DNA of 64,000 nucleotides from a virus. Location: positions 1-64,000 of IMG/VR virus record IMGVR_UViG_3300032224_000679, one strand, 5' to 3'. The notes beneath the pieces are model-generated. The model was not told the origin of the DNA, did no database searches, and saw nothing but the letters and a program-made list of their open reading frames with translations. Numbering within the stretch: position 1 is the stretch's first letter; each line of letters opens with the position of its first letter. The position numbers and the translations under genes are program-made. Positions 1 to 64,000 of the stretch are shown here, in pieces.

Positions 1-5
1 AAAAA

Positions 6-416
6 ATGTTTCCAAATTTAGATATAGTTCAAGTCGAAGGATTATCTACTTGTAAAAATTATCAATTAAATAAAACACAAGTAGACAAGATATTCAACGA
101 TATCAACCAACAATTAAAATTTTCAAATATGCATTACCCTGGATCTATATTAGTTATGGATCATGCAAATTTTTTAAAATATCGTTCAGTGTCACAATTA
201 AATCAATTACTCAATGAGTTAACGCAGAACATACAACCTAAAGAAGTTTATATTAGGATGTCTACTGCAACCATGGGAGATTTTAGACTGCACGATAGAA
301 TTAAAGACCTAGTTAATATTGTTCCTGTAAATTACATTACTTCAACGTTTTCTTATTGCAATTCATTATTAACAGCAACTTATAAAATAAAACAGAATTA
401 TAACACAAATGTTTAA
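6..416 (+). CDS. Unknown protein, possibly 5'-partial
   Basis: A 136-residue reading frame starting at the first ATG of the window. The bases before it contain no in-frame stop, so the gene may begin outside the window. I do not recognise the family. The middle (PGSILVMDHANFLKY followed by a leucine-rich helix and EVYIRMS) has the alternating strand/helix look of a Rossmann-like fold, such as the C-terminal part of a methyltransferase, but no cofactor motif is visible. Its stop lies 8 bases inside the start of the gp46 gene, so the two are almost certainly co-transcribed and translationally coupled. No function is assigned. Confidence 0.6.
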   Translation: MFPNLDIVQVEGLSTCKNYQLNKTQVDKIFNDINQQLKFSNMHYPGSILVMDHANFLKYRSVSQLNQLLNELTQNIQPKEVYIRMSTATMGDFRLHDRIKDLVNIVPVNYITSTFSYCNSLLTATYKIKQNYNTNV

Positions 417-2181
417 AATAAAATCATTATCAGCTAAAAATTTTATGAGTGTGGGCAATGCCACACAGGGCATAGACTTTGATCGTCGAGACTTAACACT
501 GGTCCTAGGTGAAAACTTAGACTTAGGCGGGGACGACAGCGGTGCTCGTAATGGTACTGGTAAGACTACTATCATCAATGCACTGAGCTATAGTCTGTTT
601 GGACAAGCACTGACCAACATCAAAAAAGATAACTTAATCAATAAAACCAATACTAAAAGTATGTTGGTTACTATTGACTTTGAGTGTGAAGGGCAAAGTT
701 ATAGAATTGAACGTGGGCGTAAACCCAACGTGCTTAAATTTTACATAGGTGATAACGAGCTGGAAAGCAAAGACGATAATAGTCAAGGTGACAGTAGAGA
801 AACCCAAGCAGAGATTGAACGACTGCTTAATATGAGCCACGACATGTTCAAGCATATCGTAGCTCTTAACACTTACACTGAACCGTTTTTAAGTTTAAAA
901 GCCAATGATCAACGTACTATTATTGAACAGCTATTGGGCATTACTATGCTCAGTGACAAAGCAGAGTCTTTAAAAGAACAAAATAAAGCCACTAAAGATG
1001 CTATTCAAAAAGAAGAATTTAGAATCAAAGCAGTAGGCGATGCCAACAAGCGTATACAGGATCAAATTGATGCATTGGTACGTAGACAAGTGTTGTGGCA
1101 GCGTAAAAAGGAAGAAGATTGTGCGGCACTACAGGCTGCGTATGATCAGCTAGCAGAGCTGGACATTGAAGCAGAGCTAGATGCACACAAAGCCTTGGCT
1201 GCATATAATGAAAAGTCTAAAAAGATTGCTGAACTAAATCGCTGGATCAAACAATGTGAAACTGACGAGCGTAGGGAGACCAAACTAGCAGAGCAATTAA
1301 AAACTGAGATCGCTAGTTTAGAAAATCATACTTGTCATAGTTGTGGACAAGCATTCCACGACAGCAAGCAAGAACAGATATTAGAAGACAAACGTAAAAC
1401 CCTGCAAGAAACTGCACTACAGGCATTGGCTACTAATTCACAGTTGTTAGAGCATACCACTGCCCTTACTGAGTTGGGAGAACTGGGCAACAAGCCAACT
1501 ACATTTTATGCTACGGAATTAGATGCTTTTGAACATAGAAGCAGTATGGGATCTGTGCTCACACAGCTAACATCTAAACAGTTGGAAGCAGATCCTTATG
1601 CGGATCAAATCAAAGACATGCAGGAAACTGCTGTTGAAGAAATTACCTACGATATAATCAACGAGCTTACTAGAATCAAAGAGCACCAAGAGTTTTTGCT
1701 TAAATTGTTGACTAACAAAGACAGTTTTATTCGTAAAAAAATTATTGATCAAAACCTAAGTTACTTAAATGCTAGATTAGGATATTATTTGGATCGTATT
1801 GGACTGCCGCATACAGTTAAATTCCAAAATGATTTGACTGTTAGTATTGAAGAACTGGGCCGTGAGCTAGACTTTGATAATTTAAGTAGGGGAGAACGTA
1901 ACAGACTTATACTTTCTCTGTCATGGGCATTCCGTGATGTGTGGGAAAGTTTATATCAACCCATTAACTTGCTGTTCATTGACGAACTTGTTGACAGCGG
2001 TATGGATGCCAGTGGTGTTGAAAATGCATTGGCTATACTTAAAAAGATGAGCCGTGAGGGTAAAAAGTCTGTTTGGTTAGTTAGTCACAAAGATGAGCTA
2101 GCAGGACGAGTTAACAACATCCTCACAGTCGTAAAAGAAAACGGATTCACAAGTTATAACACGGACATAGAAGTTGTTTAA
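409..2181 (+). CDS. 46: gp46-like recombination endonuclease subunit (SbcC/Rad50 family)
   Basis: Large ATPase subunit of the T4-type gp46/gp47 (Rad50/Mre11-like) complex, which resects DNA ends for recombination-dependent replication and helps degrade host DNA. Visible parts in order: Walker A GARNGTGKTT at residues 45-54, a long charged coiled-coil arm, a zinc-hook CHSC at 309-312 in the middle, a second coiled coil, the ABC signature LSRGERN near 492-498, and Walker B LLFIDE near 521-526. The length (590 aa) fits the family, T4 gp46 being about 560. The expected gp47 partner is not in the window and may lie upstream. The gene overlaps both neighbours by 8 bases, typical of a tight operon. 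Confidence 0.95.
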   Translation: MFKIKSLSAKNFMSVGNATQGIDFDRRDLTLVLGENLDLGGDDSGARNGTGKTTIINALSYSLFGQALTNIKKDNLINKTNTKSMLVTIDFECEGQSYRIERGRKPNVLKFYIGDNELESKDDNSQGDSRETQAEIERLLNMSHDMFKHIVALNTYTEPFLSLKANDQRTIIEQLLGITMLSDKAESLKEQNKATKDAIQKEEFRIKAVGDANKRIQDQIDALVRRQVLWQRKKEEDCAALQAAYDQLAELDIEAELDAHKALAAYNEKSKKIAELNRWIKQCETDERRETKLAEQLKTEIASLENHTCHSCGQAFHDSKQEQILEDKRKTLQETALQALATNSQLLEHTTALTELGELGNKPTTFYATELDAFEHRSSMGSVLTQLTSKQLEADPYADQIKDMQETAVEEITYDIINELTRIKEHQEFLLKLLTNKDSFIRKKIIDQNLSYLNARLGYYLDRIGLPHTVKFQNDLTVSIEELGRELDFDNLSRGERNRLILSLSWAFRDVWESLYQPINLLFIDELVDSGMDASGVENALAILKKMSREGKKSVWLVSHKDELAGRVNNILTVVKENGFTSYNTDIEVV

Positions 2182-3277
2182 CTATACTGCTATTGACGAA
2201 TATCAAATTGAAATTACAAGTTACTGTAATGCTGCCTGCCCACAGTGCCCTAGGAATAATCTGGGTGTGGGCATTAATCCTTATATGCCTTTGACGCATT
2301 TACCACGTGCAACTATTGATCAAGCATTTGACACCGAATTGTGTCAGCGGTTAAGACAAGTATTTTTCTGCGGCAGTTATGGTGATCCAATAATGCACCC
2401 AGACTTCTTAGAAATATTACGCGACTTTAGATATAAAAGTCCTACACTGTGGTTGTACATACACACTAATGGCGGAATGCATGATCCTGAATACTGGGCA
2501 GAGATAGCCCGCATCATGAACGGCTATGGGCAAATAGACTTCGGCATTGACGGCTTAGAGGATACTTTACATCTGTACAGAAAGAATGTAAAATACAGCA
2601 CTGCTATTGCTAATGCACAAGCATTTATCAATGTTGGTGGCAGAGCACAATGGAATTTTATTGTTTTTAAACATAACGAACATCAAGTCGAGCAAGTTCA
2701 ACAACTGGGACAAGACATGGGTTTTCACAATGTGTTGATCCGTAAAACTGGAAGATTTTTGAATCACACTACTATGACTGAGTTAGATGCTTGGCCTGTT
2801 GCTAATGCAGAACATGTACTAGAACCACCCAGCAAAGAAGAATATAGAAATCGTAGTATGCAATACTTGCCAGATCTTAAGAAACAATATATCAATATTA
2901 AAGATTACTTTGACACTACACCTATACGTTGTGATGCATTAATGGGCAAGAAAGTTGCCATTAACGCCGAAGGTGTAGTATTACCTTGTAATTTTTTTAA
3001 TCATAACTTGTATGATGTTAGATTTAGAGATGGTGTATTGCCTGGAGCAAATCCATTGAGCACAGTCAATGGCAAAAATCAAGTACGTGAGTTTTTGGAA
3101 AATTACGGGTTAGAAAACTTAAACATACACAATAAAACATTGCCAGAAATATTTGATAATGAGTTTTGGCAGGACCTTGTAGCATCGTTCAATAACAGCA
3201 ACAGACTATTTGAATGTGCCATGACCTGTGGTGAGAAATTTACAAAAGTATGGGATCAAGGAGGATCCAAAAGATGA
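2174..3277 (+). CDS. Radical SAM protein with C-terminal extra-cluster region
   Basis: 367-residue radical S-adenosylmethionine protein. The cluster-binding CX3CX2C motif is CNAACPQC at residues 18-25. A C-terminal region with further cysteines (RCDALMGKK, VLPCNFF and CAMTCG near the end) looks like a SPASM/twitch-type auxiliary iron-sulfur domain, as found in peptide- or carbohydrate-modifying enzymes. The substrate cannot be read from the sequence. The start used is a TTG overlapping the gp46 stop by 8 bases. This start gives the normal short N-terminus directly before the first beta strand. The stop overlaps the ATG of the dehydrogenase that follows (ATGA), so the two are coupled and may act in one pathway. 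Radical SAM genes are known as accessory genes in aquatic T4-like phages. Confidence 0.85.
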   Translation: MFNYTAIDEYQIEITSYCNAACPQCPRNNLGVGINPYMPLTHLPRATIDQAFDTELCQRLRQVFFCGSYGDPIMHPDFLEILRDFRYKSPTLWLYIHTNGGMHDPEYWAEIARIMNGYGQIDFGIDGLEDTLHLYRKNVKYSTAIANAQAFINVGGRAQWNFIVFKHNEHQVEQVQQLGQDMGFHNVLIRKTGRFLNHTTMTELDAWPVANAEHVLEPPSKEEYRNRSMQYLPDLKKQYINIKDYFDTTPIRCDALMGKKVAINAEGVVLPCNFFNHNLYDVRFRDGVLPGANPLSTVNGKNQVREFLENYGLENLNIHNKTLPEIFDNEFWQDLVASFNNSNRLFECAMTCGEKFTKVWDQGGSKR

Positions 3278-3858
3278 AAATGTTAGTAACAGGTGGTAAT
3301 AGAGGATTAGGACAACATTTAGTAGATGCGTTTGGCGCGGACAGCGCAAGTCGTAGTAATGGATTTGATATCAATCACAACACACATGAAATTGCCGCAC
3401 TGAGTTTGGAATACGATGTGTTTGTGAACAACGCATTTGATGGCCCTCCGCAGGAGTTGTGGGCCGACTTTGGACAAGCACAGATATATTTTGCTGTTTA
3501 CGATGCGTGGAAAACAGCTGGAAAATCTGGTTGGATTATTAATATCGGTAGTTCGGGAGAAAAGCACATTGTTGCGCCTGAACCTAGATTTGAAACGTAT
3601 AGAGTTAGCAAGGCTGCACTAAGTCATGCCAGCAAACAAGGCACACAAGCATTCAAACAAAACTTAGTTCCTTTTAGAACTACATTAATTACATTAGATA
3701 GATTAGACACAGAACTTAGCCGTAGCCGCCCAACATGGACTGGAAATGGCATTAATCTGTCAGATGTTAGCGATTTTATTCATTATGGCACAAAAGTTAG
3801 TACCAATACTTGCATAGAAGAAATAACATTTTATTGTAACTTTGAGTTTAAGGCATAA
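3274..3858 (+). CDS. Short-chain dehydrogenase/reductase (SDR) family protein
   Basis: 194-residue NAD(P)-dependent oxidoreductase-like protein. It has the Rossmann glycine motif TGGNRGLG (residues 6-13), the NIGSS strand and serine (90-94) and the catalytic YxxxK as YRVSK (109-113), so the classical SDR catalytic set is present. It is shorter than the usual 250 residues, mainly at the C-terminus. An in-frame ATG 24 bases upstream (3250) is less likely: an AAGGAGG ribosome binding site at 3258-3264 sits 9 bases before the ATG at 3274. That ATG overlaps the stop of the radical SAM gene. Pairing with the radical SAM gene suggests a small biosynthetic or modification step. The substrate is unknown. 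Confidence 0.8.
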   Translation: MKMLVTGGNRGLGQHLVDAFGADSASRSNGFDINHNTHEIAALSLEYDVFVNNAFDGPPQELWADFGQAQIYFAVYDAWKTAGKSGWIINIGSSGEKHIVAPEPRFETYRVSKAALSHASKQGTQAFKQNLVPFRTTLITLDRLDTELSRSRPTWTGNGINLSDVSDFIHYGTKVSTNTCIEEITFYCNFEFKA

Positions 3859-3867
3859 TTATGTTAC

Positions 3868-4296
3868 ATGACATGGATTTATCAAGGAACTACAGTAGAA
3901 TCCCTACCGGAAGATTGTGTGGGGTTTGTCTATTTGATTACAAATAACGTATCGGGTAGAAAATACATCGGTAAAAAACTAGCAAAATTTGCAAAGACAA
4001 CATATAAAGTAGTAAAACTTAAAAACGGAACTAAGAAAAAGAAAAAGATTCGAAGCAAAGTTGACAGCGATTGGCAAGAATATTATGGCTCAAACGATCA
4101 ACTAAACAAAGATGTAGAAACTTTGGGCAAAGAAAATTTTACTAGAGAAATTATATTTTATTGTCGATCAAAAGCAGAATGCAGTTACATAGAAGCAAGA
4201 GAACAGTTTACACACAAGGTATTGGAATCAGCAGACTATTACAACGGACAAATTTCAGTTCGTGTACATGGATCACATATTAAAGACAAATTATAA
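3868..4296 (+). CDS. GIY-YIG-like nuclease domain protein
   Basis: 142-residue protein whose N-terminus carries a GIY-YIG-like signature: GFVYLITN at residues 19-26 followed by KYIGKK at 32-37, then a basic insert (KKKKKIRSK), DWQEYYGSND, and FTREIIFYC with a conserved acidic region after it. This order matches single-domain GIY-YIG nucleases and T4 Seg-type relatives. There is no obvious separate DNA-binding domain, and the gene sits inside an operon rather than interrupting a gene, so it may be a DNA-processing nuclease instead of a selfish homing enzyme. The stop and the next start share one base (TAATG). Confidence 0.65.
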   Translation: MTWIYQGTTVESLPEDCVGFVYLITNNVSGRKYIGKKLAKFAKTTYKVVKLKNGTKKKKKIRSKVDSDWQEYYGSNDQLNKDVETLGKENFTREIIFYCRSKAECSYIEAREQFTHKVLESADYYNGQISVRVHGSHIKDKL

Positions 4297-5150
4297 TGAA
4301 CAAGTTAATTGTTGTTAATTGGATAGCAGGCACTGCCGGAGATTTAGTAACAGCGTTACTATCAACGAATTCATCGTTTAGAGCTGGGACTAAAAACTTC
4401 GCAGTTAATTCTGCTGGCAGAGTCTCTGTAGACTATGACAACGAAATTTTGCAGTTATTTCCAAAACAACCAAAAACACATTGGTACAACAGAGATTGGG
4501 GCAATGACTTAGATAAACTGTCACAATTACCTTATGATTTTATTATTCAAACTACATCTGAACAACAACTTATCAAATTAAAAAACCATTTTGGTAGCAA
4601 TATAACAACAATTAGTATATCATACGACACAAATTTAAAATTTTGCGTACTGAAGAATTTTTGTAGCAAAGTATTGGACAGCGATGATTATCTAACCAAA
4701 GATGATGTAGGTGAGAATTTTTTAAATGCAGTCAGCAAAACAGAACAACAACGACAACAATTTATTAATTTAGGAAAAAACAGAAAGTTAGGGGAGTGGT
4801 ATTTTAAGCATTATTTAGAAAATGCGTTAAGCTACCCCCCTGAAAAATTTTCAACACCCAGCGACGTAAACTTAAATTTGGACAATATATTAAACGAAAC
4901 AAAATTTTCAACAGAACTAAAAAATTTAAACAACATAGTAGATTTTGAATACAACACAGCATTATCATTTTATCAATCATGGATTAAACTTCAAGACCCG
5001 CTATACACTGCACCCAGCAACTATAAATATAAAGACTTACTAGGCTATAATAAAACTTTCAATATCAGTGATCATCACTTTCTCCCTGACACCACGTCTG
5101 CTTTCAACGATTTATTGATTCAAAATAAATCCAATTTAATTACAATTTAA
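4296..5150 (+). CDS. Unknown protein, 284 aa
   Basis: Last gene of the left plus-strand block, starting on a TAATG overlap with the GIY-YIG-like gene. The N-terminus (KLIVVNWIAGTAGD) has a hydrophobic strand followed by a glycine-rich turn, loosely like the phosphate-binding start of sulfotransferase/kinase folds, but it is not a proper Walker A. The rest is asparagine- and lysine-rich with aromatic clusters (WYNRDWGND). No signal peptide or membrane segment is visible. I do not recognise the family. It is very AT-rich (for example 13 G or C in the 60 bases 4561-4620), in sharp contrast to the gene-free stretch right after it. Confidence 0.6.
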   Translation: MNKLIVVNWIAGTAGDLVTALLSTNSSFRAGTKNFAVNSAGRVSVDYDNEILQLFPKQPKTHWYNRDWGNDLDKLSQLPYDFIIQTTSEQQLIKLKNHFGSNITTISISYDTNLKFCVLKNFCSKVLDSDDYLTKDDVGENFLNAVSKTEQQRQQFINLGKNRKLGEWYFKHYLENALSYPPEKFSTPSDVNLNLDNILNETKFSTELKNLNNIVDFEYNTALSFYQSWIKLQDPLYTAPSNYKYKDLLGYNKTFNISDHHFLPDTTSAFNDLLIQNKSNLITI

Positions 5151-5500
5151 CATTATAGGCACTGTGCTGAGTGTTTGACTCAGCCCCATTGAGGATATGT
5201 GAAATACCATATTCAGACTTGGGCGCCAAAGAACAATGCTAACTTCAGGCATAAATGGTTCGGGCTCTGTGAAACAGATACAACCCGTGCTCGTAGGATT
5301 TGGGTCTATTCCGGATTACTAGGGTTCCGTTGACATGTGAAGCTAGAGTAGGGGGTACAGGTCAACCGCCTCCGCGCTGTAAAGCAATCTCTTTAGAATA
5401 GATGACTGTGCTACTCGGATGATGCACATTTTTCACCCTGTTAGGGTGAATTGTGACCGATTAATCTGGATGATACTATTAATCGCTTTGCTCTTAAAGA
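5151..5500. ncRNA. Candidate structured non-coding RNA (gene-free, GC-rich, hairpin-rich)
   Basis: There is no coding frame for about 400 bases between convergent genes. Bases 5221-5400 contain 88 G or C of 180 (49%), about twice the share in the gene just upstream. Clear stems: GCTGAGT/ACTCAGC (5166-5172 with 5178-5184, loop of 5), CTGT-GAA-ACAG nested inside CGGG...CCCG (about 5261-5287), GTTGAC/GTCAAC (about 5329-5364), TTCACCC/GGGTGAA (5432-5438 with 5444-5450) and GATTAAT/ATTAATC (5459-5465 with 5478-5484). The string TGTGAA recurs three times in hairpin-loop-like positions. ACTGTGCT occurs at both 5161-5168 and 5405-5412. I do not recognise a known RNA class (no tRNA, tmRNA or RNase P signatures), and the strand is undecided. 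Confidence 0.4.
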
Positions 5501-5509
5501 AAAGAAAAT

Positions 5510-5554
5510 AGTACTGAGCGATAGCGAAAGTACTGGACCTTGCGTAGCAAGTCC
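5510..5554 (-). terminator. Tandem hairpins / terminator after the gp26-like operon
   Basis: Directly after the minus-strand stop at 5555 come two hairpins. The first is GGAC-TTGC-TAC-GCAA-GTCC (5554-5535, one bulged base). The second is AGTACT...AGTACT (5534-5510). They are followed on the minus strand by a T-rich tract (TTTTCTTTTCTTT). This fits an intrinsic terminator for the minus-strand transcript. The plus strand has no T-run here. Confidence 0.5.
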
Positions 5555-5784
5555 TTAAAAGAATGGCAATCCTGTTTCTTTAGCAACGTCTAAGTTCTCA
5601 GTGATCATATCATTAATAAGTTCTCTATCATGATAACTAGTTGTCCATGCTTCTTCTAATGACATGCCACCTCTCATATACCAACACATTTTAATTAATG
5701 ATTTCTTTAAGGCTTTTGACTCATTATCTAATTGTTTGAGCCATTCAACGACTTCCTCATTGGATAAAGTCAAAAGCCTTAGCC
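5555..5784 (-). CDS. Small downstream domain, probably expressed as a -1 frameshift extension of the gp26-like protein
   Basis: The reading frame is open from the slippery site at 5785-5791 to the stop at 5555. The only internal start is a TTG at 5773, giving 72 residues with no ribosome binding site. The protein is helical and charged (EEVVEWLKQLDNESKALKK, then GMSLEEAWTTSYHD). The upstream gp26-like gene ends with the zero-frame codons TTT TTC preceded by T, the canonical -1 heptamer T TTT TTC. Slipping there leads directly into this frame, adding Arg-Leu-Arg-Leu before the TTG codon. A fused product of about 356 residues is predicted. The layout copies the lambda G/GT type of tail-assembly chaperone, which sits next to the tape measure gene as here. 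Independent translation from the TTG remains possible. Confidence 0.7.
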
Positions 5785-5791
5785 GAAAAAA
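5708..5791 (-). promoter_or_regulatory. Predicted -1 ribosomal frameshift signal (slippery heptamer plus 14-bp stem)
   Basis: The minus-strand RNA reads T TTT TTC at 5791-5785 in the correct zero frame of the gp26-like gene, two codons before its stop. Three bases later a stem starts: TAAGGCTTTTGACT (5781-5768) is perfectly complementary over 14 bases to AGTCAAAAGCCTTA (5721-5708), with a 46-base loop. The first pairs are A-U, so the effective spacer is probably nearer 5 bases. Both arms lie in coding sequence, so chance is an unlikely explanation. Confidence 0.8.
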
Positions 5792-6624
5792 CTTGATAGT
5801 TCAAATCTCAATGGTGCTGTGTAGTTTTTCATGCATGGTTCATTTTCGCAGTGTACTGGAATATTTTTCAGTGCATCAGCTTCGCCAATTTCAGTAATTC
5901 TATCTCTAACTGCATGCCATATGGGCCTATCACAATTTGCAAAAAACTCAGTGAGTTGTGCAGGATCTGATACCACTAGTCCGTCGGGCATTTTTATTCC
6001 TGCTACATTATTGGATACTTGTTTTACAGTCATATCTAATACACTACGAAACAGTTGATTAAATTTTATTAGTTTCTCAGTTTCGGAAATAGATTCGTTT
6101 TGTACAACCGACAGTAATCTTTGCTCCTCATATGATTTCATACTAGCACGGTTAAAGTCCAAGAAACTCAAAGGTTTTAAATAAATTTCTAAATCTTCTA
6201 CTAATATAGGTGTGTCAAAATCTGGACATTTAATTGTGTTTAATAAAAATTCTAGATCTGCTGCATGATCATTTTTGCTTCCACAGTGTGGGCATACACT
6301 GACAAATTCCATACGATTTCCGTAGGTAGCAATTCTTATAGCAATTAATATACTATCTAAGTCTGTGCTGGGAATTTTCCAAGCATCTTTAATAGCAGGG
6401 CAGCAACTTTGAATTACATCCACAGTACTTTGACCATTTAACAGTGCGTCAGGTGTTTTGCTGGCCAGTTCGTCTCTAGCAGTCATAGCATAAACTGGCA
6501 ATTCCCCAGTTACTGGTAATTCAACGCCACCTGCCCACCATTTACCCCCACTGGGTAGTTTTAAGTGTAGTTGGGGCTGTCTAAAGTATTTTGTTAACGG
6601 GTTTGAATGAGTTTGGTCCACCAT
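5779..6624 (-). CDS. 26: gp26-like baseplate / tail assembly protein
   Basis: 281-residue protein resembling the T4 gp26 family of baseplate hub and assembly proteins, here longer than T4 gp26 (about 208). The N-terminus has LKLPSGGKWW and the MTARDE segment typical of the family. The middle carries a CPHCGS zinc-knuckle-like motif paired with later cysteines (IKCPD, CENEPC). The C-terminal half is helical. The ATG at 6622-6624 starts the protein. It is divergent from the tape measure-like gene by 56 bases. Its 3' end holds the T TTT TTC heptamer that would feed a fraction of ribosomes into the small downstream frame. This suggests it works as a tail-assembly chaperone made in short and long forms. 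The family call rests on sequence pattern only. Confidence 0.75.
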   Translation of the reverse strand: MVDQTHSNPLTKYFRQPQLHLKLPSGGKWWAGGVELPVTGELPVYAMTARDELASKTPDALLNGQSTVDVIQSCCPAIKDAWKIPSTDLDSILIAIRIATYGNRMEFVSVCPHCGSKNDHAADLEFLLNTIKCPDFDTPILVEDLEIYLKPLSFLDFNRASMKSYEEQRLLSVVQNESISETEKLIKFNQLFRSVLDMTVKQVSNNVAGIKMPDGLVVSDPAQLTEFFANCDRPIWHAVRDRITEIGEADALKNIPVHCENEPCMKNYTAPLRFELSSFFG

Positions 6625-6636
6625 ATTTTGATTCCA

Positions 6637-6643
6637 ATAAATA
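6637..6643 (+). promoter_or_regulatory. T4-type late promoter (ATAAATA)
   Basis: Exact ATAAATA core 37 bases before the ATG of the tape measure-like gene. It matches the T4 late -10 element TATAAATA minus its first base, as at many genes in this window. Confidence 0.6.
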
Positions 6644-6648
6644 TACTA

Positions 6649-6655
6649 TACTTAT
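6649..6655 (-). promoter_or_regulatory. Possible late promoter for the gp26-like operon (ATAAGTA)
   Basis: On the minus strand ATAAGTA, one mismatch from the ATAAATA core, lies 24 bases upstream of the gp26-like ATG and just beside the plus-strand promoter at 6637. It would make a compact divergent promoter pair. Confidence 0.3.
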
Positions 6656-6680
6656 CTGGATTTTAACCCAATTTTAAATT

Positions 6681-8657
6681 ATGAGCGACATTGACCCAGC
6701 CCAAATACAAAATCTAATGAACTCGTTAAATCTAACGAGTGCTCAAGCAGAAGATGTTGCAAGATCATTAGGCCGATTAAGCCAATCATCTAGGGGTGCA
6801 GCCAATGCCGCAGACGCACAAAGAGATGCGACTGGTCGTCTTATCAGTAGCTATGACAGTTTAAAAACTGGATTCAGCGGGTTAGGGCAAGGTATTGGTT
6901 CTGCGGCACAAGGTATTAATACACTAACATCCAGCGTGGGATCTACACGTGATATGTTCATGGCATTGATACCAAGTATTAATTTTGCACATGATATATT
7001 CAATAAACTGGTTCTTTCTACTGGAGGCTTTGCTAGTGCGTTAACACAAGCCGCAGAAGGTTTGCCTAGTTTATTTGGTAAAATTGCTGGTGCTATGCAT
7101 GCATCTGGCGAAACGTTTAAAAAAGTTATTTTGGCAGCTGGTGATATTGCGTTTAATGCTGCCAAGACTCAAGTTTCAGAAACACAAAAACTAGTAAACG
7201 AATTTAAGGCCATGGCTGATGCGGGCATGACATTTGGTGGTAGTTTTGAAGCCGCGACAGCGGCTGCACATGCCGCAGGCGTTAGCATGGAAACATTTTC
7301 ATCTTTTGCATCCAAAAGTGCAGCCAATCTAGCCTTAATTGGTACAAGTTCACAATCAGCCGCAGGGATGATTATGAAAATGGCCAAGGATGTAAGCCCG
7401 GGTTTAATGGACATATACGGTTCTATGGACAACATAGCCAGTGAAATGGCAAACTATGTTGCGCTACAAACTGGATTAGGTGTTGATGCAGTTAAAAATC
7501 AAAAAGAACTTGAAGAAGGTGCTAAACGATATCTGTTAAACGAAAGAGAAATGAGTAATTTAACAGGTAAAAAAGTAGATCAGCTAAGACAAGAAGAAAA
7601 ACAAAGACAACAGTCAGCAGCATATCAATTAAAGATGCAAGAACTGGACCCAGCACAACAAGCAAATCAGAAGTTCCTATTTGATATGCTTACTAAACAG
7701 TATGGAGAATTAGGCTCACGAATGGCCATGAATCAATTGTTGAATGGTGATGCTTCTGCTGGTAATCCAGACCTTATGAGATTAGAATCACAAGTGCCTA
7801 AGTTATTCGAAACAGTTAATGGTATGGCACGTAATATCAATTTAGATTCTGAAACTTTTAAACGAACTGTTGGAGAAACTCTAGCAAGCTCAGCTGACCC
7901 AATTAAAGATCAAATTAAAGGATTACAACCTTTATTGACTTATGCCGCATCTGGTATAGGTAATGATATCTTTAATCAATTGAATAAGTTACTTGCACCT
8001 GTCTTGGGATCTTACAGTGAACAAGTAAATTCCCCTGCAGCCGTGGCAGCATCTATACAGAATTTCAATGCCGCAATGTCTAATACTGGTAGTATGGTTG
8101 ATAGTATGACTGCGGCAATTGAAAAAATGAAACGAGCACTCGAAGGTGTGACTATACAGAATTTAGATATGGTAAGCGATGCAATAACATTAGCTACCGG
8201 CTTAATAAAACCCGACGGTGCATACGTAGAAGCACTTGGCACTGCAAGGAAATTATTTTCAGCATTGGCAGACCCAACAGATGCTAACAAGTGGCTTGCT
8301 GTATTAGATAAATTAGGTAAGGATTTAACTCCTATAGGTGATACGATTGGGGGTACAGTTGCTCCACCTCGTCGTCCTGATGATCCTACTCCTAGAACTC
8401 ATCCTATAGAACAGTTGACAGAAAAAATTGAAGAACTAATACAAACAATAAAAAATTGGAGTCCAATTAGAACAAGTTCTGCAGATGCAGACTTGCCTGT
8501 ACTTGCTTCTGCCAGCAGAATCAATCGTTCACCAACTCCAGAAACTGATCCAGTGTTGCTTGCACTACAAGATCAAAATAGAATATTAGAAGACGTGGCT
8601 CAACATTCAAAAGACACTGTTGACATGCAAGGAAAAATATTGAATGCTCTAGCATAA
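6681..8657 (+). CDS. Tape measure-like tail protein
   Basis: 658-residue protein, Ala/Ser/Met-rich and mostly helical, with long hydrophobic helical stretches around residues 85-165 (SIGSTRDMFMALIPSINF-type sequence), a charged coiled-coil part near 270-320 (KNQKELEEGAKRYLLNERE) and a proline-rich linker near 560-575 (APPRRPDDPTPRTHP) before a short C-terminal helical tail. This composition and length fit a tail-length tape measure, the T4 counterpart being gp29 (about 590 residues). It lies next to the predicted frameshifting assembly gene, the usual neighbour of tape measure genes, although here on the opposite strand. The ATG at 6681 has no strong ribosome binding site. A late promoter lies at 6637. 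Confidence 0.7.
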   Translation: MSDIDPAQIQNLMNSLNLTSAQAEDVARSLGRLSQSSRGAANAADAQRDATGRLISSYDSLKTGFSGLGQGIGSAAQGINTLTSSVGSTRDMFMALIPSINFAHDIFNKLVLSTGGFASALTQAAEGLPSLFGKIAGAMHASGETFKKVILAAGDIAFNAAKTQVSETQKLVNEFKAMADAGMTFGGSFEAATAAAHAAGVSMETFSSFASKSAANLALIGTSSQSAAGMIMKMAKDVSPGLMDIYGSMDNIASEMANYVALQTGLGVDAVKNQKELEEGAKRYLLNEREMSNLTGKKVDQLRQEEKQRQQSAAYQLKMQELDPAQQANQKFLFDMLTKQYGELGSRMAMNQLLNGDASAGNPDLMRLESQVPKLFETVNGMARNINLDSETFKRTVGETLASSADPIKDQIKGLQPLLTYAASGIGNDIFNQLNKLLAPVLGSYSEQVNSPAAVAASIQNFNAAMSNTGSMVDSMTAAIEKMKRALEGVTIQNLDMVSDAITLATGLIKPDGAYVEALGTARKLFSALADPTDANKWLAVLDKLGKDLTPIGDTIGGTVAPPRRPDDPTPRTHPIEQLTEKIEELIQTIKNWSPIRTSSADADLPVLASASRINRSPTPETDPVLLALQDQNRILEDVAQHSKDTVDMQGKILNALA

Positions 8658-8662
8658 TATAG

Positions 8663-8669
8663 GTAAATA
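8663..8669 (+). promoter_or_regulatory. T4-type late promoter (GTAAATA)
   Basis: GTAAATA 22 bases before the portal ATG, in the 34-base gap after the tape measure-like gene. Confidence 0.5.
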
Positions 8670-8691
8670 TCTAACTAAAGAGATTTTTAAA

Positions 8692-10416
8692 ATGACTTGG
8701 AAAAAGTATTTTCGTACGGCCAGTACTACATCGGGTGCAATTAGCCCGATTAGTGGAGTCACTGCTGGCAGCCCTCAATTTGGTTACAAAAACTACCAAA
8801 GTAATTTACCAGAGGTTTATATTGGGCATCCGAATCGTATTGAACGTTATAACCAATACGAACAAATGGACATGGACAGTGAAGTTAATGCCGCACTGGA
8901 TATCTTAGCTGAGTTTAGTACACAAGACAACGAAGAAAACGGCACTGCTTTTAGTTTTTACTGGAAAGAAAAGCCCACAGACAACGAAGTAAAAATCATA
9001 CGTGAACAGCTAACACAGTGGGTTAGCTTAAACGAATTCAACAAACGTATATTCAAAATGTTCCGTAATACAATCAAATACGGTGATCAAGTGTTTATAC
9101 GTGACCCTGAAACATTTAAATTGTTTTGGGTGGAAATGAGCAAAGTTACAAAGATTATTGTCAACGAAGCCAAAGGCAAAGAGCCTGAACAGTATATTTT
9201 AAAAGACGTTGCGCCTAATTTCCAAAATTTAACAGCTACAGCAATTACTAATACTGACATTAGCGTTAATCACCCACAAGTGGGCGGAGGCAGTGGTGCA
9301 TATATACAACCTAAAAATCCCTACAGCGGCGGCAGTAGATTCAGTCATGCACAAAACGAAACAGCCATTAATGCTGAACACATTGTACATTTGACACTAA
9401 CTGAAGGATTAGATTTTAGCTGGCCTTTTGGCAATTCGGTATTAGAAAATGTTTTCAAAGTATTCAAACAAAAAGAATTACTAGAAGATGCTATCATTAT
9501 CTACCGTGTACAACGTGCGCCAGAACGTAGAGTCTTTAAAATTGACGTAGGTAACATGCCTGCACACATGGCTATGGCATTTGTGGATCGTGTTAAAAAC
9601 GAAATTGCACAGCGTAGAATTCCTACACAAACTGGTGGTGGTCAAAATATGATGGATGCTACGTACAACCCATTGTCAACTAACGAAGATTTCTTCTTCC
9701 CACAAACTGCTGATGGTAGGGGTAGTAGTGTTGAACCTTTGCCTGGTGGACAAAACTTAGGTGAAATCACAGACTTGCACTTCTTTACTAACAAGTTGTT
9801 CCGTGGATTACGTATTCCTGCTAGCTATTTGCCCACAGGATTAGACGATGGAACTAGTAATCCCAATACATTTAGTGATGGTAGAGTTGGCACAGCACTG
9901 ATTCAAGAATGGCGGTTCAACCAATACTGTATGCGTTTACAGCGTATGATTGTTGAAAAACTGGATCAAGAATTTAAAATGTTCTTACGTTGGCGAGGTA
10001 TTAACATAGATAATAACTTGTTTGAGTTAAACTTTAACGAGCCACAAAACTTTGCTAGCTATCGTCAAGCAGAAGTTGACCAAGCTAGAATTACATCATT
10101 CACACAATTAGAAGCATTTCCTTATCTAAGCAAGCGTTTCTTGTTAACTCGTTATTTGGGATTGACTGAAGAAGAAATGAGCGACAACGAGCGTATGTGG
10201 GCCGAAGAGCAAGGTGATACAGAAAAAGCACCAGCAGAGGAAGCAGGATTACGTAGTGTTGGTATTAGTCCAGGTGGATTAGATTCTGACATACAAAATG
10301 CAGAAATGCCAGCAGCACCTGAAGGGGAAGGCATGCCAGGTGCACCATCTCCAGGAGGGGCTCCTGCAGGCGGAGCAGGTCCGGCAGCAGGCCCAGCACC
10401 AGTTCCGGCAAGTTAA
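8692..10416 (+). CDS. 20: Portal protein gp20
   Basis: 574-residue portal vertex protein, the dodecameric ring through which DNA is packaged and to which the neck attaches. Recognisable T4 gp20-family segments include RYNQYEQMDMDSEVNAALDI-type sequence near residues 55-75, EDAIIIYRVQRAPERR near 265-280, FKIDVGNMP and RGLRIPASYLP near 370. The core length agrees with T4 gp20 (524). The extra length is mainly a C-terminal low-complexity tail rich in Gly, Pro and Ala (about residues 530-574). It heads the head operon followed by core proteins, protease, scaffold and capsid, the standard T4 order. Confidence 0.95.
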   Translation: MTWKKYFRTASTTSGAISPISGVTAGSPQFGYKNYQSNLPEVYIGHPNRIERYNQYEQMDMDSEVNAALDILAEFSTQDNEENGTAFSFYWKEKPTDNEVKIIREQLTQWVSLNEFNKRIFKMFRNTIKYGDQVFIRDPETFKLFWVEMSKVTKIIVNEAKGKEPEQYILKDVAPNFQNLTATAITNTDISVNHPQVGGGSGAYIQPKNPYSGGSRFSHAQNETAINAEHIVHLTLTEGLDFSWPFGNSVLENVFKVFKQKELLEDAIIIYRVQRAPERRVFKIDVGNMPAHMAMAFVDRVKNEIAQRRIPTQTGGGQNMMDATYNPLSTNEDFFFPQTADGRGSSVEPLPGGQNLGEITDLHFFTNKLFRGLRIPASYLPTGLDDGTSNPNTFSDGRVGTALIQEWRFNQYCMRLQRMIVEKLDQEFKMFLRWRGINIDNNLFELNFNEPQNFASYRQAEVDQARITSFTQLEAFPYLSKRFLLTRYLGLTEEEMSDNERMWAEEQGDTEKAPAEEAGLRSVGISPGGLDSDIQNAEMPAAPEGEGMPGAPSPGGAPAGGAGPAAGPAPVPAS

Positions 10417-10427
10417 TAGGATTTTGG

Positions 10428-10434
10428 TTAAATA
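10428..10434 (+). promoter_or_regulatory. Late promoter (TTAAATA) abutting a start codon
   Basis: TTAAATA ends 5 bases before the ATG at 10440. With T4 late geometry (start about 6 bases after the element) transcription would begin at the ATG itself. Confidence 0.5.
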
Positions 10435-10439
10435 ACAAT

Positions 10440-10670
10440 ATGCAAGTAAACGAATTATTTGAGCCAACACCCGCAGGATATCGTAGCGAAAAAGACGATA
10501 ATTCTGTGCTTAAAGCCGATGATACACGTAAAACTCGCTTAACTCTGGCTAGACTTAACAAGTTAAGAATGATGAATGACGTGCGAAAATTAGAGCACGA
10601 ACAAAAGTTAGAAAAAGTCACAACACAGTATAAAGTGCCTGCCGCAGCCGCAGGTGCTGCTGGCGTATAA
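10440..10670 (+). CDS. Small prohead-core-like protein (gp67/gp68 position)
   Basis: 76-residue, highly charged helical protein (DDTRKTRLTLARLNKLRMM, then KLEHEQKLEK) with an alanine-rich C-terminus. It lies between portal and protease genes, where T4 has the small prohead core proteins gp67 and gp68, so a scaffold-core role is likely by position. Its start, MQVNELFE, resembles the MKIxEVIxE tags of genes near the right end of the window. No ribosome binding site precedes the ATG, and the late promoter core ends only 5 bases away, so it may be translated from a leaderless mRNA when made from that promoter. Confidence 0.7.
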   Translation: MQVNELFEPTPAGYRSEKDDNSVLKADDTRKTRLTLARLNKLRMMNDVRKLEHEQKLEKVTTQYKVPAAAAGAAGV

Positions 10671-10723
10671 TTATATTCTTAAAATACGTCAAAAAATGCC
10701 CATTTAACCCCTAATATACGCAT

Positions 10724-10747
10724 ATTCTGTAAATAACTATACAGAAT
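10724..10747 (+). promoter_or_regulatory. Late promoter (GTAAATA) inside an inverted repeat
   Basis: GTAAATA at 10729-10735 overlaps an 8-bp perfect inverted repeat ATTCTGTA (10724-10731) / TACAGAAT (10740-10747). A late transcript would start near 10741 and lack the first arm, so the hairpin could form only in read-through RNA. Confidence 0.45.
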
Positions 10748-10779
10748 TCATTTACATATTTTTAAAAAGGATCACGAAT

Positions 10780-11832
10780 ATGTCAACAAAATACGAACAA
10801 CTAATTGAATACATCATTAATGATGACGAAGCTAAAGCTCGTGAATTGTTCCACCAAATCGTTGTGGAAAAATCACGTGACATCTACGAATCATTAATTG
10901 ACGAGCAGGACCTAGAAGAAGTTGGTGGAAACCCAGTCGGCCGCATGGTTGACGAAATTTCTGCAGACGAAGAAGGCATGCAAGAAGACGAAGAAGATTC
11001 AGAAGACGAAGACGGCATCAGCTTAGACAGCGATGACGACATGGGCGACGACATGGGAGACATGGACGGCGATATGGGTCACGGCATGGGCGATGAAGGC
11101 AGCGTAGAAGATCGCGTTATGGATCTAGAAGATGCACTAGACGAACTAAAAGCAGAATTTGACGCTTTAATGGCTGGTGAAAATGCTGAAGAACACGACC
11201 ACCCTGGTATCCACGACATGGGCGGTGACGACATGGGCATGGGTGACGAAGGCGATGAAATGGAAGGCATGTACATGGAAGCCGAAGACGAAGAAGATGA
11301 TGACGAAGAAGAAGATCTTGAAGAGTCTAAGAAAACCAAAGAAGACATGTTAAAAGCCAAAAACATGAAGAACATGAAAGACAGCAAAAAGAAAATGACC
11401 GAAGCTGAGTGGATTCGTGAATACGTTGAGAAAATTGGCGAGTATCCAGGTGAGCAATCTAGCCCAAGCGGTAAGATGGCTGGTACTGGTGCTAAGAGCG
11501 AAAAGCAAGGTGAGCGCAACACTAGAAGCGTTACTGGTCCTGGTGCTGACATGGGCGGTACAACTAAAAATACTGCACGTGGTGGAGCCGAAGCTGATGT
11601 ATTTGGTAAGACTATTGAAGAGCCAAACAACGAATATGCTAAAGGCCGCGGCAATTTAAAAGACGCAGGTAAATTTGCTAACGTTCCAGGTAAAGACTCT
11701 GGTCACACATCTTACAAACACAAGTCAGATCGTCAACCTGAAACAAACGATCCAGAAAAAGGCAAACTAGTTGGTAATGACGGAACTCGTCCTATCAACA
11801 AGAAAAGCCCAATGAAGCACATCGGTAAGTAA
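10780..11832 (+). CDS. Acidic prohead core / internal scaffold-like protein
   Basis: 350-residue, strongly acidic protein between portal and protease. Residues 1-60 are an ordered helical domain (YEQLIEYIINDDEAKARELF). Residues 60-190 are a low-complexity stretch of Asp, Glu, Gly and Met (repeated MGDD/MGDM). A lysine-rich patch follows (KKTKEDMLKAKNMKNMKDS), and the C-terminal third is Gly/Asn-rich and probably disordered. It contains several Leu-x-Glu sites of the kind cut by the T4 prohead protease (for example DLEE). By position and charge it fits a prohead core protein like T4 gp67/gp68, but it is far longer. A ribosome binding site AAAGGA lies about 10 bases before the ATG. Confidence 0.65.
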   Translation: MSTKYEQLIEYIINDDEAKARELFHQIVVEKSRDIYESLIDEQDLEEVGGNPVGRMVDEISADEEGMQEDEEDSEDEDGISLDSDDDMGDDMGDMDGDMGHGMGDEGSVEDRVMDLEDALDELKAEFDALMAGENAEEHDHPGIHDMGGDDMGMGDEGDEMEGMYMEAEDEEDDDEEEDLEESKKTKEDMLKAKNMKNMKDSKKKMTEAEWIREYVEKIGEYPGEQSSPSGKMAGTGAKSEKQGERNTRSVTGPGADMGGTTKNTARGGAEADVFGKTIEEPNNEYAKGRGNLKDAGKFANVPGKDSGHTSYKHKSDRQPETNDPEKGKLVGNDGTRPINKKSPMKHIGK

Positions 11833-11836
11833 TTAC

Positions 11837-12472
11837 ATGAACTTATTAAGAGAACATTTAACCTTTGATAATGCCAGGATGGAACTCCTAGCAGAGTCAA
11901 CTGCTGACGGCAAAGGTAAGAATCTCTATATGAAGGGTATATTTGTTCAAGGCGGAGTTAAAAACGCTAACCAACGTGTATACCCAGTTCAAGAAATTGC
12001 TCAAGCTGTTGAAACTATTAACACACAAATCAAAGATGGTTATAGCGTATTAGGCGAACTAGATCATCCAGATGATTTAAAAATTAACTTAGACCGAGTA
12101 TGTCACATGATTACAGACATGTGGATGGATGGCCCTAACGGCTTCGGTAAGTTAAAAATTCTTCCAACTCCAATGGGACAACTAGTAACAACTATGTTGG
12201 AAAGTGGAGTGAAGCTAGGTGTTTCGAGCAGAGGTAGCGGTAACGTTAACGAAGGTTCGGGGCATGTCAGTGACTTTGAAATAGTCACAGTTGATATAGT
12301 TGCACAACCCAGTGCGCCTAATGCATATCCAAAAGCTGTTTACGAAGGGCTTATGAATATGCGTGGAGGTCACAGAGTTCTCGATATGGCGAAAGATGCC
12401 GGTGCAAATCAAAAGGTCCAGAAGTATTTGCAAGAGGAAGTAAGACGCCTCATCAAAGACTTAAAAATATAA
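11837..12472 (+). CDS. 21: Prohead core protease gp21
   Basis: 211-residue T4 gp21-family serine protease (herpesvirus-assemblin-like fold), which cuts scaffold and capsid proteins in the prohead after Leu/Ile-x-Glu. The histidine of ELDHPD is residue 77 and the serine of KLGVSSRGS is residue 130 or 131. The spacing matches the T4 catalytic His85/Ser140 pair as I recall it. The later acidic/His region (DFEIVTVDIVAQPSAPNA) is also typical. It starts 4 bases after the acidic core gene and is followed 14 bases later by the scaffold gene, the normal T4 order. Confidence 0.92.
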   Translation: MNLLREHLTFDNARMELLAESTADGKGKNLYMKGIFVQGGVKNANQRVYPVQEIAQAVETINTQIKDGYSVLGELDHPDDLKINLDRVCHMITDMWMDGPNGFGKLKILPTPMGQLVTTMLESGVKLGVSSRGSGNVNEGSGHVSDFEIVTVDIVAQPSAPNAYPKAVYEGLMNMRGGHRVLDMAKDAGANQKVQKYLQEEVRRLIKDLKI

Positions 12473-12486
12473 CAGGAGAATGATCC

Positions 12487-13584
12487 ATGTTTGATGCTAT
12501 CAAACCATTAGTAGATAGTGGTATCATTAACGAAGAAACCAAGACAGCGATTAACGAAGCTTGGGAATCAAAGTTAAATGAAGCACGTGAACAACTTCGC
12601 GCAGAAATCCGTGAAGAGTTTGCTGGCCGCTATGAACACGATAAAAGTGTAATGGTCGAAGCTCTAGACAAGATGGTCACAGAAAGTCTCCAAGCAGAAA
12701 TCCGTGAATTTGCTGAGGAAAAAACTCAGTTAGCCGCAGACCGTGTGCGCTTTAACAAGCGTATGCAAGAAAGCGCAGGTAAATTTGATCGCTTCCTAGT
12801 TGGAAAACTAGCAGAAGAAATCAAAGAACTACGTGGCGACCGTCACACTCAGAAGGAAAGCATTCAGCGCCTAGAGAAGTTCGTTATCCGTGCATTGGCT
12901 GAAGAAATTCAAGAATTTGCTAAAGACAAACAAGACGTAGTTGAAACAAAAGTTAAACTAGTACGTGAAGCTAAATCAAAACTAGCTGAACTACAAAAAA
13001 CATTTGTTGCTAAATCTTCTGCACTTGTTAAAGAATCTGTAGCTAACAAGCTAGAGTCAGAATTGACTCAACTAAAAGAAGACATTCAAATTGCTCGTGA
13101 GAACAATTTTGGACGTCGTCTATTCGAAGCTTTTGCTAGCGAATTCGCTATCACTCATTTAAATGAGAATACTGAAATTGCTAAACTAACAAAAGCACTA
13201 GAGAAAAAAGAACAGCAAATCGCAGAAGCTAACCAAGCTGTTGCACAAAAGGCTGCTCTGGTTGAATCAAAAGACCGTGAAATTAAAATTATTAAAGAAT
13301 CACAAGAGCGTAAGCAATCACTAAACGAATTGCTAAAACCTCTAAACAAAGAGAAGCAGGCTGTAATGGGTCAACTTCTTGAGAACGTGCAGACCGATAG
13401 GTTGAAGTCTGCATTTGAAAAGTATCTACCAGCAGTTCTAAACAACTCTGTAGCAGTACAACCTGAAAAGGCTATGCTAGCTGAGAGTCGTGTAGAAGTT
13501 ACTGGTGATAAATCTGCTAAGGTCAGCGTTGAAACCGACTATAATAATGTAGTTGAAATTAAACGTTTAGCAGGGCTTAAATAA
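12487..13584 (+). CDS. 22: Prohead scaffold core protein gp22
   Basis: 365-residue, almost wholly helical and highly charged protein with long coiled-coil segments (for example ALEKKEQQIAEANQAVAQK). It fits the main internal scaffold gp22, which fills the prohead and is digested by gp21 during maturation (T4 gp22 about 269 residues). Candidate protease sites are frequent (MLAES near residue 338, and other Leu-x-Glu). The last residues are IKRLAGLK, a short motif that recurs in the 962-aa protein near the right end. An AGGAG ribosome binding site at about 12474 precedes the ATG. Confidence 0.88.
   Translation: MFDAIKPLVDSGIINEETKTAINEAWESKLNEAREQLRAEIREEFAGRYEHDKSVMVEALDKMVTESLQAEIREFAEEKTQLAADRVRFNKRMQESAGKFDRFLVGKLAEEIKELRGDRHTQKESIQRLEKFVIRALAEEIQEFAKDKQDVVETKVKLVREAKSKLAELQKTFVAKSSALVKESVANKLESELTQLKEDIQIARENNFGRRLFEAFASEFAITHLNENTEIAKLTKALEKKEQQIAEANQAVAQKAALVESKDREIKIIKESQERKQSLNELLKPLNKEKQAVMGQLLENVQTDRLKSAFEKYLPAVLNNSVAVQPEKAMLAESRVEVTGDKSAKVSVETDYNNVVEIKRLAGLK
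13577..13583 (+). promoter_or_regulatory. Possible late promoter for the major capsid gene (TTAAATA)
   Basis: TTAAATA overlaps the gp22 stop and lies 23 bases before the capsid ATG. An AGGAG ribosome binding site (13594-13598) sits in the resulting short leader. Confidence 0.45.
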
Positions 13585-13606
13585 ACCCTAATTAGGAGAA
13601 ATATAA

Positions 13607-14791
13607 ATGACACAAGCACTATTAGAAGGCCGTTGGGGCGAAACAAAAGATGCCCTGCTAGAAGGTCTAAACGGTTCACGTAGAACCACAATGGGTGTTA
13701 TCCTTGAAAACACCCGTAAGCACTTGGCTGAAAATGCAACAGCTGGTGCAACATCTGCAGGTAACGTAGCTACACTTAACCGTGTTATTCTACCAGTTAT
13801 CCGTCGTGTTATGCCTACAGTTATTGCTAACGAAATCGTTGGTGTACAACCAATGACAGGTCCAGTGGCTCAAATCCACACATTGCGTGTTCGCTATGCT
13901 GACACACAAACTGTTACAGCTCCAAGCCCATTTGATACATCAGTAACAAAAGGTGATGAAGCTCTAAGCCCATTCAAAATTGCTACTGCTTACTCTGGTA
14001 ATAGCACAACTGGTCGTGCTTCTTCTGTAAGCGCACTAGAAGGTCAACCAGGTAACCGTATCAACGTCCAAATCTTGAAACAAGTTGTTGAAGCTAAAAC
14101 TCGCAAATTATCAGCACGTTGGACATTTGAAGCCGCGCAAGATGCACAATCTATGCACGGTCTAGATATTGAAGCAGAAATCATGGCTGCTCTAGCACAA
14201 GAAATCACAGTTGAAATTGACCAAGAAGTTCTAGGTTCTCTACGTGGGTTGGCTGCTACTGAGTTTGCATATGATCAAGCATCTGTATCTGGTACAGCTA
14301 CATTCGTTGGTGACGAACACGCTGCTCTTGCAGTATTGATCAACCGTACAGCTAACTTGATTGCACAACGTACACGTCGTGGCGCAGGTAACTGGGCAGT
14401 TGTTAGTTCAGCTGCATTGACAGTTCTTCAGTCTGCTACAACTTCTGCTTTTGCTCGCACTACAGAAGGTACATTCGAAGCTCCTACAAACACTAAGTTT
14501 GTTGGTACATTGAATGGCGCAATGAAGATTTATGTTGACAGCTATGCCAGCGATACACAAGCTGTTCTAGTTGGATACAAAGGTACATCAGAGGCTGATG
14601 CCGCAGCATTCTACTGCCCATATATTCCTCTAATGAGTTCTGGAGTTGTTCTTGACCCAAGCACATTCGAACCAGTCGTAGGCTTTATGACTCGTTACGG
14701 ATACATTGAGTTAACAAACACTGCATCGTCTCTAGGCAATGCAGGCGACTATCTTGGCGAAATTTCTGTAGCCAACTTGAGCTTCCAGTAA
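13607..14791 (+). CDS. 23: Major capsid protein gp23
   Basis: 394-residue T4 gp23-family capsid protein. Typical segments: GNVATLNRVILPVIRRVMPT, then IVGVQPMTGPVAQIHTLRVR near residues 78-98, and a conserved C-terminal third (YIPLMSSGVVLDPSTFEPV and MTRYGYIELTN). The N-terminal 42 residues are a helical delta-domain ending in LAE, a Leu-x-Glu site for gp21 cleavage (before Asn43). The protein is shorter than T4 gp23 (521) because the insertion domain is missing, as in many aquatic T4-like phages. A strong AGGAG ribosome binding site precedes the ATG and a TTCG-loop terminator follows. Confidence 0.97.
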   Translation: MTQALLEGRWGETKDALLEGLNGSRRTTMGVILENTRKHLAENATAGATSAGNVATLNRVILPVIRRVMPTVIANEIVGVQPMTGPVAQIHTLRVRYADTQTVTAPSPFDTSVTKGDEALSPFKIATAYSGNSTTGRASSVSALEGQPGNRINVQILKQVVEAKTRKLSARWTFEAAQDAQSMHGLDIEAEIMAALAQEITVEIDQEVLGSLRGLAATEFAYDQASVSGTATFVGDEHAALAVLINRTANLIAQRTRRGAGNWAVVSSAALTVLQSATTSAFARTTEGTFEAPTNTKFVGTLNGAMKIYVDSYASDTQAVLVGYKGTSEADAAAFYCPYIPLMSSGVVLDPSTFEPVVGFMTRYGYIELTNTASSLGNAGDYLGEISVANLSFQ

Positions 14792-14823
14792 TCACAAAAC
14801 TTTCTCAGGGATGGGAAGACATC

Positions 14824-14846
14824 AAAGGACCTTCGGGTCCTTTTTT
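14824..14846 (+). terminator. Intrinsic terminator after the capsid gene
   Basis: 8-bp stem AAAGGACC/GGTCCTTT with a TTCG loop, followed by a run of T. Confidence 0.9.
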
Positions 14847-14851
14847 GTTGA

Positions 14852-14858
14852 TTAAATA
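14852..14858 (+). promoter_or_regulatory. Late promoter (TTAAATA) abutting a start codon
   Basis: It lies between the capsid terminator and the ATG at 14865, with 6 bases between element and ATG. Because a terminator precedes it, this is the only evident source of mRNA for the gene. Confidence 0.55.
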
Positions 14859-14864
14859 TCCAAT

Positions 14865-15866
14865 ATGAGTTCTTACGTTTATCCTGATCTTGATTTTCCA
14901 GTTAAAGTAATAATGCCAAACCCTAATCCTATTAGTGCAGGCATAGATCCTATTGTATTAGAAGAATTATATAAAAACGAATTAACTTTACTGGACTTTA
15001 GTAGAGAGCATGTGATTGGTCGAAATAGTTGGAATGCCACTAACGCAAAACAATATTTTGATCAACTAGGATTAACAAATATCATTTACTTAACCAGTAA
15101 CTTAGCTGAATCTAGTGATCGCATCATATTTTTTCCAGGATGGATTTATAATAAAAATTTGAGTTATAAAGATTTAACCTGCAGTGATATAAAACGCAGA
15201 TCAATTAAAATAAGTTGCTTAAACAGATTTCCTTCTGCACATCGTGTTTATTGTTTTCATGAATTACAAAAAAAGAAGTATAGTAATGAAATGATGCTTT
15301 CTTTTTATGGATTAAGCGATCCGTACTTGCCAATGAATCAAGGACATGACATTTATCATTCAATGTACAATAATATACCTATAGCTATCAAAGATGAAAT
15401 AGCAAAATTAATTTTATATAAAGAATCAATACCAAAAGATAATATATGGTATTATCAAAATTTACACAGCTTTGACCACCCAGCATATTTAGATTCTTAT
15501 CTTAATATTGTAACAGAGTCTAGTCATGATCAATGTTTCTTTAGTGAAAAATCCTGCAAGCCTTTGGCCGCAGGGCAGTTATTTTTACAAGTAAATGCAA
15601 AGAACAGTGTAGATACATTAAGATATTTGGGTTTTGAATGTTTTGATCAACATTTAAATAATCATAGTTATGAAAATAACGATCATTTTGTTGACAGAAT
15701 TAATGAAATGATGAGTTTAATAGACAACATTTATGATAATATAGAAGAACTATATTTTTTAAACAAACAGGAAATTATCTTTAACCGAGAATATCTAACA
15801 TCTGACGGTTTTAAATTAAAATTACTAAAACCGTTAAGGCAATTTGGGGCACTGATTGATAAATAG
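14865..15866 (+). CDS. Glycosyltransferase-like protein
   Basis: 333-residue protein. The C-terminal part has NIVTESS, then FFSEKSCKPLAAGQLFL (about residues 211-245) and VDTLRYLGFECF. This follows the pattern of nucleotide-sugar glycosyltransferases of the GT10/exostosin kind, where an acidic-Lys pair (SEK, usually TEK) and a KPLAAG loop contact the donor. The N-terminal half is not recognised. It could decorate virion or host glycans, but the acceptor is unknown. The gene stands alone between two terminators with its own late promoter. No ribosome binding site is present, so it is a candidate leaderless gene. Its high AT content and asparagine/lysine bias differ from the capsid gene beside it. 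Confidence 0.5.
   Translation: MSSYVYPDLDFPVKVIMPNPNPISAGIDPIVLEELYKNELTLLDFSREHVIGRNSWNATNAKQYFDQLGLTNIIYLTSNLAESSDRIIFFPGWIYNKNLSYKDLTCSDIKRRSIKISCLNRFPSAHRVYCFHELQKKKYSNEMMLSFYGLSDPYLPMNQGHDIYHSMYNNIPIAIKDEIAKLILYKESIPKDNIWYYQNLHSFDHPAYLDSYLNIVTESSHDQCFFSEKSCKPLAAGQLFLQVNAKNSVDTLRYLGFECFDQHLNNHSYENNDHFVDRINEMMSLIDNIYDNIEELYFLNKQEIIFNREYLTSDGFKLKLLKPLRQFGALIDK
15859..15865 (+). promoter_or_regulatory. T4-type late promoter (ATAAATA)
   Basis: Exact ATAAATA overlapping the end of the preceding gene, 75 bases before the ATG at 15941. The long leader ends with an AAAGGAAAAAG ribosome binding site. Confidence 0.55.
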
Positions 15867-15940
15867 TATTGTTCACATGAATTCTCGGAGCGCCACTTCG
15901 GGTAGCCTAGAACGCTAACACAACTATAAAGGAAAAAGAA

Positions 15941-16699
15941 ATGGCAAAGTTAAAAATACAAAATGCAACCGGAAGTAGCACACAACGTGATGCTTATGTA
16001 AGTCCGATTCAAATCAATGGTACAAATATTGGTGGTACAGGTGGTGATACAGCATTGTCAGTTCCAACTATTCGCATACAATATCTTAGAGATAGCGGTG
16101 GTGCAGTTGAGAACGGTTTTATTGTTTTTCAAAAGGGCGCCCGCAAATTTGAAGTGAACAATACATCTAACGCTAATGTTACTGTTGTTAGTTTGGTCAA
16201 CAGATCTAATGCGGCAGCAGAAATTACATCAGCAAACACTGGTGCTATTAGAGTTAACGTTGCAGTAATTACAGGTGCTAATCTAGCAAACATTGGTACA
16301 GGCGGTGGTGGTTACACAAACGCACGTACATTTGCTTATCTAACATTTACTGCTGCCAACGTAGCAGGTTATGCTACTCCTGTAGTAGGATATCAATTAA
16401 CAGGAAACAGCGGCTTCTTAACCAGCAATATTTCTGGAAATGTACAAGTAGTTGCAATTAACAGCGCAACCAATGTAACAATTCAATGCCCTGATCAAAC
16501 GATTACAACTAATGCTACTGGACGTATTCAAGTTACTGAAACATTCAATGCTAAACGTATCAGCAACAAGTATGTTTGGGACTGGTCTGACAGAAAATGG
16601 CGCTTCTATCTAGGTACTCCATACACTGATGGATCTTCAACTATAAGCACTCAACCAACATGGCAAGGTGTTAACCTTGTTCGTGTAGACAACGCTTAA
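15941..16699 (+). CDS. Virion-like beta-rich protein, 252 aa
   Basis: Protein rich in Asn, Thr, Gly and Val with alternating beta-strand pattern. It has no signal peptide, and its C-terminus (KYVWDWSDRKWRFYLG) is aromatic. It is flanked by a late promoter with a long leader and a strong terminator, so it is a single-gene late unit, which suggests an abundant virion protein such as a capsid decoration or small structural protein. I do not recognise the family. A beta segment near residues 140-200 resembles the small beta domains inserted in the neck proteins. Confidence 0.6.
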   Translation: MAKLKIQNATGSSTQRDAYVSPIQINGTNIGGTGGDTALSVPTIRIQYLRDSGGAVENGFIVFQKGARKFEVNNTSNANVTVVSLVNRSNAAAEITSANTGAIRVNVAVITGANLANIGTGGGGYTNARTFAYLTFTAANVAGYATPVVGYQLTGNSGFLTSNISGNVQVVAINSATNVTIQCPDQTITTNATGRIQVTETFNAKRISNKYVWDWSDRKWRFYLGTPYTDGSSTISTQPTWQGVNLVRVDNA

Positions 16700-16723
16700 T
16701 CCACGTTTTTTATCAAAAACAAT

Positions 16724-16747
16724 AAAATGGGCTTCGGCCCATTTTTT
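16724..16747 (+). terminator. Intrinsic terminator after the 252-aa protein gene
   Basis: 9-bp stem AAAATGGGC/GCCCATTTT with a TTCG loop and a T-run. Confidence 0.9.
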
Positions 16748-16765
16748 GTCTATAAAAATATTTGA

Positions 16766-16772
16766 ATAAATA
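16766..16772 (+). promoter_or_regulatory. T4-type late promoter (ATAAATA)
   Basis: Exact ATAAATA 20 bases before the ATG at 16793, just after a terminator. Confidence 0.6.
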
Positions 16773-16792
16773 CTGTATTATTGGAATTTTAA

Positions 16793-18250
16793 ATGGCCCA
16801 AACTATAAGAATATCGCAAGGCGACTATGCTGTAACTACAGCGGCCAATGCCAACGTTGCCCTTAGCACTAACTATCTTACTGTAACTGGTAACGTGGTT
16901 GCTTTGAGAGGCATTCAAGCAACAGCAATTGGTAACATAACTGTTAGTACTGGGGCATTTAGTACATTAAGTGCTACCAGCACATTTTCCTTAACTGCCA
17001 CAACACAAACAATTAGCGCAACCAGTCAGACCACTGGTACTTTAACTTGGGGCGGAACTGCACAAACCGGTACTCAAACTTTTGGTCAATCTGCTAGTAA
17101 TCATACAGTTAACTTTGGCAGCGGAACAACAAGTAGTAACAACACAAAGTTGGTTTATCTTGGAGCAAATGGTGCCGCAGGATCCAACACTACAATAACA
17201 GTAGGACCAACACTGGGATATGGTGTTGTAACTTTTGCAACAAACACCAATGTTCGTATATCTAACACAGCTCCTGCTGTGTCGTCCACTACGGGTGCGT
17301 TAACAGTATTAGGTGGACTGGGAGTAGTGGGTAATATTTACACTGCTGGTAATCTTATTCTAAGTTCAAATAGTTTTATTGGAGTAGGAACATCTACTCC
17401 TGACAGTGACTTTACTTTATTGGCTTATCCACAAACAGTTAGTTATTCATTAAGTGGAAATAGCACTACAGCTGGTACAGATATTCACGTAGCAGGTGCG
17501 GACAGTAGTATTAGTCGTATGGTACAAGATTCGTTTGGTACTGGTACATATGTAGCATTTACTGGAAGGTCTGCAAGAGGAACAGCAGCAAGTCCTACAC
17601 AAACACAGAGTAGTGATGTATTAGTTCAGTATACTGCACGAGGATTTAGTAACGGAAGTTTGCAATTTGGAAATATTTCCACTGGTGTTGTTTCTTTCGA
17701 AGCAGCAGAAAATTTTACTGATACAAGTCGTGCTACAAAAGTTGTTATACAAACAACTCCTTCTGGAAGCATCACCCCAACGGCCGCGGCAACATTTGAA
17801 GCCAATGGCACTACTACATTTAATAGTAATGTTAGAGTCAACGGTAACTTAACTGCTGGTAATGTAACCACTACTGGTACACTATACGGTAATGCAGCAC
17901 CTGGCGCAACTGGTACAACCAGCAATGCTGTTGGCTACTTAGGTATGCCACAAAACAGTCAAAATGCGAACTACACACTAGCACTAATTGATCAAGGCAA
18001 ACATGTTTATATTACAGCAAACAGCAACGTAACAATACCAGCTAACTCCAGTGTGTCTTTCCCAATTGGTTCTACTATCAGCGTCATTAACGCTGCCAAC
18101 ATTCAGTGTAATATTTCGATAACAACAGATACATTGTATCTAGCAGCCAATGGAGCAACAGGTACTAGAAATCTTAGCTCATATGGTATGGCTACGCTAG
18201 TTAAAGTTACTAACACAGTTTGGTATATCAACGGTTCAGGAGTATCATAA
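16793..18250 (+). CDS. Fibre-type structural protein, 485 aa
   Basis: Repetitive Asn/Thr/Gly/Ser-rich protein. The N-terminal part contains one copy of the fibre module seen hundreds of times further on (RGIQATAIGNITVSTGAF). The middle has short beta repeats and GALTVLGGLGVVGNIYTAG. The C-terminal domain (about residues 385-485: MPQNSQNANYTLALIDQGKH, then a beta-rich end with YINGSGVS) looks like the non-repeat head domain seen on phage fibre or appendage proteins. It is the first of five large fibre genes and is followed after one base by a LamG-like protein, perhaps its adhesive partner. Confidence 0.7.
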   Translation: MAQTIRISQGDYAVTTAANANVALSTNYLTVTGNVVALRGIQATAIGNITVSTGAFSTLSATSTFSLTATTQTISATSQTTGTLTWGGTAQTGTQTFGQSASNHTVNFGSGTTSSNNTKLVYLGANGAAGSNTTITVGPTLGYGVVTFATNTNVRISNTAPAVSSTTGALTVLGGLGVVGNIYTAGNLILSSNSFIGVGTSTPDSDFTLLAYPQTVSYSLSGNSTTAGTDIHVAGADSSISRMVQDSFGTGTYVAFTGRSARGTAASPTQTQSSDVLVQYTARGFSNGSLQFGNISTGVVSFEAAENFTDTSRATKVVIQTTPSGSITPTAAATFEANGTTTFNSNVRVNGNLTAGNVTTTGTLYGNAAPGATGTTSNAVGYLGMPQNSQNANYTLALIDQGKHVYITANSNVTIPANSSVSFPIGSTISVINAANIQCNISITTDTLYLAANGATGTRNLSSYGMATLVKVTNTVWYINGSGVS

Positions 18251-18251
18251 T

Positions 18252-18962
18252 ATGACAGGTGCAATGATGATGAATATGTCGCAGAGTATAGTACCTGCGG
18301 TGTCGTCCAGTCCAACGTTGGTTTACGACTTAGATGCAGCCAACTATTCGGCTGTGCCCACAAATGGAAGCACAATAGCAGGTACAGGTGCTTACACTAT
18401 AACAGTGGCCAATACTGGCGGTAGGTTAGGATGGAGTGCTAGTAATGGTGGAATTTTTACCTTTACTGGAGCCAGTACCTCAACTACAGACACCATGTAC
18501 GGAGGTCCTAATTACGCTACCGGACAAAGTTATTCGGTGTTCATGGCCTATCAACGAACTAATGTGGCCAATGGTAGATTGTTAAACACACAAAATGAAA
18601 CAGTCAAAGACTGGCTCATGGGCTTGTACAACGGCAATCCTGACACATTCTATCCCAACTATGCAGTGAACTTGCCTGGCTCAGGTGCTGATCTTGTGTG
18701 GCACTTTGGTTGGGCTACATGGAATACCTCAACCAGTCTGGGACAACTGTACACCGCAACCAGTGTTCAACCAACTGGTACAGCATATGCTGTGACCAAC
18801 GCAGGTGGTGGTGGTTTCAATCAATTGAGATTGTTCAGTAGATCTGCTGGCAGTGAAGTGCAAACTGGCAACATTGGATTTGTCAAAGTATACAACGGTG
18901 TAATAGACTTAGCCACTGTGCAATCCCTGTATGCCACCTACAAAACAAGATTTGGTTATTAA
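18252..18962 (+). CDS. LamG/concanavalin-like adhesin
   Basis: 236-residue protein with a laminin-G/concanavalin-type beta-sandwich pattern. It begins with TLVYDLDAANYSAVP-type sequence, continues with FTFTGASTSTTD and SYSVFMAYQRT, and ends with GFVKVYNGVIDLATVQSLYATYKTRFGY, the characteristic closing strand and helix of such domains in phage adhesins. Such domains bind sugars, so a receptor-binding role is likely. It lies one base after the 485-aa fibre gene and is probably translated together with it. There is no repeat module inside it. Confidence 0.7.
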   Translation: MTGAMMMNMSQSIVPAVSSSPTLVYDLDAANYSAVPTNGSTIAGTGAYTITVANTGGRLGWSASNGGIFTFTGASTSTTDTMYGGPNYATGQSYSVFMAYQRTNVANGRLLNTQNETVKDWLMGLYNGNPDTFYPNYAVNLPGSGADLVWHFGWATWNTSTSLGQLYTATSVQPTGTAYAVTNAGGGGFNQLRLFSRSAGSEVQTGNIGFVKVYNGVIDLATVQSLYATYKTRFGY

Positions 18963-18991
18963 TCATGTAAAATCCTAATCTCCAAACTTCG

Positions 18992-18998
18992 ATAAATA
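18992..18998 (+). promoter_or_regulatory. T4-type late promoter (ATAAATA)
   Basis: Exact ATAAATA 23 bases before the ATG of the 1522-aa fibre gene. Confidence 0.6.
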
Positions 18999-19021
18999 CT
19001 CTAAGTTACGAGATATCACGG

Positions 19022-22000
19022 ATGACACAACAATTAATTGACTTAGGTACAGGTAGTCCTTCACGTTTAAGTGAATCAATCAGATCTGCTTTCACGAAAG
19101 TCAACAGTAATTTTACAGAAATATTTACTGCTTGCGGTCCTGGTGGAAACGCGGTTACATACAGTAACAGTATTTCCTCAACAGCCAGCTTAATAAATTT
19201 AGGTGTTGGTGATGCATTAACCAATGGTGATACACTTCGTGCTGCATTTACAAAAATAGTCAACAACTTCAATACTCTATTTGCAGTTGTTCCTATTTCT
19301 CACTACAATATTGATTTAGGTGACGGCCCAAATACACAGACTGGGGATACAGTAACTTCTGCATTTCAAAAAATAAATGCAGATTTTACAAATCTTTACA
19401 CTACATTAGGACTTACTGTATCCAATGCTGCTGTTAACACAACTGATTTTGGCCCAAGTTATAGAAACAGGCTAACCATTGAAACTGTTAGTTCTGAATA
19501 TATTTTACCAATAGTTACAGAGCCATTCGGCTACTACGGAGCTGGGCAACAATTTATTGACTTAGGCGATGGGCCAGACACACAAACTGGTGATACTGTA
19601 CGAGAAGCGTTTATAAAAATTAATGCTAACTTTAGTGACTTGTATCAAGTATTCGGAGCAAACGGAGAAACAAATTTAATTGGTAATACTATTATTGCCA
19701 ATAACATTAATGTTACTGACACTGTACGTGCCGGAGGATTTTTTGGATATGGTAATGTAGAAACAGACGGCAATATAATAGGTTCGAATTTCTTATATCC
19801 TAACGGTACAAGTGTATTCTCAAATTTAACTGCTGATTATACACACATTTCATCGAGTATGATACCAACAGCAAACAATACGTTTACTATTGGTAATGCA
19901 TCATTACAGTGGGCCAGTGTTAATGCTGGATACTACTTTGGTAATGGTAGATATCTAAGCGGCATTGACGCTACAAGTATACAAAATGGTACCAGCAATG
20001 TAAAAGTTTATTACAATGCAAATGTTGGAATTACCGCCAATGGTACTACTTGGACATTTGACCCTGGCGGTACACTATCATTCCCCACCGGCAGTCTAAT
20101 ACGAAATGGTTATCCAGGACCTGCCGGCGGATCCGGCACCGGCGACACTTGGTTCGTATCATCCACCGACGGTGGCGGAATTGCTAGTCCAGATGGCAAA
20201 CAATATGTACAAGTAGACAATAATGGCCCCATATACATAGGTACTAATTTCACTGCTAATACTGGAAAAACTTGGGTCTTTGACCAAGTTGGCAATCTAA
20301 CATTGCCTGGTAATTTAATCACGTCTTCAAATGTTGTTGCAAATTATTTTCAAGGCAATGGTAGATACTTAACTGGTATTGATGCAACGTTAATTAGCAA
20401 TGGTACTAGTAATGTAAAAGTTTATTCAAACGCCAATGTTACAATCAGTATAGCTAACGTAGCCAACGTAGTATCTATTGGTTCTAACAGCACGACAATA
20501 ACAGGCGATCTTGGTATTACTGGTAATGTAACAGCCAATAATTTGTTTGGTAATCTAACACAATTATACAACACCGGTTATACAGCAACTTTAAGTAGCA
20601 CAGGACAACTAAGTGCATACTATATACAAGCTAGCAGTGGATATTTTACAAGTCCGTACGGTATTGCGTTTACATATGCAGGAGACACCAATCAACAATT
20701 TGGCTGGACTATTGTTAATGCTGATGCATTGGCATTAAAAAGTACAATCAGTAGTACATTAGATACCACGATATTAACGTTTAACAGAACAACAGGAAAT
20801 TTATCACTAACAGGTAATTCATATACCACTGGAAATGTAACAGGTAATTATTTCTTTGGCAATGGTAGATTCTTAACTGGAATCGACGCAACCAGCATAC
20901 AAAATGGAACTAGCAATGTAAAAGTTTATGCCAATGCCAATGTCACATTTAGCATCAACAGTACTGCTAACGTAGTATCCATTGGTTCTACTGGAACTAC
21001 AGTAACGGGTAATCTCGGTGTTAGTGGAAATGTTACTGCCAATTATTTTGTAGGTAATTTTTCTGGTAACGTGTCAGGCAACATTACTGCGGCCGGCGCA
21101 AATACTCAGGTACTATTTAATGATGGCGGCACAGTAAACGCTACCAGCGGATTTACTTTTGATAAAGCCATAAATTTAGTTAGTATCACTGGTAACTTAA
21201 CTTCAAATGCGTTAACTATTAACAATTCTGTCACAGTCGGCTCAACATTAAGGGCCGCGGCAGGCATACAAAATACACCTGTTGGAAACGGTACAGCAAG
21301 TTCTGGTGCATTTACAACATTAAGTGCAAGCTCGTTGTCGATCAGTGGAAATGCAGTACTTGGTAATTTAGATGTACTGGGTAATGTAACTTACATTAAT
21401 AGCACAATTACCACAATAGTGGATCCTATTATTGAACTGAACACTGGCGCAAACGGAGCTCCATTAAGCGGCAGTGCTCCTTATGACTCCGGTATAAAAA
21501 CACATTATTGGGATGGCACCGCAGATAGGCAGTCATTCTTCGGAAGAACAAATGACACAGGTAACTTTGAATATTATTCAAATGTTATTAGTGAAACTGG
21601 TAACATTGTTACTGGCACGTACGGAACAATAAAAACTGGAAACTTAACTTTAACCGGCACAGCCACTATTGCAAGTACACTAACTGTTCAATCAAATATA
21701 ACAGCCAATGCAATAACAGTTAATAACAGTGGAACATTTGGCACTACCTTAAGCGCACTAGGCGGTTTACAAGCCACACCAATTGGTAATGTTGCACCTA
21801 GTACTGCTATCTTTACTAGCGAAAGCGTTAGTGGCAATAGTACCGTTAATGGATTAACGGTTAATAATTCAGCAACGATTGGCGGTACGCTGGGTGTTAC
21901 GGGTAACTTAATTGCAGGCAACTTATCTGCCACTAACTTTGTAGGCAATGCAATAACACTTGGAACTAATACCGCAGGACAATTAGTCAGCAATGCAGTT

Positions 22001-23590
22001 ACTTTAACATCAGGAACTTCTATTACTAACAGTATAGCACAATTAAATTATGTATTAGGTAAACTTGTACCTACTGCACCAAACAACTTCCCAGGCGGAC
22101 AATCGTTAACGATCAGTACATTGAGTACATATCGTATGGCTAACTTTACACAAACTGATAACACCGCTACTGGCGGCAAATCAGTCGCAGGTGGAACCAG
22201 TGTTGCTAACGTCAGACGTGTTAACACTTATACCACATCTACTATAGCCAACGTTGGCCCGGGTGACAGTGGCATAGTCACAGCATACAGAAACGGAGTT
22301 GGTGTAGGTAATGTTACATTAATTGCTGGAAACGTAAGCGGAACATATGGCAATTTAGTAATTACTCGTAGTGGTGACTATGCGAACGTTTCAAACGTTA
22401 CACCTGGCTTTTGGTATAGTTTTAGTTCAAGTTTAAGTGGCAACGTCATAGCAGGGTGGAACGAAGTTTATATAGCGCACAGTACAACAGCCAACACAAA
22501 TATTCCTTATTGGTATTATGATTCATCTGCTCCGGGCACACCAACTTGGAGTAATACCAATATTTCAATGACCACAAATAGTTCTACTTATTCAAGTACT
22601 ATTCCGCACTTGAACAGTGGTTCTGCATTTACACTAACTGGCAATGTGGCAAAACTAAGTGGAGATATGTTCCCAAGCGGTGCTAGCTCTAATGCTTATG
22701 CGTTTGTAACTGGCTCAGCAGGCGGCGCATTGGCTGCACCAACTAGTGTAACTTATGCAGGTGCAAACGTAACTTGGCCATTGGCACAAAATTTATATGT
22801 AAGTTCAGGCAGTGCTTATTTGTCCACAACAGCCGCAGTTATCAGTGGATTTGGATCAAGCAGTACTGGTCCAAGTTTAACAGCAGATAACAGTTACTTT
22901 ACAGGTGCGGCAACATTTAGTCCTGGTGTTACTATTTTATATAAAACTGGTACAAGTACACAGATTGAAGAAACAAGTATAACTGTAACCAGTGTGGGTA
23001 CTGGTAGTGGTAATGCATTACGAGTTATAAATCCAGGTAGTACAGATACTCCCGTGATATCAGCCAACACAGCATTTAACAGTCAAACATCCACACTGCA
23101 AACATATGATACAACAGTAGTTGCTGCCATATTAAAACACGACCAAGTTAATTATTCAACTGGTTACTTGCCAGTTGGTCCTAATTTAAGTTCAGGCAGA
23201 ACAGGAGATCAATATTTCACATTCAGATTTACAAGAACAGTTGTTAGTAAATTTGATATCAGTATAACTGGTAACGTAGCAGGATGTTTTGTAGCACTGC
23301 CGGGTAGTACCATAGATAGTACAAGTACATTAAATGGTTGGATAGACATGAGTGTTGCATATGCTGGATCAGGCGTACCTGGTGCAAATACTGGAGCAGG
23401 CGGCAATGGAAGTAACGGCTGTGCATTGGGTGGTGTGTTTACCACAAACTCATCATCTACACAAAGTAAAACTTGTACATTTGGTACAGTAAGTTCAAGT
23501 AGTACAGTAAGCAACGAAATTTTTGTAAGATTAAGACTGGTATCAGGTCAAACTGTTACCGCACTAAGTATAGTAACAGCGACTCATTAA
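19022..23590 (+). CDS. Tail fibre A, 1522 aa
   Basis: Three parts are visible. Residues 1-215 hold four copies of a roughly 35-residue base motif (IDLGDGPNTQTGDTV, then AFxKINxNFxxLY), probably the virion-attachment part. The shaft (about 220-980) is built from glycine/asparagine repeats (GNGRYLTGIDAT, VSGNITAAGANTQVLFNDGG) and one copy of a 100-residue inserted domain (DPIIELNTGANGAPLSG followed by HYWDG and FFGRTND). The last 500 residues are a non-repeat tip (TAPNNFPGG onwards) that is closely similar to the end of the next fibre. The tip should be the receptor-binding end. Fibre A, B and C share domains in different combinations. Confidence 0.85.
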   Translation: MTQQLIDLGTGSPSRLSESIRSAFTKVNSNFTEIFTACGPGGNAVTYSNSISSTASLINLGVGDALTNGDTLRAAFTKIVNNFNTLFAVVPISHYNIDLGDGPNTQTGDTVTSAFQKINADFTNLYTTLGLTVSNAAVNTTDFGPSYRNRLTIETVSSEYILPIVTEPFGYYGAGQQFIDLGDGPDTQTGDTVREAFIKINANFSDLYQVFGANGETNLIGNTIIANNINVTDTVRAGGFFGYGNVETDGNIIGSNFLYPNGTSVFSNLTADYTHISSSMIPTANNTFTIGNASLQWASVNAGYYFGNGRYLSGIDATSIQNGTSNVKVYYNANVGITANGTTWTFDPGGTLSFPTGSLIRNGYPGPAGGSGTGDTWFVSSTDGGGIASPDGKQYVQVDNNGPIYIGTNFTANTGKTWVFDQVGNLTLPGNLITSSNVVANYFQGNGRYLTGIDATLISNGTSNVKVYSNANVTISIANVANVVSIGSNSTTITGDLGITGNVTANNLFGNLTQLYNTGYTATLSSTGQLSAYYIQASSGYFTSPYGIAFTYAGDTNQQFGWTIVNADALALKSTISSTLDTTILTFNRTTGNLSLTGNSYTTGNVTGNYFFGNGRFLTGIDATSIQNGTSNVKVYANANVTFSINSTANVVSIGSTGTTVTGNLGVSGNVTANYFVGNFSGNVSGNITAAGANTQVLFNDGGTVNATSGFTFDKAINLVSITGNLTSNALTINNSVTVGSTLRAAAGIQNTPVGNGTASSGAFTTLSASSLSISGNAVLGNLDVLGNVTYINSTITTIVDPIIELNTGANGAPLSGSAPYDSGIKTHYWDGTADRQSFFGRTNDTGNFEYYSNVISETGNIVTGTYGTIKTGNLTLTGTATIASTLTVQSNITANAITVNNSGTFGTTLSALGGLQATPIGNVAPSTAIFTSESVSGNSTVNGLTVNNSATIGGTLGVTGNLIAGNLSATNFVGNAITLGTNTAGQLVSNAVTLTSGTSITNSIAQLNYVLGKLVPTAPNNFPGGQSLTISTLSTYRMANFTQTDNTATGGKSVAGGTSVANVRRVNTYTTSTIANVGPGDSGIVTAYRNGVGVGNVTLIAGNVSGTYGNLVITRSGDYANVSNVTPGFWYSFSSSLSGNVIAGWNEVYIAHSTTANTNIPYWYYDSSAPGTPTWSNTNISMTTNSSTYSSTIPHLNSGSAFTLTGNVAKLSGDMFPSGASSNAYAFVTGSAGGALAAPTSVTYAGANVTWPLAQNLYVSSGSAYLSTTAAVISGFGSSSTGPSLTADNSYFTGAATFSPGVTILYKTGTSTQIEETSITVTSVGTGSGNALRVINPGSTDTPVISANTAFNSQTSTLQTYDTTVVAAILKHDQVNYSTGYLPVGPNLSSGRTGDQYFTFRFTRTVVSKFDISITGNVAGCFVALPGSTIDSTSTLNGWIDMSVAYAGSGVPGANTGAGGNGSNGCALGGVFTTNSSSTQSKTCTFGTVSSSSTVSNEIFVRLRLVSGQTVTALSIVTATH

Positions 23591-23591
23591 T

Positions 23592-26500
23592 ATGGCCATA
23601 TCAGATACACAAAAAGTAGATTACTTATACAAGAAACTAGGTTACGGTGTAGCTAAAACTGACACTTCATCTGTCAAGAGTCCCAGTAACGAAGCCAATG
23701 CGAGCCCGTTACTGATTCGTGGTGATACATTGTGGGTCAACTCTGGCAACGTACCAGCATCCGCACCCAGTTCAAATACTAGCATTGTTGCAGTGTATAC
23801 AGGAACTGCGGCAATTAAAACAGTCAACGATGGCACATCCAGTACTAACAGAACTTGGTTAACTAATTTATCCGACTGGATTGGTAGTGAATTTGGCGCA
23901 ACATATCAACCCCGAGTTTGGGCAGCACCCGCCGCTACAGCCAATGCGGCAGCGTCTGGAACAAGACTATTTCCAGACGGCAGCGGCAACAATGACAGTT
24001 GGTTCTTTGATCCACAAGCTGGTATTTTAAACTTTGCAGATACTAGCGTACCAACAGCAGTCACGGGTAATGTGGTATTCATTGAAGGCTATAGGTACAT
24101 TGGGCCAAAAGGCGTTGCCAATGCCACAGGAAATATTACGTTCAGTAACGTTACTATCACTAATAATTTTGCCAATGCAAATATTTTTATAACACCAACA
24201 GGCACTGGTCAATTAATTGTAAACAGTAATCTAACTGCAAATGCGCTGACAATCAACAACTCAGCTACCATTGGATCAACACTGGGTGTGACTGGTAACG
24301 TAACTGCTCCTTATTTTATTGGTAATATAATTGGTAATGTTTCGGGTAATCTTTCAGCAGCCGGGGCCAATACACAAGTCATGTTTAATGACGTTGGTAC
24401 GATTGCAGGCAATACCGGATTAACTTTTAACAAACAAACTCAAGTTTTAAGTTTAACAGGAAATTTAGTTGCGTCAGGAATTACTGCCAATAATTCAATC
24501 ACAGCAGGAACAACACTAAGTGCTGCTGGTGGTATACAGAATACTCCTATAGGTAACGTAACTGCTAGTTCAGGTCAATTTACCACGTTAAGTGCGACAG
24601 GTAACGTAACTGGCGCTGCTTTAACAAGTAATGGAAGTATAACTGCGATTACCACGCTAAGTGCTCTTGGAGGCATACAAGCAACGCCCATTGGCAATGT
24701 TACTGCGTCAACAGGTCAATTTACTACTGTGTCCGCAACTGGTAACGTAACTGGTGCTGCATTGACCAGCAATGGATCAATTACAGCAATTACTTCGCTA
24801 AGTGCATTAGGTGGATTACAAGCAACACCTATAGGTAACGTTACTCCAAGTACAGCAATATTCACAAGTCAAAGCACCAGCGGCAATGCTACTGTAAATG
24901 CTCTAACAGTTAACAACTCGGCTACAGTAGGCGGCACATTAGGTGTAGTTGGTACATTAACCGGAACAGCAATAACCACAACAGGCAATGTCACAGCCGC
25001 TGGACTAACTAGTAATGCAAGTATAACAGCAGGAACGACTATCAGTGCTCCTGCAGGTCTACAAGCAACTCCAATTGGTAATGTTACCCCAAGTACAGCA
25101 ACATTTACCAGTGCTATTGTCAGTGGAGCATTAAGTGTGGGCGGTAATGCTACAGTTAATGCACTGGCAACAAATGGTAGTGCAGTAATTAACACAACGT
25201 TACAGGCTATCGCAGGTATTCAGAACACACCAATTGGCAATTTAACACCTAGTACAGGTAACTTTACTACACTAAATGCTAGTTCAGGATTAACTGGCAG
25301 TGCATTGACAGTAAACGGTGTTGCTACTGTTGGGTCAACTTTAACAGTATCTGGCGCCACAACAGTTAACAGTTTAACAAGTAATGGCGCAGTCAGCGGC
25401 ACAACTGCTCAATTTACAACAATTAATGGGTCAGGCAATGCAACCCTATCAGGACTAAATGTAAACAACAGTGCAACTATTGGCACAACATTAAGTGCCA
25501 ATGCAGGTATTCAAAATACAGCAATTGGTAATGTAACACCTAGTACTGGTAATTTTACTACATTAGGTACTACTGGTAATTTAACGGTGTCGCAGTTAAC
25601 AGTTAATACCACTGCTACTGTTGGTACAACATTGGGTGTTGGCAGTAACATTACCGTTGGTGTGGGTACTGGTGGTAATATAACTGGTGCTAATTTAATA
25701 TCAGCTAATTCATTTACTGCCGCAGTATCATTTAATGGACCTGTAAATGGGACATTGGGCTCAGCAGGCGGCAATACTGCTATTGTTACTACACTGAGTG
25801 CGACAGGTAATGTAACTGCGGCAGCAGTAACTAGTAACAGTAGCATTACCGCTGCCACTACAATAAGTGCTAATGCAGGTATTCAAAATACAGCAATTGG
25901 TAATGTTACACCTAATACTGGTAATTTTACTACACTAACAGCAAGTTCTGTATCAATTAGTGGAAATGCTATAGTTGGTAATTTAGATGTATTGGGTAAT
26001 GTAACTTATATTAATAGTACTATTACCACAATACTTGATCCAATCATTGAACTAAACACCAGTGCAAACGGTGCGCCATTAAGTGGCAGTGCTCCTTATG
26101 ATTCAGGTATAAAAACACATTATTGGGATGGATCAGCTGACAGACAGTCATTCTTTGGTAGAGCAAATGATTCTGGATTCTTAGAATATTATTCAAATGT
26201 AATCAGTGAGTCAGGTAATATCGTCACTGGTACATACGGAACTATTAAAACTGGTAATTTACTATTAACTGGTAATGCTACTATTGCAAGTACATTGAAT
26301 GTGCAAGCAAACACCACAGTAAATGCTTTGACTGTTAATAACAGCGGAACATTTAATACTACGTTGAGTGCGCTCGGAGGCCTACAAGCAACACCAATTG
26401 GTAATGTTGCCCCAAGCACTGCATTGTTTACTTCAGTGGGTTCTAGCGGTAATGTCACAACCAGTGCATTAACAGTTAACAATTCAGCTACTATAGGATC

Positions 26501-29432
26501 ATCTTTAGGAGTTGTAGGAACATTAACTGGTACAACTATTAATGCTGCGACATTTGGTAATACTAGTGCTGTGTTTACTGGCGCAACATACACAGCAACC
26601 AATTCATTTAATGGCCCACTGAACGGAACATTGGGATCTGCAGGTGGAAATACAGCTATTGTTACAACACTAAGTGCCACAGGCAATGCCACAGTAAATG
26701 CATTAACGGTGAACAGTAGTGCAGTAGTTGGTACAACATTACAAGCATTGGGCGGCTTGCAAGCAACCCCAATTGGTAATGTAACAGCTAGCTCAGGTCA
26801 GTTTACCACAGTTTCAACAACAGGAAATATAACAACTGCGGCATTAACTACAAATAGCTCTGCAACCATTGGTTCAACTTTAGGCGTAACTGGAAACATT
26901 ACTGCCAGCAATTTAAATTTAACCAGCAATACTATTTCTTTTGCTAATTCAAGTATTGTACAAGTTAATCCTTTGGCTTTGGCTATTACAGGTGCGTATC
27001 AAATTGCTATTAAACCAGCGGGCGGTTCATACCAATGGACATTTAATAACGACGGTTCGTTAACTGGTCCGCAATATATCACTGCATTGGGTGGTATACA
27101 AGCAACACCAATTGGTAATGCTACTGCTAGTACAGGGCAGTTTACAACATTGTCAGCAACTGGTAATGTTACTGGTGCTGCATTAACTAGTAATGGAAGT
27201 ATCACAGCAGCCACTACATTGAGTGCGTTAGGCGGTATACAAGCAACACCAATTGGTAATGTAACAGCTAGCTCAGGTCAATTTACTACTGTTAGTGCAA
27301 CCGGAAATATCACAGCAAGTGCATTAACTATTAATAATTCAGTTACGGTTGGCACAACATTAGGTGTCACTGGTAATGCCACAGTTGGCAACATTCTTGC
27401 TAATGCATTTTATTTTGCAAATGGTGCTCCGTTTACTAGCGTAGGCGGAACAACGGGACAAATACAATACAATAACGCCGGTAACCCTGCAGGCGCAACA
27501 TACTTGACTTATGTTAGCGGTAATGGGCAGATTATTGCCAATGCAGGTATAAGTTCAACTAATACAGTAACTGGTACAATGGTAGTTACTGGAGGAGTTG
27601 GCGTCAGCGGTAACATTAATGCTGATGGATTGGCAGTAAATAACTCTACTACAATTGGATCTACATTAAGTGTAACTGGTAATGTAACATTATCAGCAAA
27701 TATCACTAGCCCAACAAATACTAATGTGACATTGGCCCCAGCTGGTACTGGTGTTGTATCAATTAAATCTAGCGTAGGCGGCGCAACTGGAATAGCAATG
27801 GGTACACCTACACAAGGTAACTTAACAAGTAATGCGGTTACATTAACAGCGGATAGTAGTATTACAAATAGTATTGCACAGTTAAATGTAGTATTAGGTA
27901 AATTAGTTCCAACAGCACCAAATAACTTCCCAAGCACTTTTACACTGACTGTTACCACAGCCACAGTTGGTCCGTATAGAATGGCTAATACAAGTCAAAC
28001 GGATAATACTAACAGCGGCGGCAAAACAGTTGCAGCAGGTACTAGTTTGAGTGTAATTCGTGGAAGCGGATACACAACAAGCACAATAGCCAACGTTGGA
28101 CCAGGCGACAGTGGCGTTCTTACTGGCTACAGAAACGGTGTAGCAGTAGGTAACGTTGCGCTAACTGGTAGTAGCAATGGTACATACAGTAACTTAGTAG
28201 TCCTAAACAATCAAGATTATCACAATGTGGTCAGCAGTGTATCTGCCGGTTTTTGGTATTCATTCTCAACGTATATGTCTGGTGTAGTACAACCAGGATG
28301 GAATGAAGTAAATATCAAACACAGTACAACAGCCAACACAAATATTCCTTATTGGTACTATGATTCAACTAGTCCGGGCACACCAACTTGGAGTAATGTT
28401 AATATAGCATTGGCTTCAAATAGCTCTACCTATAGTAGTACTATACCTCACTTGAACAGTAGTTCAATATTCACTTTAACTGCTAACGTTGCCAAATTAA
28501 GTGGAGATACATTCCCATCAAGTAACACATTTGTCACAGGCACAGCAGGTGGTGCAATTGCCGCACCAAGTAGTGTTACGTATGCCCAAGCAGTTGGTAT
28601 AACTTATCCGCTAGCACAAAATTTATATGTAAGTTCAGGCAGTGCTTATCTAAGCACCAATGCCGCAGTAGCCAGTGGATTTGGATCAAGCAGTACTGGT
28701 CCAAGTTTAACAGCAGATAACAGTTATTCAACAGCCTCACAATCGTTTACTACAGCATTAGGAAAAACAGTGTTGTACAAAACTGGAACAGCCAGCTCAA
28801 TGGAGGAAACCAGCATTACATTTGGTAGTACAGTGGGTACTGGATCAGGTTTAGCATTTAGAATTATTAATCCAGGCAGTGCAGACACTCCTACATACAC
28901 TGGTACAGAAGCAGCATTTGACAGTCAGAACAGTACACTACAAACTTATGATGCTACTATTGTCGCCGCAGTGCTTAAAAACGACACAACAAACTATTCA
29001 ACAGGATATTATCCAGTTGGTCCTAACCTAAGCGGACAAGGTGCATCACAGTACTTTACATTTAAGTTTATTCGCACATCTGTATCAAAATTTGATATTA
29101 GATTTACAGGAACCATAGCAGGCCTTTGGGTAGCACTGCCAGGTAGTACCATTGATTCTACTTCAACGTTGAATGGATGGTTGGATTTAAGTGTAGCATA
29201 TGGGGGCTCAGGTATACCTGGTGCAAACACTGGCGCAGGAGGCAATGGTAGTAATGGTGGCTCATTGGGAGGCACAGCACCATTGAATTCAGCACAAGTA
29301 AACAAAAACGTTACAGTAACATTCGGTACAGTAAGTTCATCGAGTACAGCAACTAACGAAATATACGTTAGAATAAAACTTACCGCAGGACAAACCGTAA
29401 CAGCATTATCATTACAGACAGCGAGTAACTAA
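23592..29432 (+). CDS. Tail fibre B, 1946 aa
   Basis: The N-terminal 180 residues (SDTQKVDYLYKKLGYGVAKTD, then FGATYQPRVWAAP and WFFDPQAGILNF) match the start of fibre C and are probably the base that docks on the baseplate. The shaft is a long array of a 47-residue (141-bp) module with core GGIQATPIGNVTASSGQF and TALTVNNSATIGTTLGVTG. It carries one copy of the DPIIELNT...HYWDG domain. The last 500 residues form the same type of tip as fibre A. Exact 141-bp spacing is seen, for example, between 24606 and 24747. The gene begins one base after the fibre A stop, so they are one transcription unit. Confidence 0.88.
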   Translation: MAISDTQKVDYLYKKLGYGVAKTDTSSVKSPSNEANASPLLIRGDTLWVNSGNVPASAPSSNTSIVAVYTGTAAIKTVNDGTSSTNRTWLTNLSDWIGSEFGATYQPRVWAAPAATANAAASGTRLFPDGSGNNDSWFFDPQAGILNFADTSVPTAVTGNVVFIEGYRYIGPKGVANATGNITFSNVTITNNFANANIFITPTGTGQLIVNSNLTANALTINNSATIGSTLGVTGNVTAPYFIGNIIGNVSGNLSAAGANTQVMFNDVGTIAGNTGLTFNKQTQVLSLTGNLVASGITANNSITAGTTLSAAGGIQNTPIGNVTASSGQFTTLSATGNVTGAALTSNGSITAITTLSALGGIQATPIGNVTASTGQFTTVSATGNVTGAALTSNGSITAITSLSALGGLQATPIGNVTPSTAIFTSQSTSGNATVNALTVNNSATVGGTLGVVGTLTGTAITTTGNVTAAGLTSNASITAGTTISAPAGLQATPIGNVTPSTATFTSAIVSGALSVGGNATVNALATNGSAVINTTLQAIAGIQNTPIGNLTPSTGNFTTLNASSGLTGSALTVNGVATVGSTLTVSGATTVNSLTSNGAVSGTTAQFTTINGSGNATLSGLNVNNSATIGTTLSANAGIQNTAIGNVTPSTGNFTTLGTTGNLTVSQLTVNTTATVGTTLGVGSNITVGVGTGGNITGANLISANSFTAAVSFNGPVNGTLGSAGGNTAIVTTLSATGNVTAAAVTSNSSITAATTISANAGIQNTAIGNVTPNTGNFTTLTASSVSISGNAIVGNLDVLGNVTYINSTITTILDPIIELNTSANGAPLSGSAPYDSGIKTHYWDGSADRQSFFGRANDSGFLEYYSNVISESGNIVTGTYGTIKTGNLLLTGNATIASTLNVQANTTVNALTVNNSGTFNTTLSALGGLQATPIGNVAPSTALFTSVGSSGNVTTSALTVNNSATIGSSLGVVGTLTGTTINAATFGNTSAVFTGATYTATNSFNGPLNGTLGSAGGNTAIVTTLSATGNATVNALTVNSSAVVGTTLQALGGLQATPIGNVTASSGQFTTVSTTGNITTAALTTNSSATIGSTLGVTGNITASNLNLTSNTISFANSSIVQVNPLALAITGAYQIAIKPAGGSYQWTFNNDGSLTGPQYITALGGIQATPIGNATASTGQFTTLSATGNVTGAALTSNGSITAATTLSALGGIQATPIGNVTASSGQFTTVSATGNITASALTINNSVTVGTTLGVTGNATVGNILANAFYFANGAPFTSVGGTTGQIQYNNAGNPAGATYLTYVSGNGQIIANAGISSTNTVTGTMVVTGGVGVSGNINADGLAVNNSTTIGSTLSVTGNVTLSANITSPTNTNVTLAPAGTGVVSIKSSVGGATGIAMGTPTQGNLTSNAVTLTADSSITNSIAQLNVVLGKLVPTAPNNFPSTFTLTVTTATVGPYRMANTSQTDNTNSGGKTVAAGTSLSVIRGSGYTTSTIANVGPGDSGVLTGYRNGVAVGNVALTGSSNGTYSNLVVLNNQDYHNVVSSVSAGFWYSFSTYMSGVVQPGWNEVNIKHSTTANTNIPYWYYDSTSPGTPTWSNVNIALASNSSTYSSTIPHLNSSSIFTLTANVAKLSGDTFPSSNTFVTGTAGGAIAAPSSVTYAQAVGITYPLAQNLYVSSGSAYLSTNAAVASGFGSSSTGPSLTADNSYSTASQSFTTALGKTVLYKTGTASSMEETSITFGSTVGTGSGLAFRIINPGSADTPTYTGTEAAFDSQNSTLQTYDATIVAAVLKNDTTNYSTGYYPVGPNLSGQGASQYFTFKFIRTSVSKFDIRFTGTIAGLWVALPGSTIDSTSTLNGWLDLSVAYGGSGIPGANTGAGGNGSNGGSLGGTAPLNSAQVNKNVTVTFGTVSSSSTATNEIYVRIKLTAGQTVTALSLQTASN
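24606..24887 (+). repeat. Representative pair of 141-bp tandem fibre repeats
   Basis: Two successive units of 47 codons starting at 24606 and 24747, both beginning VTGAALTSNGSITAIT. Similar units recur, often imperfectly, in the genes at 23592, 29434 and 36034, giving a repeat-rich tract from about 24 to 38.3 kb. The repeats are coding, so this is not a CRISPR array. Confidence 0.85.
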
Positions 29433-29433
29433 C

Positions 29434-32400
29434 ATGGCAGTATCTGACGCACAAAAAGTTGACCTCTTATATAAAAAGTTATTTGGTGTTGCCAAGACTG
29501 ACAACTCTACAAATAAAGCGCCAAGTAACGAATCGATTGCTAGTCCAGCGTTTTTACGTGGCGATACAATTTGGACTCAGTCAACACTTATTCCAAACGT
29601 TGCAGCCAACGTATCTACTGTTGTACAAGGGTACACCGGCGGCGGTGCTGTACAATGTACAGCTGATACCACAACAACTCCTATTAGCACAGTATATCCA
29701 ACTTGGAAAACAAATTTAACTAATTGGGTTCCTCCAGAATTTGGTGCCACATATTTGGTAAAAGTTTATGCGGCTCCCACAGGACAAGCCAACGTTGAAG
29801 CCACAGGCACTCAATTATCTGCTGCTGGTTCGGGTGGTACAGGTGAATGGTATTTTGATCCAGTTGCGGGTGTACTAAACTTTATTGGACAAACAATACC
29901 TAGTGCATTGAGTAGTTCCAATGTAATTTACGTTGTTGGTTATAGATACATAGGCACCACCGGAGTCTCGTCTACATCCAATGTAACTGCTGGTAATATC
30001 AATATTGCTAATAATTCTATTATTAGTACAAACGCCAACGGCAATATTTTATTAACACCTAACGGTACTGGTAACGTACTAATTTCTAGTAATGCTACAT
30101 TAACTGGCAATGCTACAATTAACGGACTAACTGTTAATACCAGTGGAGTGTTTAACACTACATTACAAGCAAAAGCAGGTATACAAAATACACCAATTGG
30201 TAATGTCACCCCAAGCACAGCTATTTTTACTACAGAGAGTGTCAGCGGTAATAGCACAGTAAATGCATTAACAGTTAACACCAGCGCAGTTATAACTTCT
30301 ACACTACAATCAAAAGCAGGTATACAAAATACAGTTATTGGTAATGTAACACCAGCCGAGGGATATTTCACAAGCATCAGCACTACTCTTGACAGTATAA
30401 TGGGCGCCAACTTAACGGTTAACGGCAACTTAATTATTATTGGTAATACCATTACATCAGGATCTAATAATGTTAGCTTTACTGACAGTATTATCGAACT
30501 CCATACTTTACCTAATCTAGGAAACTTAACTTTCAATGATGGTAAAGACATCGGTATTAGATTCCATTATTATTTTACAGAAAACCAAGACGCCGCTTTA
30601 GTGTTGGCCAACGACACTGGTTTCTTAGAGTGGTATGGTGCGTTTGCGGCAGAAACAGCAAATAGTAATATTGGTGGTAATGCTACATACGGAACAATTA
30701 AATCAGGTGAATTGCTACTCGCCAACACCACAATATCCACATCAAGCTCAACTGGTGCGCTACGTGTAAGTGGTGGTGCAGGTGTAACTGGAAATATATA
30801 TGTTGGGGGACTGGGCCGATATTCAGGCGGATTACAAAATACACCAATTGGTAACGCAACACCGAGTACAGCACTATTCACTAGCGTTGGATCGAGTGGA
30901 AATATAACAGCATCAGCACTAACTGTTAATAATTCTGCCACAGTGGGCGGCACACTAGGCGTTACGGGAACAACTACCGCAGCCGCAATTACTGCTAGTG
31001 GTACAGTACAACCAAATGCTAATGCTAGTGTTGACTTTGGTACAACCGGTGCATATTGGAACAACGGATATATCAAAACATTAAATGCACCTAGTATAAC
31101 TGGTGTATTGCAAACAAACGCACAAACCAATATTACTTCAGTTGGTACACTGACTGGGCTAACATTAAGTGGTACGCTATTTGGTACAACCATCAATGCA
31201 GCCACAATTGGTAACAGCGGGGCAAACTTCTCGGGCGCAACCTACACAGCAACCAACTCATTCAATGGCCCGTTAAACGGAACATTGGGATCAGCGGGCG
31301 GAAATACTGCTATAGTCAGCACTTTAAGTGCTACTAGCAATGCCACAGTTAATGCATTGACTGTTAACAATAGTGCAACTATTGGCACAACATTGAATGT
31401 TACTGGTAATGTAATTTTTAATAGTAATTTAGGTATTGATGGTGGGCAAGTAACTATATTTGACAGTATCTTAGATTTACATACTTACAGTAATCTAGCT
31501 CCGTGGACTGTTGACGATGGAAAAGATATCGGCTTACGTATGCATTACTACAAAGGTGCCGATACGTTAGCATTCCTTGGAATAGAAAACACTACAAATA
31601 CACTACAATTTTTACAAAATGCCACTGAGACCAGTAGTAACGTGACTGGTACATTTGGTAATGTGCAGTTCGGTAGTTTAACATTATCAAACACTACTAT
31701 AAGTGCAAATACAACATCAGGCGCATTAATAGTATCGGGTGGTGTGGGTGTAAGTGGCAATTTAAACGTTGGCAATGCATTGTCTGTATCTGGAGGCATT
31801 CAAAATACCCCAATTGGTAATGCAACTGCATCAACTGGTCAGTTTACTACATTATCGGCAACTGGAAACTTAACTGCGGCAGCAGTAACCAGTAACGGAT
31901 CGATTACGGCTGTTACTACATTGAGTGCATTAGGTGGCATACAAGCAACTCCAATTGGTAATGTTGCACCAAGTACAGCATTGTTCACTAGTGTCGGGTC
32001 AAGTGGAAATACTACTGTATCTGCATTGACAGTCAACAATTCGGCAACGGTTGGGTCTACTTTGGGTGTTGTGGGAACTTTAACCGGTACAACTATTAAT
32101 GCTGCTACATTTGGTAATGCCAGTGCCGTGTTCACTGGTGCAACTTATACAGCAACTAATTCATTTAATGGACCACATAACGGAACATTGGGCAGTGCCG
32201 GTGGTAACACGGCTATAGTTACAACATTAAGTGCCACAGGCAATGTAACAGCAGCCGCAGTAACTAGCAATGGGAGTATAACCACAATCACTACTTTAAG
32301 TGCATTAGGTGGTATACAAGCAACTCCAATTGGTAACGTAACCGCTAGTTCAGGTCAATTCACTACAATAAGTGCTACAGGTAATGTAACTGGTGCTGGA

Positions 32401-35400
32401 TTAACAAGTAATGGATCAATTACCGCAATAACAACAGTAAGTGCTTTAGGTGGGTTGCAATCAACACCAGTTGGTAACGTTACTCCAAGTACAGGTAATT
32501 TTACCACATTAAGTACTACTGGTAATTTAACAGTATCACAATTAACAGTTAATACCACTGCTACAGTTGGTACAACATTAGGTGTTGGTAGTAACGTTAC
32601 TGTTGGTACTGGTACCGGCGGTAACATAACTGGTGCTAATTTAATATCAGCTAATTCATTTACTGCCGCAGTATCTTTTAATGGCCCATTAAACGGAACA
32701 TTGGGATCTGCAGGTGGCAACACAGCTATAGTTACAACACTAAGTGCAACAGGCAATGTAACTGCTGCCGCAGTAACCAGCAACGGATCAATTACTGCAA
32801 TTACTTCATTAAGTGCGTTGGGCGGTATACAAGCAACACCAATTGGTAATGTTACTCCAAGTACTGCATTATTTACATCTGTTGGATCGAGCGGAAACAT
32901 AACCGGAGCTGCTTTAACCAGCAACACCTCAATTACTGCAATTACTACACTAAGTGCTCTTGGGGGCATACAAGCAACTCCAATTGGTAATGTAACAGCT
33001 AGTTCAGGTCAATTCACTACAGTAAGTGCTACAGGAAATGTAACAGGAGCCGCAGTAACAAGCAATGGAAGTATAACAGCGATCACTACGCTAAGTGCAT
33101 TAGGCGGATTACAAGCAACACCTATTGGTAATGTTACTCCAAGTACTGCATTGTTTACTTCAATTGTATCCAGTGGTAATGCTACAGTATCAGCATTAAC
33201 TGTTAATAATTCTACAACAATTGGTTCTACATTAGGAGTAACTGGCGCTGGTATAATTTATGGCGGTTTGCAAAACACTCCTATAGGAAATTCAACAGCC
33301 AGCACTGGTGCATTCACTACTCTTTCTGCTAATTCATTATCAATTAGTGGTAATGCTGTAGTTGGTAATTTAGATGTATTGGGTAATGTAACTTATATTA
33401 ATAGTACAATCACCACAATAGTTGACCCAATCGTCGAATTGAATACAGGAGCAAATGGTGCACCGTTAAGTGGTAGTGCTCCGTATGACTCTGGCATCAA
33501 AACTCATTACTGGGACGGTTCAGCTGACAGACAATCATTCTTTGGTAGGACCAATGACACAGGCAATTTTGAATTCTATTCTAATGTTATTAGTGAAACT
33601 GGTAACGTCATTACTGGTACTTATGGTACAATTAAAACAGGAAATCTAACACTAACTGGCCTTGCTACTATTGCAAGTACATTGAATGTACAAGCAAATA
33701 CTACAGTAAACGCATTAACAATTAATAACTCTGCTACAGTTGGCGGCACATTAGGAGTTGTTGGTACATTAACTGGAACAACAATTAATGCAGCCACAAT
33801 TGGTAATGCTAGTGCGGTGTTTACAGGCGCAACATACACAGCGACTAATTCATTCAATGGACCACATAACGGAACATTGGGATCTGCAGGTGGTAACACA
33901 GCTATAGTTACAACACTAAGTGCAACAAGTAACGTAACTGCTGCCGCGGTGACCAGCAACGGATCAATTACCGCAGTTACCTCATTGTCTGCATTAGGTG
34001 GTTTACAAGCAACACCAATTGGTAATGTTACTGCAAGTACAGGTCAATTTACTACTGTCAGTGCAACAGGTAACGTAACTGGAGCTGCTTTAACTAGTAA
34101 CGGATCAATTACAGCGATTACCACAGTAAGTGCTCTCGGTGGATTACAAAACACACCAATTGGTAATGTAACACCTAGTACTGCATTGTTTACATCTGTT
34201 GGATCGAGCGGAAACATAACTGGAGCTGCCTTAACCAGCAACACCTCAATCACAGCAGTTACTTCATTAAGTGCATTAGGCGGTATACAATCAACACCAA
34301 TTGGTAACGTTACTCCGAGCACAGCAACTTTCACAAGTCAAAGCACTAGCGGAAATGCCACAGTCAATGCGTTAACTGTTAATACCAGTGCAGTAGTTGG
34401 TACAACTCTACAAGCCGCAGGCGGATTACAGAATACTGTAATTGGTAACATTACACCAAGTACAGCAACTTTCACAAGTCAGAGTACCAGTGGAAATGCC
34501 ACAATCAATGCGTTAACTGTAAATGGCAGTGCTACAGTTGGTACAACATTAAGTGCTACGGCAGGTATTCAAGCAACACCTATAGGCAATGTTACAGCAA
34601 GTACTGGGCAGTTTACAACATTATCAGCTACTGGTAATATTACTGCTGCTGCCTTAACTAGTAACGGAAGCATAACAGCAGTTACTACAATAAGTGCATT
34701 GGGCGGATTACAATCAACACCAATTGGTAATGTTACACCAAGTACAGCACTGTTTACTTCGGTTGGCTCAAGTGGAAATATTACAGCATCTGCACTTACA
34801 GTTAATAATTCGGTGACTATTGGTACAACACTGGGTATTACTGGAATAACCACTGCCAGTGGTACAGTACAACCAAATGCCAATGCCACAGTCAACCTGG
34901 GCACTACCAGTGCATATTGGAACAATGCTTATATTGCCGCACTAAATGCTCCAAGTATCACGGGTGTATTACAAACCCCTGGACAACCAAATATTACTTC
35001 AGTCGGTACGCTAACTGGATTAACACTAAGCGGTACGCTAACTGGCACAACAATTAATGCTGCCACATTTGGTAACAGTGGTGCAGTATTCACAGGTGCT
35101 ACATACACAGCAACTAACTCGTTTAATGGGCCACATAACGGAACATTGGGCTCAGCTGGTGGTAATACTGCTATCGTTACGACACTAAGCGCAACTGGTA
35201 ATGTAACCGGTGCTGCCTTAACCAGCAATGGATCAATCACAGCAGTAACAACTTTAAGTGCAGCAGGTGGTATACAAGCAACACCAATTGGTAATGTCAC
35301 CCCAAGTACTGGTAATTTTACCACACTAAATGCCAGCAGTAATGTAACAGTATCTGCTTTAACAGTAAATGCGTCTGCTACTATTGGGACTACATTGGGG

Positions 35401-35754
35401 GTCACAGGCAATGCTACGGTTGGTAATATTTTGGCTAACGCATTCTACTTTGCCAACGGAGCTCCGTTTACTAGTGTGGGCGGTATATCGGGGCAGATTC
35501 AATACAACAATGCAGGTAATCCTGGTGGTGCAACATATCTAACATATTTAAGCGGCAATGGTCAAATCATAGCTAACAGCGCCATTGTAAGTACCAGCAA
35601 TGTAACTGGAGCAATGGTTGTTACAGGTGGGGTGGGTGTAAGCGGTAATATATATGTTGGACAACGTGTGGGCTTTGTTGCAGCCAACAGCGTGAGTGCA
35701 GTTTACCAAATCTACAATGCAGCCACAAATAGTTTAGATACTATATTTGGATAA
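29434..35754 (+). CDS. Tail fibre C, 2106 aa
   Basis: Largest protein of the window. The N-terminal domain is homologous to that of fibre B (SDAQKVDLLYKKLFGVAKTD, FGATYLVKVYAAP, WYFDPVAGVLNF). The shaft has many 47-residue modules. It also holds three versions of the inserted roughly 100-residue domain: two diverged copies (DSIIELHTLPNLG...DGKDIGIRFHYY near 30470-30735 and DSILDLHTYSNL...DDGKDIGLRMHYY near 31450-31690) and one copy almost the same as in fibres A and B (about 33350-33660). Unlike A and B it lacks the 500-residue tip and ends in QIQYNNAGNPGGATYL and a short tail. A separate tip protein, perhaps the small gene that follows, may cap it. Confidence 0.85.
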   Translation: MAVSDAQKVDLLYKKLFGVAKTDNSTNKAPSNESIASPAFLRGDTIWTQSTLIPNVAANVSTVVQGYTGGGAVQCTADTTTTPISTVYPTWKTNLTNWVPPEFGATYLVKVYAAPTGQANVEATGTQLSAAGSGGTGEWYFDPVAGVLNFIGQTIPSALSSSNVIYVVGYRYIGTTGVSSTSNVTAGNINIANNSIISTNANGNILLTPNGTGNVLISSNATLTGNATINGLTVNTSGVFNTTLQAKAGIQNTPIGNVTPSTAIFTTESVSGNSTVNALTVNTSAVITSTLQSKAGIQNTVIGNVTPAEGYFTSISTTLDSIMGANLTVNGNLIIIGNTITSGSNNVSFTDSIIELHTLPNLGNLTFNDGKDIGIRFHYYFTENQDAALVLANDTGFLEWYGAFAAETANSNIGGNATYGTIKSGELLLANTTISTSSSTGALRVSGGAGVTGNIYVGGLGRYSGGLQNTPIGNATPSTALFTSVGSSGNITASALTVNNSATVGGTLGVTGTTTAAAITASGTVQPNANASVDFGTTGAYWNNGYIKTLNAPSITGVLQTNAQTNITSVGTLTGLTLSGTLFGTTINAATIGNSGANFSGATYTATNSFNGPLNGTLGSAGGNTAIVSTLSATSNATVNALTVNNSATIGTTLNVTGNVIFNSNLGIDGGQVTIFDSILDLHTYSNLAPWTVDDGKDIGLRMHYYKGADTLAFLGIENTTNTLQFLQNATETSSNVTGTFGNVQFGSLTLSNTTISANTTSGALIVSGGVGVSGNLNVGNALSVSGGIQNTPIGNATASTGQFTTLSATGNLTAAAVTSNGSITAVTTLSALGGIQATPIGNVAPSTALFTSVGSSGNTTVSALTVNNSATVGSTLGVVGTLTGTTINAATFGNASAVFTGATYTATNSFNGPHNGTLGSAGGNTAIVTTLSATGNVTAAAVTSNGSITTITTLSALGGIQATPIGNVTASSGQFTTISATGNVTGAGLTSNGSITAITTVSALGGLQSTPVGNVTPSTGNFTTLSTTGNLTVSQLTVNTTATVGTTLGVGSNVTVGTGTGGNITGANLISANSFTAAVSFNGPLNGTLGSAGGNTAIVTTLSATGNVTAAAVTSNGSITAITSLSALGGIQATPIGNVTPSTALFTSVGSSGNITGAALTSNTSITAITTLSALGGIQATPIGNVTASSGQFTTVSATGNVTGAAVTSNGSITAITTLSALGGLQATPIGNVTPSTALFTSIVSSGNATVSALTVNNSTTIGSTLGVTGAGIIYGGLQNTPIGNSTASTGAFTTLSANSLSISGNAVVGNLDVLGNVTYINSTITTIVDPIVELNTGANGAPLSGSAPYDSGIKTHYWDGSADRQSFFGRTNDTGNFEFYSNVISETGNVITGTYGTIKTGNLTLTGLATIASTLNVQANTTVNALTINNSATVGGTLGVVGTLTGTTINAATIGNASAVFTGATYTATNSFNGPHNGTLGSAGGNTAIVTTLSATSNVTAAAVTSNGSITAVTSLSALGGLQATPIGNVTASTGQFTTVSATGNVTGAALTSNGSITAITTVSALGGLQNTPIGNVTPSTALFTSVGSSGNITGAALTSNTSITAVTSLSALGGIQSTPIGNVTPSTATFTSQSTSGNATVNALTVNTSAVVGTTLQAAGGLQNTVIGNITPSTATFTSQSTSGNATINALTVNGSATVGTTLSATAGIQATPIGNVTASTGQFTTLSATGNITAAALTSNGSITAVTTISALGGLQSTPIGNVTPSTALFTSVGSSGNITASALTVNNSVTIGTTLGITGITTASGTVQPNANATVNLGTTSAYWNNAYIAALNAPSITGVLQTPGQPNITSVGTLTGLTLSGTLTGTTINAATFGNSGAVFTGATYTATNSFNGPHNGTLGSAGGNTAIVTTLSATGNVTGAALTSNGSITAVTTLSAAGGIQATPIGNVTPSTGNFTTLNASSNVTVSALTVNASATIGTTLGVTGNATVGNILANAFYFANGAPFTSVGGISGQIQYNNAGNPGGATYLTYLSGNGQIIANSAIVSTSNVTGAMVVTGGVGVSGNIYVGQRVGFVAANSVSAVYQIYNAATNSLDTIFG

Positions 35755-35756
35755 TT

Positions 35757-35984
35757 ATGGCAACAATAGCAACTAGAATTACTGCTGACGGGATATTCTA
35801 CTCTCGAGGGGAATTAGACGAAGTCACAAAGACTACGATAAGTGTCACGCCAAATAATGTATTTGCGGCTCAATTTGACGAAGTTAGTATAAGTCCTGTT
35901 AGCAACGGACTTGCCAAAAGAGAATATTTCAATGGTAATTTGCAAGTGGGTGGATATTTTGATGAGGTAACTGGGATTACTTAA
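35757..35984 (+). CDS. Small fibre-associated protein, 75 aa
   Basis: Starts 2 bases after the fibre C stop. The protein is beta-rich with a repeated phrase (GELDEVTKTT, QFDEVSIS, YFDEVTGI), suggesting a small repetitive beta fold. It has no signal peptide. By position it may be a tip, adaptor or chaperone for fibre C. I do not recognise a characterised family. Confidence 0.55.
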   Translation: MATIATRITADGIFYSRGELDEVTKTTISVTPNNVFAAQFDEVSISPVSNGLAKREYFNGNLQVGGYFDEVTGIT

Positions 35985-36020
35985 TGGTTTTGTGTCGCAT
36001 TTGGCACTTTAAAAGTTCGA

Positions 36021-36027
36021 ATAAATA
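36021..36027 (+). promoter_or_regulatory. Late promoter (ATAAATA) abutting a start codon
   Basis: Exact ATAAATA ending 6 bases before the ATG at 36034. The predicted RNA start is about one base before the ATG. Confidence 0.6.
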
Positions 36028-36033
36028 TAAAAT

Positions 36034-39000
36034 ATGGCAAAACTCCTTAGCGGCACAAGAATTTACGGTAACGCAACCGTTGATACGAACTTAATTGTAA
36101 GCGGTACAACTACCAGTACCACCCCATTGACGGGCGCATTAACTGTAGCTGGTGGCGCAGGCGTTGTCGGTAATTTATTTGTTGGCAATATTTTAACAGC
36201 TAGTGCAGGGCTGCAAAATACCCCAATTGGCAATTTGACAGCAAGTTCAGGTCAGTTTACTACAGTAAGTGCTACTGGAAACGTAAACGCCGCGGCATTA
36301 GCCAGCAACGGATCAATCACTGCAATAACAACATTATCAGCATTAGGGGGTGTTCAGAACACACCAATTGGTAACGTTACACCGAGTACAGCACTGTTCA
36401 CTACTGTTGGTGCAAGTGGAAATACTACAGCGTCAGCATTAACAGTTAATAACTCAGCAACCATTGGATCTACATTAGGTGTTGCGGGTACATTAACGGG
36501 TACAACTATCAATGCAGCCACATTTGGTAATTCAAGCGCAGTGTTTACCGGCGCAACCTATACAGCAACTAACTCGTTTAATGGGCCACATAACGGAACA
36601 TTGGGCTCAGCAGGCGGCAATACCGCTATAGTTAGTACTCTAAGTGCAACTGGAAACGTAACAGCAGCCGCAGTAACTAGTAACGGAAGTATAACAGCTA
36701 TTACTTCGTTGAGTGCTTTAGGTGGTATACAAGCGACCCCAATTGGTAATGTCTCACCAAGCACGGCATTGTTCACTAGTGTTGGATCGAGTGGTAACAT
36801 CACAACATCAGCATTAACAGTTAACAACTCAGCTACTATTGGCACAACGCTAAGTGTTGGTGGTATGTTACGTGCATTTGAGATATACGTAAGTCAATCT
36901 GCTGGCGACGAAGGCGGACAGATTAATTTTGCACCAGCACAAACCAACACGTCCGTAGCTGGTAATATTATAATTGATGTATTTCAAAATAAAATTAGAT
37001 TTTTTGAAAGCGGTGGTACCAACCGTGGTGCTTATCTTGATATCACTGGTGCAAATGCTGGTGTGGGTACAAACTTATTATCTGGTGGCGGATCAGGCAC
37101 ACCTGGTGGTACATCGGGGCAAGTACAATATAATTTAGGTAGCACATTTGCTGGCGCTTCTGGATTTACAGTAAGTGGTAGCAATGTGTCAATGACTGCA
37201 TTGACAGTTAATAGTTCTGCGGTCATTGGATCAACATTGGGTGTTGTCGGAAATATTGTGGCAGATATTATTGCAGCCACAAATAATGGTAACGGAACTA
37301 ATTTTAAAGTTGGTGATGATACTTGGATTGGCGATATCAACATAGCCAACACATTTCGTGTAACAGGACAACAAGATGGTACACAAGGGTATATTGTATT
37401 TGGTAATAGCAATGCATTAAGTCTTGGTAGATCTGGTACAGGTGCGTTAACTTATCAAGGTGCATTTACATCTTTAGGCGGAGTACAAGCGACGCCAATT
37501 GGCAATGCTACTGCAAGTACTGGTCAATTTACTACATTAAGTGCTACTGGTAATGTGACTGGGGCTGGACTAACAAGTAACACAAGCATAACCGCAATTA
37601 CTACACTAAATGCATTAGGTGGGTTACAAGCAACCCCAATTGGTAACGTAACACCAAGCACTGCTTTATTCACATCAGTTGTATCAAGCGGAAACATCAC
37701 AGCCGCCGCAGTAACAAGTAACGGATCGATTACCGCAGTTACCTCATTGTCTGCATTAGGTGGTTTACAAGCAACACCAATTGGTAATGTTACTGCAAGT
37801 ACAGGTCAATTTACTACAATATCAGCAACAGGTAATGTCACCGGATCTGCATTAACTAGTAACGGATCAATTACTGCAATTACTACATTAAGTTCGTTGG
37901 GCGGTATTCAGAACACACCAATCGGTAACTTAACACCGAGTACTGCTATTTTCACTAGTGAAAGCGTTAGCGGAAATAGCACAGTTAATTCTTTAACTGT
38001 TAACAACTCAGCTACTATTGGTTCTACCTTAGGTGTAGTGGGCAATATCACAGCTGGTAATATATCAACATCTGGTCCCAGCGGTAACATAACTGGCGCA
38101 AATATAATATCAGCTAATTCATTTGTGGCCGCAGTATCATTTAATGGACCACATAACGGAACACTAGGATCAGCTGGGGGTAATACAGCAATAGTCAGTA
38201 CGCTAAGTGCTACTGGTAACGCTACTGTTAATGCATTAACAGTCAATAACTCAGCGACAATTGGTACAACCTTAGGTGTAACAGGTAACATAAAAACTGG
38301 CGGAATATTAACGGATGGATATTATTATGCCAACGGATCGCCCTTCGCTGGTGGCGGCGGGTCGAGTTTTACTTCCGTTGCGGTACCAAGCCAATCTTCA
38401 TTACTGCCATCATTTAATCCAGTATTAACTTTAGCTAATTTACCAGGTTTGGTGTTTACTACAACACAATCAAACAGCACCATAACAATGGGAATGACTG
38501 GCGGAACGTTTGCTACCCCATCAGATTTTGGATTAGAAACAGGGTCAGTAACATACAGCCAAGATTTGGGTAGCATTACTGGTGCGGTAACGGAATCAGT
38601 AAATTTAAGTAAATTGGCAGTAGACGGAGTAGTTCCTGGTTCTAGCATAGTAGCAAACTCAATCACAGGCTCTACAATACAGTCAAATACCAATATTACT
38701 ACAACTGGTAACGTAACTACTGGTGCAATTTACACTGATAATTTCTTGTTTGCCAATGGTACTCCGTTGGCTAGTGCTATATTCCCGGTAGATACCATAT
38801 ATGAATTGGATGATATTTCCAATTACACAGATGGTCGATCAAATTCATTTAAGCTAACATACAATCAAGCAAATGTAACAATTAATAGTCCATTCAATTT
38901 ATTGGTTACTGTAAATGGTTTGACACAACCAGCATTTGATTTCAATCTTTACAACTCATATGGCGCACTTTGGGGCAGTTATGTATTGGGAAGTTACAAA

Positions 39001-39153
39001 GGTTATACTATAGATTCAACCAGCGGAAACATCAAATTCGCCAATACGCCGCCAATCAATTCACAAATTATGATGCGAACTGTGGTTGGCGCACCTGCAG
39101 CCACTACCAAACAATACCCTTTCAAAGCAGTAGATATACTGCTGGGCTTCTAA
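36034..39153 (+). CDS. Tail fibre D, 1039 aa
   Basis: The short N-terminus (MAKLLSGTRIYGNATVDTNL) differs from fibres A-C, so it probably docks at another site. The shaft carries the same 47-residue modules, and a small non-repeat insert (residues about 280-360, AGDEGGQINFAP and KIRFFESGG). The C-terminal 130 residues (YELDDISNYTDGRSNSFKLTY, LLVTVNGLTQPAF, ending KAVDILLGF) form a distinct end domain of a kind common on phage appendages. No ribosome binding site precedes the ATG. The late promoter core is 6 bases away, predicting a nearly leaderless mRNA. Confidence 0.82.
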   Translation: MAKLLSGTRIYGNATVDTNLIVSGTTTSTTPLTGALTVAGGAGVVGNLFVGNILTASAGLQNTPIGNLTASSGQFTTVSATGNVNAAALASNGSITAITTLSALGGVQNTPIGNVTPSTALFTTVGASGNTTASALTVNNSATIGSTLGVAGTLTGTTINAATFGNSSAVFTGATYTATNSFNGPHNGTLGSAGGNTAIVSTLSATGNVTAAAVTSNGSITAITSLSALGGIQATPIGNVSPSTALFTSVGSSGNITTSALTVNNSATIGTTLSVGGMLRAFEIYVSQSAGDEGGQINFAPAQTNTSVAGNIIIDVFQNKIRFFESGGTNRGAYLDITGANAGVGTNLLSGGGSGTPGGTSGQVQYNLGSTFAGASGFTVSGSNVSMTALTVNSSAVIGSTLGVVGNIVADIIAATNNGNGTNFKVGDDTWIGDINIANTFRVTGQQDGTQGYIVFGNSNALSLGRSGTGALTYQGAFTSLGGVQATPIGNATASTGQFTTLSATGNVTGAGLTSNTSITAITTLNALGGLQATPIGNVTPSTALFTSVVSSGNITAAAVTSNGSITAVTSLSALGGLQATPIGNVTASTGQFTTISATGNVTGSALTSNGSITAITTLSSLGGIQNTPIGNLTPSTAIFTSESVSGNSTVNSLTVNNSATIGSTLGVVGNITAGNISTSGPSGNITGANIISANSFVAAVSFNGPHNGTLGSAGGNTAIVSTLSATGNATVNALTVNNSATIGTTLGVTGNIKTGGILTDGYYYANGSPFAGGGGSSFTSVAVPSQSSLLPSFNPVLTLANLPGLVFTTTQSNSTITMGMTGGTFATPSDFGLETGSVTYSQDLGSITGAVTESVNLSKLAVDGVVPGSSIVANSITGSTIQSNTNITTTGNVTTGAIYTDNFLFANGTPLASAIFPVDTIYELDDISNYTDGRSNSFKLTYNQANVTINSPFNLLVTVNGLTQPAFDFNLYNSYGALWGSYVLGSYKGYTIDSTSGNIKFANTPPINSQIMMRTVVGAPAATTKQYPFKAVDILLGF

Positions 39154-39161
39154 CTGAAACG

Positions 39162-39168
39162 ATAAATA
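39162..39168 (+). promoter_or_regulatory. T4-type late promoter (ATAAATA)
   Basis: Exact ATAAATA 29 bases before the ATG at 39198. A GGAG ribosome binding site lies in the leader at about 39184. Confidence 0.6.
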
Positions 39169-39197
39169 TTATGAAATATTCCCGGAGAATTCATTAA

Positions 39198-42100
39198 ATG
39201 GCAAGAAAAGCAATATTAGACACATATTATGTCTTTACACCCTCAACAAGAACTATTGTAATCCCGCGAGCCATCCCACGTGAACGACTAGTTTTAATTA
39301 CTGATGTAACAACTAATCAAGTTATTTTTAACTTCAGTGATTCAACCTTGTCGGCTACATCGTACACTATAACAAACGATGGATTGGGTAATGCAAACAC
39401 AACTATTGTTCTAGCATACAATACTACAAATTTATCGGCCACTGATAAGTTGCAGATTCTAATAGATGAATATGCAGAATCAATGAAGCCCAATGAAGAA
39501 TACACTGATCCAGTTAACAAGTTCAGAGTCTCAACACCGCAGGCTTTGATTGACACTGACTTTGAATATGGCACACAGTCAACAAAATGGGAAAGTCTTT
39601 CCCTTTTAAACAATATTCCTTTTGCTTATTATAATCTAAATAATCCTATTACTATCACAAACGTTTCTGCAACCAACGGGTCCAGAAATGTTGTGGTTGC
39701 AACAACAACACCACCCGCTGGCGGTGTTCCAGTATATATACAAGATACAAATTGGTCAGGTGCAGATGGATTATATATTGTTGATTCTAATATTGCCAGT
39801 ACAAGTTTTTCTTACACAGCCCGTGTAGCTTACACTGGTGCAACAGGCACTATTTACAATGCTGCACAAACTGCCGTATATCAAGGTAATATTTTTAGTA
39901 ATGCTAATATTGGTATTTCTACAGTAGTTGCAAATGGAACCAATGCTTCCAATGTTCAAATTACTACTTCAGTACCGCACGGTCTAAGCATAGGTAATGA
40001 AGTTGCAGTGGTAGGAACTTCAGCCACAACATTCTCCCCTAACGGATCATGGATTGTATCAACTATTTCTAACTCTACAGCTTTCTCTGTTTATACTACT
40101 AGTGCTCCCACTGGATCTATAACAGCTCCTACAGGAGCTAACGTATATGTTAGACCGCAAGGACAAACAATACACAGGGCATTTGACGGCGGCGTACAAT
40201 TTAGTACATTTGCTGCCAGCCACAATCATCAAATGGTTCGACAAACACGTAGATATTTCCGCTATCAGTCTGGTAAAGGTATACAAATGAGTACTGGTAG
40301 TATTTTAAAACCTAACTTTAATGTGGACTCGATAACCAGTTCAGGTACCACAGTGACCGTAGTTACAAAAATTCAGCATAATATAAACATGGGCGCTACA
40401 ATACAAATTAGTGGATGTAACGAAACAGCTTACAATGGTACATTCAGTGTTACTGCTGTACTAGATGCTTATAGATTTACGTATACAACACTATCAACCC
40501 CAACGGCGGCCCAAGCTAGTGGAAACTATGTTTTAGCTGTTACTGGATGGTACGGCGCTAGTACCCGTGTTGGTATGTTTGATAGCCAAAACGGTATTTT
40601 CTTTGAATTTGACGGACAAAGTTTATTTGCAGTAAGACGTAGTTCAACCTATCAACTCAGTGGATTTATCGCAGCTACTCCAGGTAGTAGCACTATAACT
40701 GGGATAAGCATAAACGGCGTCACCACAGCTTTTAGTAAACAGTTACAACCTAATGACTTCGTTGTAATTAGAGGTATGAGTTATCGTGTTCTTAATATTG
40801 CTAGCGATACATCTCTCACTGTTACTCCTGCATACAGAGGATCTGTGGCAGTTACTCAGGGTGTAATGAGTAAGACCATTGACTACAAAATTCCAAGTAA
40901 TTTATGGAATATTGATCGTTGTGACGGAACTGGCCCCAGTGGATTTTCAGTAGATCTTACTAAGATGGAAATGTTTTATTTAGATTATAGTTGGTATGGT
41001 GCTGGTTTTATTCGTTGGGGTTTCAGAGGTCCTGACGGTAACGTTATTTACTGCCATAAACTTGTCAACAATAATGTAAACTACGAAGCGTATATGCGTT
41101 CAGGCAACTTACCTGGTCGTTATGAAACAAATACATTTAGTAAGTCTGCAATACTTACTAAAGACATGGGTTCTGCAAATACCGTTGCATACCTATCAGA
41201 TACAATGAATTGGCCTCCAATTGGAACTTTAGTAATTCGAAATGCCAATCAAGTTGAGTATGTGAACTATACAGCAAAATCTCAAGATGCGCTGTTACCG
41301 TTTACATTAACGTCGGGTAATACTGTAGTTACTGGCACAAATACAACAGGTATTGTTGCAGGTATGTTTGTTATGGGCAACGGCATACCAACCGGATCTA
41401 CGGTACAGAGTGTAGTTGCAGGAACATCAGTGACGTTAAGTCAACCTGTTACAATTACTGGATTACAAACACTAACGTTTAATCCTCAACTTGTTAATCT
41501 AACTAGAGCACAACCTGGCGGCAACTTGACATTTACTACTACGGCAAATAGTATAACTGCTACTGGGTCAGTGACTAGTGGTGTGCAAATTGGACAATAT
41601 ATTATTGGAACAGGAATACAACCAGGAACTCAAGTGAATGCGTTTGTAACTAATACTAGTATTACAATGAACCAAGCTGCCACAGCTAGCGGAACAGTAA
41701 CATTAACATTTGCCCCGATGGGTAATACAACAGCACAAACATTTAGTTATAGTGCAACTGCTCCTACTGCTGTAGAATTACAAGCACCACAATTTGCAGC
41801 CACCATCAGTCATTGGGGTACATCAGTTATTATGGACGGACGCTTTGATGATGATAAATCTTTCGTGTTTACACAGGGTCAAACGTCTTCAACAGTTATT
41901 GCTCCTGGTGTAAGAAATGTGCTACAAAGTTTCCGTATTGCACCATCGGTGAGTAATGGTGTTACATCAGCTACACTAGGTAGCAGGGAACTTATTAATC
42001 GTATGCAGATGGTTTTGCGTCAGATGGACTTGTACTCAAATGGTAGCTTCTTGGTACAGTTGGTACTTAACGGAGTGGTTGGCAACACAGCCAGCGGTAC

Positions 42101-42422
42101 TAATGCTACATGGCTCAGTGTAGGCGGTTCGAGTTTAGCGCAATATATTAATCATGGAACTAACGTTGGTATTAATGGCGGCGAAACAATTTTCGGCTTC
42201 TTCTTAAATTCATCAGCTGGTGCTTCAACATTCGGTGCATCACAGCAAGACTTGATATTAGTTCGAGACATGGGTACTAGTATTTTAAGTGGAGGATCCA
42301 CAGTGGCCAACTTGAATATATACCCAGATGGTCCTGACCAAGTTCACACTGTTGTACAAAACTTAGGAACATCGAATGCCAACGTTTTTGCTCGTATGAG
42401 TTGGACAGAAGCACAAGCGTAA
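39198..42422 (+). CDS. Large baseplate/fibre-associated virion protein, 1074 aa
   Basis: Non-repetitive structural protein with a beta-rich modular build. The N-terminal domain (YYVFTPSTRTIVIPRAIPRE) is followed by EYTDPVNKFRVSTPQALIDT and ESLSLLNNIPFAYYN, phrases typical of a big virion protein conserved in aquatic T4-like phages. Several Ig-like segments follow (TTSVPHGLSIGNEVAVVG). A globular middle has WYGAGFIRWGFRGPDG near residue 600. Two copies of a small beta domain (GMFVMGNGIPTGSTV and GQYIIGTGIQPGTQV, about residues 700-830) are related to insertions in the neck proteins. It probably belongs to the baseplate periphery or connects the fibres. The exact T4 counterpart cannot be named. 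Confidence 0.7.
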   Translation: MARKAILDTYYVFTPSTRTIVIPRAIPRERLVLITDVTTNQVIFNFSDSTLSATSYTITNDGLGNANTTIVLAYNTTNLSATDKLQILIDEYAESMKPNEEYTDPVNKFRVSTPQALIDTDFEYGTQSTKWESLSLLNNIPFAYYNLNNPITITNVSATNGSRNVVVATTTPPAGGVPVYIQDTNWSGADGLYIVDSNIASTSFSYTARVAYTGATGTIYNAAQTAVYQGNIFSNANIGISTVVANGTNASNVQITTSVPHGLSIGNEVAVVGTSATTFSPNGSWIVSTISNSTAFSVYTTSAPTGSITAPTGANVYVRPQGQTIHRAFDGGVQFSTFAASHNHQMVRQTRRYFRYQSGKGIQMSTGSILKPNFNVDSITSSGTTVTVVTKIQHNINMGATIQISGCNETAYNGTFSVTAVLDAYRFTYTTLSTPTAAQASGNYVLAVTGWYGASTRVGMFDSQNGIFFEFDGQSLFAVRRSSTYQLSGFIAATPGSSTITGISINGVTTAFSKQLQPNDFVVIRGMSYRVLNIASDTSLTVTPAYRGSVAVTQGVMSKTIDYKIPSNLWNIDRCDGTGPSGFSVDLTKMEMFYLDYSWYGAGFIRWGFRGPDGNVIYCHKLVNNNVNYEAYMRSGNLPGRYETNTFSKSAILTKDMGSANTVAYLSDTMNWPPIGTLVIRNANQVEYVNYTAKSQDALLPFTLTSGNTVVTGTNTTGIVAGMFVMGNGIPTGSTVQSVVAGTSVTLSQPVTITGLQTLTFNPQLVNLTRAQPGGNLTFTTTANSITATGSVTSGVQIGQYIIGTGIQPGTQVNAFVTNTSITMNQAATASGTVTLTFAPMGNTTAQTFSYSATAPTAVELQAPQFAATISHWGTSVIMDGRFDDDKSFVFTQGQTSSTVIAPGVRNVLQSFRIAPSVSNGVTSATLGSRELINRMQMVLRQMDLYSNGSFLVQLVLNGVVGNTASGTNATWLSVGGSSLAQYINHGTNVGINGGETIFGFFLNSSAGASTFGASQQDLILVRDMGTSILSGGSTVANLNIYPDGPDQVHTVVQNLGTSNANVFARMSWTEAQA

Positions 42423-42450
42423 TTGACAGTAATATAGGATAATAATAAAA

Positions 42451-43881
42451 ATGGCAACCCAAATACAGTTTAGACGTGGAACAACAGCAGAAAACAATGC
42501 CTTTACTGGTGCCTTGGCTGAAATTACTGTAGATACTACTCTGAGTGTGGTAAGGGTACATGATGGATCCACTGTTGGTGGGTTTCAACTAGTTGGTGCA
42601 AATTCAGCACAAAACTTAAACAATAAAACTTTTGGTACCACAACATTTAGTCCTAACATATCTGTATTACAGAGTTTGTTTGTTGGTAGTACAGCCAACA
42701 CCACAACCTATTCTAATCCTACATTAGTTATTAAAGCAGCAAATACTAGTTCATCGTCTTACATTCAAGCTGCCATGGTCAATAGCACCAGCAGTGGTGC
42801 AAGTCGATGGATCGCTTATGCAGACAACGGAACAGATTTAAGTGGATGGACTGCAATTGGAACAACTGGTTCTACATTTGCCAATGCTAGTTATACTATA
42901 ATTGGAAAAACTGACGGATTTGTATTTTCAAATGGAATATCAGGTTATGGCGGCAACTTAGTTATTGCCACTGGCGTGGGTGGCGGAGCCAACAGCGATA
43001 TTATTTTTGGTGCAAATGGATTTACTTCAACAGATGAAAAATTTAGATATGTAAGTAGTACTAATTCTCTGAAACCATATGGTAACTTGGCTATGAGCTT
43101 AGGAACTACTACTAATTGGTATGGTAACCTCTATTCTGGTAATGCTAGTATTAGCACATTGACAGCAGGAACTTTCTCGGTAAGTAACTTTAATGTTGCT
43201 GGTCCTATTACATTGAACAGTAGTGGTAATGCTTCTGCAATTATTAATGGCGGAGCGAACGGCGTCGGTAACATTGGATCAAGTATTGCACAATTTAATA
43301 CAATCTATGCCACAGCCGCACAATTAACCGGCAATTTAACTTTTGGAAATATCGTTGGTAATGCCAATATTACTGGCTCAATAGTAATTGGATCCACCAA
43401 CAATGCCACAGTAATAGTTAACGCTGGTACGAGCGGCTCAGGTAATATTGGTGCAACTGGAGCTACTTTTAACACTGTATTTGCTAAAGCGACAACTGCA
43501 CAATACGCTGACTTGGCAGAATACTATTCTAGTGATAATGTATATCCTCCAGGAACAGTGGTTGATTTTGGCGGCACTGCTGAAGTCACACTAAGCACAA
43601 AAGATATGAGTACAAAGGTAGCAGGTGTAATTTCTACCGAACCTGGATTTTTAATGAACTCAGTATGGGATGGTGGCGGCAAGGTAGTGGCAGTGGCATT
43701 AACAGGTCGTGTACCTTGCTTGGTTACAGGTAATATTTCTGCAGGGGATATGGTAGTCAGTGCTGGAAACGGATATGCTAGAGCAGAATCTAATCCTAAA
43801 TTGGGTAGTGTAATTGGTAAAGCACTGTCTAACTTTACTGGCAACCGCGGTGTAATCGAAGTAGTTGTTGGAAGACTTTAA
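42451..43881 (+). CDS. Fibre with Mtd-like N-terminus and self-processing-type C-terminus
   Basis: 476 residues. The start (MATQIQFRRGTTAENNAFTG, then GALAEITVDTTLSVVRVHDG) matches the N-terminal domain type of the major tropism determinant and other trimeric fibres. The middle is a short beta shaft with fibre-like phrases (GNLTFGNIVGNANITGS). The C-terminus from about residue 350 (YADLAEYYSSDNVYPPGTVV, VAGVISTEP, ALTGRVPC, GVIEVVVGRL) is a domain widely found at fibre ends and related to intramolecular-chaperone/peptidase G2-type domains that assist trimer folding. Whether it cuts itself cannot be told. Its stop overlaps the stop of the opposite-strand Nudix gene. Confidence 0.75.
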   Translation: MATQIQFRRGTTAENNAFTGALAEITVDTTLSVVRVHDGSTVGGFQLVGANSAQNLNNKTFGTTTFSPNISVLQSLFVGSTANTTTYSNPTLVIKAANTSSSSYIQAAMVNSTSSGASRWIAYADNGTDLSGWTAIGTTGSTFANASYTIIGKTDGFVFSNGISGYGGNLVIATGVGGGANSDIIFGANGFTSTDEKFRYVSSTNSLKPYGNLAMSLGTTTNWYGNLYSGNASISTLTAGTFSVSNFNVAGPITLNSSGNASAIINGGANGVGNIGSSIAQFNTIYATAAQLTGNLTFGNIVGNANITGSIVIGSTNNATVIVNAGTSGSGNIGATGATFNTVFAKATTAQYADLAEYYSSDNVYPPGTVVDFGGTAEVTLSTKDMSTKVAGVISTEPGFLMNSVWDGGGKVVAVALTGRVPCLVTGNISAGDMVVSAGNGYARAESNPKLGSVIGKALSNFTGNRGVIEVVVGRL

Positions 43882-44312
43882 TCTAATAGAGATTCCAAAG
43901 TCTTTAACTTATCTTTACTTGCTTTAATTTTAATAGTTCTATAAACACCTGGGTGTAATGGCTTGGGGTGATCTTCTAATGGTACCCAGCAATATCCACG
44001 GTGTTCGTCATTTAGCACAGGTACAAATTCTTCTTCTACTTTAACTAAAAATGTATGATAAACAAATTTACCATTATCACTGGTAAATTGTTCAACGGGA
44101 ACATATTTTGCATCTTTGATTATGCCGCCCAGTTCTTCTTGTATCTCTCGCTCTAGTCCCTGTTGTACAGTCTCATTGAGTTCAATTTTTCCGCCAACAA
44201 GCCCCCAAGTATTTGAGTAGCGCCCATTGCTTCGTAATAAAAAAAGATATCTGTTAGTGGTGGTGCAATATATCATCGCACCGCATCCAGATTTTATATG
44301 ATTAGTTGCCAT
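43878..44312 (-). CDS. Nudix hydrolase
   Basis: 144-residue Nudix pyrophosphohydrolase. The complete Nudix box is present: G41, E47, R55-E56, E59-E60 and G62 in the order GX5EX7REUXEEXG, so the metal-binding and catalytic residues are intact. Such enzymes hydrolyse nucleoside diphosphates linked to another group; T4 also carries one (NudE). The particular substrate is not readable. The start overlaps the end of the gp15 gene by 19 bases, so it is the last gene of the minus-strand neck operon. Its last bases overlap the 476-aa fibre gene on the other strand by 4. Confidence 0.9.
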   Translation of the reverse strand: MATNHIKSGCGAMIYCTTTNRYLFLLRSNGRYSNTWGLVGGKIELNETVQQGLEREIQEELGGIIKDAKYVPVEQFTSDNGKFVYHTFLVKVEEEFVPVLNDEHRGYCWVPLEDHPKPLHPGVYRTIKIKASKDKLKTLESLLD

Positions 44313-46105
44313 TGTCCTGCAGGATAATATCCTTCGTAACTCTTAGCCCAACTTACACCATCCCATCGATATTGTGTGCCAGTAGTCATATTAGTCACGT
44401 AGTTAACTCCGGGAGTGCTGGAAGCAATAAATGCTCTATACCAGTGCTGACCGTTGTATTGAATTATATCATTAGCATACGCTTCTAATCGAGTTCCGTC
44501 AATACCTAACCAGTTATAAACTGAAGCATTTGCACCAATGTCAGCTGAATAGTAGTCATTGACTAAAAGATATCTAGTGCTGTCCACTAGTTTTTGTAAG
44601 TCTTTATTGGGTCTTGAACTTATGGGATCAATAATAGCATTAACTGGAGCAATAGTATTAACTGGCAGTGTATCAATGTCGGGACTATACAATAACACAG
44701 TGTCGTCTATTGGGTTGTAAGCAACAGTGCCAACAACTTCATTGCCATCTGCTAGTTCAAGTTTAACTTGACTACTGCCATTTACAAGATTTCCGTAAAC
44801 GTTGATTAAATCTCTCCATGGCTCTTCTGCACCGTATTTGTGTGTGGTTGCAGTGAATACAATCTTAGCATTAGCTGGTGCAGTAACAATGTTACTGGTT
44901 ACAATAGAATGTCCAGAAGTAGAAATAACTCTGGTGTTACTTGCTGTGATTGTTTGGAGATAACTGTAACCCACATTACTGATATTACCAGTCAAATTAC
45001 TGGATACAGTAACACTGGTATTACTGGCAACGTTAGTGACATACCCTAAATCGTATGCATTATAAAACATCAATGTACCAATACTCAAATCAGATAAAAA
45101 TGTTGTTCCATTTCCTGTAATAACATTGCTGTTGATATTTCCAGTGATAGTCCCGGCACCAGTAAAATCTAAACCAGAAACTAACATACCAGGCTCGACA
45201 CCATCTGCATTGTCTAGTGTAAAGTTAGTGGCAGCAGTTACATTGGCAGCTAGAGTTTTTACAATTTGTTGCCCAAACTCATCTACAACACCAGAATTAT
45301 ACTTGACTAGTCTCAACGTATTTTCAAATAAGATTACACCGTATTGTAATGGAGTAAACTGCTGTCTACTTAATAAGTTTGCTTCGTTATAAATTGCTTC
45401 ATCTATGTTACCGTCGGCATCAAAAATACTAGCAACAATCTTTTGTATAACACCCAATTTTTTAACAAGTGCAGGACTACTGACAAAAATTGGTAATTCA
45501 AAAGTTAATGTAGCAACGTCAATGGGACTGTCAGCACCAACAGGCACAGTCCTCGAGCTCCATTGTACACTGGTTAATAGAACATAAGTTAAACTAGTCC
45601 AATCAATGTAGTTGTCTGTGCTTTGAATTTCCAATGCTGGATTGAATAATGTGCAAAGTTGTTCCAACAACTGTAATTTTTGTTCAGTGTTACTGGTCCA
45701 AATATCTAACTTCAATGTTAGTTTATAAGGCACAGGCATTAATCGTTCAACTGTAAAAGTATCACCTTGTTGAGTACTGTAATCGCCAGTTTCTGGATCG
45801 TAGTATCGCTCACGCAGGTTTAATTTTCCAACATAAGTAGGATTTTGTACACGAGCTCTATCGTAGTCCATACCACCAATATACACAGCCATAGCAGGCA
45901 CAGCGTTAAGCATGTTTTCACTGTTTTGTTTTATGATAGTTGCAGCTTGTCTACTACTATCACCATAGATGACAGGTACACGTTGTAGGGCAGTTACGCC
46001 ATTTCTATCGCGCCCAAACTCAACTTGGAAATTAGATACCATACGAATAAACTGTATGATGTATCGTCTAATTTGTTGGTCATAAAAAAACTGTTGAAGT
46101 GCCAT
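44294..46105 (-). CDS. 15: Tail sheath stabiliser / completion protein gp15, extended
   Basis: The N-terminal 250 residues fit the T4 gp15 family: FFYDQQIRRYIIQFIRM at the start, VPVIYGDSSRQAATI, then PVPYKLTLKLDIWTSNTEQ and a C-terminal strand TLTFELPIFVSS. gp15 forms the ring closing the tail end that joins the neck. T4 gp15 has about 272 residues; this one has 603. The extra part holds small beta domains (about residues 285-410, GMLVSGLDFTGAG and SVTVSSNLTG) and a terminal aromatic domain ending WDGVSWAKSYEGYYPAGQW. These are likely surface decorations of the neck. The start shares one base with the gp14 stop. Confidence 0.85.
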   Translation of the reverse strand: MALQQFFYDQQIRRYIIQFIRMVSNFQVEFGRDRNGVTALQRVPVIYGDSSRQAATIIKQNSENMLNAVPAMAVYIGGMDYDRARVQNPTYVGKLNLRERYYDPETGDYSTQQGDTFTVERLMPVPYKLTLKLDIWTSNTEQKLQLLEQLCTLFNPALEIQSTDNYIDWTSLTYVLLTSVQWSSRTVPVGADSPIDVATLTFELPIFVSSPALVKKLGVIQKIVASIFDADGNIDEAIYNEANLLSRQQFTPLQYGVILFENTLRLVKYNSGVVDEFGQQIVKTLAANVTAATNFTLDNADGVEPGMLVSGLDFTGAGTITGNINSNVITGNGTTFLSDLSIGTLMFYNAYDLGYVTNVASNTSVTVSSNLTGNISNVGYSYLQTITASNTRVISTSGHSIVTSNIVTAPANAKIVFTATTHKYGAEEPWRDLINVYGNLVNGSSQVKLELADGNEVVGTVAYNPIDDTVLLYSPDIDTLPVNTIAPVNAIIDPISSRPNKDLQKLVDSTRYLLVNDYYSADIGANASVYNWLGIDGTRLEAYANDIIQYNGQHWYRAFIASSTPGVNYVTNMTTGTQYRWDGVSWAKSYEGYYPAGQWQLII

Positions 46106-47478
46106 TAATTGTCTGCCTTAGGTGTTAGGGCCTTACTTAAACTCTGACGTGTTGGTAATGTTTGGCCTTCATGATTTGTATATGTACTTGTATCATTAAC
46201 AAAAATACTACGTTGAGTTTGATTATTTGGTCCGGGAGTAAGATCTGTTCTTACATTATCTTCTACTTTGATCCAACGTGTTCCGCTGTATCTAAATAAC
46301 CTATTAGGAACATAGTCTGTGCGTAATACATAATCTCCTATGGTAGGAGCCGCAGGGAATGAAGTTGCAACAGTAACAGGCCATCCGTCGGGAGTTTTGC
46401 CATCTCCTGCTAAGTACCCTGGTATATTTGAGTCTGGTGTAGTTGGTTGTGTTGCGTAGTCTACTGTGCTGTCAACATACAAGAAATCTGAATTTGATTG
46501 TTGTCCTGTTGGGTCTCCTGGACTGCCATCAGGGTTTAATGGTAAATTATACAATGGATTAATATCAGTACCACTTGCAGGAACATCTATCTGTGCTTGA
46601 GCAATAATAGCGTCGTTGATTTGATTTAGTTTACTCAATGTGCTGATTACCTGTCCAATAGGTGTTGCATTAGCATCGCCTGCTGATACAATGTTTAAAA
46701 TATCTTTGTATTCTTGACTGTCTACCAATGGTGTACATTTTACACGCCAAATGTGTGGCCACCAGGTTTGACTAAATCCTGAGCTTTCAAATGTAGCATC
46801 TTGTACAACATAATACCGTTTGAGTACAGCAGGGATATCTGCGTTTAACGGATAGTAATCTTTCTTATGCGGCAGCTCTAATACATCGCCACTCATAATT
46901 TTTCTACCCAATGCTGCCACAGTGTCAGTTAAATGAAATGAAATATAAATTGTATCGGCATTTAAGAAAATACCAAATTGTGTTAAGTCAAAGTCGTTGT
47001 CGTTGACAGTATAAATGCCGCGCAGATTATAAACGTCGCTGTCGTACTTGCGGTCTCTATTTTCTAAGAATAACAAGTCCTGAATATTCAACGCACTTTG
47101 ATTAGCATAGTTTGGTTTAGTTGCATCATTCCAATACACTGAAATGGGGTTACCTGATGAAATGGTAGTTGTAGCACCACTGGTCATCGTAACAGTATTT
47201 GCAGTTACATTGGTGCTGAATATAACAGTGTTGGCTGCAATGCCAATTCCGCTTAATGTTTGTCCAACTTCAAAAGAAGCCACATTGGAAAAATACAAAA
47301 CTCTTGAGTTAGCCGAAGTATTGCCAGTGGTAGTGTATGCAGTGGTTTGATTTGTGGTGCCAAGATATTTGTGAAGATTTACTCCCACTCCGCCCACAGT
47401 GAACTCTTCGGAAATTCTTTTATCAAAAAACTTGTAATCGTTACTGTGGTTTTCACGCCACATACTTAATCTTGGCAT
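46105..47478 (-). CDS. 14: Neck protein gp14, extended
   Basis: 457-residue protein with the T4 gp14-type core: FFDKRISEEF at the N-terminus, then NIQDLLFLENRDRKYD, ADTIYISFHL, GRKIMSGDVLELPH and WPHIWRVKC. T4 gp14 (about 256 residues) forms the neck ring between portal and tail. Extra length comes from an inserted beta domain near residues 45-115 (FEVGQTLSGIGIAANTV) and a long C-terminal extension that includes YVPNRLFRYSGTRWIKV. A minus-strand late promoter ATAAATA lies 20 bases upstream, and an AGGA ribosome binding site is 6 bases from the ATG. Confidence 0.85.
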   Translation of the reverse strand: MPRLSMWRENHSNDYKFFDKRISEEFTVGGVGVNLHKYLGTTNQTTAYTTTGNTSANSRVLYFSNVASFEVGQTLSGIGIAANTVIFSTNVTANTVTMTSGATTTISSGNPISVYWNDATKPNYANQSALNIQDLLFLENRDRKYDSDVYNLRGIYTVNDNDFDLTQFGIFLNADTIYISFHLTDTVAALGRKIMSGDVLELPHKKDYYPLNADIPAVLKRYYVVQDATFESSGFSQTWWPHIWRVKCTPLVDSQEYKDILNIVSAGDANATPIGQVISTLSKLNQINDAIIAQAQIDVPASGTDINPLYNLPLNPDGSPGDPTGQQSNSDFLYVDSTVDYATQPTTPDSNIPGYLAGDGKTPDGWPVTVATSFPAAPTIGDYVLRTDYVPNRLFRYSGTRWIKVEDNVRTDLTPGPNNQTQRSIFVNDTSTYTNHEGQTLPTRQSLSKALTPKADN

Positions 47479-47498
47479 ATCGGATCCTGCTAATAGTG

Positions 47499-47505
47499 TA
47501 TTTAT
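47499..47505 (-). promoter_or_regulatory. T4-type late promoter (ATAAATA) for gp14-gp15-Nudix
   Basis: Exact ATAAATA on the minus strand 20 bases before the gp14 ATG. It is back-to-back with the plus-strand sigma70 promoter that starts at 47510. Confidence 0.65.
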
Positions 47506-47509
47506 GGGC

Positions 47510-47538
47510 TTGACAGGTATTCCATTTTATCGTATAAT
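47510..47538 (+). promoter_or_regulatory. Perfect consensus sigma70 promoter (TTGACA, 17-bp spacer, TATAAT)
   Basis: TTGACA at 47510-47515 and TATAAT at 47533-47538 with exactly 17 bases between. It is 31 bases upstream of the ATG at 47570. This is a strong unmodified host-polymerase promoter, as expected for an immediate-early gene, in the middle of late virion genes. Confidence 0.9.
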
Positions 47539-47569
47539 ATACTTTTTACACAAAGTGCGGGGATCAAAC

Positions 47570-48733
47570 ATGGCTACAGTAGCAGGCGTTAAGATTAAAA
47601 CTAAAGTTGCTAAAGCAAGAGGCACAGCCTTTGCTGATGAAAAATACACAGGTGGCGAGCCCCAGTGGGACACTGAGCAAGCACTGACTATGGAGCAAAG
47701 CGAATTTGACCATAACCTGCGTAAAAGTTTTTATTATTACAACTATTACTATAGTCAAAAAGATACCAAAAAGTATGTAGTAGAATGGATGCAGAAAAAT
47801 GGCTATGCAAAACAGCAAGTCAGTGATTTTGTACGTAGTCCGGACCGCTCGTTAAGCATGACAGCATGTAGTTTGGTTATGGCACATAGAGCAGGGATGC
47901 CCATGCGTGAACGTGAACTGGAATTCCTTAAAACACAGATTGCTGAAGTGCTGGAGAAAAGCGAACCCGAAGTGGTCGAAGTGGTTGCAGATAAGCCCAA
48001 GGCTTACGTACCAACAATTCAGGATCGGTTAAATGAAAAAACCAGCGAGATTATTGGTGAGCTTGAAGGTGTGTTTGATGATGTCAGCACAGGCACTAAA
48101 AACCCCACAAAGTTGTATGACTTTTTGGTTGCTAACAACGTGGTACAAAGTCAACTCAGCAAGTATGAAACACTGTACACCAAACGCAAAGAAGAGTTGT
48201 TGGCCGCACAAGGCAAGGAAGATCCACAGCTCAAAGAAGGTTACAGCAATTTCAAAGCCGCAGACTTTAAGCGCATGATTGCTTGGATTGATGACTTACT
48301 TGCGGCAGTGGAACAATATCGTGGAGTTAAAAAAGCTACCAAAAAAGCCCGTGTTAAGAAAGCGCCCAGCAAAGAAAAGCTGATTGCTAGACTTAAATAC
48401 GCCAAAGAAAATAAAGAGCTTAAAATTGTAAGTATCAATCCTGCTGACATATTGGGCGCACAGGAACTGTGGATGTATAACGCAAAAACTCGCAAATTGG
48501 GCAAGTATGTTGCGGCTACATACAAAACACTGTCAGTCAAAGGTACAAGTATTGAAAACTTTGATACAGATAAAAGTGTATGCAAAACCCTGCGTAAACC
48601 CGAAGAGAAGCTCAAAGAGTTTGCCAAAGCAGGTAAAGTTCAATTACGGAAGTTTTTGGAAGATATTCGAGCTACAGAAACCAAGCTCAACGGAAGAATT
48701 AACGAAGATATTCTGCTATTGAAAGTTGCCTAA
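47570..48733 (+). CDS. Conserved phage protein of unknown function, probably early
   Basis: 387 residues, very rich in Lys and Glu and mostly helical. A tyrosine-rich patch (SFYYYNYYYSQKD, about residues 50-62) and a helical part (YVVEWMQKNGYAKQQVSDFV) come first. A lysine-rich linker (KKATKKARVKKAPSKEK, about 258-274) follows. The C-terminal domain contains LWMYNAKTRKLGKYVA. The basic linker suggests nucleic acid contact, but no catalytic motif is visible. I chose the ATG at 47570 over the in-frame ATG 66 bases upstream because the latter lies upstream of the predicted RNA start of the consensus sigma70 promoter. Being driven by an early-type promoter, it may act in host takeover. It also resembles hypothetical proteins of aquatic T4-like phages. 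Confidence 0.75.
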   Translation: MATVAGVKIKTKVAKARGTAFADEKYTGGEPQWDTEQALTMEQSEFDHNLRKSFYYYNYYYSQKDTKKYVVEWMQKNGYAKQQVSDFVRSPDRSLSMTACSLVMAHRAGMPMRERELEFLKTQIAEVLEKSEPEVVEVVADKPKAYVPTIQDRLNEKTSEIIGELEGVFDDVSTGTKNPTKLYDFLVANNVVQSQLSKYETLYTKRKEELLAAQGKEDPQLKEGYSNFKAADFKRMIAWIDDLLAAVEQYRGVKKATKKARVKKAPSKEKLIARLKYAKENKELKIVSINPADILGAQELWMYNAKTRKLGKYVAATYKTLSVKGTSIENFDTDKSVCKTLRKPEEKLKEFAKAGKVQLRKFLEDIRATETKLNGRINEDILLLKVA

Positions 48734-48738
48734 CATCT

Positions 48739-48772
48739 GTGTCCTGTTGGCTAAATATGGTTAACAGGACAC
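48739..48772 (+). promoter_or_regulatory. Late promoter inside a 10-bp inverted repeat that can hide the gp13 ribosome binding site
   Basis: GTGTCCTGTT (48739-48748) and AACAGGACAC (48763-48772) are perfectly complementary. The 14-base loop contains CTAAATA (48751-48757), a late promoter core. The second arm includes AGGA, the ribosome binding site for the ATG at 48777. RNA reading through from upstream would fold and hide it, whereas RNA starting at the late promoter (near 48763) lacks the first arm. Confidence 0.7.
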
Positions 48773-48776
48773 ATTT

Positions 48777-49940
48777 ATGACAACTGGTAATGTAGTAATA
48801 ACACCCGATTTACAAAATGACCTAAGCCTTCGTTCAAAGAGTTTAGGTGGCCCAGGCACAATTAGCACAGACAGTGCTATCGCCGCCAATGAACAAATAC
48901 AAACACTTAATCAACTACGCAACGATATGGTTGACTATATCAGACTGCGTTTAGGCGATCAAATTGTTGACGTTGAGTTAGATAAAGAGCATTACGAAAT
49001 GGCCATGAAACAGGCTTTGATCAAGTATCGTCAACGTGCGCCCAATGCATCTGAGGAAAGTTATGCGTTCTTAGACTTGTTGCCTGAAGTACAAGAGTAT
49101 ATATTGCCTAACTACATCACAGAAGTTCGACAAATATTCCGACGAGGTATTGGAAGTGTGTCGGGTACTACTGCTAGCCAGTTTGAACCGTTTGCGTCAG
49201 GTTATTTGAACACTTATATGTTGGTAGCAGGGCGGGTTGGCGGATTAACTAACTACGAACTGTTTGCACAATATCAAGAATTAGCCATGAAGATGTTTGG
49301 TGGTTACATGAACTTTACATGGAATCGTGTAACTAAGAAACTTACTATTGTGCGTAAGATTCCAAATTACGGGCATACATATTTTGCACTACATAGCCTA
49401 ACGTCTTCAGGCACAGCAGTAGGTAGTACAATAACAATTACCACAGCAACCCCTCAGGTCATGAGGACTGGCGACAGCATTTACATCGCTGATTGCGGGG
49501 TATCAGGATACAATACACAATATGTAGTTGACACTATAGACAACACAGGTACTGTGATAACTGTTATCTCATCACAAGTCTTAGGTGCAACATCAGTAAC
49601 GGGGTATCAACTAAGTCAAACACACGTTTGGAGTCCTCAAGTTGATGGAATGAATAATACTGAAAGTGTGCTACTTTGGATCTATAACTACAAGCCAGAT
49701 GTCATGCTATTGAGCGATCCTATGGTATTTCCATGGTTGCAGGATTATGCATTGGCGTTTTGTAAAACAATACTTGGACAAGCTCGCGGTAAGTTTGCTC
49801 AAATTGCTGGTCCACAAGGCGGCACACAGTTAAATGGTGCGGCACTGATGGCAGAAGGACAAGCCGAGATGGAAAAGCTCGAAGAAGATTTGAAGAACTA
49901 CGTAGACGGAAGTACTCCACTATATTGGGTAACAGGATAA
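48777..49940 (+). CDS. 13: Neck protein gp13, extended
   Basis: 387-residue T4 gp13-family neck protein, which with gp14 closes the filled head and joins it to the tail. Recognisable parts: RLGDQIVDVELDKEHYEMAM, then KYRQRAPNASEESYAFLDL near residues 83-100, YILPNYITEVRQIFRRG, MFGGYMNFTWNRVTKKL, and the C-terminal LLWIYNYKPDVMLLSDP with LPWLQDYALAFCK-like helix. T4 gp13 has about 309 residues. The excess is a small beta insertion at about 205-280 (TGDSIYIADCGVSGYNT), of the same general kind as the insertions in gp14 and gp15. It is expressed from its own late promoter inside an inverted repeat. A hairpin terminator follows. Confidence 0.92.
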   Translation: MTTGNVVITPDLQNDLSLRSKSLGGPGTISTDSAIAANEQIQTLNQLRNDMVDYIRLRLGDQIVDVELDKEHYEMAMKQALIKYRQRAPNASEESYAFLDLLPEVQEYILPNYITEVRQIFRRGIGSVSGTTASQFEPFASGYLNTYMLVAGRVGGLTNYELFAQYQELAMKMFGGYMNFTWNRVTKKLTIVRKIPNYGHTYFALHSLTSSGTAVGSTITITTATPQVMRTGDSIYIADCGVSGYNTQYVVDTIDNTGTVITVISSQVLGATSVTGYQLSQTHVWSPQVDGMNNTESVLLWIYNYKPDVMLLSDPMVFPWLQDYALAFCKTILGQARGKFAQIAGPQGGTQLNGAALMAEGQAEMEKLEEDLKNYVDGSTPLYWVTG

Positions 49941-49963
49941 TTGACTTTGTTTGTGTTTTATGT

Positions 49964-49990
49964 AAAAATGCTCCTAATGGGGCATTTTTT
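49964..49990 (+). terminator. Terminator-like hairpin between gp13 and dNMP kinase
   Basis: AAAAATGCTCC (49964-49974), loop TAAT, GGGGCATTTTT (49979-49989) with one G-T pair and a six-T run. The next base is the ATG of the kinase. Confidence 0.75.
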
Positions 49991-50611
49991 ATGATTATCG
50001 GAATTTCAGGATTTATTGGCAGCGGCAAAGACACAGCCGCAAACTACCTAGTGGGCTTTCATGGCTTTAGGCGTGACAGCTTTGCAGGCGCACTCAAAGA
50101 CGCAGTAGCCGCTGTATTTGGCTGGGATAGAGAACTGCTTGAAGGATTGACTCCCGAAGCACGACACTGGCGCGAACAAGTAGACCCATGGTGGGCAGAA
50201 CGTTTGAATATACCTGGATTGACTCCAAGGTGGGTATTGCAGTTCTGGGGCACAGAAGTTTGCCGCAAAGGATTCAACGATGACATCTGGATTGCCGCAC
50301 TTGAAAACCGCCTTCGTAGTCGTACAGGTCACACGGTAATTAGCGATGTGCGTTTCCCCAACGAAATTGCTAGTATTAAAAATGCCGGAGGCAAAATTAT
50401 ATGGGTGCAACGTGGTGTTATTCCTCACTGGTATGAGCTTGCTATTAAAGCCAATCGAGGTGATGCCAAAGCAGAGCAATGGTTAGTGGATAATAAGATT
50501 CATGTCAGCGAAACTGCTTGGGTCGGAACAGAATTTGATGTTATTATTGACAACAATAGATCCGTTGAGAATCTATACTCAGCACTTAAAAATCTGGTAC
50601 AAGAGGGCTAG
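49991..50611 (+). CDS. 1: Deoxynucleoside monophosphate kinase gp1
   Basis: 206-residue kinase converting dNMPs to dNDPs for phage DNA synthesis. The Walker A loop GFIGSGKDT lies at residues 7-15. Further typical parts are the DSFAGALKDAV segment, the LTPRWVLQFWGTEVCR lid region and VISDVRFPNE near 118-127. The frame is open upstream to a TTG at 49925, but the ATG at 49991 gives the normal kinase N-terminus (MIIGISGF). This ATG directly follows a terminator hairpin, so expression needs read-through or a start close by. A weak TTGACT / TAAAAA promoter-like pair with a 16-base spacer lies at 49941-49968. The 3' end overlaps the opposite-strand HNH-like gene by 26 bases. Confidence 0.9.
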   Translation: MIIGISGFIGSGKDTAANYLVGFHGFRRDSFAGALKDAVAAVFGWDRELLEGLTPEARHWREQVDPWWAERLNIPGLTPRWVLQFWGTEVCRKGFNDDIWIAALENRLRSRTGHTVISDVRFPNEIASIKNAGGKIIWVQRGVIPHWYELAIKANRGDAKAEQWLVDNKIHVSETAWVGTEFDVIIDNNRSVENLYSALKNLVQEG

Positions 50612-50936
50612 GCTTCCACGGCAACTTACTTGTTGCTACTTCCACTCTACAGTTAAGACAAACAGTCTTTAAATTAAACTGGCCAACATTCTTTAAGTTA
50701 CCATCTACATGATAAACAGTCATTTGTTTATCCACATATTTTGCATGCCACCCACATTTATCACATATATGTGACTTCCTGTAACCTGCTTTATACCAAG
50801 AAGGTACAGGTTTGTATTTCTTCCCTGCCCTAGCACAAACATCACAAACCTTGCGATAATAAACTTTTTCGCCTAGATAACGATTAATTGCTACAGGCCT
50901 ACTGTTACAAGTGGGACATAATGGTCTATCTTTCAT
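50586..50936 (-). CDS. HNH-like zinc-ribbon protein
   Basis: 116-residue protein with four CxxC pairs (CPTC at 7-10, CDVC, CDKC, CLNC). The central segment YHVDGNLKNVGQFNLKTVCLNC resembles the HNH/His-Me finger pattern, normally HHxDGNxxN...NLxxLCxxC, with Tyr replacing the first His. The C-terminus is LPWKPSPLVPDF. It may be a small nuclease or a nucleic acid-binding zinc protein. I cannot tell whether it is active. I chose the ATG at 50936 over an in-frame TTG at 50951. A minus-strand GTAAATA ends 4 bases before this ATG, as at the other abutting late promoters. Confidence 0.65.
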   Translation of the reverse strand: MKDRPLCPTCNSRPVAINRYLGEKVYYRKVCDVCARAGKKYKPVPSWYKAGYRKSHICDKCGWHAKYVDKQMTVYHVDGNLKNVGQFNLKTVCLNCRVEVATSKLPWKPSPLVPDF

Positions 50937-50940
50937 ATTG

Positions 50941-50947
50941 TATTTAC
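50941..50947 (-). promoter_or_regulatory. Late promoter (GTAAATA) abutting the HNH-like start
   Basis: Minus-strand GTAAATA followed by CAAT and the ATG, the same layout as at 10440, 14865, 36034, 55022 and 58307. Confidence 0.4.
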
Positions 50948-50985
50948 TCAAACCTTAATTAAGGGCAACCAAACAGCCCATATTT

Positions 50986-51032
50986 TGTTTCATCCGATAA
51001 ATATCTTTAACAGTTTAAGAGGAAATGAAACA
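50986..51032 (+). promoter_or_regulatory. Late promoter for the sheath gene, bracketed by an 8-bp inverted repeat
   Basis: ATAAATA at 50997-51003 lies between TGTTTCAT (50986-50993) and ATGAAACA (51025-51032). The second arm covers the spacer after the ribosome binding site AGAGGA (51018-51023) and the A of the ATG. Late RNA starting near 51009 would lack the first arm. Confidence 0.55.
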
Positions 51033-54000
51033 TGGCAATACTAGTTTCTCCAGGCGTATCAGTTACAGTCACAGATGAAAGTAATTATGCACCTAATCAA
51101 CTTGGTTCAGTAGCTTACATCCTAGTAGCAACTGCAACCAATAAAGTAGCACCAGGTGGAACTGCTTATGCAGCAGGCACACTACTTGAAAATGCAGGTA
51201 AAGTTTATAACATTACAAGTCAACGTGATCTTGTAACAACTTTTGGCACCCCAAGTTTTTATACCACATCCGGCGGAGCACCTATAAATGGTGACGAACG
51301 TAACGAATATGGTTTGATGGCAGCTTATAGCTTATTGGGCGTAAGCAACACAGTTTATGTACAACGTGCAAACGTTGACTTAGCAGCCTTGGGTGGTACA
51401 ACAAGTCGCCCATTGGCAAATCCAGCAAGTGGCGCATTTTGGTTAGACACAACAATGTCTGATTGGGGCATATATGAGTGGAGTTCAGCTAAACAAGATT
51501 TCACTTTAAAAACTCCAATTGTTATCATGGCTAATACAGATTTAGCCACAGACAACTTTACACCAAACACTGCCTTAGGATCAATCGGTAGCTATGCAGT
51601 TAACACATATTCTAATGCAAATCCTATATTCACTAAAGTATATGATAATTCATGGAAACTATTAGGCTCAACAGCTTGGCAAGCAGCACTTCCCGCTGTC
51701 ACAAGTTCGAATGCTAGTGCAAACATCCAAGCAACTGCTGGTATCATTATCAACACAACTAACGTTGTAGTGGGAATCGGCGCTAACTTAACTACAGTGG
51801 CAGGCAATATCAATGCTGCAAATATTACAGGTGTTACTTCTAGAGTAGCAAATAACTTGTTAATTATCAGTGTAACTGATCTTGCTAAAAGTGCCAATGT
51901 AACAGCAGACGGTCGTGCAAATATCAGCAACGGCGGTGCAGGCACAGCACTAACAACATTGGGTATTACAGCAGGTTCTTACACTGCACCTAATTTAAGT
52001 ATAGCACCTTATTATAGCGTACCAAGTTGGCAAGGCACAACTGCTGACGGTGCACTACGTCCAAGTGGTAGCGTATGGCAAAAAGCCAGTTCATTGGGCA
52101 TGGGATTAAATTCTGTTATTAAAAAATACGATAGCAGTTTAGGTGCATGGGCAACACAATCAGTTCCTGACTACTCGACTATATTTGCTGCTACATATGG
52201 ATTAGATCCAACAGGTGGCGGATTGAATATTACTCAAGGAACAATATACTCACAATACAATGCTTATGGTAACGTAACTGCTTCTGAAGTATTTTACTAC
52301 AGAAATTCAACAGGTGCCACAACTGTTACAGCTAATACAACAACCCCTGCAGCTCCTAGAGTTGGTGCAACATTTACCTTAACTACAAGAGCAAATGCAA
52401 GTTTAGGAACTACAACTAGCTATTCAGGTAATGTTACAACTGGTACTGTACAAGGATTTTTAAATGCTATTTCAGCATTGGGTGACCCAAATATTACAGC
52501 TAATTTAGATGCATCTGGTAGAGTTGTTATTACTCATGCGCTGGGTGGAGACATGATTGTTGCTGACGGTACAGGTACTCCTTTTGCTAACGTTGGTATT
52601 AACACTAATGCAACAAATGTTTATGCAAGTCCATATAGCGGAAGTGCAAACTTGTTACTAACTAACTGGAAACCTTTAGATAATGTTACATCTACTGGTT
52701 ACTATAGAAGCAGTACACAACCTTATGTTGAACCTGCTAACAACACATTGTGGTATTATAATACCCCAAGTCGTGCAGACATTATGATCAGTAATGGTAG
52801 TGCTTGGTTAGGTTATCAAAATCTAACTAACGATATTCGTGGTTATAATCTAAGTAACACTAACTCAACTGGTCCAATTCTATCAACCAGCACACCAACA
52901 TTGCAAGATGATGGTACACAATTGGTATATGGTGACTTATGGTTAAACACTGCTGACTTAGAAAATTATCCTAAGTTATACAGATGGCAACGTGTTAATG
53001 GTATTGATCAATGGGTATTGATCGATAATACAGACAACACAAGTCAAAACGGTATACTATTTGCAGATGCACGTTGGTCAACAGCAGGAAATGTAAATCC
53101 AGTAACTGGTACTATTCCTAGCATTGCAACATTGGCAGCAAGTAACTATGTTGATTTAGACGCTCCCGATCCAACACTATATCCACGTGGTATGTTATTG
53201 TTTAACACAAGAGCCAGCGGATACAATGTTAAAGAATATAAGAGTTCTTACTTTACTAGCTCTGCTTATCCAAATCAATCTTTACCAAGTAGAGCAGATA
53301 CATGGATCAGCGTTAGTGGATATCAAAGCAACGGTGTTGTTCCAAACTTTGGACGCAAAGCACAGCGCGGTGTTACATTGGCAGCACTAAGATCTGCTAT
53401 TGACAGTAGTACAGCATTGCGTGAAGATGCAAATCAATTTAACTTGATTGCATGTCCTGGATATCCTGAATTGATTCCTAATATGGTGTCATTGAATGAA
53501 GACCGTGATAACACAGCATTCATTGTTGGCGATACACCGCTGAGATTGGCCGCAACAGGTACAGCAATTCAAGCCTGGGCACAAAACAGTGTCAACACAC
53601 CAAGTACAGGCGAAGATGGATTGGCAACTGTTAATCCATATGTTGGTGTTTACTATCCAAGCGGACAAACAAATGACTTGGCTGGCAATCCTATTGCGGT
53701 TCCTCCAAGTCATGCAGTATTACGTTCTATTATTAAGAGCGATAATATAAGTTATCCATGGTTAGCTCCTGCAGGAACACGCAGAGGTTTAATTGATAAT
53801 GTTAATGCTATTGGATATGTTGACGGCACTTCCGGAGCGTTTGTAAGTGTTGGTATTACACAAGGTCTACGTGACGTAATGTACACAAACAAGATCAATC
53901 CGTTGACTAACTTACCAGGTGCAGGTCTTGTAATTTATGGTCAGAAAACACTAAGCTCTACTCCAAGCTCATTGGATCGAGTTAATGTTTCAAGACTTGT

Positions 54001-54328
54001 AAATTACTTACGTACACAAATGAACACATTGGCTCGTCCGTTTATATTTGAACCAAACGATCCAATTACTCGTAACAGCATTAAATCTGTTGTAAGTTCA
54101 TTGTTAAACGACTTAGTTGCCAAGCGTGGTGTAACAGACTACCTAGTAGTTTGTGACAGCACAAATAACACACCAGAGCGCATTGCAAGAAATGAACTTT
54201 GGGTAGATGTAGCAGTTCAACCAACTAAAGATGTTGAATTTATTTACATTCCGATTAGATTGAAAAATCCTGGCGAAATACAAGCAGGTAACCTAGCATC
54301 AGCTACAACAGTAGGAACAGGAGCATAA
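51032..54328 (+). CDS. 18: Contractile tail sheath gp18, enlarged
   Basis: 1098-residue sheath protein. The N-terminus (ILVSPGVSVTVTDESNYAP, then VAYILVATATNK) and the C-terminal 270 residues (GVTLAALRSAIDSST, LIACPGYPELIPNMV, SYPWLAPAGTRRG, RLVNYLRTQMNTLARPFIFE, VVCDSTNNTPERIARNELW) are classical gp18. T4 gp18 has 659 residues. About 450 additional residues in the middle (roughly 130-790) are beta-rich, Asn/Thr/Ser-rich insertions (WGIYEWSSAKQDF and several Ig-like parts), which should project on the outside of the tail. The tube gene follows after 4 bases. Confidence 0.95.
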   Translation: MAILVSPGVSVTVTDESNYAPNQLGSVAYILVATATNKVAPGGTAYAAGTLLENAGKVYNITSQRDLVTTFGTPSFYTTSGGAPINGDERNEYGLMAAYSLLGVSNTVYVQRANVDLAALGGTTSRPLANPASGAFWLDTTMSDWGIYEWSSAKQDFTLKTPIVIMANTDLATDNFTPNTALGSIGSYAVNTYSNANPIFTKVYDNSWKLLGSTAWQAALPAVTSSNASANIQATAGIIINTTNVVVGIGANLTTVAGNINAANITGVTSRVANNLLIISVTDLAKSANVTADGRANISNGGAGTALTTLGITAGSYTAPNLSIAPYYSVPSWQGTTADGALRPSGSVWQKASSLGMGLNSVIKKYDSSLGAWATQSVPDYSTIFAATYGLDPTGGGLNITQGTIYSQYNAYGNVTASEVFYYRNSTGATTVTANTTTPAAPRVGATFTLTTRANASLGTTTSYSGNVTTGTVQGFLNAISALGDPNITANLDASGRVVITHALGGDMIVADGTGTPFANVGINTNATNVYASPYSGSANLLLTNWKPLDNVTSTGYYRSSTQPYVEPANNTLWYYNTPSRADIMISNGSAWLGYQNLTNDIRGYNLSNTNSTGPILSTSTPTLQDDGTQLVYGDLWLNTADLENYPKLYRWQRVNGIDQWVLIDNTDNTSQNGILFADARWSTAGNVNPVTGTIPSIATLAASNYVDLDAPDPTLYPRGMLLFNTRASGYNVKEYKSSYFTSSAYPNQSLPSRADTWISVSGYQSNGVVPNFGRKAQRGVTLAALRSAIDSSTALREDANQFNLIACPGYPELIPNMVSLNEDRDNTAFIVGDTPLRLAATGTAIQAWAQNSVNTPSTGEDGLATVNPYVGVYYPSGQTNDLAGNPIAVPPSHAVLRSIIKSDNISYPWLAPAGTRRGLIDNVNAIGYVDGTSGAFVSVGITQGLRDVMYTNKINPLTNLPGAGLVIYGQKTLSSTPSSLDRVNVSRLVNYLRTQMNTLARPFIFEPNDPITRNSIKSVVSSLLNDLVAKRGVTDYLVVCDSTNNTPERIARNELWVDVAVQPTKDVEFIYIPIRLKNPGEIQAGNLASATTVGTGA

Positions 54329-54332
54329 TAAA

Positions 54333-54959
54333 ATGGCAGTTTCATCATTAACAAGATTTACCGTACCACTGGGCGGTAATCAAAGCGCAACAACTCAGGG
54401 CTTGCTTATGCCCAAGCTCAAGTTCCGTTTTAGAGGAACATTTGATAATCTGGGTATATCGACTCCTAAAACAGAACTTACTAAGCAGATCATGAGTTTT
54501 GCAAGACCACAGGTTGAGTTTACTCCAATTGAAATTCCTGTTTACAACAGTAGAGTTTATCTAGCAGGTCGTCCAGTATGGCAAGTTGTGCAAGTTGTTT
54601 TCAGAGATGACGCAGGCGGCAACGTCACTAGATTGATTGGTGAACAGTTGCAGAAGCAATTTGACTTTATGGAACAAGCCAGTGCAAGTTCTGGTATTGA
54701 CTATAAGTTTACCAGTACTATTGAAATGTTAGATGGTGCTAACGGTGCAACAGAACCTACAGTATTAGAAACATGGCAACTATATGGATGTTTCCTAACT
54801 AACGTTAACTACAACGACATGGACTACAATGTCAATGATCCTGCTACAATCACTTGTAGTCTCCGTATTGACAATGCTGTACAAATTGCCAGCGGCACAA
54901 GTCCAGGCGGTGTTGGGCTACCAGTCACACGTACTAACGGCGGTGTTGTAACTGGTTAA
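54333..54959 (+). CDS. 19: Tail tube protein gp19
   Basis: 208-residue tube protein forming the inner channel of the tail. Family features: MPKLKFRFRGTFDNLG near the N-terminus, MSFARPQVEFTPIEI followed by NSRVYLAGRPVWQVVQVVF, RLIGEQLQKQFDFMEQ, and the end strands LETWQLYGCFLTNVNYNDMD with ITCSLRIDNA. T4 gp19 is about 163 residues. It directly follows the sheath gene as in T4 and is closed by a strong terminator. Confidence 0.95.
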   Translation: MAVSSLTRFTVPLGGNQSATTQGLLMPKLKFRFRGTFDNLGISTPKTELTKQIMSFARPQVEFTPIEIPVYNSRVYLAGRPVWQVVQVVFRDDAGGNVTRLIGEQLQKQFDFMEQASASSGIDYKFTSTIEMLDGANGATEPTVLETWQLYGCFLTNVNYNDMDYNVNDPATITCSLRIDNAVQIASGTSPGGVGLPVTRTNGGVVTG

Positions 54960-54979
54960 TCTCATATTGATGAATAGGT

Positions 54980-55004
54980 AAACCCACTTTCGAGTGGGTT
55001 TTTT
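54980..55004 (+). terminator. Intrinsic terminator after the tube gene
   Basis: AACCCACT/AGTGGGTT stem with a TTCG loop and a T-run. Confidence 0.9.
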
Positions 55005-55009
55005 ATTGA

Positions 55010-55016
55010 ATAAATA
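55010..55016 (+). promoter_or_regulatory. Late promoter (ATAAATA) abutting a start codon
   Basis: Exact ATAAATA between the tube terminator and the ATG at 55022, with 5 bases between. Only a leaderless transcript is expected from it. Confidence 0.65.
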
Positions 55017-55021
55017 CTTGT

Positions 55022-57475
55022 ATGCCAACATTATATAATGCAGACTTAAAGCCTTTAGGTAATGGTGTGAAAACTCACCCTTATCAACATGCCACTAAAT
55101 TATTTTTAGATGACAATTATAGGCTTGCACCAAAACAAAGTTTTTTATACTATGTCTGTATTAACATCGATGTTGGTATATTACAAAGTATTTTGTCAGG
55201 TGGGTATTCGGACCCAGCCAGTAGTCAAGATTTAGTTGAGCAATACGAGACTGGGTTATTAGTAAAACGGGTAGACTTACCTAGATTTTCAATGACCACT
55301 AAAACTATGAATGCTTATAATAGAAAAAATATTATACAGACTGGCATTACATACGATCCCATTTCCATGTCGTTCCACGATGATGTTGCTGATGTTGTCA
55401 CCACATTCTGGAATGATTACTATACTTACTACTACAGAGACAGCGATTACGACCCCACTCTTTATCAAGTACCGCACAAGTATCAACCTAGACTTAGAGA
55501 AGGATGGGGTTACAGTCCAAGAAATCGAACACTAAGACCTTTTCTTCGAAACATACAAATTTTTAGTTTACACAATAAAAGATTTACAGAATATCTTTTA
55601 ATAAACCCGTTTATAACTAATTGGCGTCACGGCGAACATAATTCTACAGGCGACACTGGTATTATGGAAAATACAATGACTGTGGCCTATGAAACAGTCA
55701 AGTACAAAACTGGTTATGTTAATCCTGTTGACGTAAACGGATTTGCTTTGTTGCATTATGATAATACAGATAGTCCTATATCAACCAGTGTTACAAACAT
55801 ATACTCTGATGCAGGATTGGTAGGCAGCATTGCTGGGGCGCCCAAGGACCTTGCAAGGCCAGATGGCACTACGGGTGGTGCTGGATTGTTTGGATCTATA
55901 CTGAGTGCATATAGGGCATATCAAGGATTAAAGAAAGCAAACCTACAGTCATTGGCTAAGGTAACTTTAGCATCCATAGGCGTGAATGTTTTAAATGGTG
56001 CAATTAACGGAGCACTAAACAGTATTTTTGTTCCTACTGCTGGCAGTGTACCAGGTTATGGAGGCAACTATAGTGGAAGTCAAGTTGGTGTCCCGTTGCT
56101 GGCATCTACGTTCAGTCCATATGGTTCACCAATGGCATCGTCAGGAATTTCTATTAATGGTCTTGCTTCATCTATAGTAGCAGGCATAGGATTAAATTTT
56201 AATCCTGCAACAAATAATAGTTATGCAAGGGGAGTGAACCAAAATAGCGGAGTTCCAACTTATAATCCAGTGTTTGACGCTAGGAATAATAATGGCGCTA
56301 TTGCAATTAATCCAAGTACTGGCCAACCTGTAACAGGAACTTATACATCTCAAGTAATTAACGTAGATGGGGAAGTAGTAAGTTCAACAAGTAATAAAGT
56401 ATCGGGATATGGCGGATATAACAGTAATGACCCTAACGTAAACGCCGCAACTACAGAAATTATTCAAGATGAATCTGGCCAAACCAATATAAGACGCACG
56501 TACTTAGACGGCACACAAATAACATTTGACGCAAGCAATAATGTATTGAATACTGTACCTGGTTCTGCTAATGTAGTGTTTGGTAGCCCAACAGATACAA
56601 GATCATTGGCTGCAGGGGGATCAATTATAAACCCTGGTCAGCCTCAATACTATACAGATCCTAGATCAGGTATAACTTACACAGTTAACGGTGGTACAGC
56701 AGGTAAAGTCACCAATGCTATAACAGGAACAGCAGGTACTGCGGCTGGTCTATATGCTGGCTATGAAGTTAATCAATATTTAAGTGGCACATTCTTAGGT
56801 AAATCGGTTATTGGTAGAACTGTGTCTGCTGGTATTAGTGGATATGCAGGTAAAGTAATTGGCACAGCAGTCAACAACGGGTTACAACCTATTGTCAATC
56901 AAGTTACTGGATCTATCTCGCAAGGGTTTGATAGTTTGACTGGAAAGATTAAAAACGTAGTAAGTTCGTGGACTGGCACTGGCGGCTATAATCCTTCTAA
57001 ACCAACAGAGAATGTTGCGTTCCCTCCAACTGTTGATGAAATTGGTAATAAAACAACTACATACAAAGACGGGACCGTAGTTAACGTATCGCCTGACGGA
57101 GTTGAAACTATAGTTAACAAAGGGTCCAGTTCAAATTCATTTAGTGACTTCTTTAATAAAACACCTGGAACTAATGTTGATACTTCAGCTACTATTCGTG
57201 GTAGCACCTACGGCGGTTATGTAACTGACCGTGACGGTAATCCTATTAGAACAGCCGACGGCTATTTGACATACGGTTCAGGTCCTGGCACTGTTGTAGA
57301 TCCTGGGTATAACATTACTCCGGTGCTAAACGAGTCTACTGGTCAACCAATATTCTCGAGTGATGCTGGGTGGAATCCTTCTCCAGAATCTACAGACGCA
57401 ATAGATACTTCGTTAACTGACACAGCAGGTAACAATGATTATAATGATAATTATTTCAGTGAAGATGCTGGTTAA
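55022..57475 (+). CDS. Tube-initiator-like baseplate protein (gp48/gp54 type), with long C-terminal extension
   Basis: 817 residues. The first 250 (LFLDDNYRLAPKQSFLYYV, LVKRVDLPRFSMTTKTMNAY, YDPISMSFHDDVADVVTTFW, FLRNIQIFSLHNKRFTEYLLI) look like the tail tube-like fold of baseplate proteins that start or cap the tube, T4 gp48/gp54 (about 320-364 residues). The remaining 560 residues are Gly/Ser/Asn-rich, with hydrophobic glycine-rich stretches (SIVAGIGLNF, GLYAGYEVNQYLSG) and repeated DG turns (YKDGTVVNVSPDG), and are probably exposed or flexible. It has no ribosome binding site and sits 5 bases after a late promoter core that follows a terminator. Confidence 0.6.
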   Translation: MPTLYNADLKPLGNGVKTHPYQHATKLFLDDNYRLAPKQSFLYYVCINIDVGILQSILSGGYSDPASSQDLVEQYETGLLVKRVDLPRFSMTTKTMNAYNRKNIIQTGITYDPISMSFHDDVADVVTTFWNDYYTYYYRDSDYDPTLYQVPHKYQPRLREGWGYSPRNRTLRPFLRNIQIFSLHNKRFTEYLLINPFITNWRHGEHNSTGDTGIMENTMTVAYETVKYKTGYVNPVDVNGFALLHYDNTDSPISTSVTNIYSDAGLVGSIAGAPKDLARPDGTTGGAGLFGSILSAYRAYQGLKKANLQSLAKVTLASIGVNVLNGAINGALNSIFVPTAGSVPGYGGNYSGSQVGVPLLASTFSPYGSPMASSGISINGLASSIVAGIGLNFNPATNNSYARGVNQNSGVPTYNPVFDARNNNGAIAINPSTGQPVTGTYTSQVINVDGEVVSSTSNKVSGYGGYNSNDPNVNAATTEIIQDESGQTNIRRTYLDGTQITFDASNNVLNTVPGSANVVFGSPTDTRSLAAGGSIINPGQPQYYTDPRSGITYTVNGGTAGKVTNAITGTAGTAAGLYAGYEVNQYLSGTFLGKSVIGRTVSAGISGYAGKVIGTAVNNGLQPIVNQVTGSISQGFDSLTGKIKNVVSSWTGTGGYNPSKPTENVAFPPTVDEIGNKTTTYKDGTVVNVSPDGVETIVNKGSSSNSFSDFFNKTPGTNVDTSATIRGSTYGGYVTDRDGNPIRTADGYLTYGSGPGTVVDPGYNITPVLNESTGQPIFSSDAGWNPSPESTDAIDTSLTDTAGNNDYNDNYFSEDAG

Positions 57476-57486
57476 GAAAGAAAATT

Positions 57487-57864
57487 ATGGACGCAACTAA
57501 CCCACAACAACCCAGTAACTTAAATAGCTCAGGTACTAATAATACCACGAGATTTTTCAACAACTTTTTCATACCTGCTTATACAGTAAGTTCAAACGTC
57601 AACGATGCTATTGTCAGTTACTTTCAACAACAAACAGGCAGTTTAGAGAGTGCCAAGCTATTGTCACAAACAGTCATCAATACTGCACAAGCACAGAGAA
57701 CAGATCCACTGACTATATTAAATGAATTTCAAAAATTATCTAGTAATCAAATAAATGCATTGCTAGCACTTTATTTGAATAGCTCTAGAGTTAACACAAG
57801 TTTATTAGGTGTTAAAAATACACCCAAGCCTAATAAATTTATCACCAGAACAATCTTAGCATAA
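57487..57864 (+). CDS. Unknown virion-associated protein, 125 aa
   Basis: The disordered Asn/Ser-rich start is followed by a helical domain (SANVNDAI-like sequence SSNVNDAIVSYFQQQTG, then AKLLSQTVINTAQAQ, DPLTILNEFQKL) and a C-terminal NTPKPNKFITRTIL. It shares one base with the gp4-like start and is placed between tube-initiator and head-completion genes. It resembles small conserved hypothetical proteins of aquatic T4-like phages. A tail or neck completion role is possible by position only. Confidence 0.6.
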   Translation: MDATNPQQPSNLNSSGTNNTTRFFNNFFIPAYTVSSNVNDAIVSYFQQQTGSLESAKLLSQTVINTAQAQRTDPLTILNEFQKLSSNQINALLALYLNSSRVNTSLLGVKNTPKPNKFITRTILA

Positions 57865-58298
57865 TGGCCAAATATATTCAAGGTAAGTTTCAAGTTAAGC
57901 ATCCTGAAAAGTACATAGGCAAAGGCGCACCTACCTATCGTAGTAGTTGGGAATTTGCTTTTATGAATTTTTGTGATAATAATCCAGCAGTAGTGCAATG
58001 GGCCAGCGAAGCCATACATATAAACTATAAAAATCCTTTTACAAATAAGAATACCATCTATGTGCCAGACTTTCTTATCATTTATATAGATAAAAATGGA
58101 ACACGCCACGGCGAAGTTGTGGAAGTTAAACCTACCAAAGAAACAAATCTCAATGAAGCTAAGAGTATGCGGGACAAAGCCGCAGTGGCTCTTAATATGT
58201 ACAAGTGGGAAGCAGCTCGTAAGTTCTGCGCCGCACAAGGATTAAAGTTTAGAATAGTAACAGAATCCGATATTTTTGCGGGTACCAAATCCAAATAA
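57864..58298 (+). CDS. 4: Head completion protein gp4 (nuclease-like fold)
   Basis: 144 residues matching T4 gp4 (about 150): KYIGKGAPTYRSSWEFAFM near residues 16-34, VVQWASEAIHINY, VPDFLIIYIDKNG, EVVEVKPTKE and a C-terminal helix with LKFRIVTESDIF. The WEFAFM glutamate, VPDF aspartate and EVKP lysine form the E-D-EVK pattern of TnsA-like/PD-(D/E)XK nucleases. In T4 the protein is needed to finish heads before tail joining. The gene lies directly upstream of the small terminase. Confidence 0.85.
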   Translation: MAKYIQGKFQVKHPEKYIGKGAPTYRSSWEFAFMNFCDNNPAVVQWASEAIHINYKNPFTNKNTIYVPDFLIIYIDKNGTRHGEVVEVKPTKETNLNEAKSMRDKAAVALNMYKWEAARKFCAAQGLKFRIVTESDIFAGTKSK

Positions 58299-58301
58299 AT
58301 A
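58295..58301 (+). promoter_or_regulatory. Late promoter (ATAAATA) abutting the terminase start
   Basis: Exact ATAAATA overlapping the gp4 stop and ending 5 bases before the ATG at 58307. Confidence 0.55.
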
Positions 58302-58306
58302 TTGGT

Positions 58307-58801
58307 ATGACCAAAAAACTTGAAGAACTTTTTAACTTACCTGAAAAACTGCCTGAAGATGTTACTATGGAACAAGCAGTTGCAGCCGCAGAAGAACACA
58401 AAACTGTGTTCAAAGACATAGACACAGCAATCGATAAAATTGACGAAGCGTTACCACGTGTTAGAGATTTAGACACTAGCGACCAAGAATTAGACGAACT
58501 AGCCAATTTAGCCAAAGGTAAGTTTGAGGACTTAATGGACTTAGGTATGAACATGGAAGCACGTTTTAGCGGGCAAGTATTCCAAACAGCTGGGGTATTG
58601 TTGGGGCATGCTATCACTGCTAAACAAGCCAAATTAGACAAAAAACTACGTATGGTAGACCTACAGTTAAAGAAAATGAGACTGGATCACCAAATGAAAC
58701 AAGACGGTGCAAAGCCTGGAGAAGCTGCTATAGACGGCGAGGGTGTTGTACTGGATCGCAATGCATTACTAGCTCAAATAATGAGCAAACCCAAGCAATA
58801 A
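58307..58801 (+). CDS. 16: Terminase small subunit gp16
   Basis: 164 residues, the same length as T4 gp16. The protein is nearly all helix with a central region (EALPRVRDLDTSDQELDELA, then KFEDLMDLGMNMEARFSGQ, VFQTAGVLLGHAITAKQAK) that matches the oligomerising core of the family. The C-terminus is GVVLDRNALLAQIMSKPKQ. It regulates packaging with the large subunit gp17, which is not in the window. No ribosome binding site is present; the late promoter core lies 5 bases upstream. Confidence 0.85.
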   Translation: MTKKLEELFNLPEKLPEDVTMEQAVAAAEEHKTVFKDIDTAIDKIDEALPRVRDLDTSDQELDELANLAKGKFEDLMDLGMNMEARFSGQVFQTAGVLLGHAITAKQAKLDKKLRMVDLQLKKMRLDHQMKQDGAKPGEAAIDGEGVVLDRNALLAQIMSKPKQ

Positions 58802-58814
58802 TTATCAAAACCTG

Positions 58815-58821
58815 ATAAATA
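58815..58821 (+). promoter_or_regulatory. T4-type late promoter (ATAAATA) for the internal-protein cluster
   Basis: Exact ATAAATA 19 bases before the ATG at 58841, with AGGA in the leader. Confidence 0.6.
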
Positions 58822-58840
58822 TCTAATAATAGGAATTACT

Positions 58841-59476
58841 ATGAAGTCGTTTACCACATACTTAACAGAGTCCGCTAGGACTTATGATTTTAGAATTAGA
58901 ATCGCCTGCGAAATGACAGATGATGTTGTTAACAAGATCAAATCTGTATTAGAAGCATATAAAGTCGAATCTATTACTAAACCAAAAAGATTACCAATTC
59001 AAGAGAGTCCGTTGTTCCCTAATATGGGTCCAGTAGAAGTAAACATCATGGATGTGTGCTTATGCTACCCTACTACAGATGCAAAAGTTTTAAATTTAAT
59101 TGCAGAGTGCGGGTGTGCTCCTGCAAATTGTATTAAAGTTACTCCAACTAATAGTCCATTTGAAGCTACTCTAGCTGGACTGGAACAAAGCAATTTACAA
59201 AAGCCAGGCGAAAGTGTTTTAATGACTCCAGACATGGTCACAGAAAAACATGCTCCCGACTTAGTGGGCGATGCACGTATTCCTAGTTTAATCAAAGAAC
59301 TTGAAGACACTCGTAAGTATGAGTATCCAGAAGCTGCTGGCGGCAAAGAGAAAGACAAAAGTCTTGCTGATCACGGCACATTAAACAAAGTACCAGTGGG
59401 ACAAATCAGTCCCATTGGCACACATCAGAACAAAGTCATTAGACCTCGTGACATGAAAGCAGGAAACGGAAGATAA
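58841..59476 (+). CDS. Presumed capsid-internal protein with T4-like capsid-targeting sequence
   Basis: 211 residues of unknown fold. The first ten, MKSFTTYLTE followed by Ser, match the T4 capsid-targeting sequence as in internal protein III (MKTYQEFIAE followed by Ala): Met-Lys, aromatic at position 4, aromatic at 7, hydrophobic at 8, and a Leu-x-Glu cut site at 8-10 for the gp21 protease. The body has a ferredoxin-like pattern (YDFRIRIACEMTDDVVNKI, VEVNIMDVCLCYP) and a disordered C-terminus. It heads a cluster reaching the end of the window. A role as a DNA-associated or co-injected head protein is inferred, not shown. Confidence 0.6.
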   Translation: MKSFTTYLTESARTYDFRIRIACEMTDDVVNKIKSVLEAYKVESITKPKRLPIQESPLFPNMGPVEVNIMDVCLCYPTTDAKVLNLIAECGCAPANCIKVTPTNSPFEATLAGLEQSNLQKPGESVLMTPDMVTEKHAPDLVGDARIPSLIKELEDTRKYEYPEAAGGKEKDKSLADHGTLNKVPVGQISPIGTHQNKVIRPRDMKAGNGR

Positions 59477-59477
59477 T

Positions 59478-62366
59478 ATGAATAATAACAACAACCTATA
59501 TAATATACTAAACAACTTTAACAAACTGTCTGAATCAGACACACCGAAGCCTGCTACTGAATCTAAGCCTAAAACATTGTTAGAATCGACAATGGAAGAA
59601 GTACTGCAAGAAAAGTACATGGGTTTTAAAAAGACAGTCGGTGCATTGAAAAAACAAGGCGGCATCGAAGACCCCGAAGCTCTTGCCGCAAGCATTGGTC
59701 GTAAAAAATACGGAAAGAAAGCATTTCAAAAAGCCGCGGCTGCTGGCAAGAAAATGGGCGAAGAAGTTACTCCACCAAAGACTTATGGCGGACAAGGACC
59801 AGAAGGACAGAAGTTTGACATTTATATGCAAAATCGTAAAGACGCATTAGATAAACAACGTCCAGCACCTGTACCAGTAGTAAAACCCATGGGCGAGGGT
59901 GATATGGAAGAAGGCAACGAGTTCAGTGGCAATCGTGATAAAGCTATCAAATCTGGACAAGATGAATTCAAAGTAGACGGCAAGACTTATCCTGTTAAAG
60001 AAAATGGCCTACAACGCCACATTGGTATCAAGAAGTACACTAAAAAAGGTTTTGAAGAATTACAAGCCGCAGGCCGTGAAGGTGCTGACGAAGAAGAAAA
60101 AGGTCGCATCAAAGATCGATACATTAAGAAAGTAAAAGAAAATCGTGATGCATACCAAAGAGATTATGACAGTAGCGTAAGCGGTATGGGTACAGACCAT
60201 GAGTTTAGAAATCGTGAACGCAATGCTGGTCTTGAAGATGAAAAGAATAATTATGCAGTATACATAGATGGTCGACAATGGAAAGTATTTGCTGACAGGC
60301 GTCAAGCAGAAAACATTGCCAGAAGTTTAACAAACAAAGGTAAAAAAGCAGAGGTGTATGTTACTGGTGCAAATGTATCGGAAGAAAGCGATTGGTCAAA
60401 CCTAGGTGCTGAATACCGTAGCACCAAGCCTGGCACCAAAGAGCCAACACACACTGGCGAAAAAGAATACTTCAAAGGTGGCGTTAAACATACCAAAGAT
60501 TATGATAGAGAAGTTAGCCACACAGCAGCCACAGGAGAAAAACGTGGACGTGGTCGTCCTAAGAAGTCACAGTTTGAAGGTCACTATACTATCGATCAAC
60601 TAATTGCAGAAGCATTTGGCGAAGAAGATCAAGAACAATCATTAAACTACGAACAAGATCAATTACGTAATGCTATCGGTGACGACTTGTTTGCAGAATT
60701 ACAACGTTCGGTTAGTAATGGAGATTACGATTTCGGTGATGATTTATTCCAAACATTATATGATCACTATTTTGATGAAATGCCTCCGGGTACAAGAAAA
60801 GCCCGCGACGGAGATCCTTACGAATGGATTGGTGATAAGATAGGTGAAGTGTTCTCCGATGATTCATTGAAAGAAGGTGGCTGGCAAGACATCGACGATC
60901 GCAGTGCCCCGCCTAAAGGTGCAAAACAAGAGATTAAAACTATAGAACCAGGTAGTGCAATCAGAGTAGACCCTAACTACAAAGATCCAACAACTACCAA
61001 AGCGCCAACAAAATCTCCATCGATGATGGACAAAGTTACACAGTCGGCAGGGCGTACCCCACCATATATGCCTGAAAAACCCACAAAGGCAGACAATGGA
61101 ATGGGCCGCATAGTACAAGGCACATGGCAAGCGGATCCCAAAGGCACAGTTAAAGCACCTAGCGGTGATCCAGAAGGGGTCAAAGAATCTAATCCACAAC
61201 CAGGACAAGACTTTACTACTACTCAAGGGGCACAGATGAAATATAACCCAACTAGCGGTAGTTGGCAACAACAAGCTCCTGTAACTCCCAATGATCCATA
61301 TACAAGCATTAGTACCAAGTCAACTATGAATACTAAAGATGTCAATGGTAAACCAACAACAGATTACACAAACACTACAACAGCAACTGATCCAGCTACT
61401 GGAAAAACGCAAAGTATGACTACAACTGATGACGATGCAAATGAGGATATAATGATGACAAATGAACTAGCAGAGATGATGCGTCTAGCTGGCATGACAG
61501 AAAGCAAAAAAGCCAAACCCGACTACTTAGACTTTGACAAAGACGGCGACAAAAAAGAACCAATGAAGCAAGCTCTTAAAGACAAAAAAGTTGACGAGTC
61601 AGAAGAAAAAGCTGATAAAGATTACGATGGCGATGGCAAGATTGAATCTGGTAAAGATGAATATCTAGGCAGCAAAATTGCAGCCGCTAAGAAAGCTGGC
61701 AAATTAAAAGAAGGTACTTGCAAGAGTTGCCACAAAGATCCATGTGTTTGCAAAGAAGAAAAATGCATGGAGTGCGGCATGTATGAAAGCAAATGCAAGT
61801 GTGATGAAAGTATGTCAGAAGCATTAAATCAAATGCGTAGAATTGCTGGATTGAAAGAATGTGACATGAGTCCTATCTCTGGCGCAGCTGGCGACATGCA
61901 ACAGCAACAAGGTAAGATGAACATCAGTACTAACATGAGCAGCGACGGTAACAAGAGTGTTACAATTACTGCTGATGGCGACTCTGCACTAGAACTAATG
62001 CAAATGCTTAAACTAGCTGGTATGGCTGCACACGGCGAAGTAGAAGTAGAAGTTGACGAAGAATCAGAGTCGCCAACACCAAGTACAGACGGCACTACTT
62101 CTTCTCCTACTCCTACTCCTATGCCACCCACTACAGGCGGTGAAGTAGAAGAAGCCAAAGATCCACGCTATCACGCTAATACTACACCAGAAGAACATGT
62201 TTATCCGGAACAAGTTCTAACCAGAGGCGGTAATGGTGATGTTGCTGGTAGAAATAAACAAATGCACAAAGATGGTTACCAATTTGGCGACAATCCAATG
62301 GCAATGAAAGAAAGCATGGGTTTAAAGTTCATGAAAGAATACGAAGGTATTAAGGTCAAAAAATGA
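59478..62366 (+). CDS. Large disordered presumed head-internal protein with AT-hook, calcium loops and cysteine clusters
   Basis: 962 residues, very hydrophilic. Features in order: Leu-x-Glu sites in the first 45 residues (TLLESTMEEVLQEK), a helical block KYMGFKKTVGALKK with IGRKKYGKKAFQKAAAAG near 46-90, an AT-hook KRGRGRPKK at 355-363, acidic regions, two EF-hand-like loops (DFDKDGD at 685-691 and DYDGDGKIE at 715-723), a cysteine cluster (CKSCHKDPCVC and CMECGMYESKCKC, about 750-775) and three short motifs MMRLAGM, MRRIAGL and MLKLAGM. The AT-hook suggests binding to AT-rich DNA, apt for a protein packed with this genome. It starts one base after its neighbour. The function is unknown; it could also be partly scaffold. 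Confidence 0.6.
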   Translation: MNNNNNLYNILNNFNKLSESDTPKPATESKPKTLLESTMEEVLQEKYMGFKKTVGALKKQGGIEDPEALAASIGRKKYGKKAFQKAAAAGKKMGEEVTPPKTYGGQGPEGQKFDIYMQNRKDALDKQRPAPVPVVKPMGEGDMEEGNEFSGNRDKAIKSGQDEFKVDGKTYPVKENGLQRHIGIKKYTKKGFEELQAAGREGADEEEKGRIKDRYIKKVKENRDAYQRDYDSSVSGMGTDHEFRNRERNAGLEDEKNNYAVYIDGRQWKVFADRRQAENIARSLTNKGKKAEVYVTGANVSEESDWSNLGAEYRSTKPGTKEPTHTGEKEYFKGGVKHTKDYDREVSHTAATGEKRGRGRPKKSQFEGHYTIDQLIAEAFGEEDQEQSLNYEQDQLRNAIGDDLFAELQRSVSNGDYDFGDDLFQTLYDHYFDEMPPGTRKARDGDPYEWIGDKIGEVFSDDSLKEGGWQDIDDRSAPPKGAKQEIKTIEPGSAIRVDPNYKDPTTTKAPTKSPSMMDKVTQSAGRTPPYMPEKPTKADNGMGRIVQGTWQADPKGTVKAPSGDPEGVKESNPQPGQDFTTTQGAQMKYNPTSGSWQQQAPVTPNDPYTSISTKSTMNTKDVNGKPTTDYTNTTTATDPATGKTQSMTTTDDDANEDIMMTNELAEMMRLAGMTESKKAKPDYLDFDKDGDKKEPMKQALKDKKVDESEEKADKDYDGDGKIESGKDEYLGSKIAAAKKAGKLKEGTCKSCHKDPCVCKEEKCMECGMYESKCKCDESMSEALNQMRRIAGLKECDMSPISGAAGDMQQQQGKMNISTNMSSDGNKSVTITADGDSALELMQMLKLAGMAAHGEVEVEVDEESESPTPSTDGTTSSPTPTPMPPTTGGEVEEAKDPRYHANTTPEEHVYPEQVLTRGGNGDVAGRNKQMHKDGYQFGDNPMAMKESMGLKFMKEYEGIKVKK

Positions 62367-63052
62367 AAATACAAGAAGTCATTGTAAATGAAGATATCGA
62401 AATTGGAGACAGTTTCGATATTGAGCTGGGCAACATAGTTATTGAAACTGGCGTTGTTGGTTTCATGCACGATGGTATAATTGTAGAAGGCGATGAAAAA
62501 ACACTAGCCCTATTAGGAGTCAGCGGTGCATTACTGGAAGGTGTTAACAATTATATGGATACGGATCCAGCATCAGTAACTGCTAACAAAGCTAAAGAAT
62601 TTGATCAGGCTGCAAAACAAGCATTTAAGCCTGATACCCCAGGTTACTTTGATGATGAAGATCCTAACCCAAAAAAGATTCCACAATCCCAGCACTGGGC
62701 TGATCCTAATCCAAATGTCCAAAAAACTGTGCAAAATTACATGAATCGAAATTACATGGATTCTAAACCAGCAGCCGGGGCACAAGGCACCCAAGAGTCC
62801 AAAATAAAAAACGAAGCCAAATATCACGGCCGTGAAGTACCACTGGGTAAAAAGATGGCTGGTGATGTTAAAAAGTCTAAGGTCTATGTACGTGGTCCTA
62901 AAGGCAATGTAGTTAAAGTTAACTTTGGCGACAAGAAAATGCGTATTAAGAAAAGCAATCCTAAACGCCGTAGGAGTTTCAGAGCTCGCCACAACTGTGC
63001 CAATCCTGGTCCACGTTGGAAAGCACGTTACTGGTCATGCAGAAGTTGGTAA
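62363..63052 (+). CDS. Presumed internal/virion protein with tag-like N-terminus, 229 aa
   Basis: Starts MKIQEVIVNE, close to the tags of the next two genes. Residues 10-60 form an acidic beta region (IGDSFDIELGNIVIETG), the centre is disordered, and the C-terminal 75 residues are a basic conserved domain (GREVPLGKKMAGDVKKSKVY, then KVNFGDKKMRIKKSNPKRRR and ARYWSCRSW) rich in Arg and Lys with two cysteines. This could bind nucleic acid. Similar C-terminal domains occur in hypothetical proteins of aquatic T4-like phages. The start overlaps the previous stop by 4 bases. Confidence 0.6.
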   Translation: MKIQEVIVNEDIEIGDSFDIELGNIVIETGVVGFMHDGIIVEGDEKTLALLGVSGALLEGVNNYMDTDPASVTANKAKEFDQAAKQAFKPDTPGYFDDEDPNPKKIPQSQHWADPNPNVQKTVQNYMNRNYMDSKPAAGAQGTQESKIKNEAKYHGREVPLGKKMAGDVKKSKVYVRGPKGNVVKVNFGDKKMRIKKSNPKRRRSFRARHNCANPGPRWKARYWSCRSW

Positions 63053-63056
63053 ACAT

Positions 63057-63437
63057 ATGAAAATAAACGAAGTCATTGTAGAAGGCAGAGTCGGAAAAAG
63101 ACCTGAGCATGCAGAACATTCTCACGCAGGCGAATGGAAGTTCCGTGACAAAGGCGGCTACGACCGTGCCTACAACCTTAATCGTATTATGATGGCAACA
63201 GCCATGGCCGACGGTAAATCCGACAAACCAGTAGACATGGATCAAAGTAGTTGGGTTGAAAAATACAACGTTGCTCGTCCTTATACTAAAGAAGAACATA
63301 TGATGTTGAAGGCAGCATTTAACACAGTCGACAGCGAAGTAGAACACAGCGGACCTGATCATAAAAGTAGTGAGCACCCAGACACACATAAAGTAAGTCC
63401 AGTAACTAATCCTGGTCCTATCAAACGTAAAAAATGA
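63057..63437 (+). CDS. Presumed internal protein with MKINEVIVE tag, 126 aa
   Basis: I chose the ATG at 63057, four bases after the previous stop, although the frame is open further upstream inside the previous gene. The protein begins MKINEVIVE then Gly, a consensus Ile-x-Glu/Gly cut site for the gp21 protease. The body is WKFRDKGGYDRAYNLNRIMM, ATAMADG, YNVARPYTKEEHMMLKAAF and a basic end SPVTNPGPIKRKK. It appears to be a distant tandem paralogue of the next gene. The function is unknown. Confidence 0.6.
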   Translation: MKINEVIVEGRVGKRPEHAEHSHAGEWKFRDKGGYDRAYNLNRIMMATAMADGKSDKPVDMDQSSWVEKYNVARPYTKEEHMMLKAAFNTVDSEVEHSGPDHKSSEHPDTHKVSPVTNPGPIKRKK

Positions 63438-63808
63438 AAATCAAAGAAGTAATCTTAGAAGGCGGTACTGGTAGTTTGTCACCAGCAGTGGCTCGTGCTA
63501 TGCCTACTACGTGGGAACTTCCTGCACTACCAAATCAAGATCCTTACTTACAGTATAGAATGGGTATTGCTATGGCCAGCGCACGTAGCAATGAACCTAT
63601 GGAAACTAAAAGTGCATTTGGTGAAAATATGAGCATTGTTGGATACACAGATGCCGACGACGAAACAGTTGAGCTTGCATTAAAAATCATGGGCAAAGAA
63701 TACGCCAAAGGTGCAAGATCTATTTCTACTAGAAAGTCTGAAGAAGCTACAGACGTAAACAAAACCAGCCCAACACCTGCTAAAAAGCGTAACAAATACG
63801 GTGTATGA
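63434..63808 (+). CDS. Presumed internal protein with MKIKEVILE tag, 124 aa
   Basis: Begins MKIKEVILE then Gly, again an Ile-x-Glu/Gly site. The body has SLSPAVARAMPTTWELP, DPYLQYRMGIAMASARSNEP, FGENMSIVGYTDADDETVEL and a basic C-terminus SPTPAKKRNKYGV. The order Trp, Tyr-x-x-Tyr, AMA, Pro-rich turn, Val-x-x-Tyr-Thr and acidic helix parallels the previous gene. It overlaps both neighbours by 4 bases, so this is one coupled operon. Confidence 0.6.
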   Translation: MKIKEVILEGGTGSLSPAVARAMPTTWELPALPNQDPYLQYRMGIAMASARSNEPMETKSAFGENMSIVGYTDADDETVELALKIMGKEYAKGARSISTRKSEEATDVNKTSPTPAKKRNKYGV

Positions 63809-64000
63809 AACAACTTCGATTCACAAGCACATATAACTCAGACAGCACAATACCGGATGCAGTAATGGATACAAGCGATCCAGCATTTGCTATTACCAAT
63901 GGTGTTGTGCCTCGCCTCAATTATACAGAATTGCCTGTTTGGCAACAACATAACCCAGAAAATGAAAAAGCTCGAATAATGCGCGAACAAAATATTAAAC
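63805..64000 (+). CDS. Unknown protein, 3'-truncated by the window end
   Basis: Starts with an ATG in the ATGA overlap with the previous stop and stays open for 65 codons to the window edge (MKQLRFTSTYNSDSTIPDAV, then LPVWQQHNPENEKARIMREQ). The start MKQLRF does not match the MKIxEVIxE tags. No family is recognised. It does not look like the start of the large terminase gene. Confidence 0.6.
   Translation, partial: MKQLRFTSTYNSDSTIPDAVMDTSDPAFAITNGVVPRLNYTELPVWQQHNPENEKARIMREQNIK

What the first reader, a model, noticed from the sequence alone, without database searches (positions are those of the whole stretch)
5708..5791. Predicted programmed -1 frameshift joins the gp26-like protein to a small downstream domain
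Seen: T TTT TTC in the zero frame two codons before the stop of the gp26-like gene; an uninterrupted -1 frame running straight into the 72-residue ORF, which has only a TTG and no ribosome binding site of its own; and 3 bases downstream a 14-bp perfect stem with a 46-base loop inside coding sequence. Known: tail-assembly chaperones of many long-tailed phages (lambda G/GT) use such a slip, next to the tape measure gene, and the tape measure-like gene is adjacent here. I know of no description of this for T4-type gp26. If real, it supports gp26 being the T4-lineage equivalent of G/GT.
Basis: partly seen in the sequence, partly recalled or inferred. Interest (0 to 1): 0.92.

Follow-up and report, generated by a model that had tools for sequence, protein, structure and literature searches.

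The report
Conserved frameshift in phage tail chaperone
In a large virus of bacteria distantly related to T4, ribosomes are predicted to slip back one base near the end of a tail-assembly gene, so that one gene makes a short and a long helper protein; the slip site is kept in dozens of related viruses, while T4 itself carries two separate genes instead.

Summary
Observation confirmed; interpretation supported by comparison. The gp26-like gene (6624-5779, minus) ends AGT TTT TTC GGC TAA; a perfect 14-bp stem starts 3 nt after TTTTTTC and the -1 frame is open for 78 codons. The heptamer alone is unremarkable (11 in the window, 17 expected). Conservation decides: all 39 loci compared, down to below 30% protein identity, keep T TTT TTN in the right phase while the distance to the stop varies. 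The -1 product is under purifying selection (dN/dS about 0.1) and, in the window's clade, the stem covaries. In T4, gp26 ends in non-slippery TTC TTT, and gp51 is a gp26 paralogue that already carries the extension: duplication replaced the slip. Best reading: a tail assembly chaperone made as short and long forms, like lambda G/GT. The idea is not new in principle: Vladimirov et al. 2022 (not readable here) identified short and long chaperones of T4-like phages, and a later paper cites it for poly-T slip sites. The breadth, the covarying stem and the KVP40/T4 split may be new. Slippage, the fused protein and tape-measure binding are unmeasured.

The parts
5779..6624 (-). gp26-like gene, short form, 281 aa (stop included in coordinates)
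   Evidence: PF12322 41.4 bits against cut-off 24.5, phrog_150 E 2.9e-12; only PF12322 gene in the 85-kb record
5785..5791 (-). slippery heptamer T TTT TTC
   Evidence: conserved in phase in 39/39 loci
5779..5781 (-). zero-frame stop TAA, inside the stem in the window
5768..5781 (-). 5' arm of the stem
   Evidence: covariation of the core over 22 loci
5708..5721 (-). 3' arm of the stem
   Evidence: covariation of the core, synonymous constraint
5558..5791 (-). -1 frame extension, 78 aa from the FF (stop at 5555-5557); long form about 356 aa
   Evidence: purifying selection; helical model pLDDT 84.6
6681..8657 (+). divergent 658-aa gene, candidate tape measure protein (inferred)
   Evidence: position conserved in most relatives; no family match to a tape measure

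Best explanation
The gp26-like gene encodes a tail assembly chaperone in two forms. Most ribosomes stop at TAA and make the 281-aa short form. A minority slip back one base on T TTT TTC, both phenylalanine tRNAs re-pairing with TTT TTT, helped by the stem just downstream. They then read a further 76 codons and make a long form of about 356 aa that ends in a helical domain. By analogy with lambda G/GT, the two forms coat the tape measure protein, the tail of the long form contacting it. In T4 and close relatives the same two products come from two genes: gene 26 (short) and gene 51 (a gp26 paralogue with the extension fused on). Shown by sequence: conserved slip site, coding -1 frame, covarying stem, gp26/gp51 relationship. 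Inferred: that slippage happens, its rate, and the chaperone role.
For: Slip site in phase in 39/39 loci, naive probability 10^-20.7 if the loci were independent, which they are not; stop distance variable, phase fixed. Natural control: T4 and VR5 gp26 keep Phe-Phe but as TTC TTT, not slippery, and have a separate gp51. dN/dS in the -1 frame beyond the stem 0.06-0.19 where dS is not extreme or undefined, against 0.74-1.55 in frame 0 for the same pairs. Stem: 90.6% of cells paired, covariation score 0.193 against 0.120 +/- 0.011 shuffled (0/500), one pair U-A in 17 and C-G in 5 loci; identical-codon use in the arms 71% against 44% elsewhere, 0 of 20000 random sets. T4 gp51 matches PF12322 (E 3.9e-52, residues 1-201) and, at 147-246, phrog_634, which also matches the -1 extensions of S-SSM6a and phi-pp2 (E 1.6e-26 and 1.3e-21). 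Tree: T4-type gp26 and gp51 together (93/88), slip-type phi-pp2 their sister (80/89). gp26 and gp51 are listed as hub assembly chaperones in a review (PMC3004832).
Against: No protein or reporter measurement. 16 of 39 loci have an ATG/GTG in the -1 frame near the stop, some overlapping it (TAATG, ATGA), so a free small protein could also be made there. The RaK2/CBB/XbC2/Munch/BF group has no stable downstream structure (z -0.9 to +1.4). The link between jumbo-phage and T4/cyanophage extensions is moderate (hhalign probability 80, E 1.4e-5, 35 columns), and direct comparison of the window's gp26 clade with gp51 is weak (probability 18). The gp26 model matches no solved structure. The tape measure identity of the neighbour is not established.
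Confidence: 0.9

Rival explanations
1. Termination-reinitiation: the ribosome stops at TAA and restarts nearby (TTG here, overlapping ATG elsewhere), making the small domain as a separate protein.
For: 16 of 39 loci have an ATG or GTG near the stop, some overlapping it as TAATG or ATGA; several databases annotate a separate small ORF.
Against: The start is not conserved: 23 of 39 loci have no ATG/GTG near the junction and several, such as L042, L043, PA5oct, RaK2, S-RIM8, have no start at all there, while the heptamer is invariant. T4 gp51 shows the domain fused to a gp26-type protein. Reinitiation does not explain the strict phase of the T run.
Confidence: 0.06
2. Both happen: a frameshifted long form plus, in phages with a good overlapping start, a free small domain.
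For: Loci such as 121Q, Phosso, Atu_ph07 and phi-pp2 combine the conserved heptamer with an ATG at or next to the stop.
Against: Not possible in the many loci without a start; the window offers only a TTG lying within the stem.
Confidence: 0.15
3. The stem is not a frameshift stimulator but acts otherwise, for example on mRNA stability or translation of the downstream part; the slip works without it.
For: Other lineages with the same heptamer lack a stable structure.
Against: Position 3-6 nt after the heptamer is kept in the window's clade and the stem covaries.
Confidence: 0.15
4. A sequencing error or a broken gene split by a frameshift mutation.
For: Homopolymer runs are error-prone (general knowledge).
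Against: The same phase in 39 independently sequenced loci and purifying selection on both parts.
Confidence: 0.005

Closest known systems
T4 gp26/gp51, short and long tail assembly chaperones of T4-like phages (Vladimirov, Gautam & Davidson 2022, Virology 566:9-15; not held, known here through PMC10885494 and PMC12846349)
   Same: Same protein family (PF12322, phrog_150), same two products, same kind of C-terminal extension
   Different: T4 uses two genes (26 and 51); here one gene and a -1 slip
Lambda G/GT tail assembly chaperone frameshift (general knowledge)
   Same: Short and long forms from a -1 slip at the end of the short gene, next to the (here presumed) tape measure gene
   Different: No sequence relation shown; other heptamer (lambda G GGA AAG); here the presumed tape measure gene is divergent rather than downstream
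Tail chaperone frameshift of Adele and Vandenendeviridae, GTTTTT motif (PMC12846349)
   Same: Conserved poly-T site at the end of the short gene, -1 frame open in all relatives, small ORF usually annotated as a separate gene
   Different: Other phage families; motif GTTTTT instead of TTTTTTC; no conserved stem mentioned in the passages read

Membership tests
-1 programmed ribosomal frameshift | X XXY YYZ heptamer in the zero frame before the stop | tested here: met
   TTTTTTC at 5791-5785; conserved in phase in 39/39 loci
-1 programmed ribosomal frameshift | open and selected coding frame in -1 across the stop | tested here: met
-1 programmed ribosomal frameshift | downstream stimulatory structure (common, not universal) | tested here: met
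   covarying stem in the window's clade and two rhizobial phages; absent in RaK2/CBB-like phages; stimulation itself untested
-1 programmed ribosomal frameshift | measured frameshift product | not testable with these tools
   needs a reporter or mass spectrometry
T4 gp26/gp51 family (PF12322) | profile match above the curated cut-off | tested here: met
   window protein 41.4 bits against 24.5; T4 gp26 and gp51 both match
T4 gp26/gp51 family (PF12322) | long form is a gp26-type domain plus a small C-terminal domain of the same family as in gp51 | tested here: inconclusive
   clear for cyanophage and KVP40-type extensions (phrog_634); for the window's clade only a moderate profile link
Tail assembly chaperone (G/GT type) | short and long forms from one locus | tested here: met
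   at sequence level only
Tail assembly chaperone (G/GT type) | adjacent to the tape measure gene | tested here: inconclusive
   a large gene (about 640-900 aa where complete) lies divergently beside it in most relatives; no tape-measure family match in the window
Tail assembly chaperone (G/GT type) | fold of a solved tail chaperone | tested here: inconclusive
   no PDB match at E <= 0.001; best fold matches are T4-type hub assembly proteins
Tail assembly chaperone (G/GT type) | absent from the virion and binds the tape measure protein | not testable with these tools
   needs proteomics and pull-down

The most novel reading that the evidence does not exclude
The -1 slip is the ancestral way of making the gp26 short/long pair across the wider T4 group (jumbo phages, cyanophages, rhizobial and KVP40-type phages). 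Within Straboviridae a duplication into genes 26 and 51 replaced it after KVP40-type phages split off, and in the window's lineage a covarying stem that takes in the stop codon tunes the ratio.
Probability: 0.5. Interest if true: 0.65.

Novelty: new member of a known kind. Interest (0 to 1): 0.55.

Why it matters
It gives a concrete role to genes that large phages mostly carry as 'baseplate hub' or 'hypothetical', and shows that the small downstream ORF is usually part of the same protein. It also offers a clear natural case of a recoding event replaced by gene duplication: KVP40-type phages keep the slip, T4 has two genes. That makes the old question of what gp51 does in T4 hub assembly directly testable.

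Tried and rejected
Reinitiation at TTG: start not conserved, 23 of 39 loci without ATG/GTG. The heptamer alone as evidence: rejected, 11 in the window against 17 expected. Rfam: only chance-level matches at the site and none over threshold in the window. Solved structures by sequence and by fold for the gp26 model gave nothing meaningful. The extension's fold search gave only weak viral matches, among them a Citrobacter phage Moogle 'tape measure chaperone' at E 2.9. Direct hhalign of the window's gp26 clade with T4 gp51 was weak. The key paper (Vladimirov 2022) is not held, and no held paper was found that describes the frameshift in gp26 of jumbo phages. Promoter and terminator scans were at chance level.

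Full report
What is there. On the minus strand the gp26-like gene (6624-5779, 281 aa) ends AGT TTT TTC GGC TAA. The stem region folds at -27.6 kcal/mol, z -4.64. The heptamer by itself occurs by chance many times in 64 kb, so comparison had to decide.

Comparison. Close relatives in viral contigs (91% and 58% protein identity) keep heptamer, stem and frame. Jumbo phages at about 27-33% identity (PA5oct, Phosso, Atu_ph07, CBB, RaK2 and others) keep the run of six T in the same phase, followed by a -1 extension that in most begins FFR or FFQ. So do cyanophages S-SSM6a and S-RIM8, KVP40-type phi-pp2 and Sinorhizobium phage phiM9. A search with the extension alone brought 24 contig loci, all with the T run in phase. 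In the final set of 39 loci 36 have TTTTTTC, 2 TTTTTTT and 1 TTTTTTG; the preceding codon always ends in T; a naive product of codon-usage probabilities is 10^-20.7, which is overstated because the loci are related. The distance from heptamer to stop varies from 3 to 33 nt in these loci, the phase never. Two loci were kept apart: VAP7, which has GTTTTTC in another phase, and a 595-kb uncultured phage whose T run lies 64 nt before the stop.

Coding in the -1 frame. Between close relatives dN/dS in the extension beyond the stem is 0.06-0.19 where dS is not extreme, while the other two frames show ratios near or above 1. The domain is predicted all-helical with good confidence (pLDDT 84.6).

The stem. 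Over 22 loci the 13-pair stem is paired in 90.6% of cells; its covariation score exceeds all 500 shuffles and all slid versions; one pair is U-A in 17 loci and C-G in 5. RNAalifold finds the same core without being told. Codons in the arms vary synonymously far less than other codons of the extension (71% against 44% identical). This stem belongs to the window's clade and the two rhizobial jumbo phages. S-SSM6a and phi-pp2 have stable structure of their own there, and the RaK2/CBB group has none.

T4. Five Straboviridae examined (T4, VR5, AM101, PM2, 44RR) have no slip site; T4 and VR5 gp26 end with Phe-Phe coded TTC TTT. All five carry a gp51-type gene next door, divergently. T4 gp51 matches the gp26 family over residues 1-201 (PF12322, E 3.9e-52) and, over 147-246, phrog_634, the family that also matches cyanophage and KVP40-type -1 extensions. 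So gp51 has the architecture of the frameshifted long form. A tree puts T4-type gp26 and gp51 together (93/88) with phi-pp2 as sister (80/89), as expected if a slip-bearing gene was duplicated within Straboviridae. Support is moderate and several branches are long. For the window's own clade the profile links to gp51 are moderate (extension) or weak (N-terminal part), so that step rests mainly on PF12322 and phrog_150 membership and on the shared slip site.

Mechanism. The most economical reading is a tail assembly chaperone with short and long forms, as in lambda G/GT. That ribosomes slip, how often, and that the long form contacts the tape measure protein are inferred. A large gene, the candidate tape measure, lies divergently beside it in most relatives but has no family match in the window. 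The window's record (85 kb, probably partial) holds only one PF12322 gene.

Prior art. PMC10885494 reports from Vladimirov et al. 2022 that some T4-like phages carry one short gene and one longer fusion gene instead of frameshifting. PMC12846349 cites the same paper for poly-T slip sites in short-form genes of T4-like phages. The AM101 record already notes gp26 and gp51 as tape measure protein assembly chaperones. The core idea is therefore known. What may be new is the breadth, the covarying stem, the natural codon control and the place of the switch inside Straboviridae. I could not read the 2022 paper, so part of this may be in it.

Noticed in passing
L025 2500-2520 (Vibrio phage VAP7, Ackermannviridae): Departs from the rule: CAC GTT TTT CGC TAATG, a GTTTTT motif like that reported for Vandenendeviridae, with an overlapping TAATG start for the extension ORF.
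   Followed up: partly
L015 3708-3932 (LR756511, 595-kb uncultured phage): TTTTTTC in phase 64 nt before the gp26 stop, followed by an open -1 frame of 75 aa whose second half resembles the extension domain by eye.
   Followed up: partly
L020 2685-2720 (cyanophage S-SSM6a): Its own hairpin GTATGTCTCA/TGAGACATAC directly after the slip site and stop (90-nt z -4.8).
   Followed up: partly
5151-5554: About 400 nt without an annotated-size ORF between the end of the extension and the convergent gene, with short hairpins visible by eye; no Rfam match.
   Followed up: partly
409-2181: 590-aa ORF that looks like a gp46-type recombination endonuclease subunit (by eye; RaK2 and CBB carry gp46 near their gp26).
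   Followed up: no
2174-3277: ORF with a CNAACPQC-type cysteine motif, looks like a radical SAM protein near the tail module (by eye only).
   Followed up: no
L010 2331-2540, L021 2732-2869, L022 2654-2833: Public records annotate the extension as a separate small protein with differing starts, sometimes as 'baseplate hub assembly catalyst'; likely mis-annotation of a frameshifted long form.
   Followed up: yes
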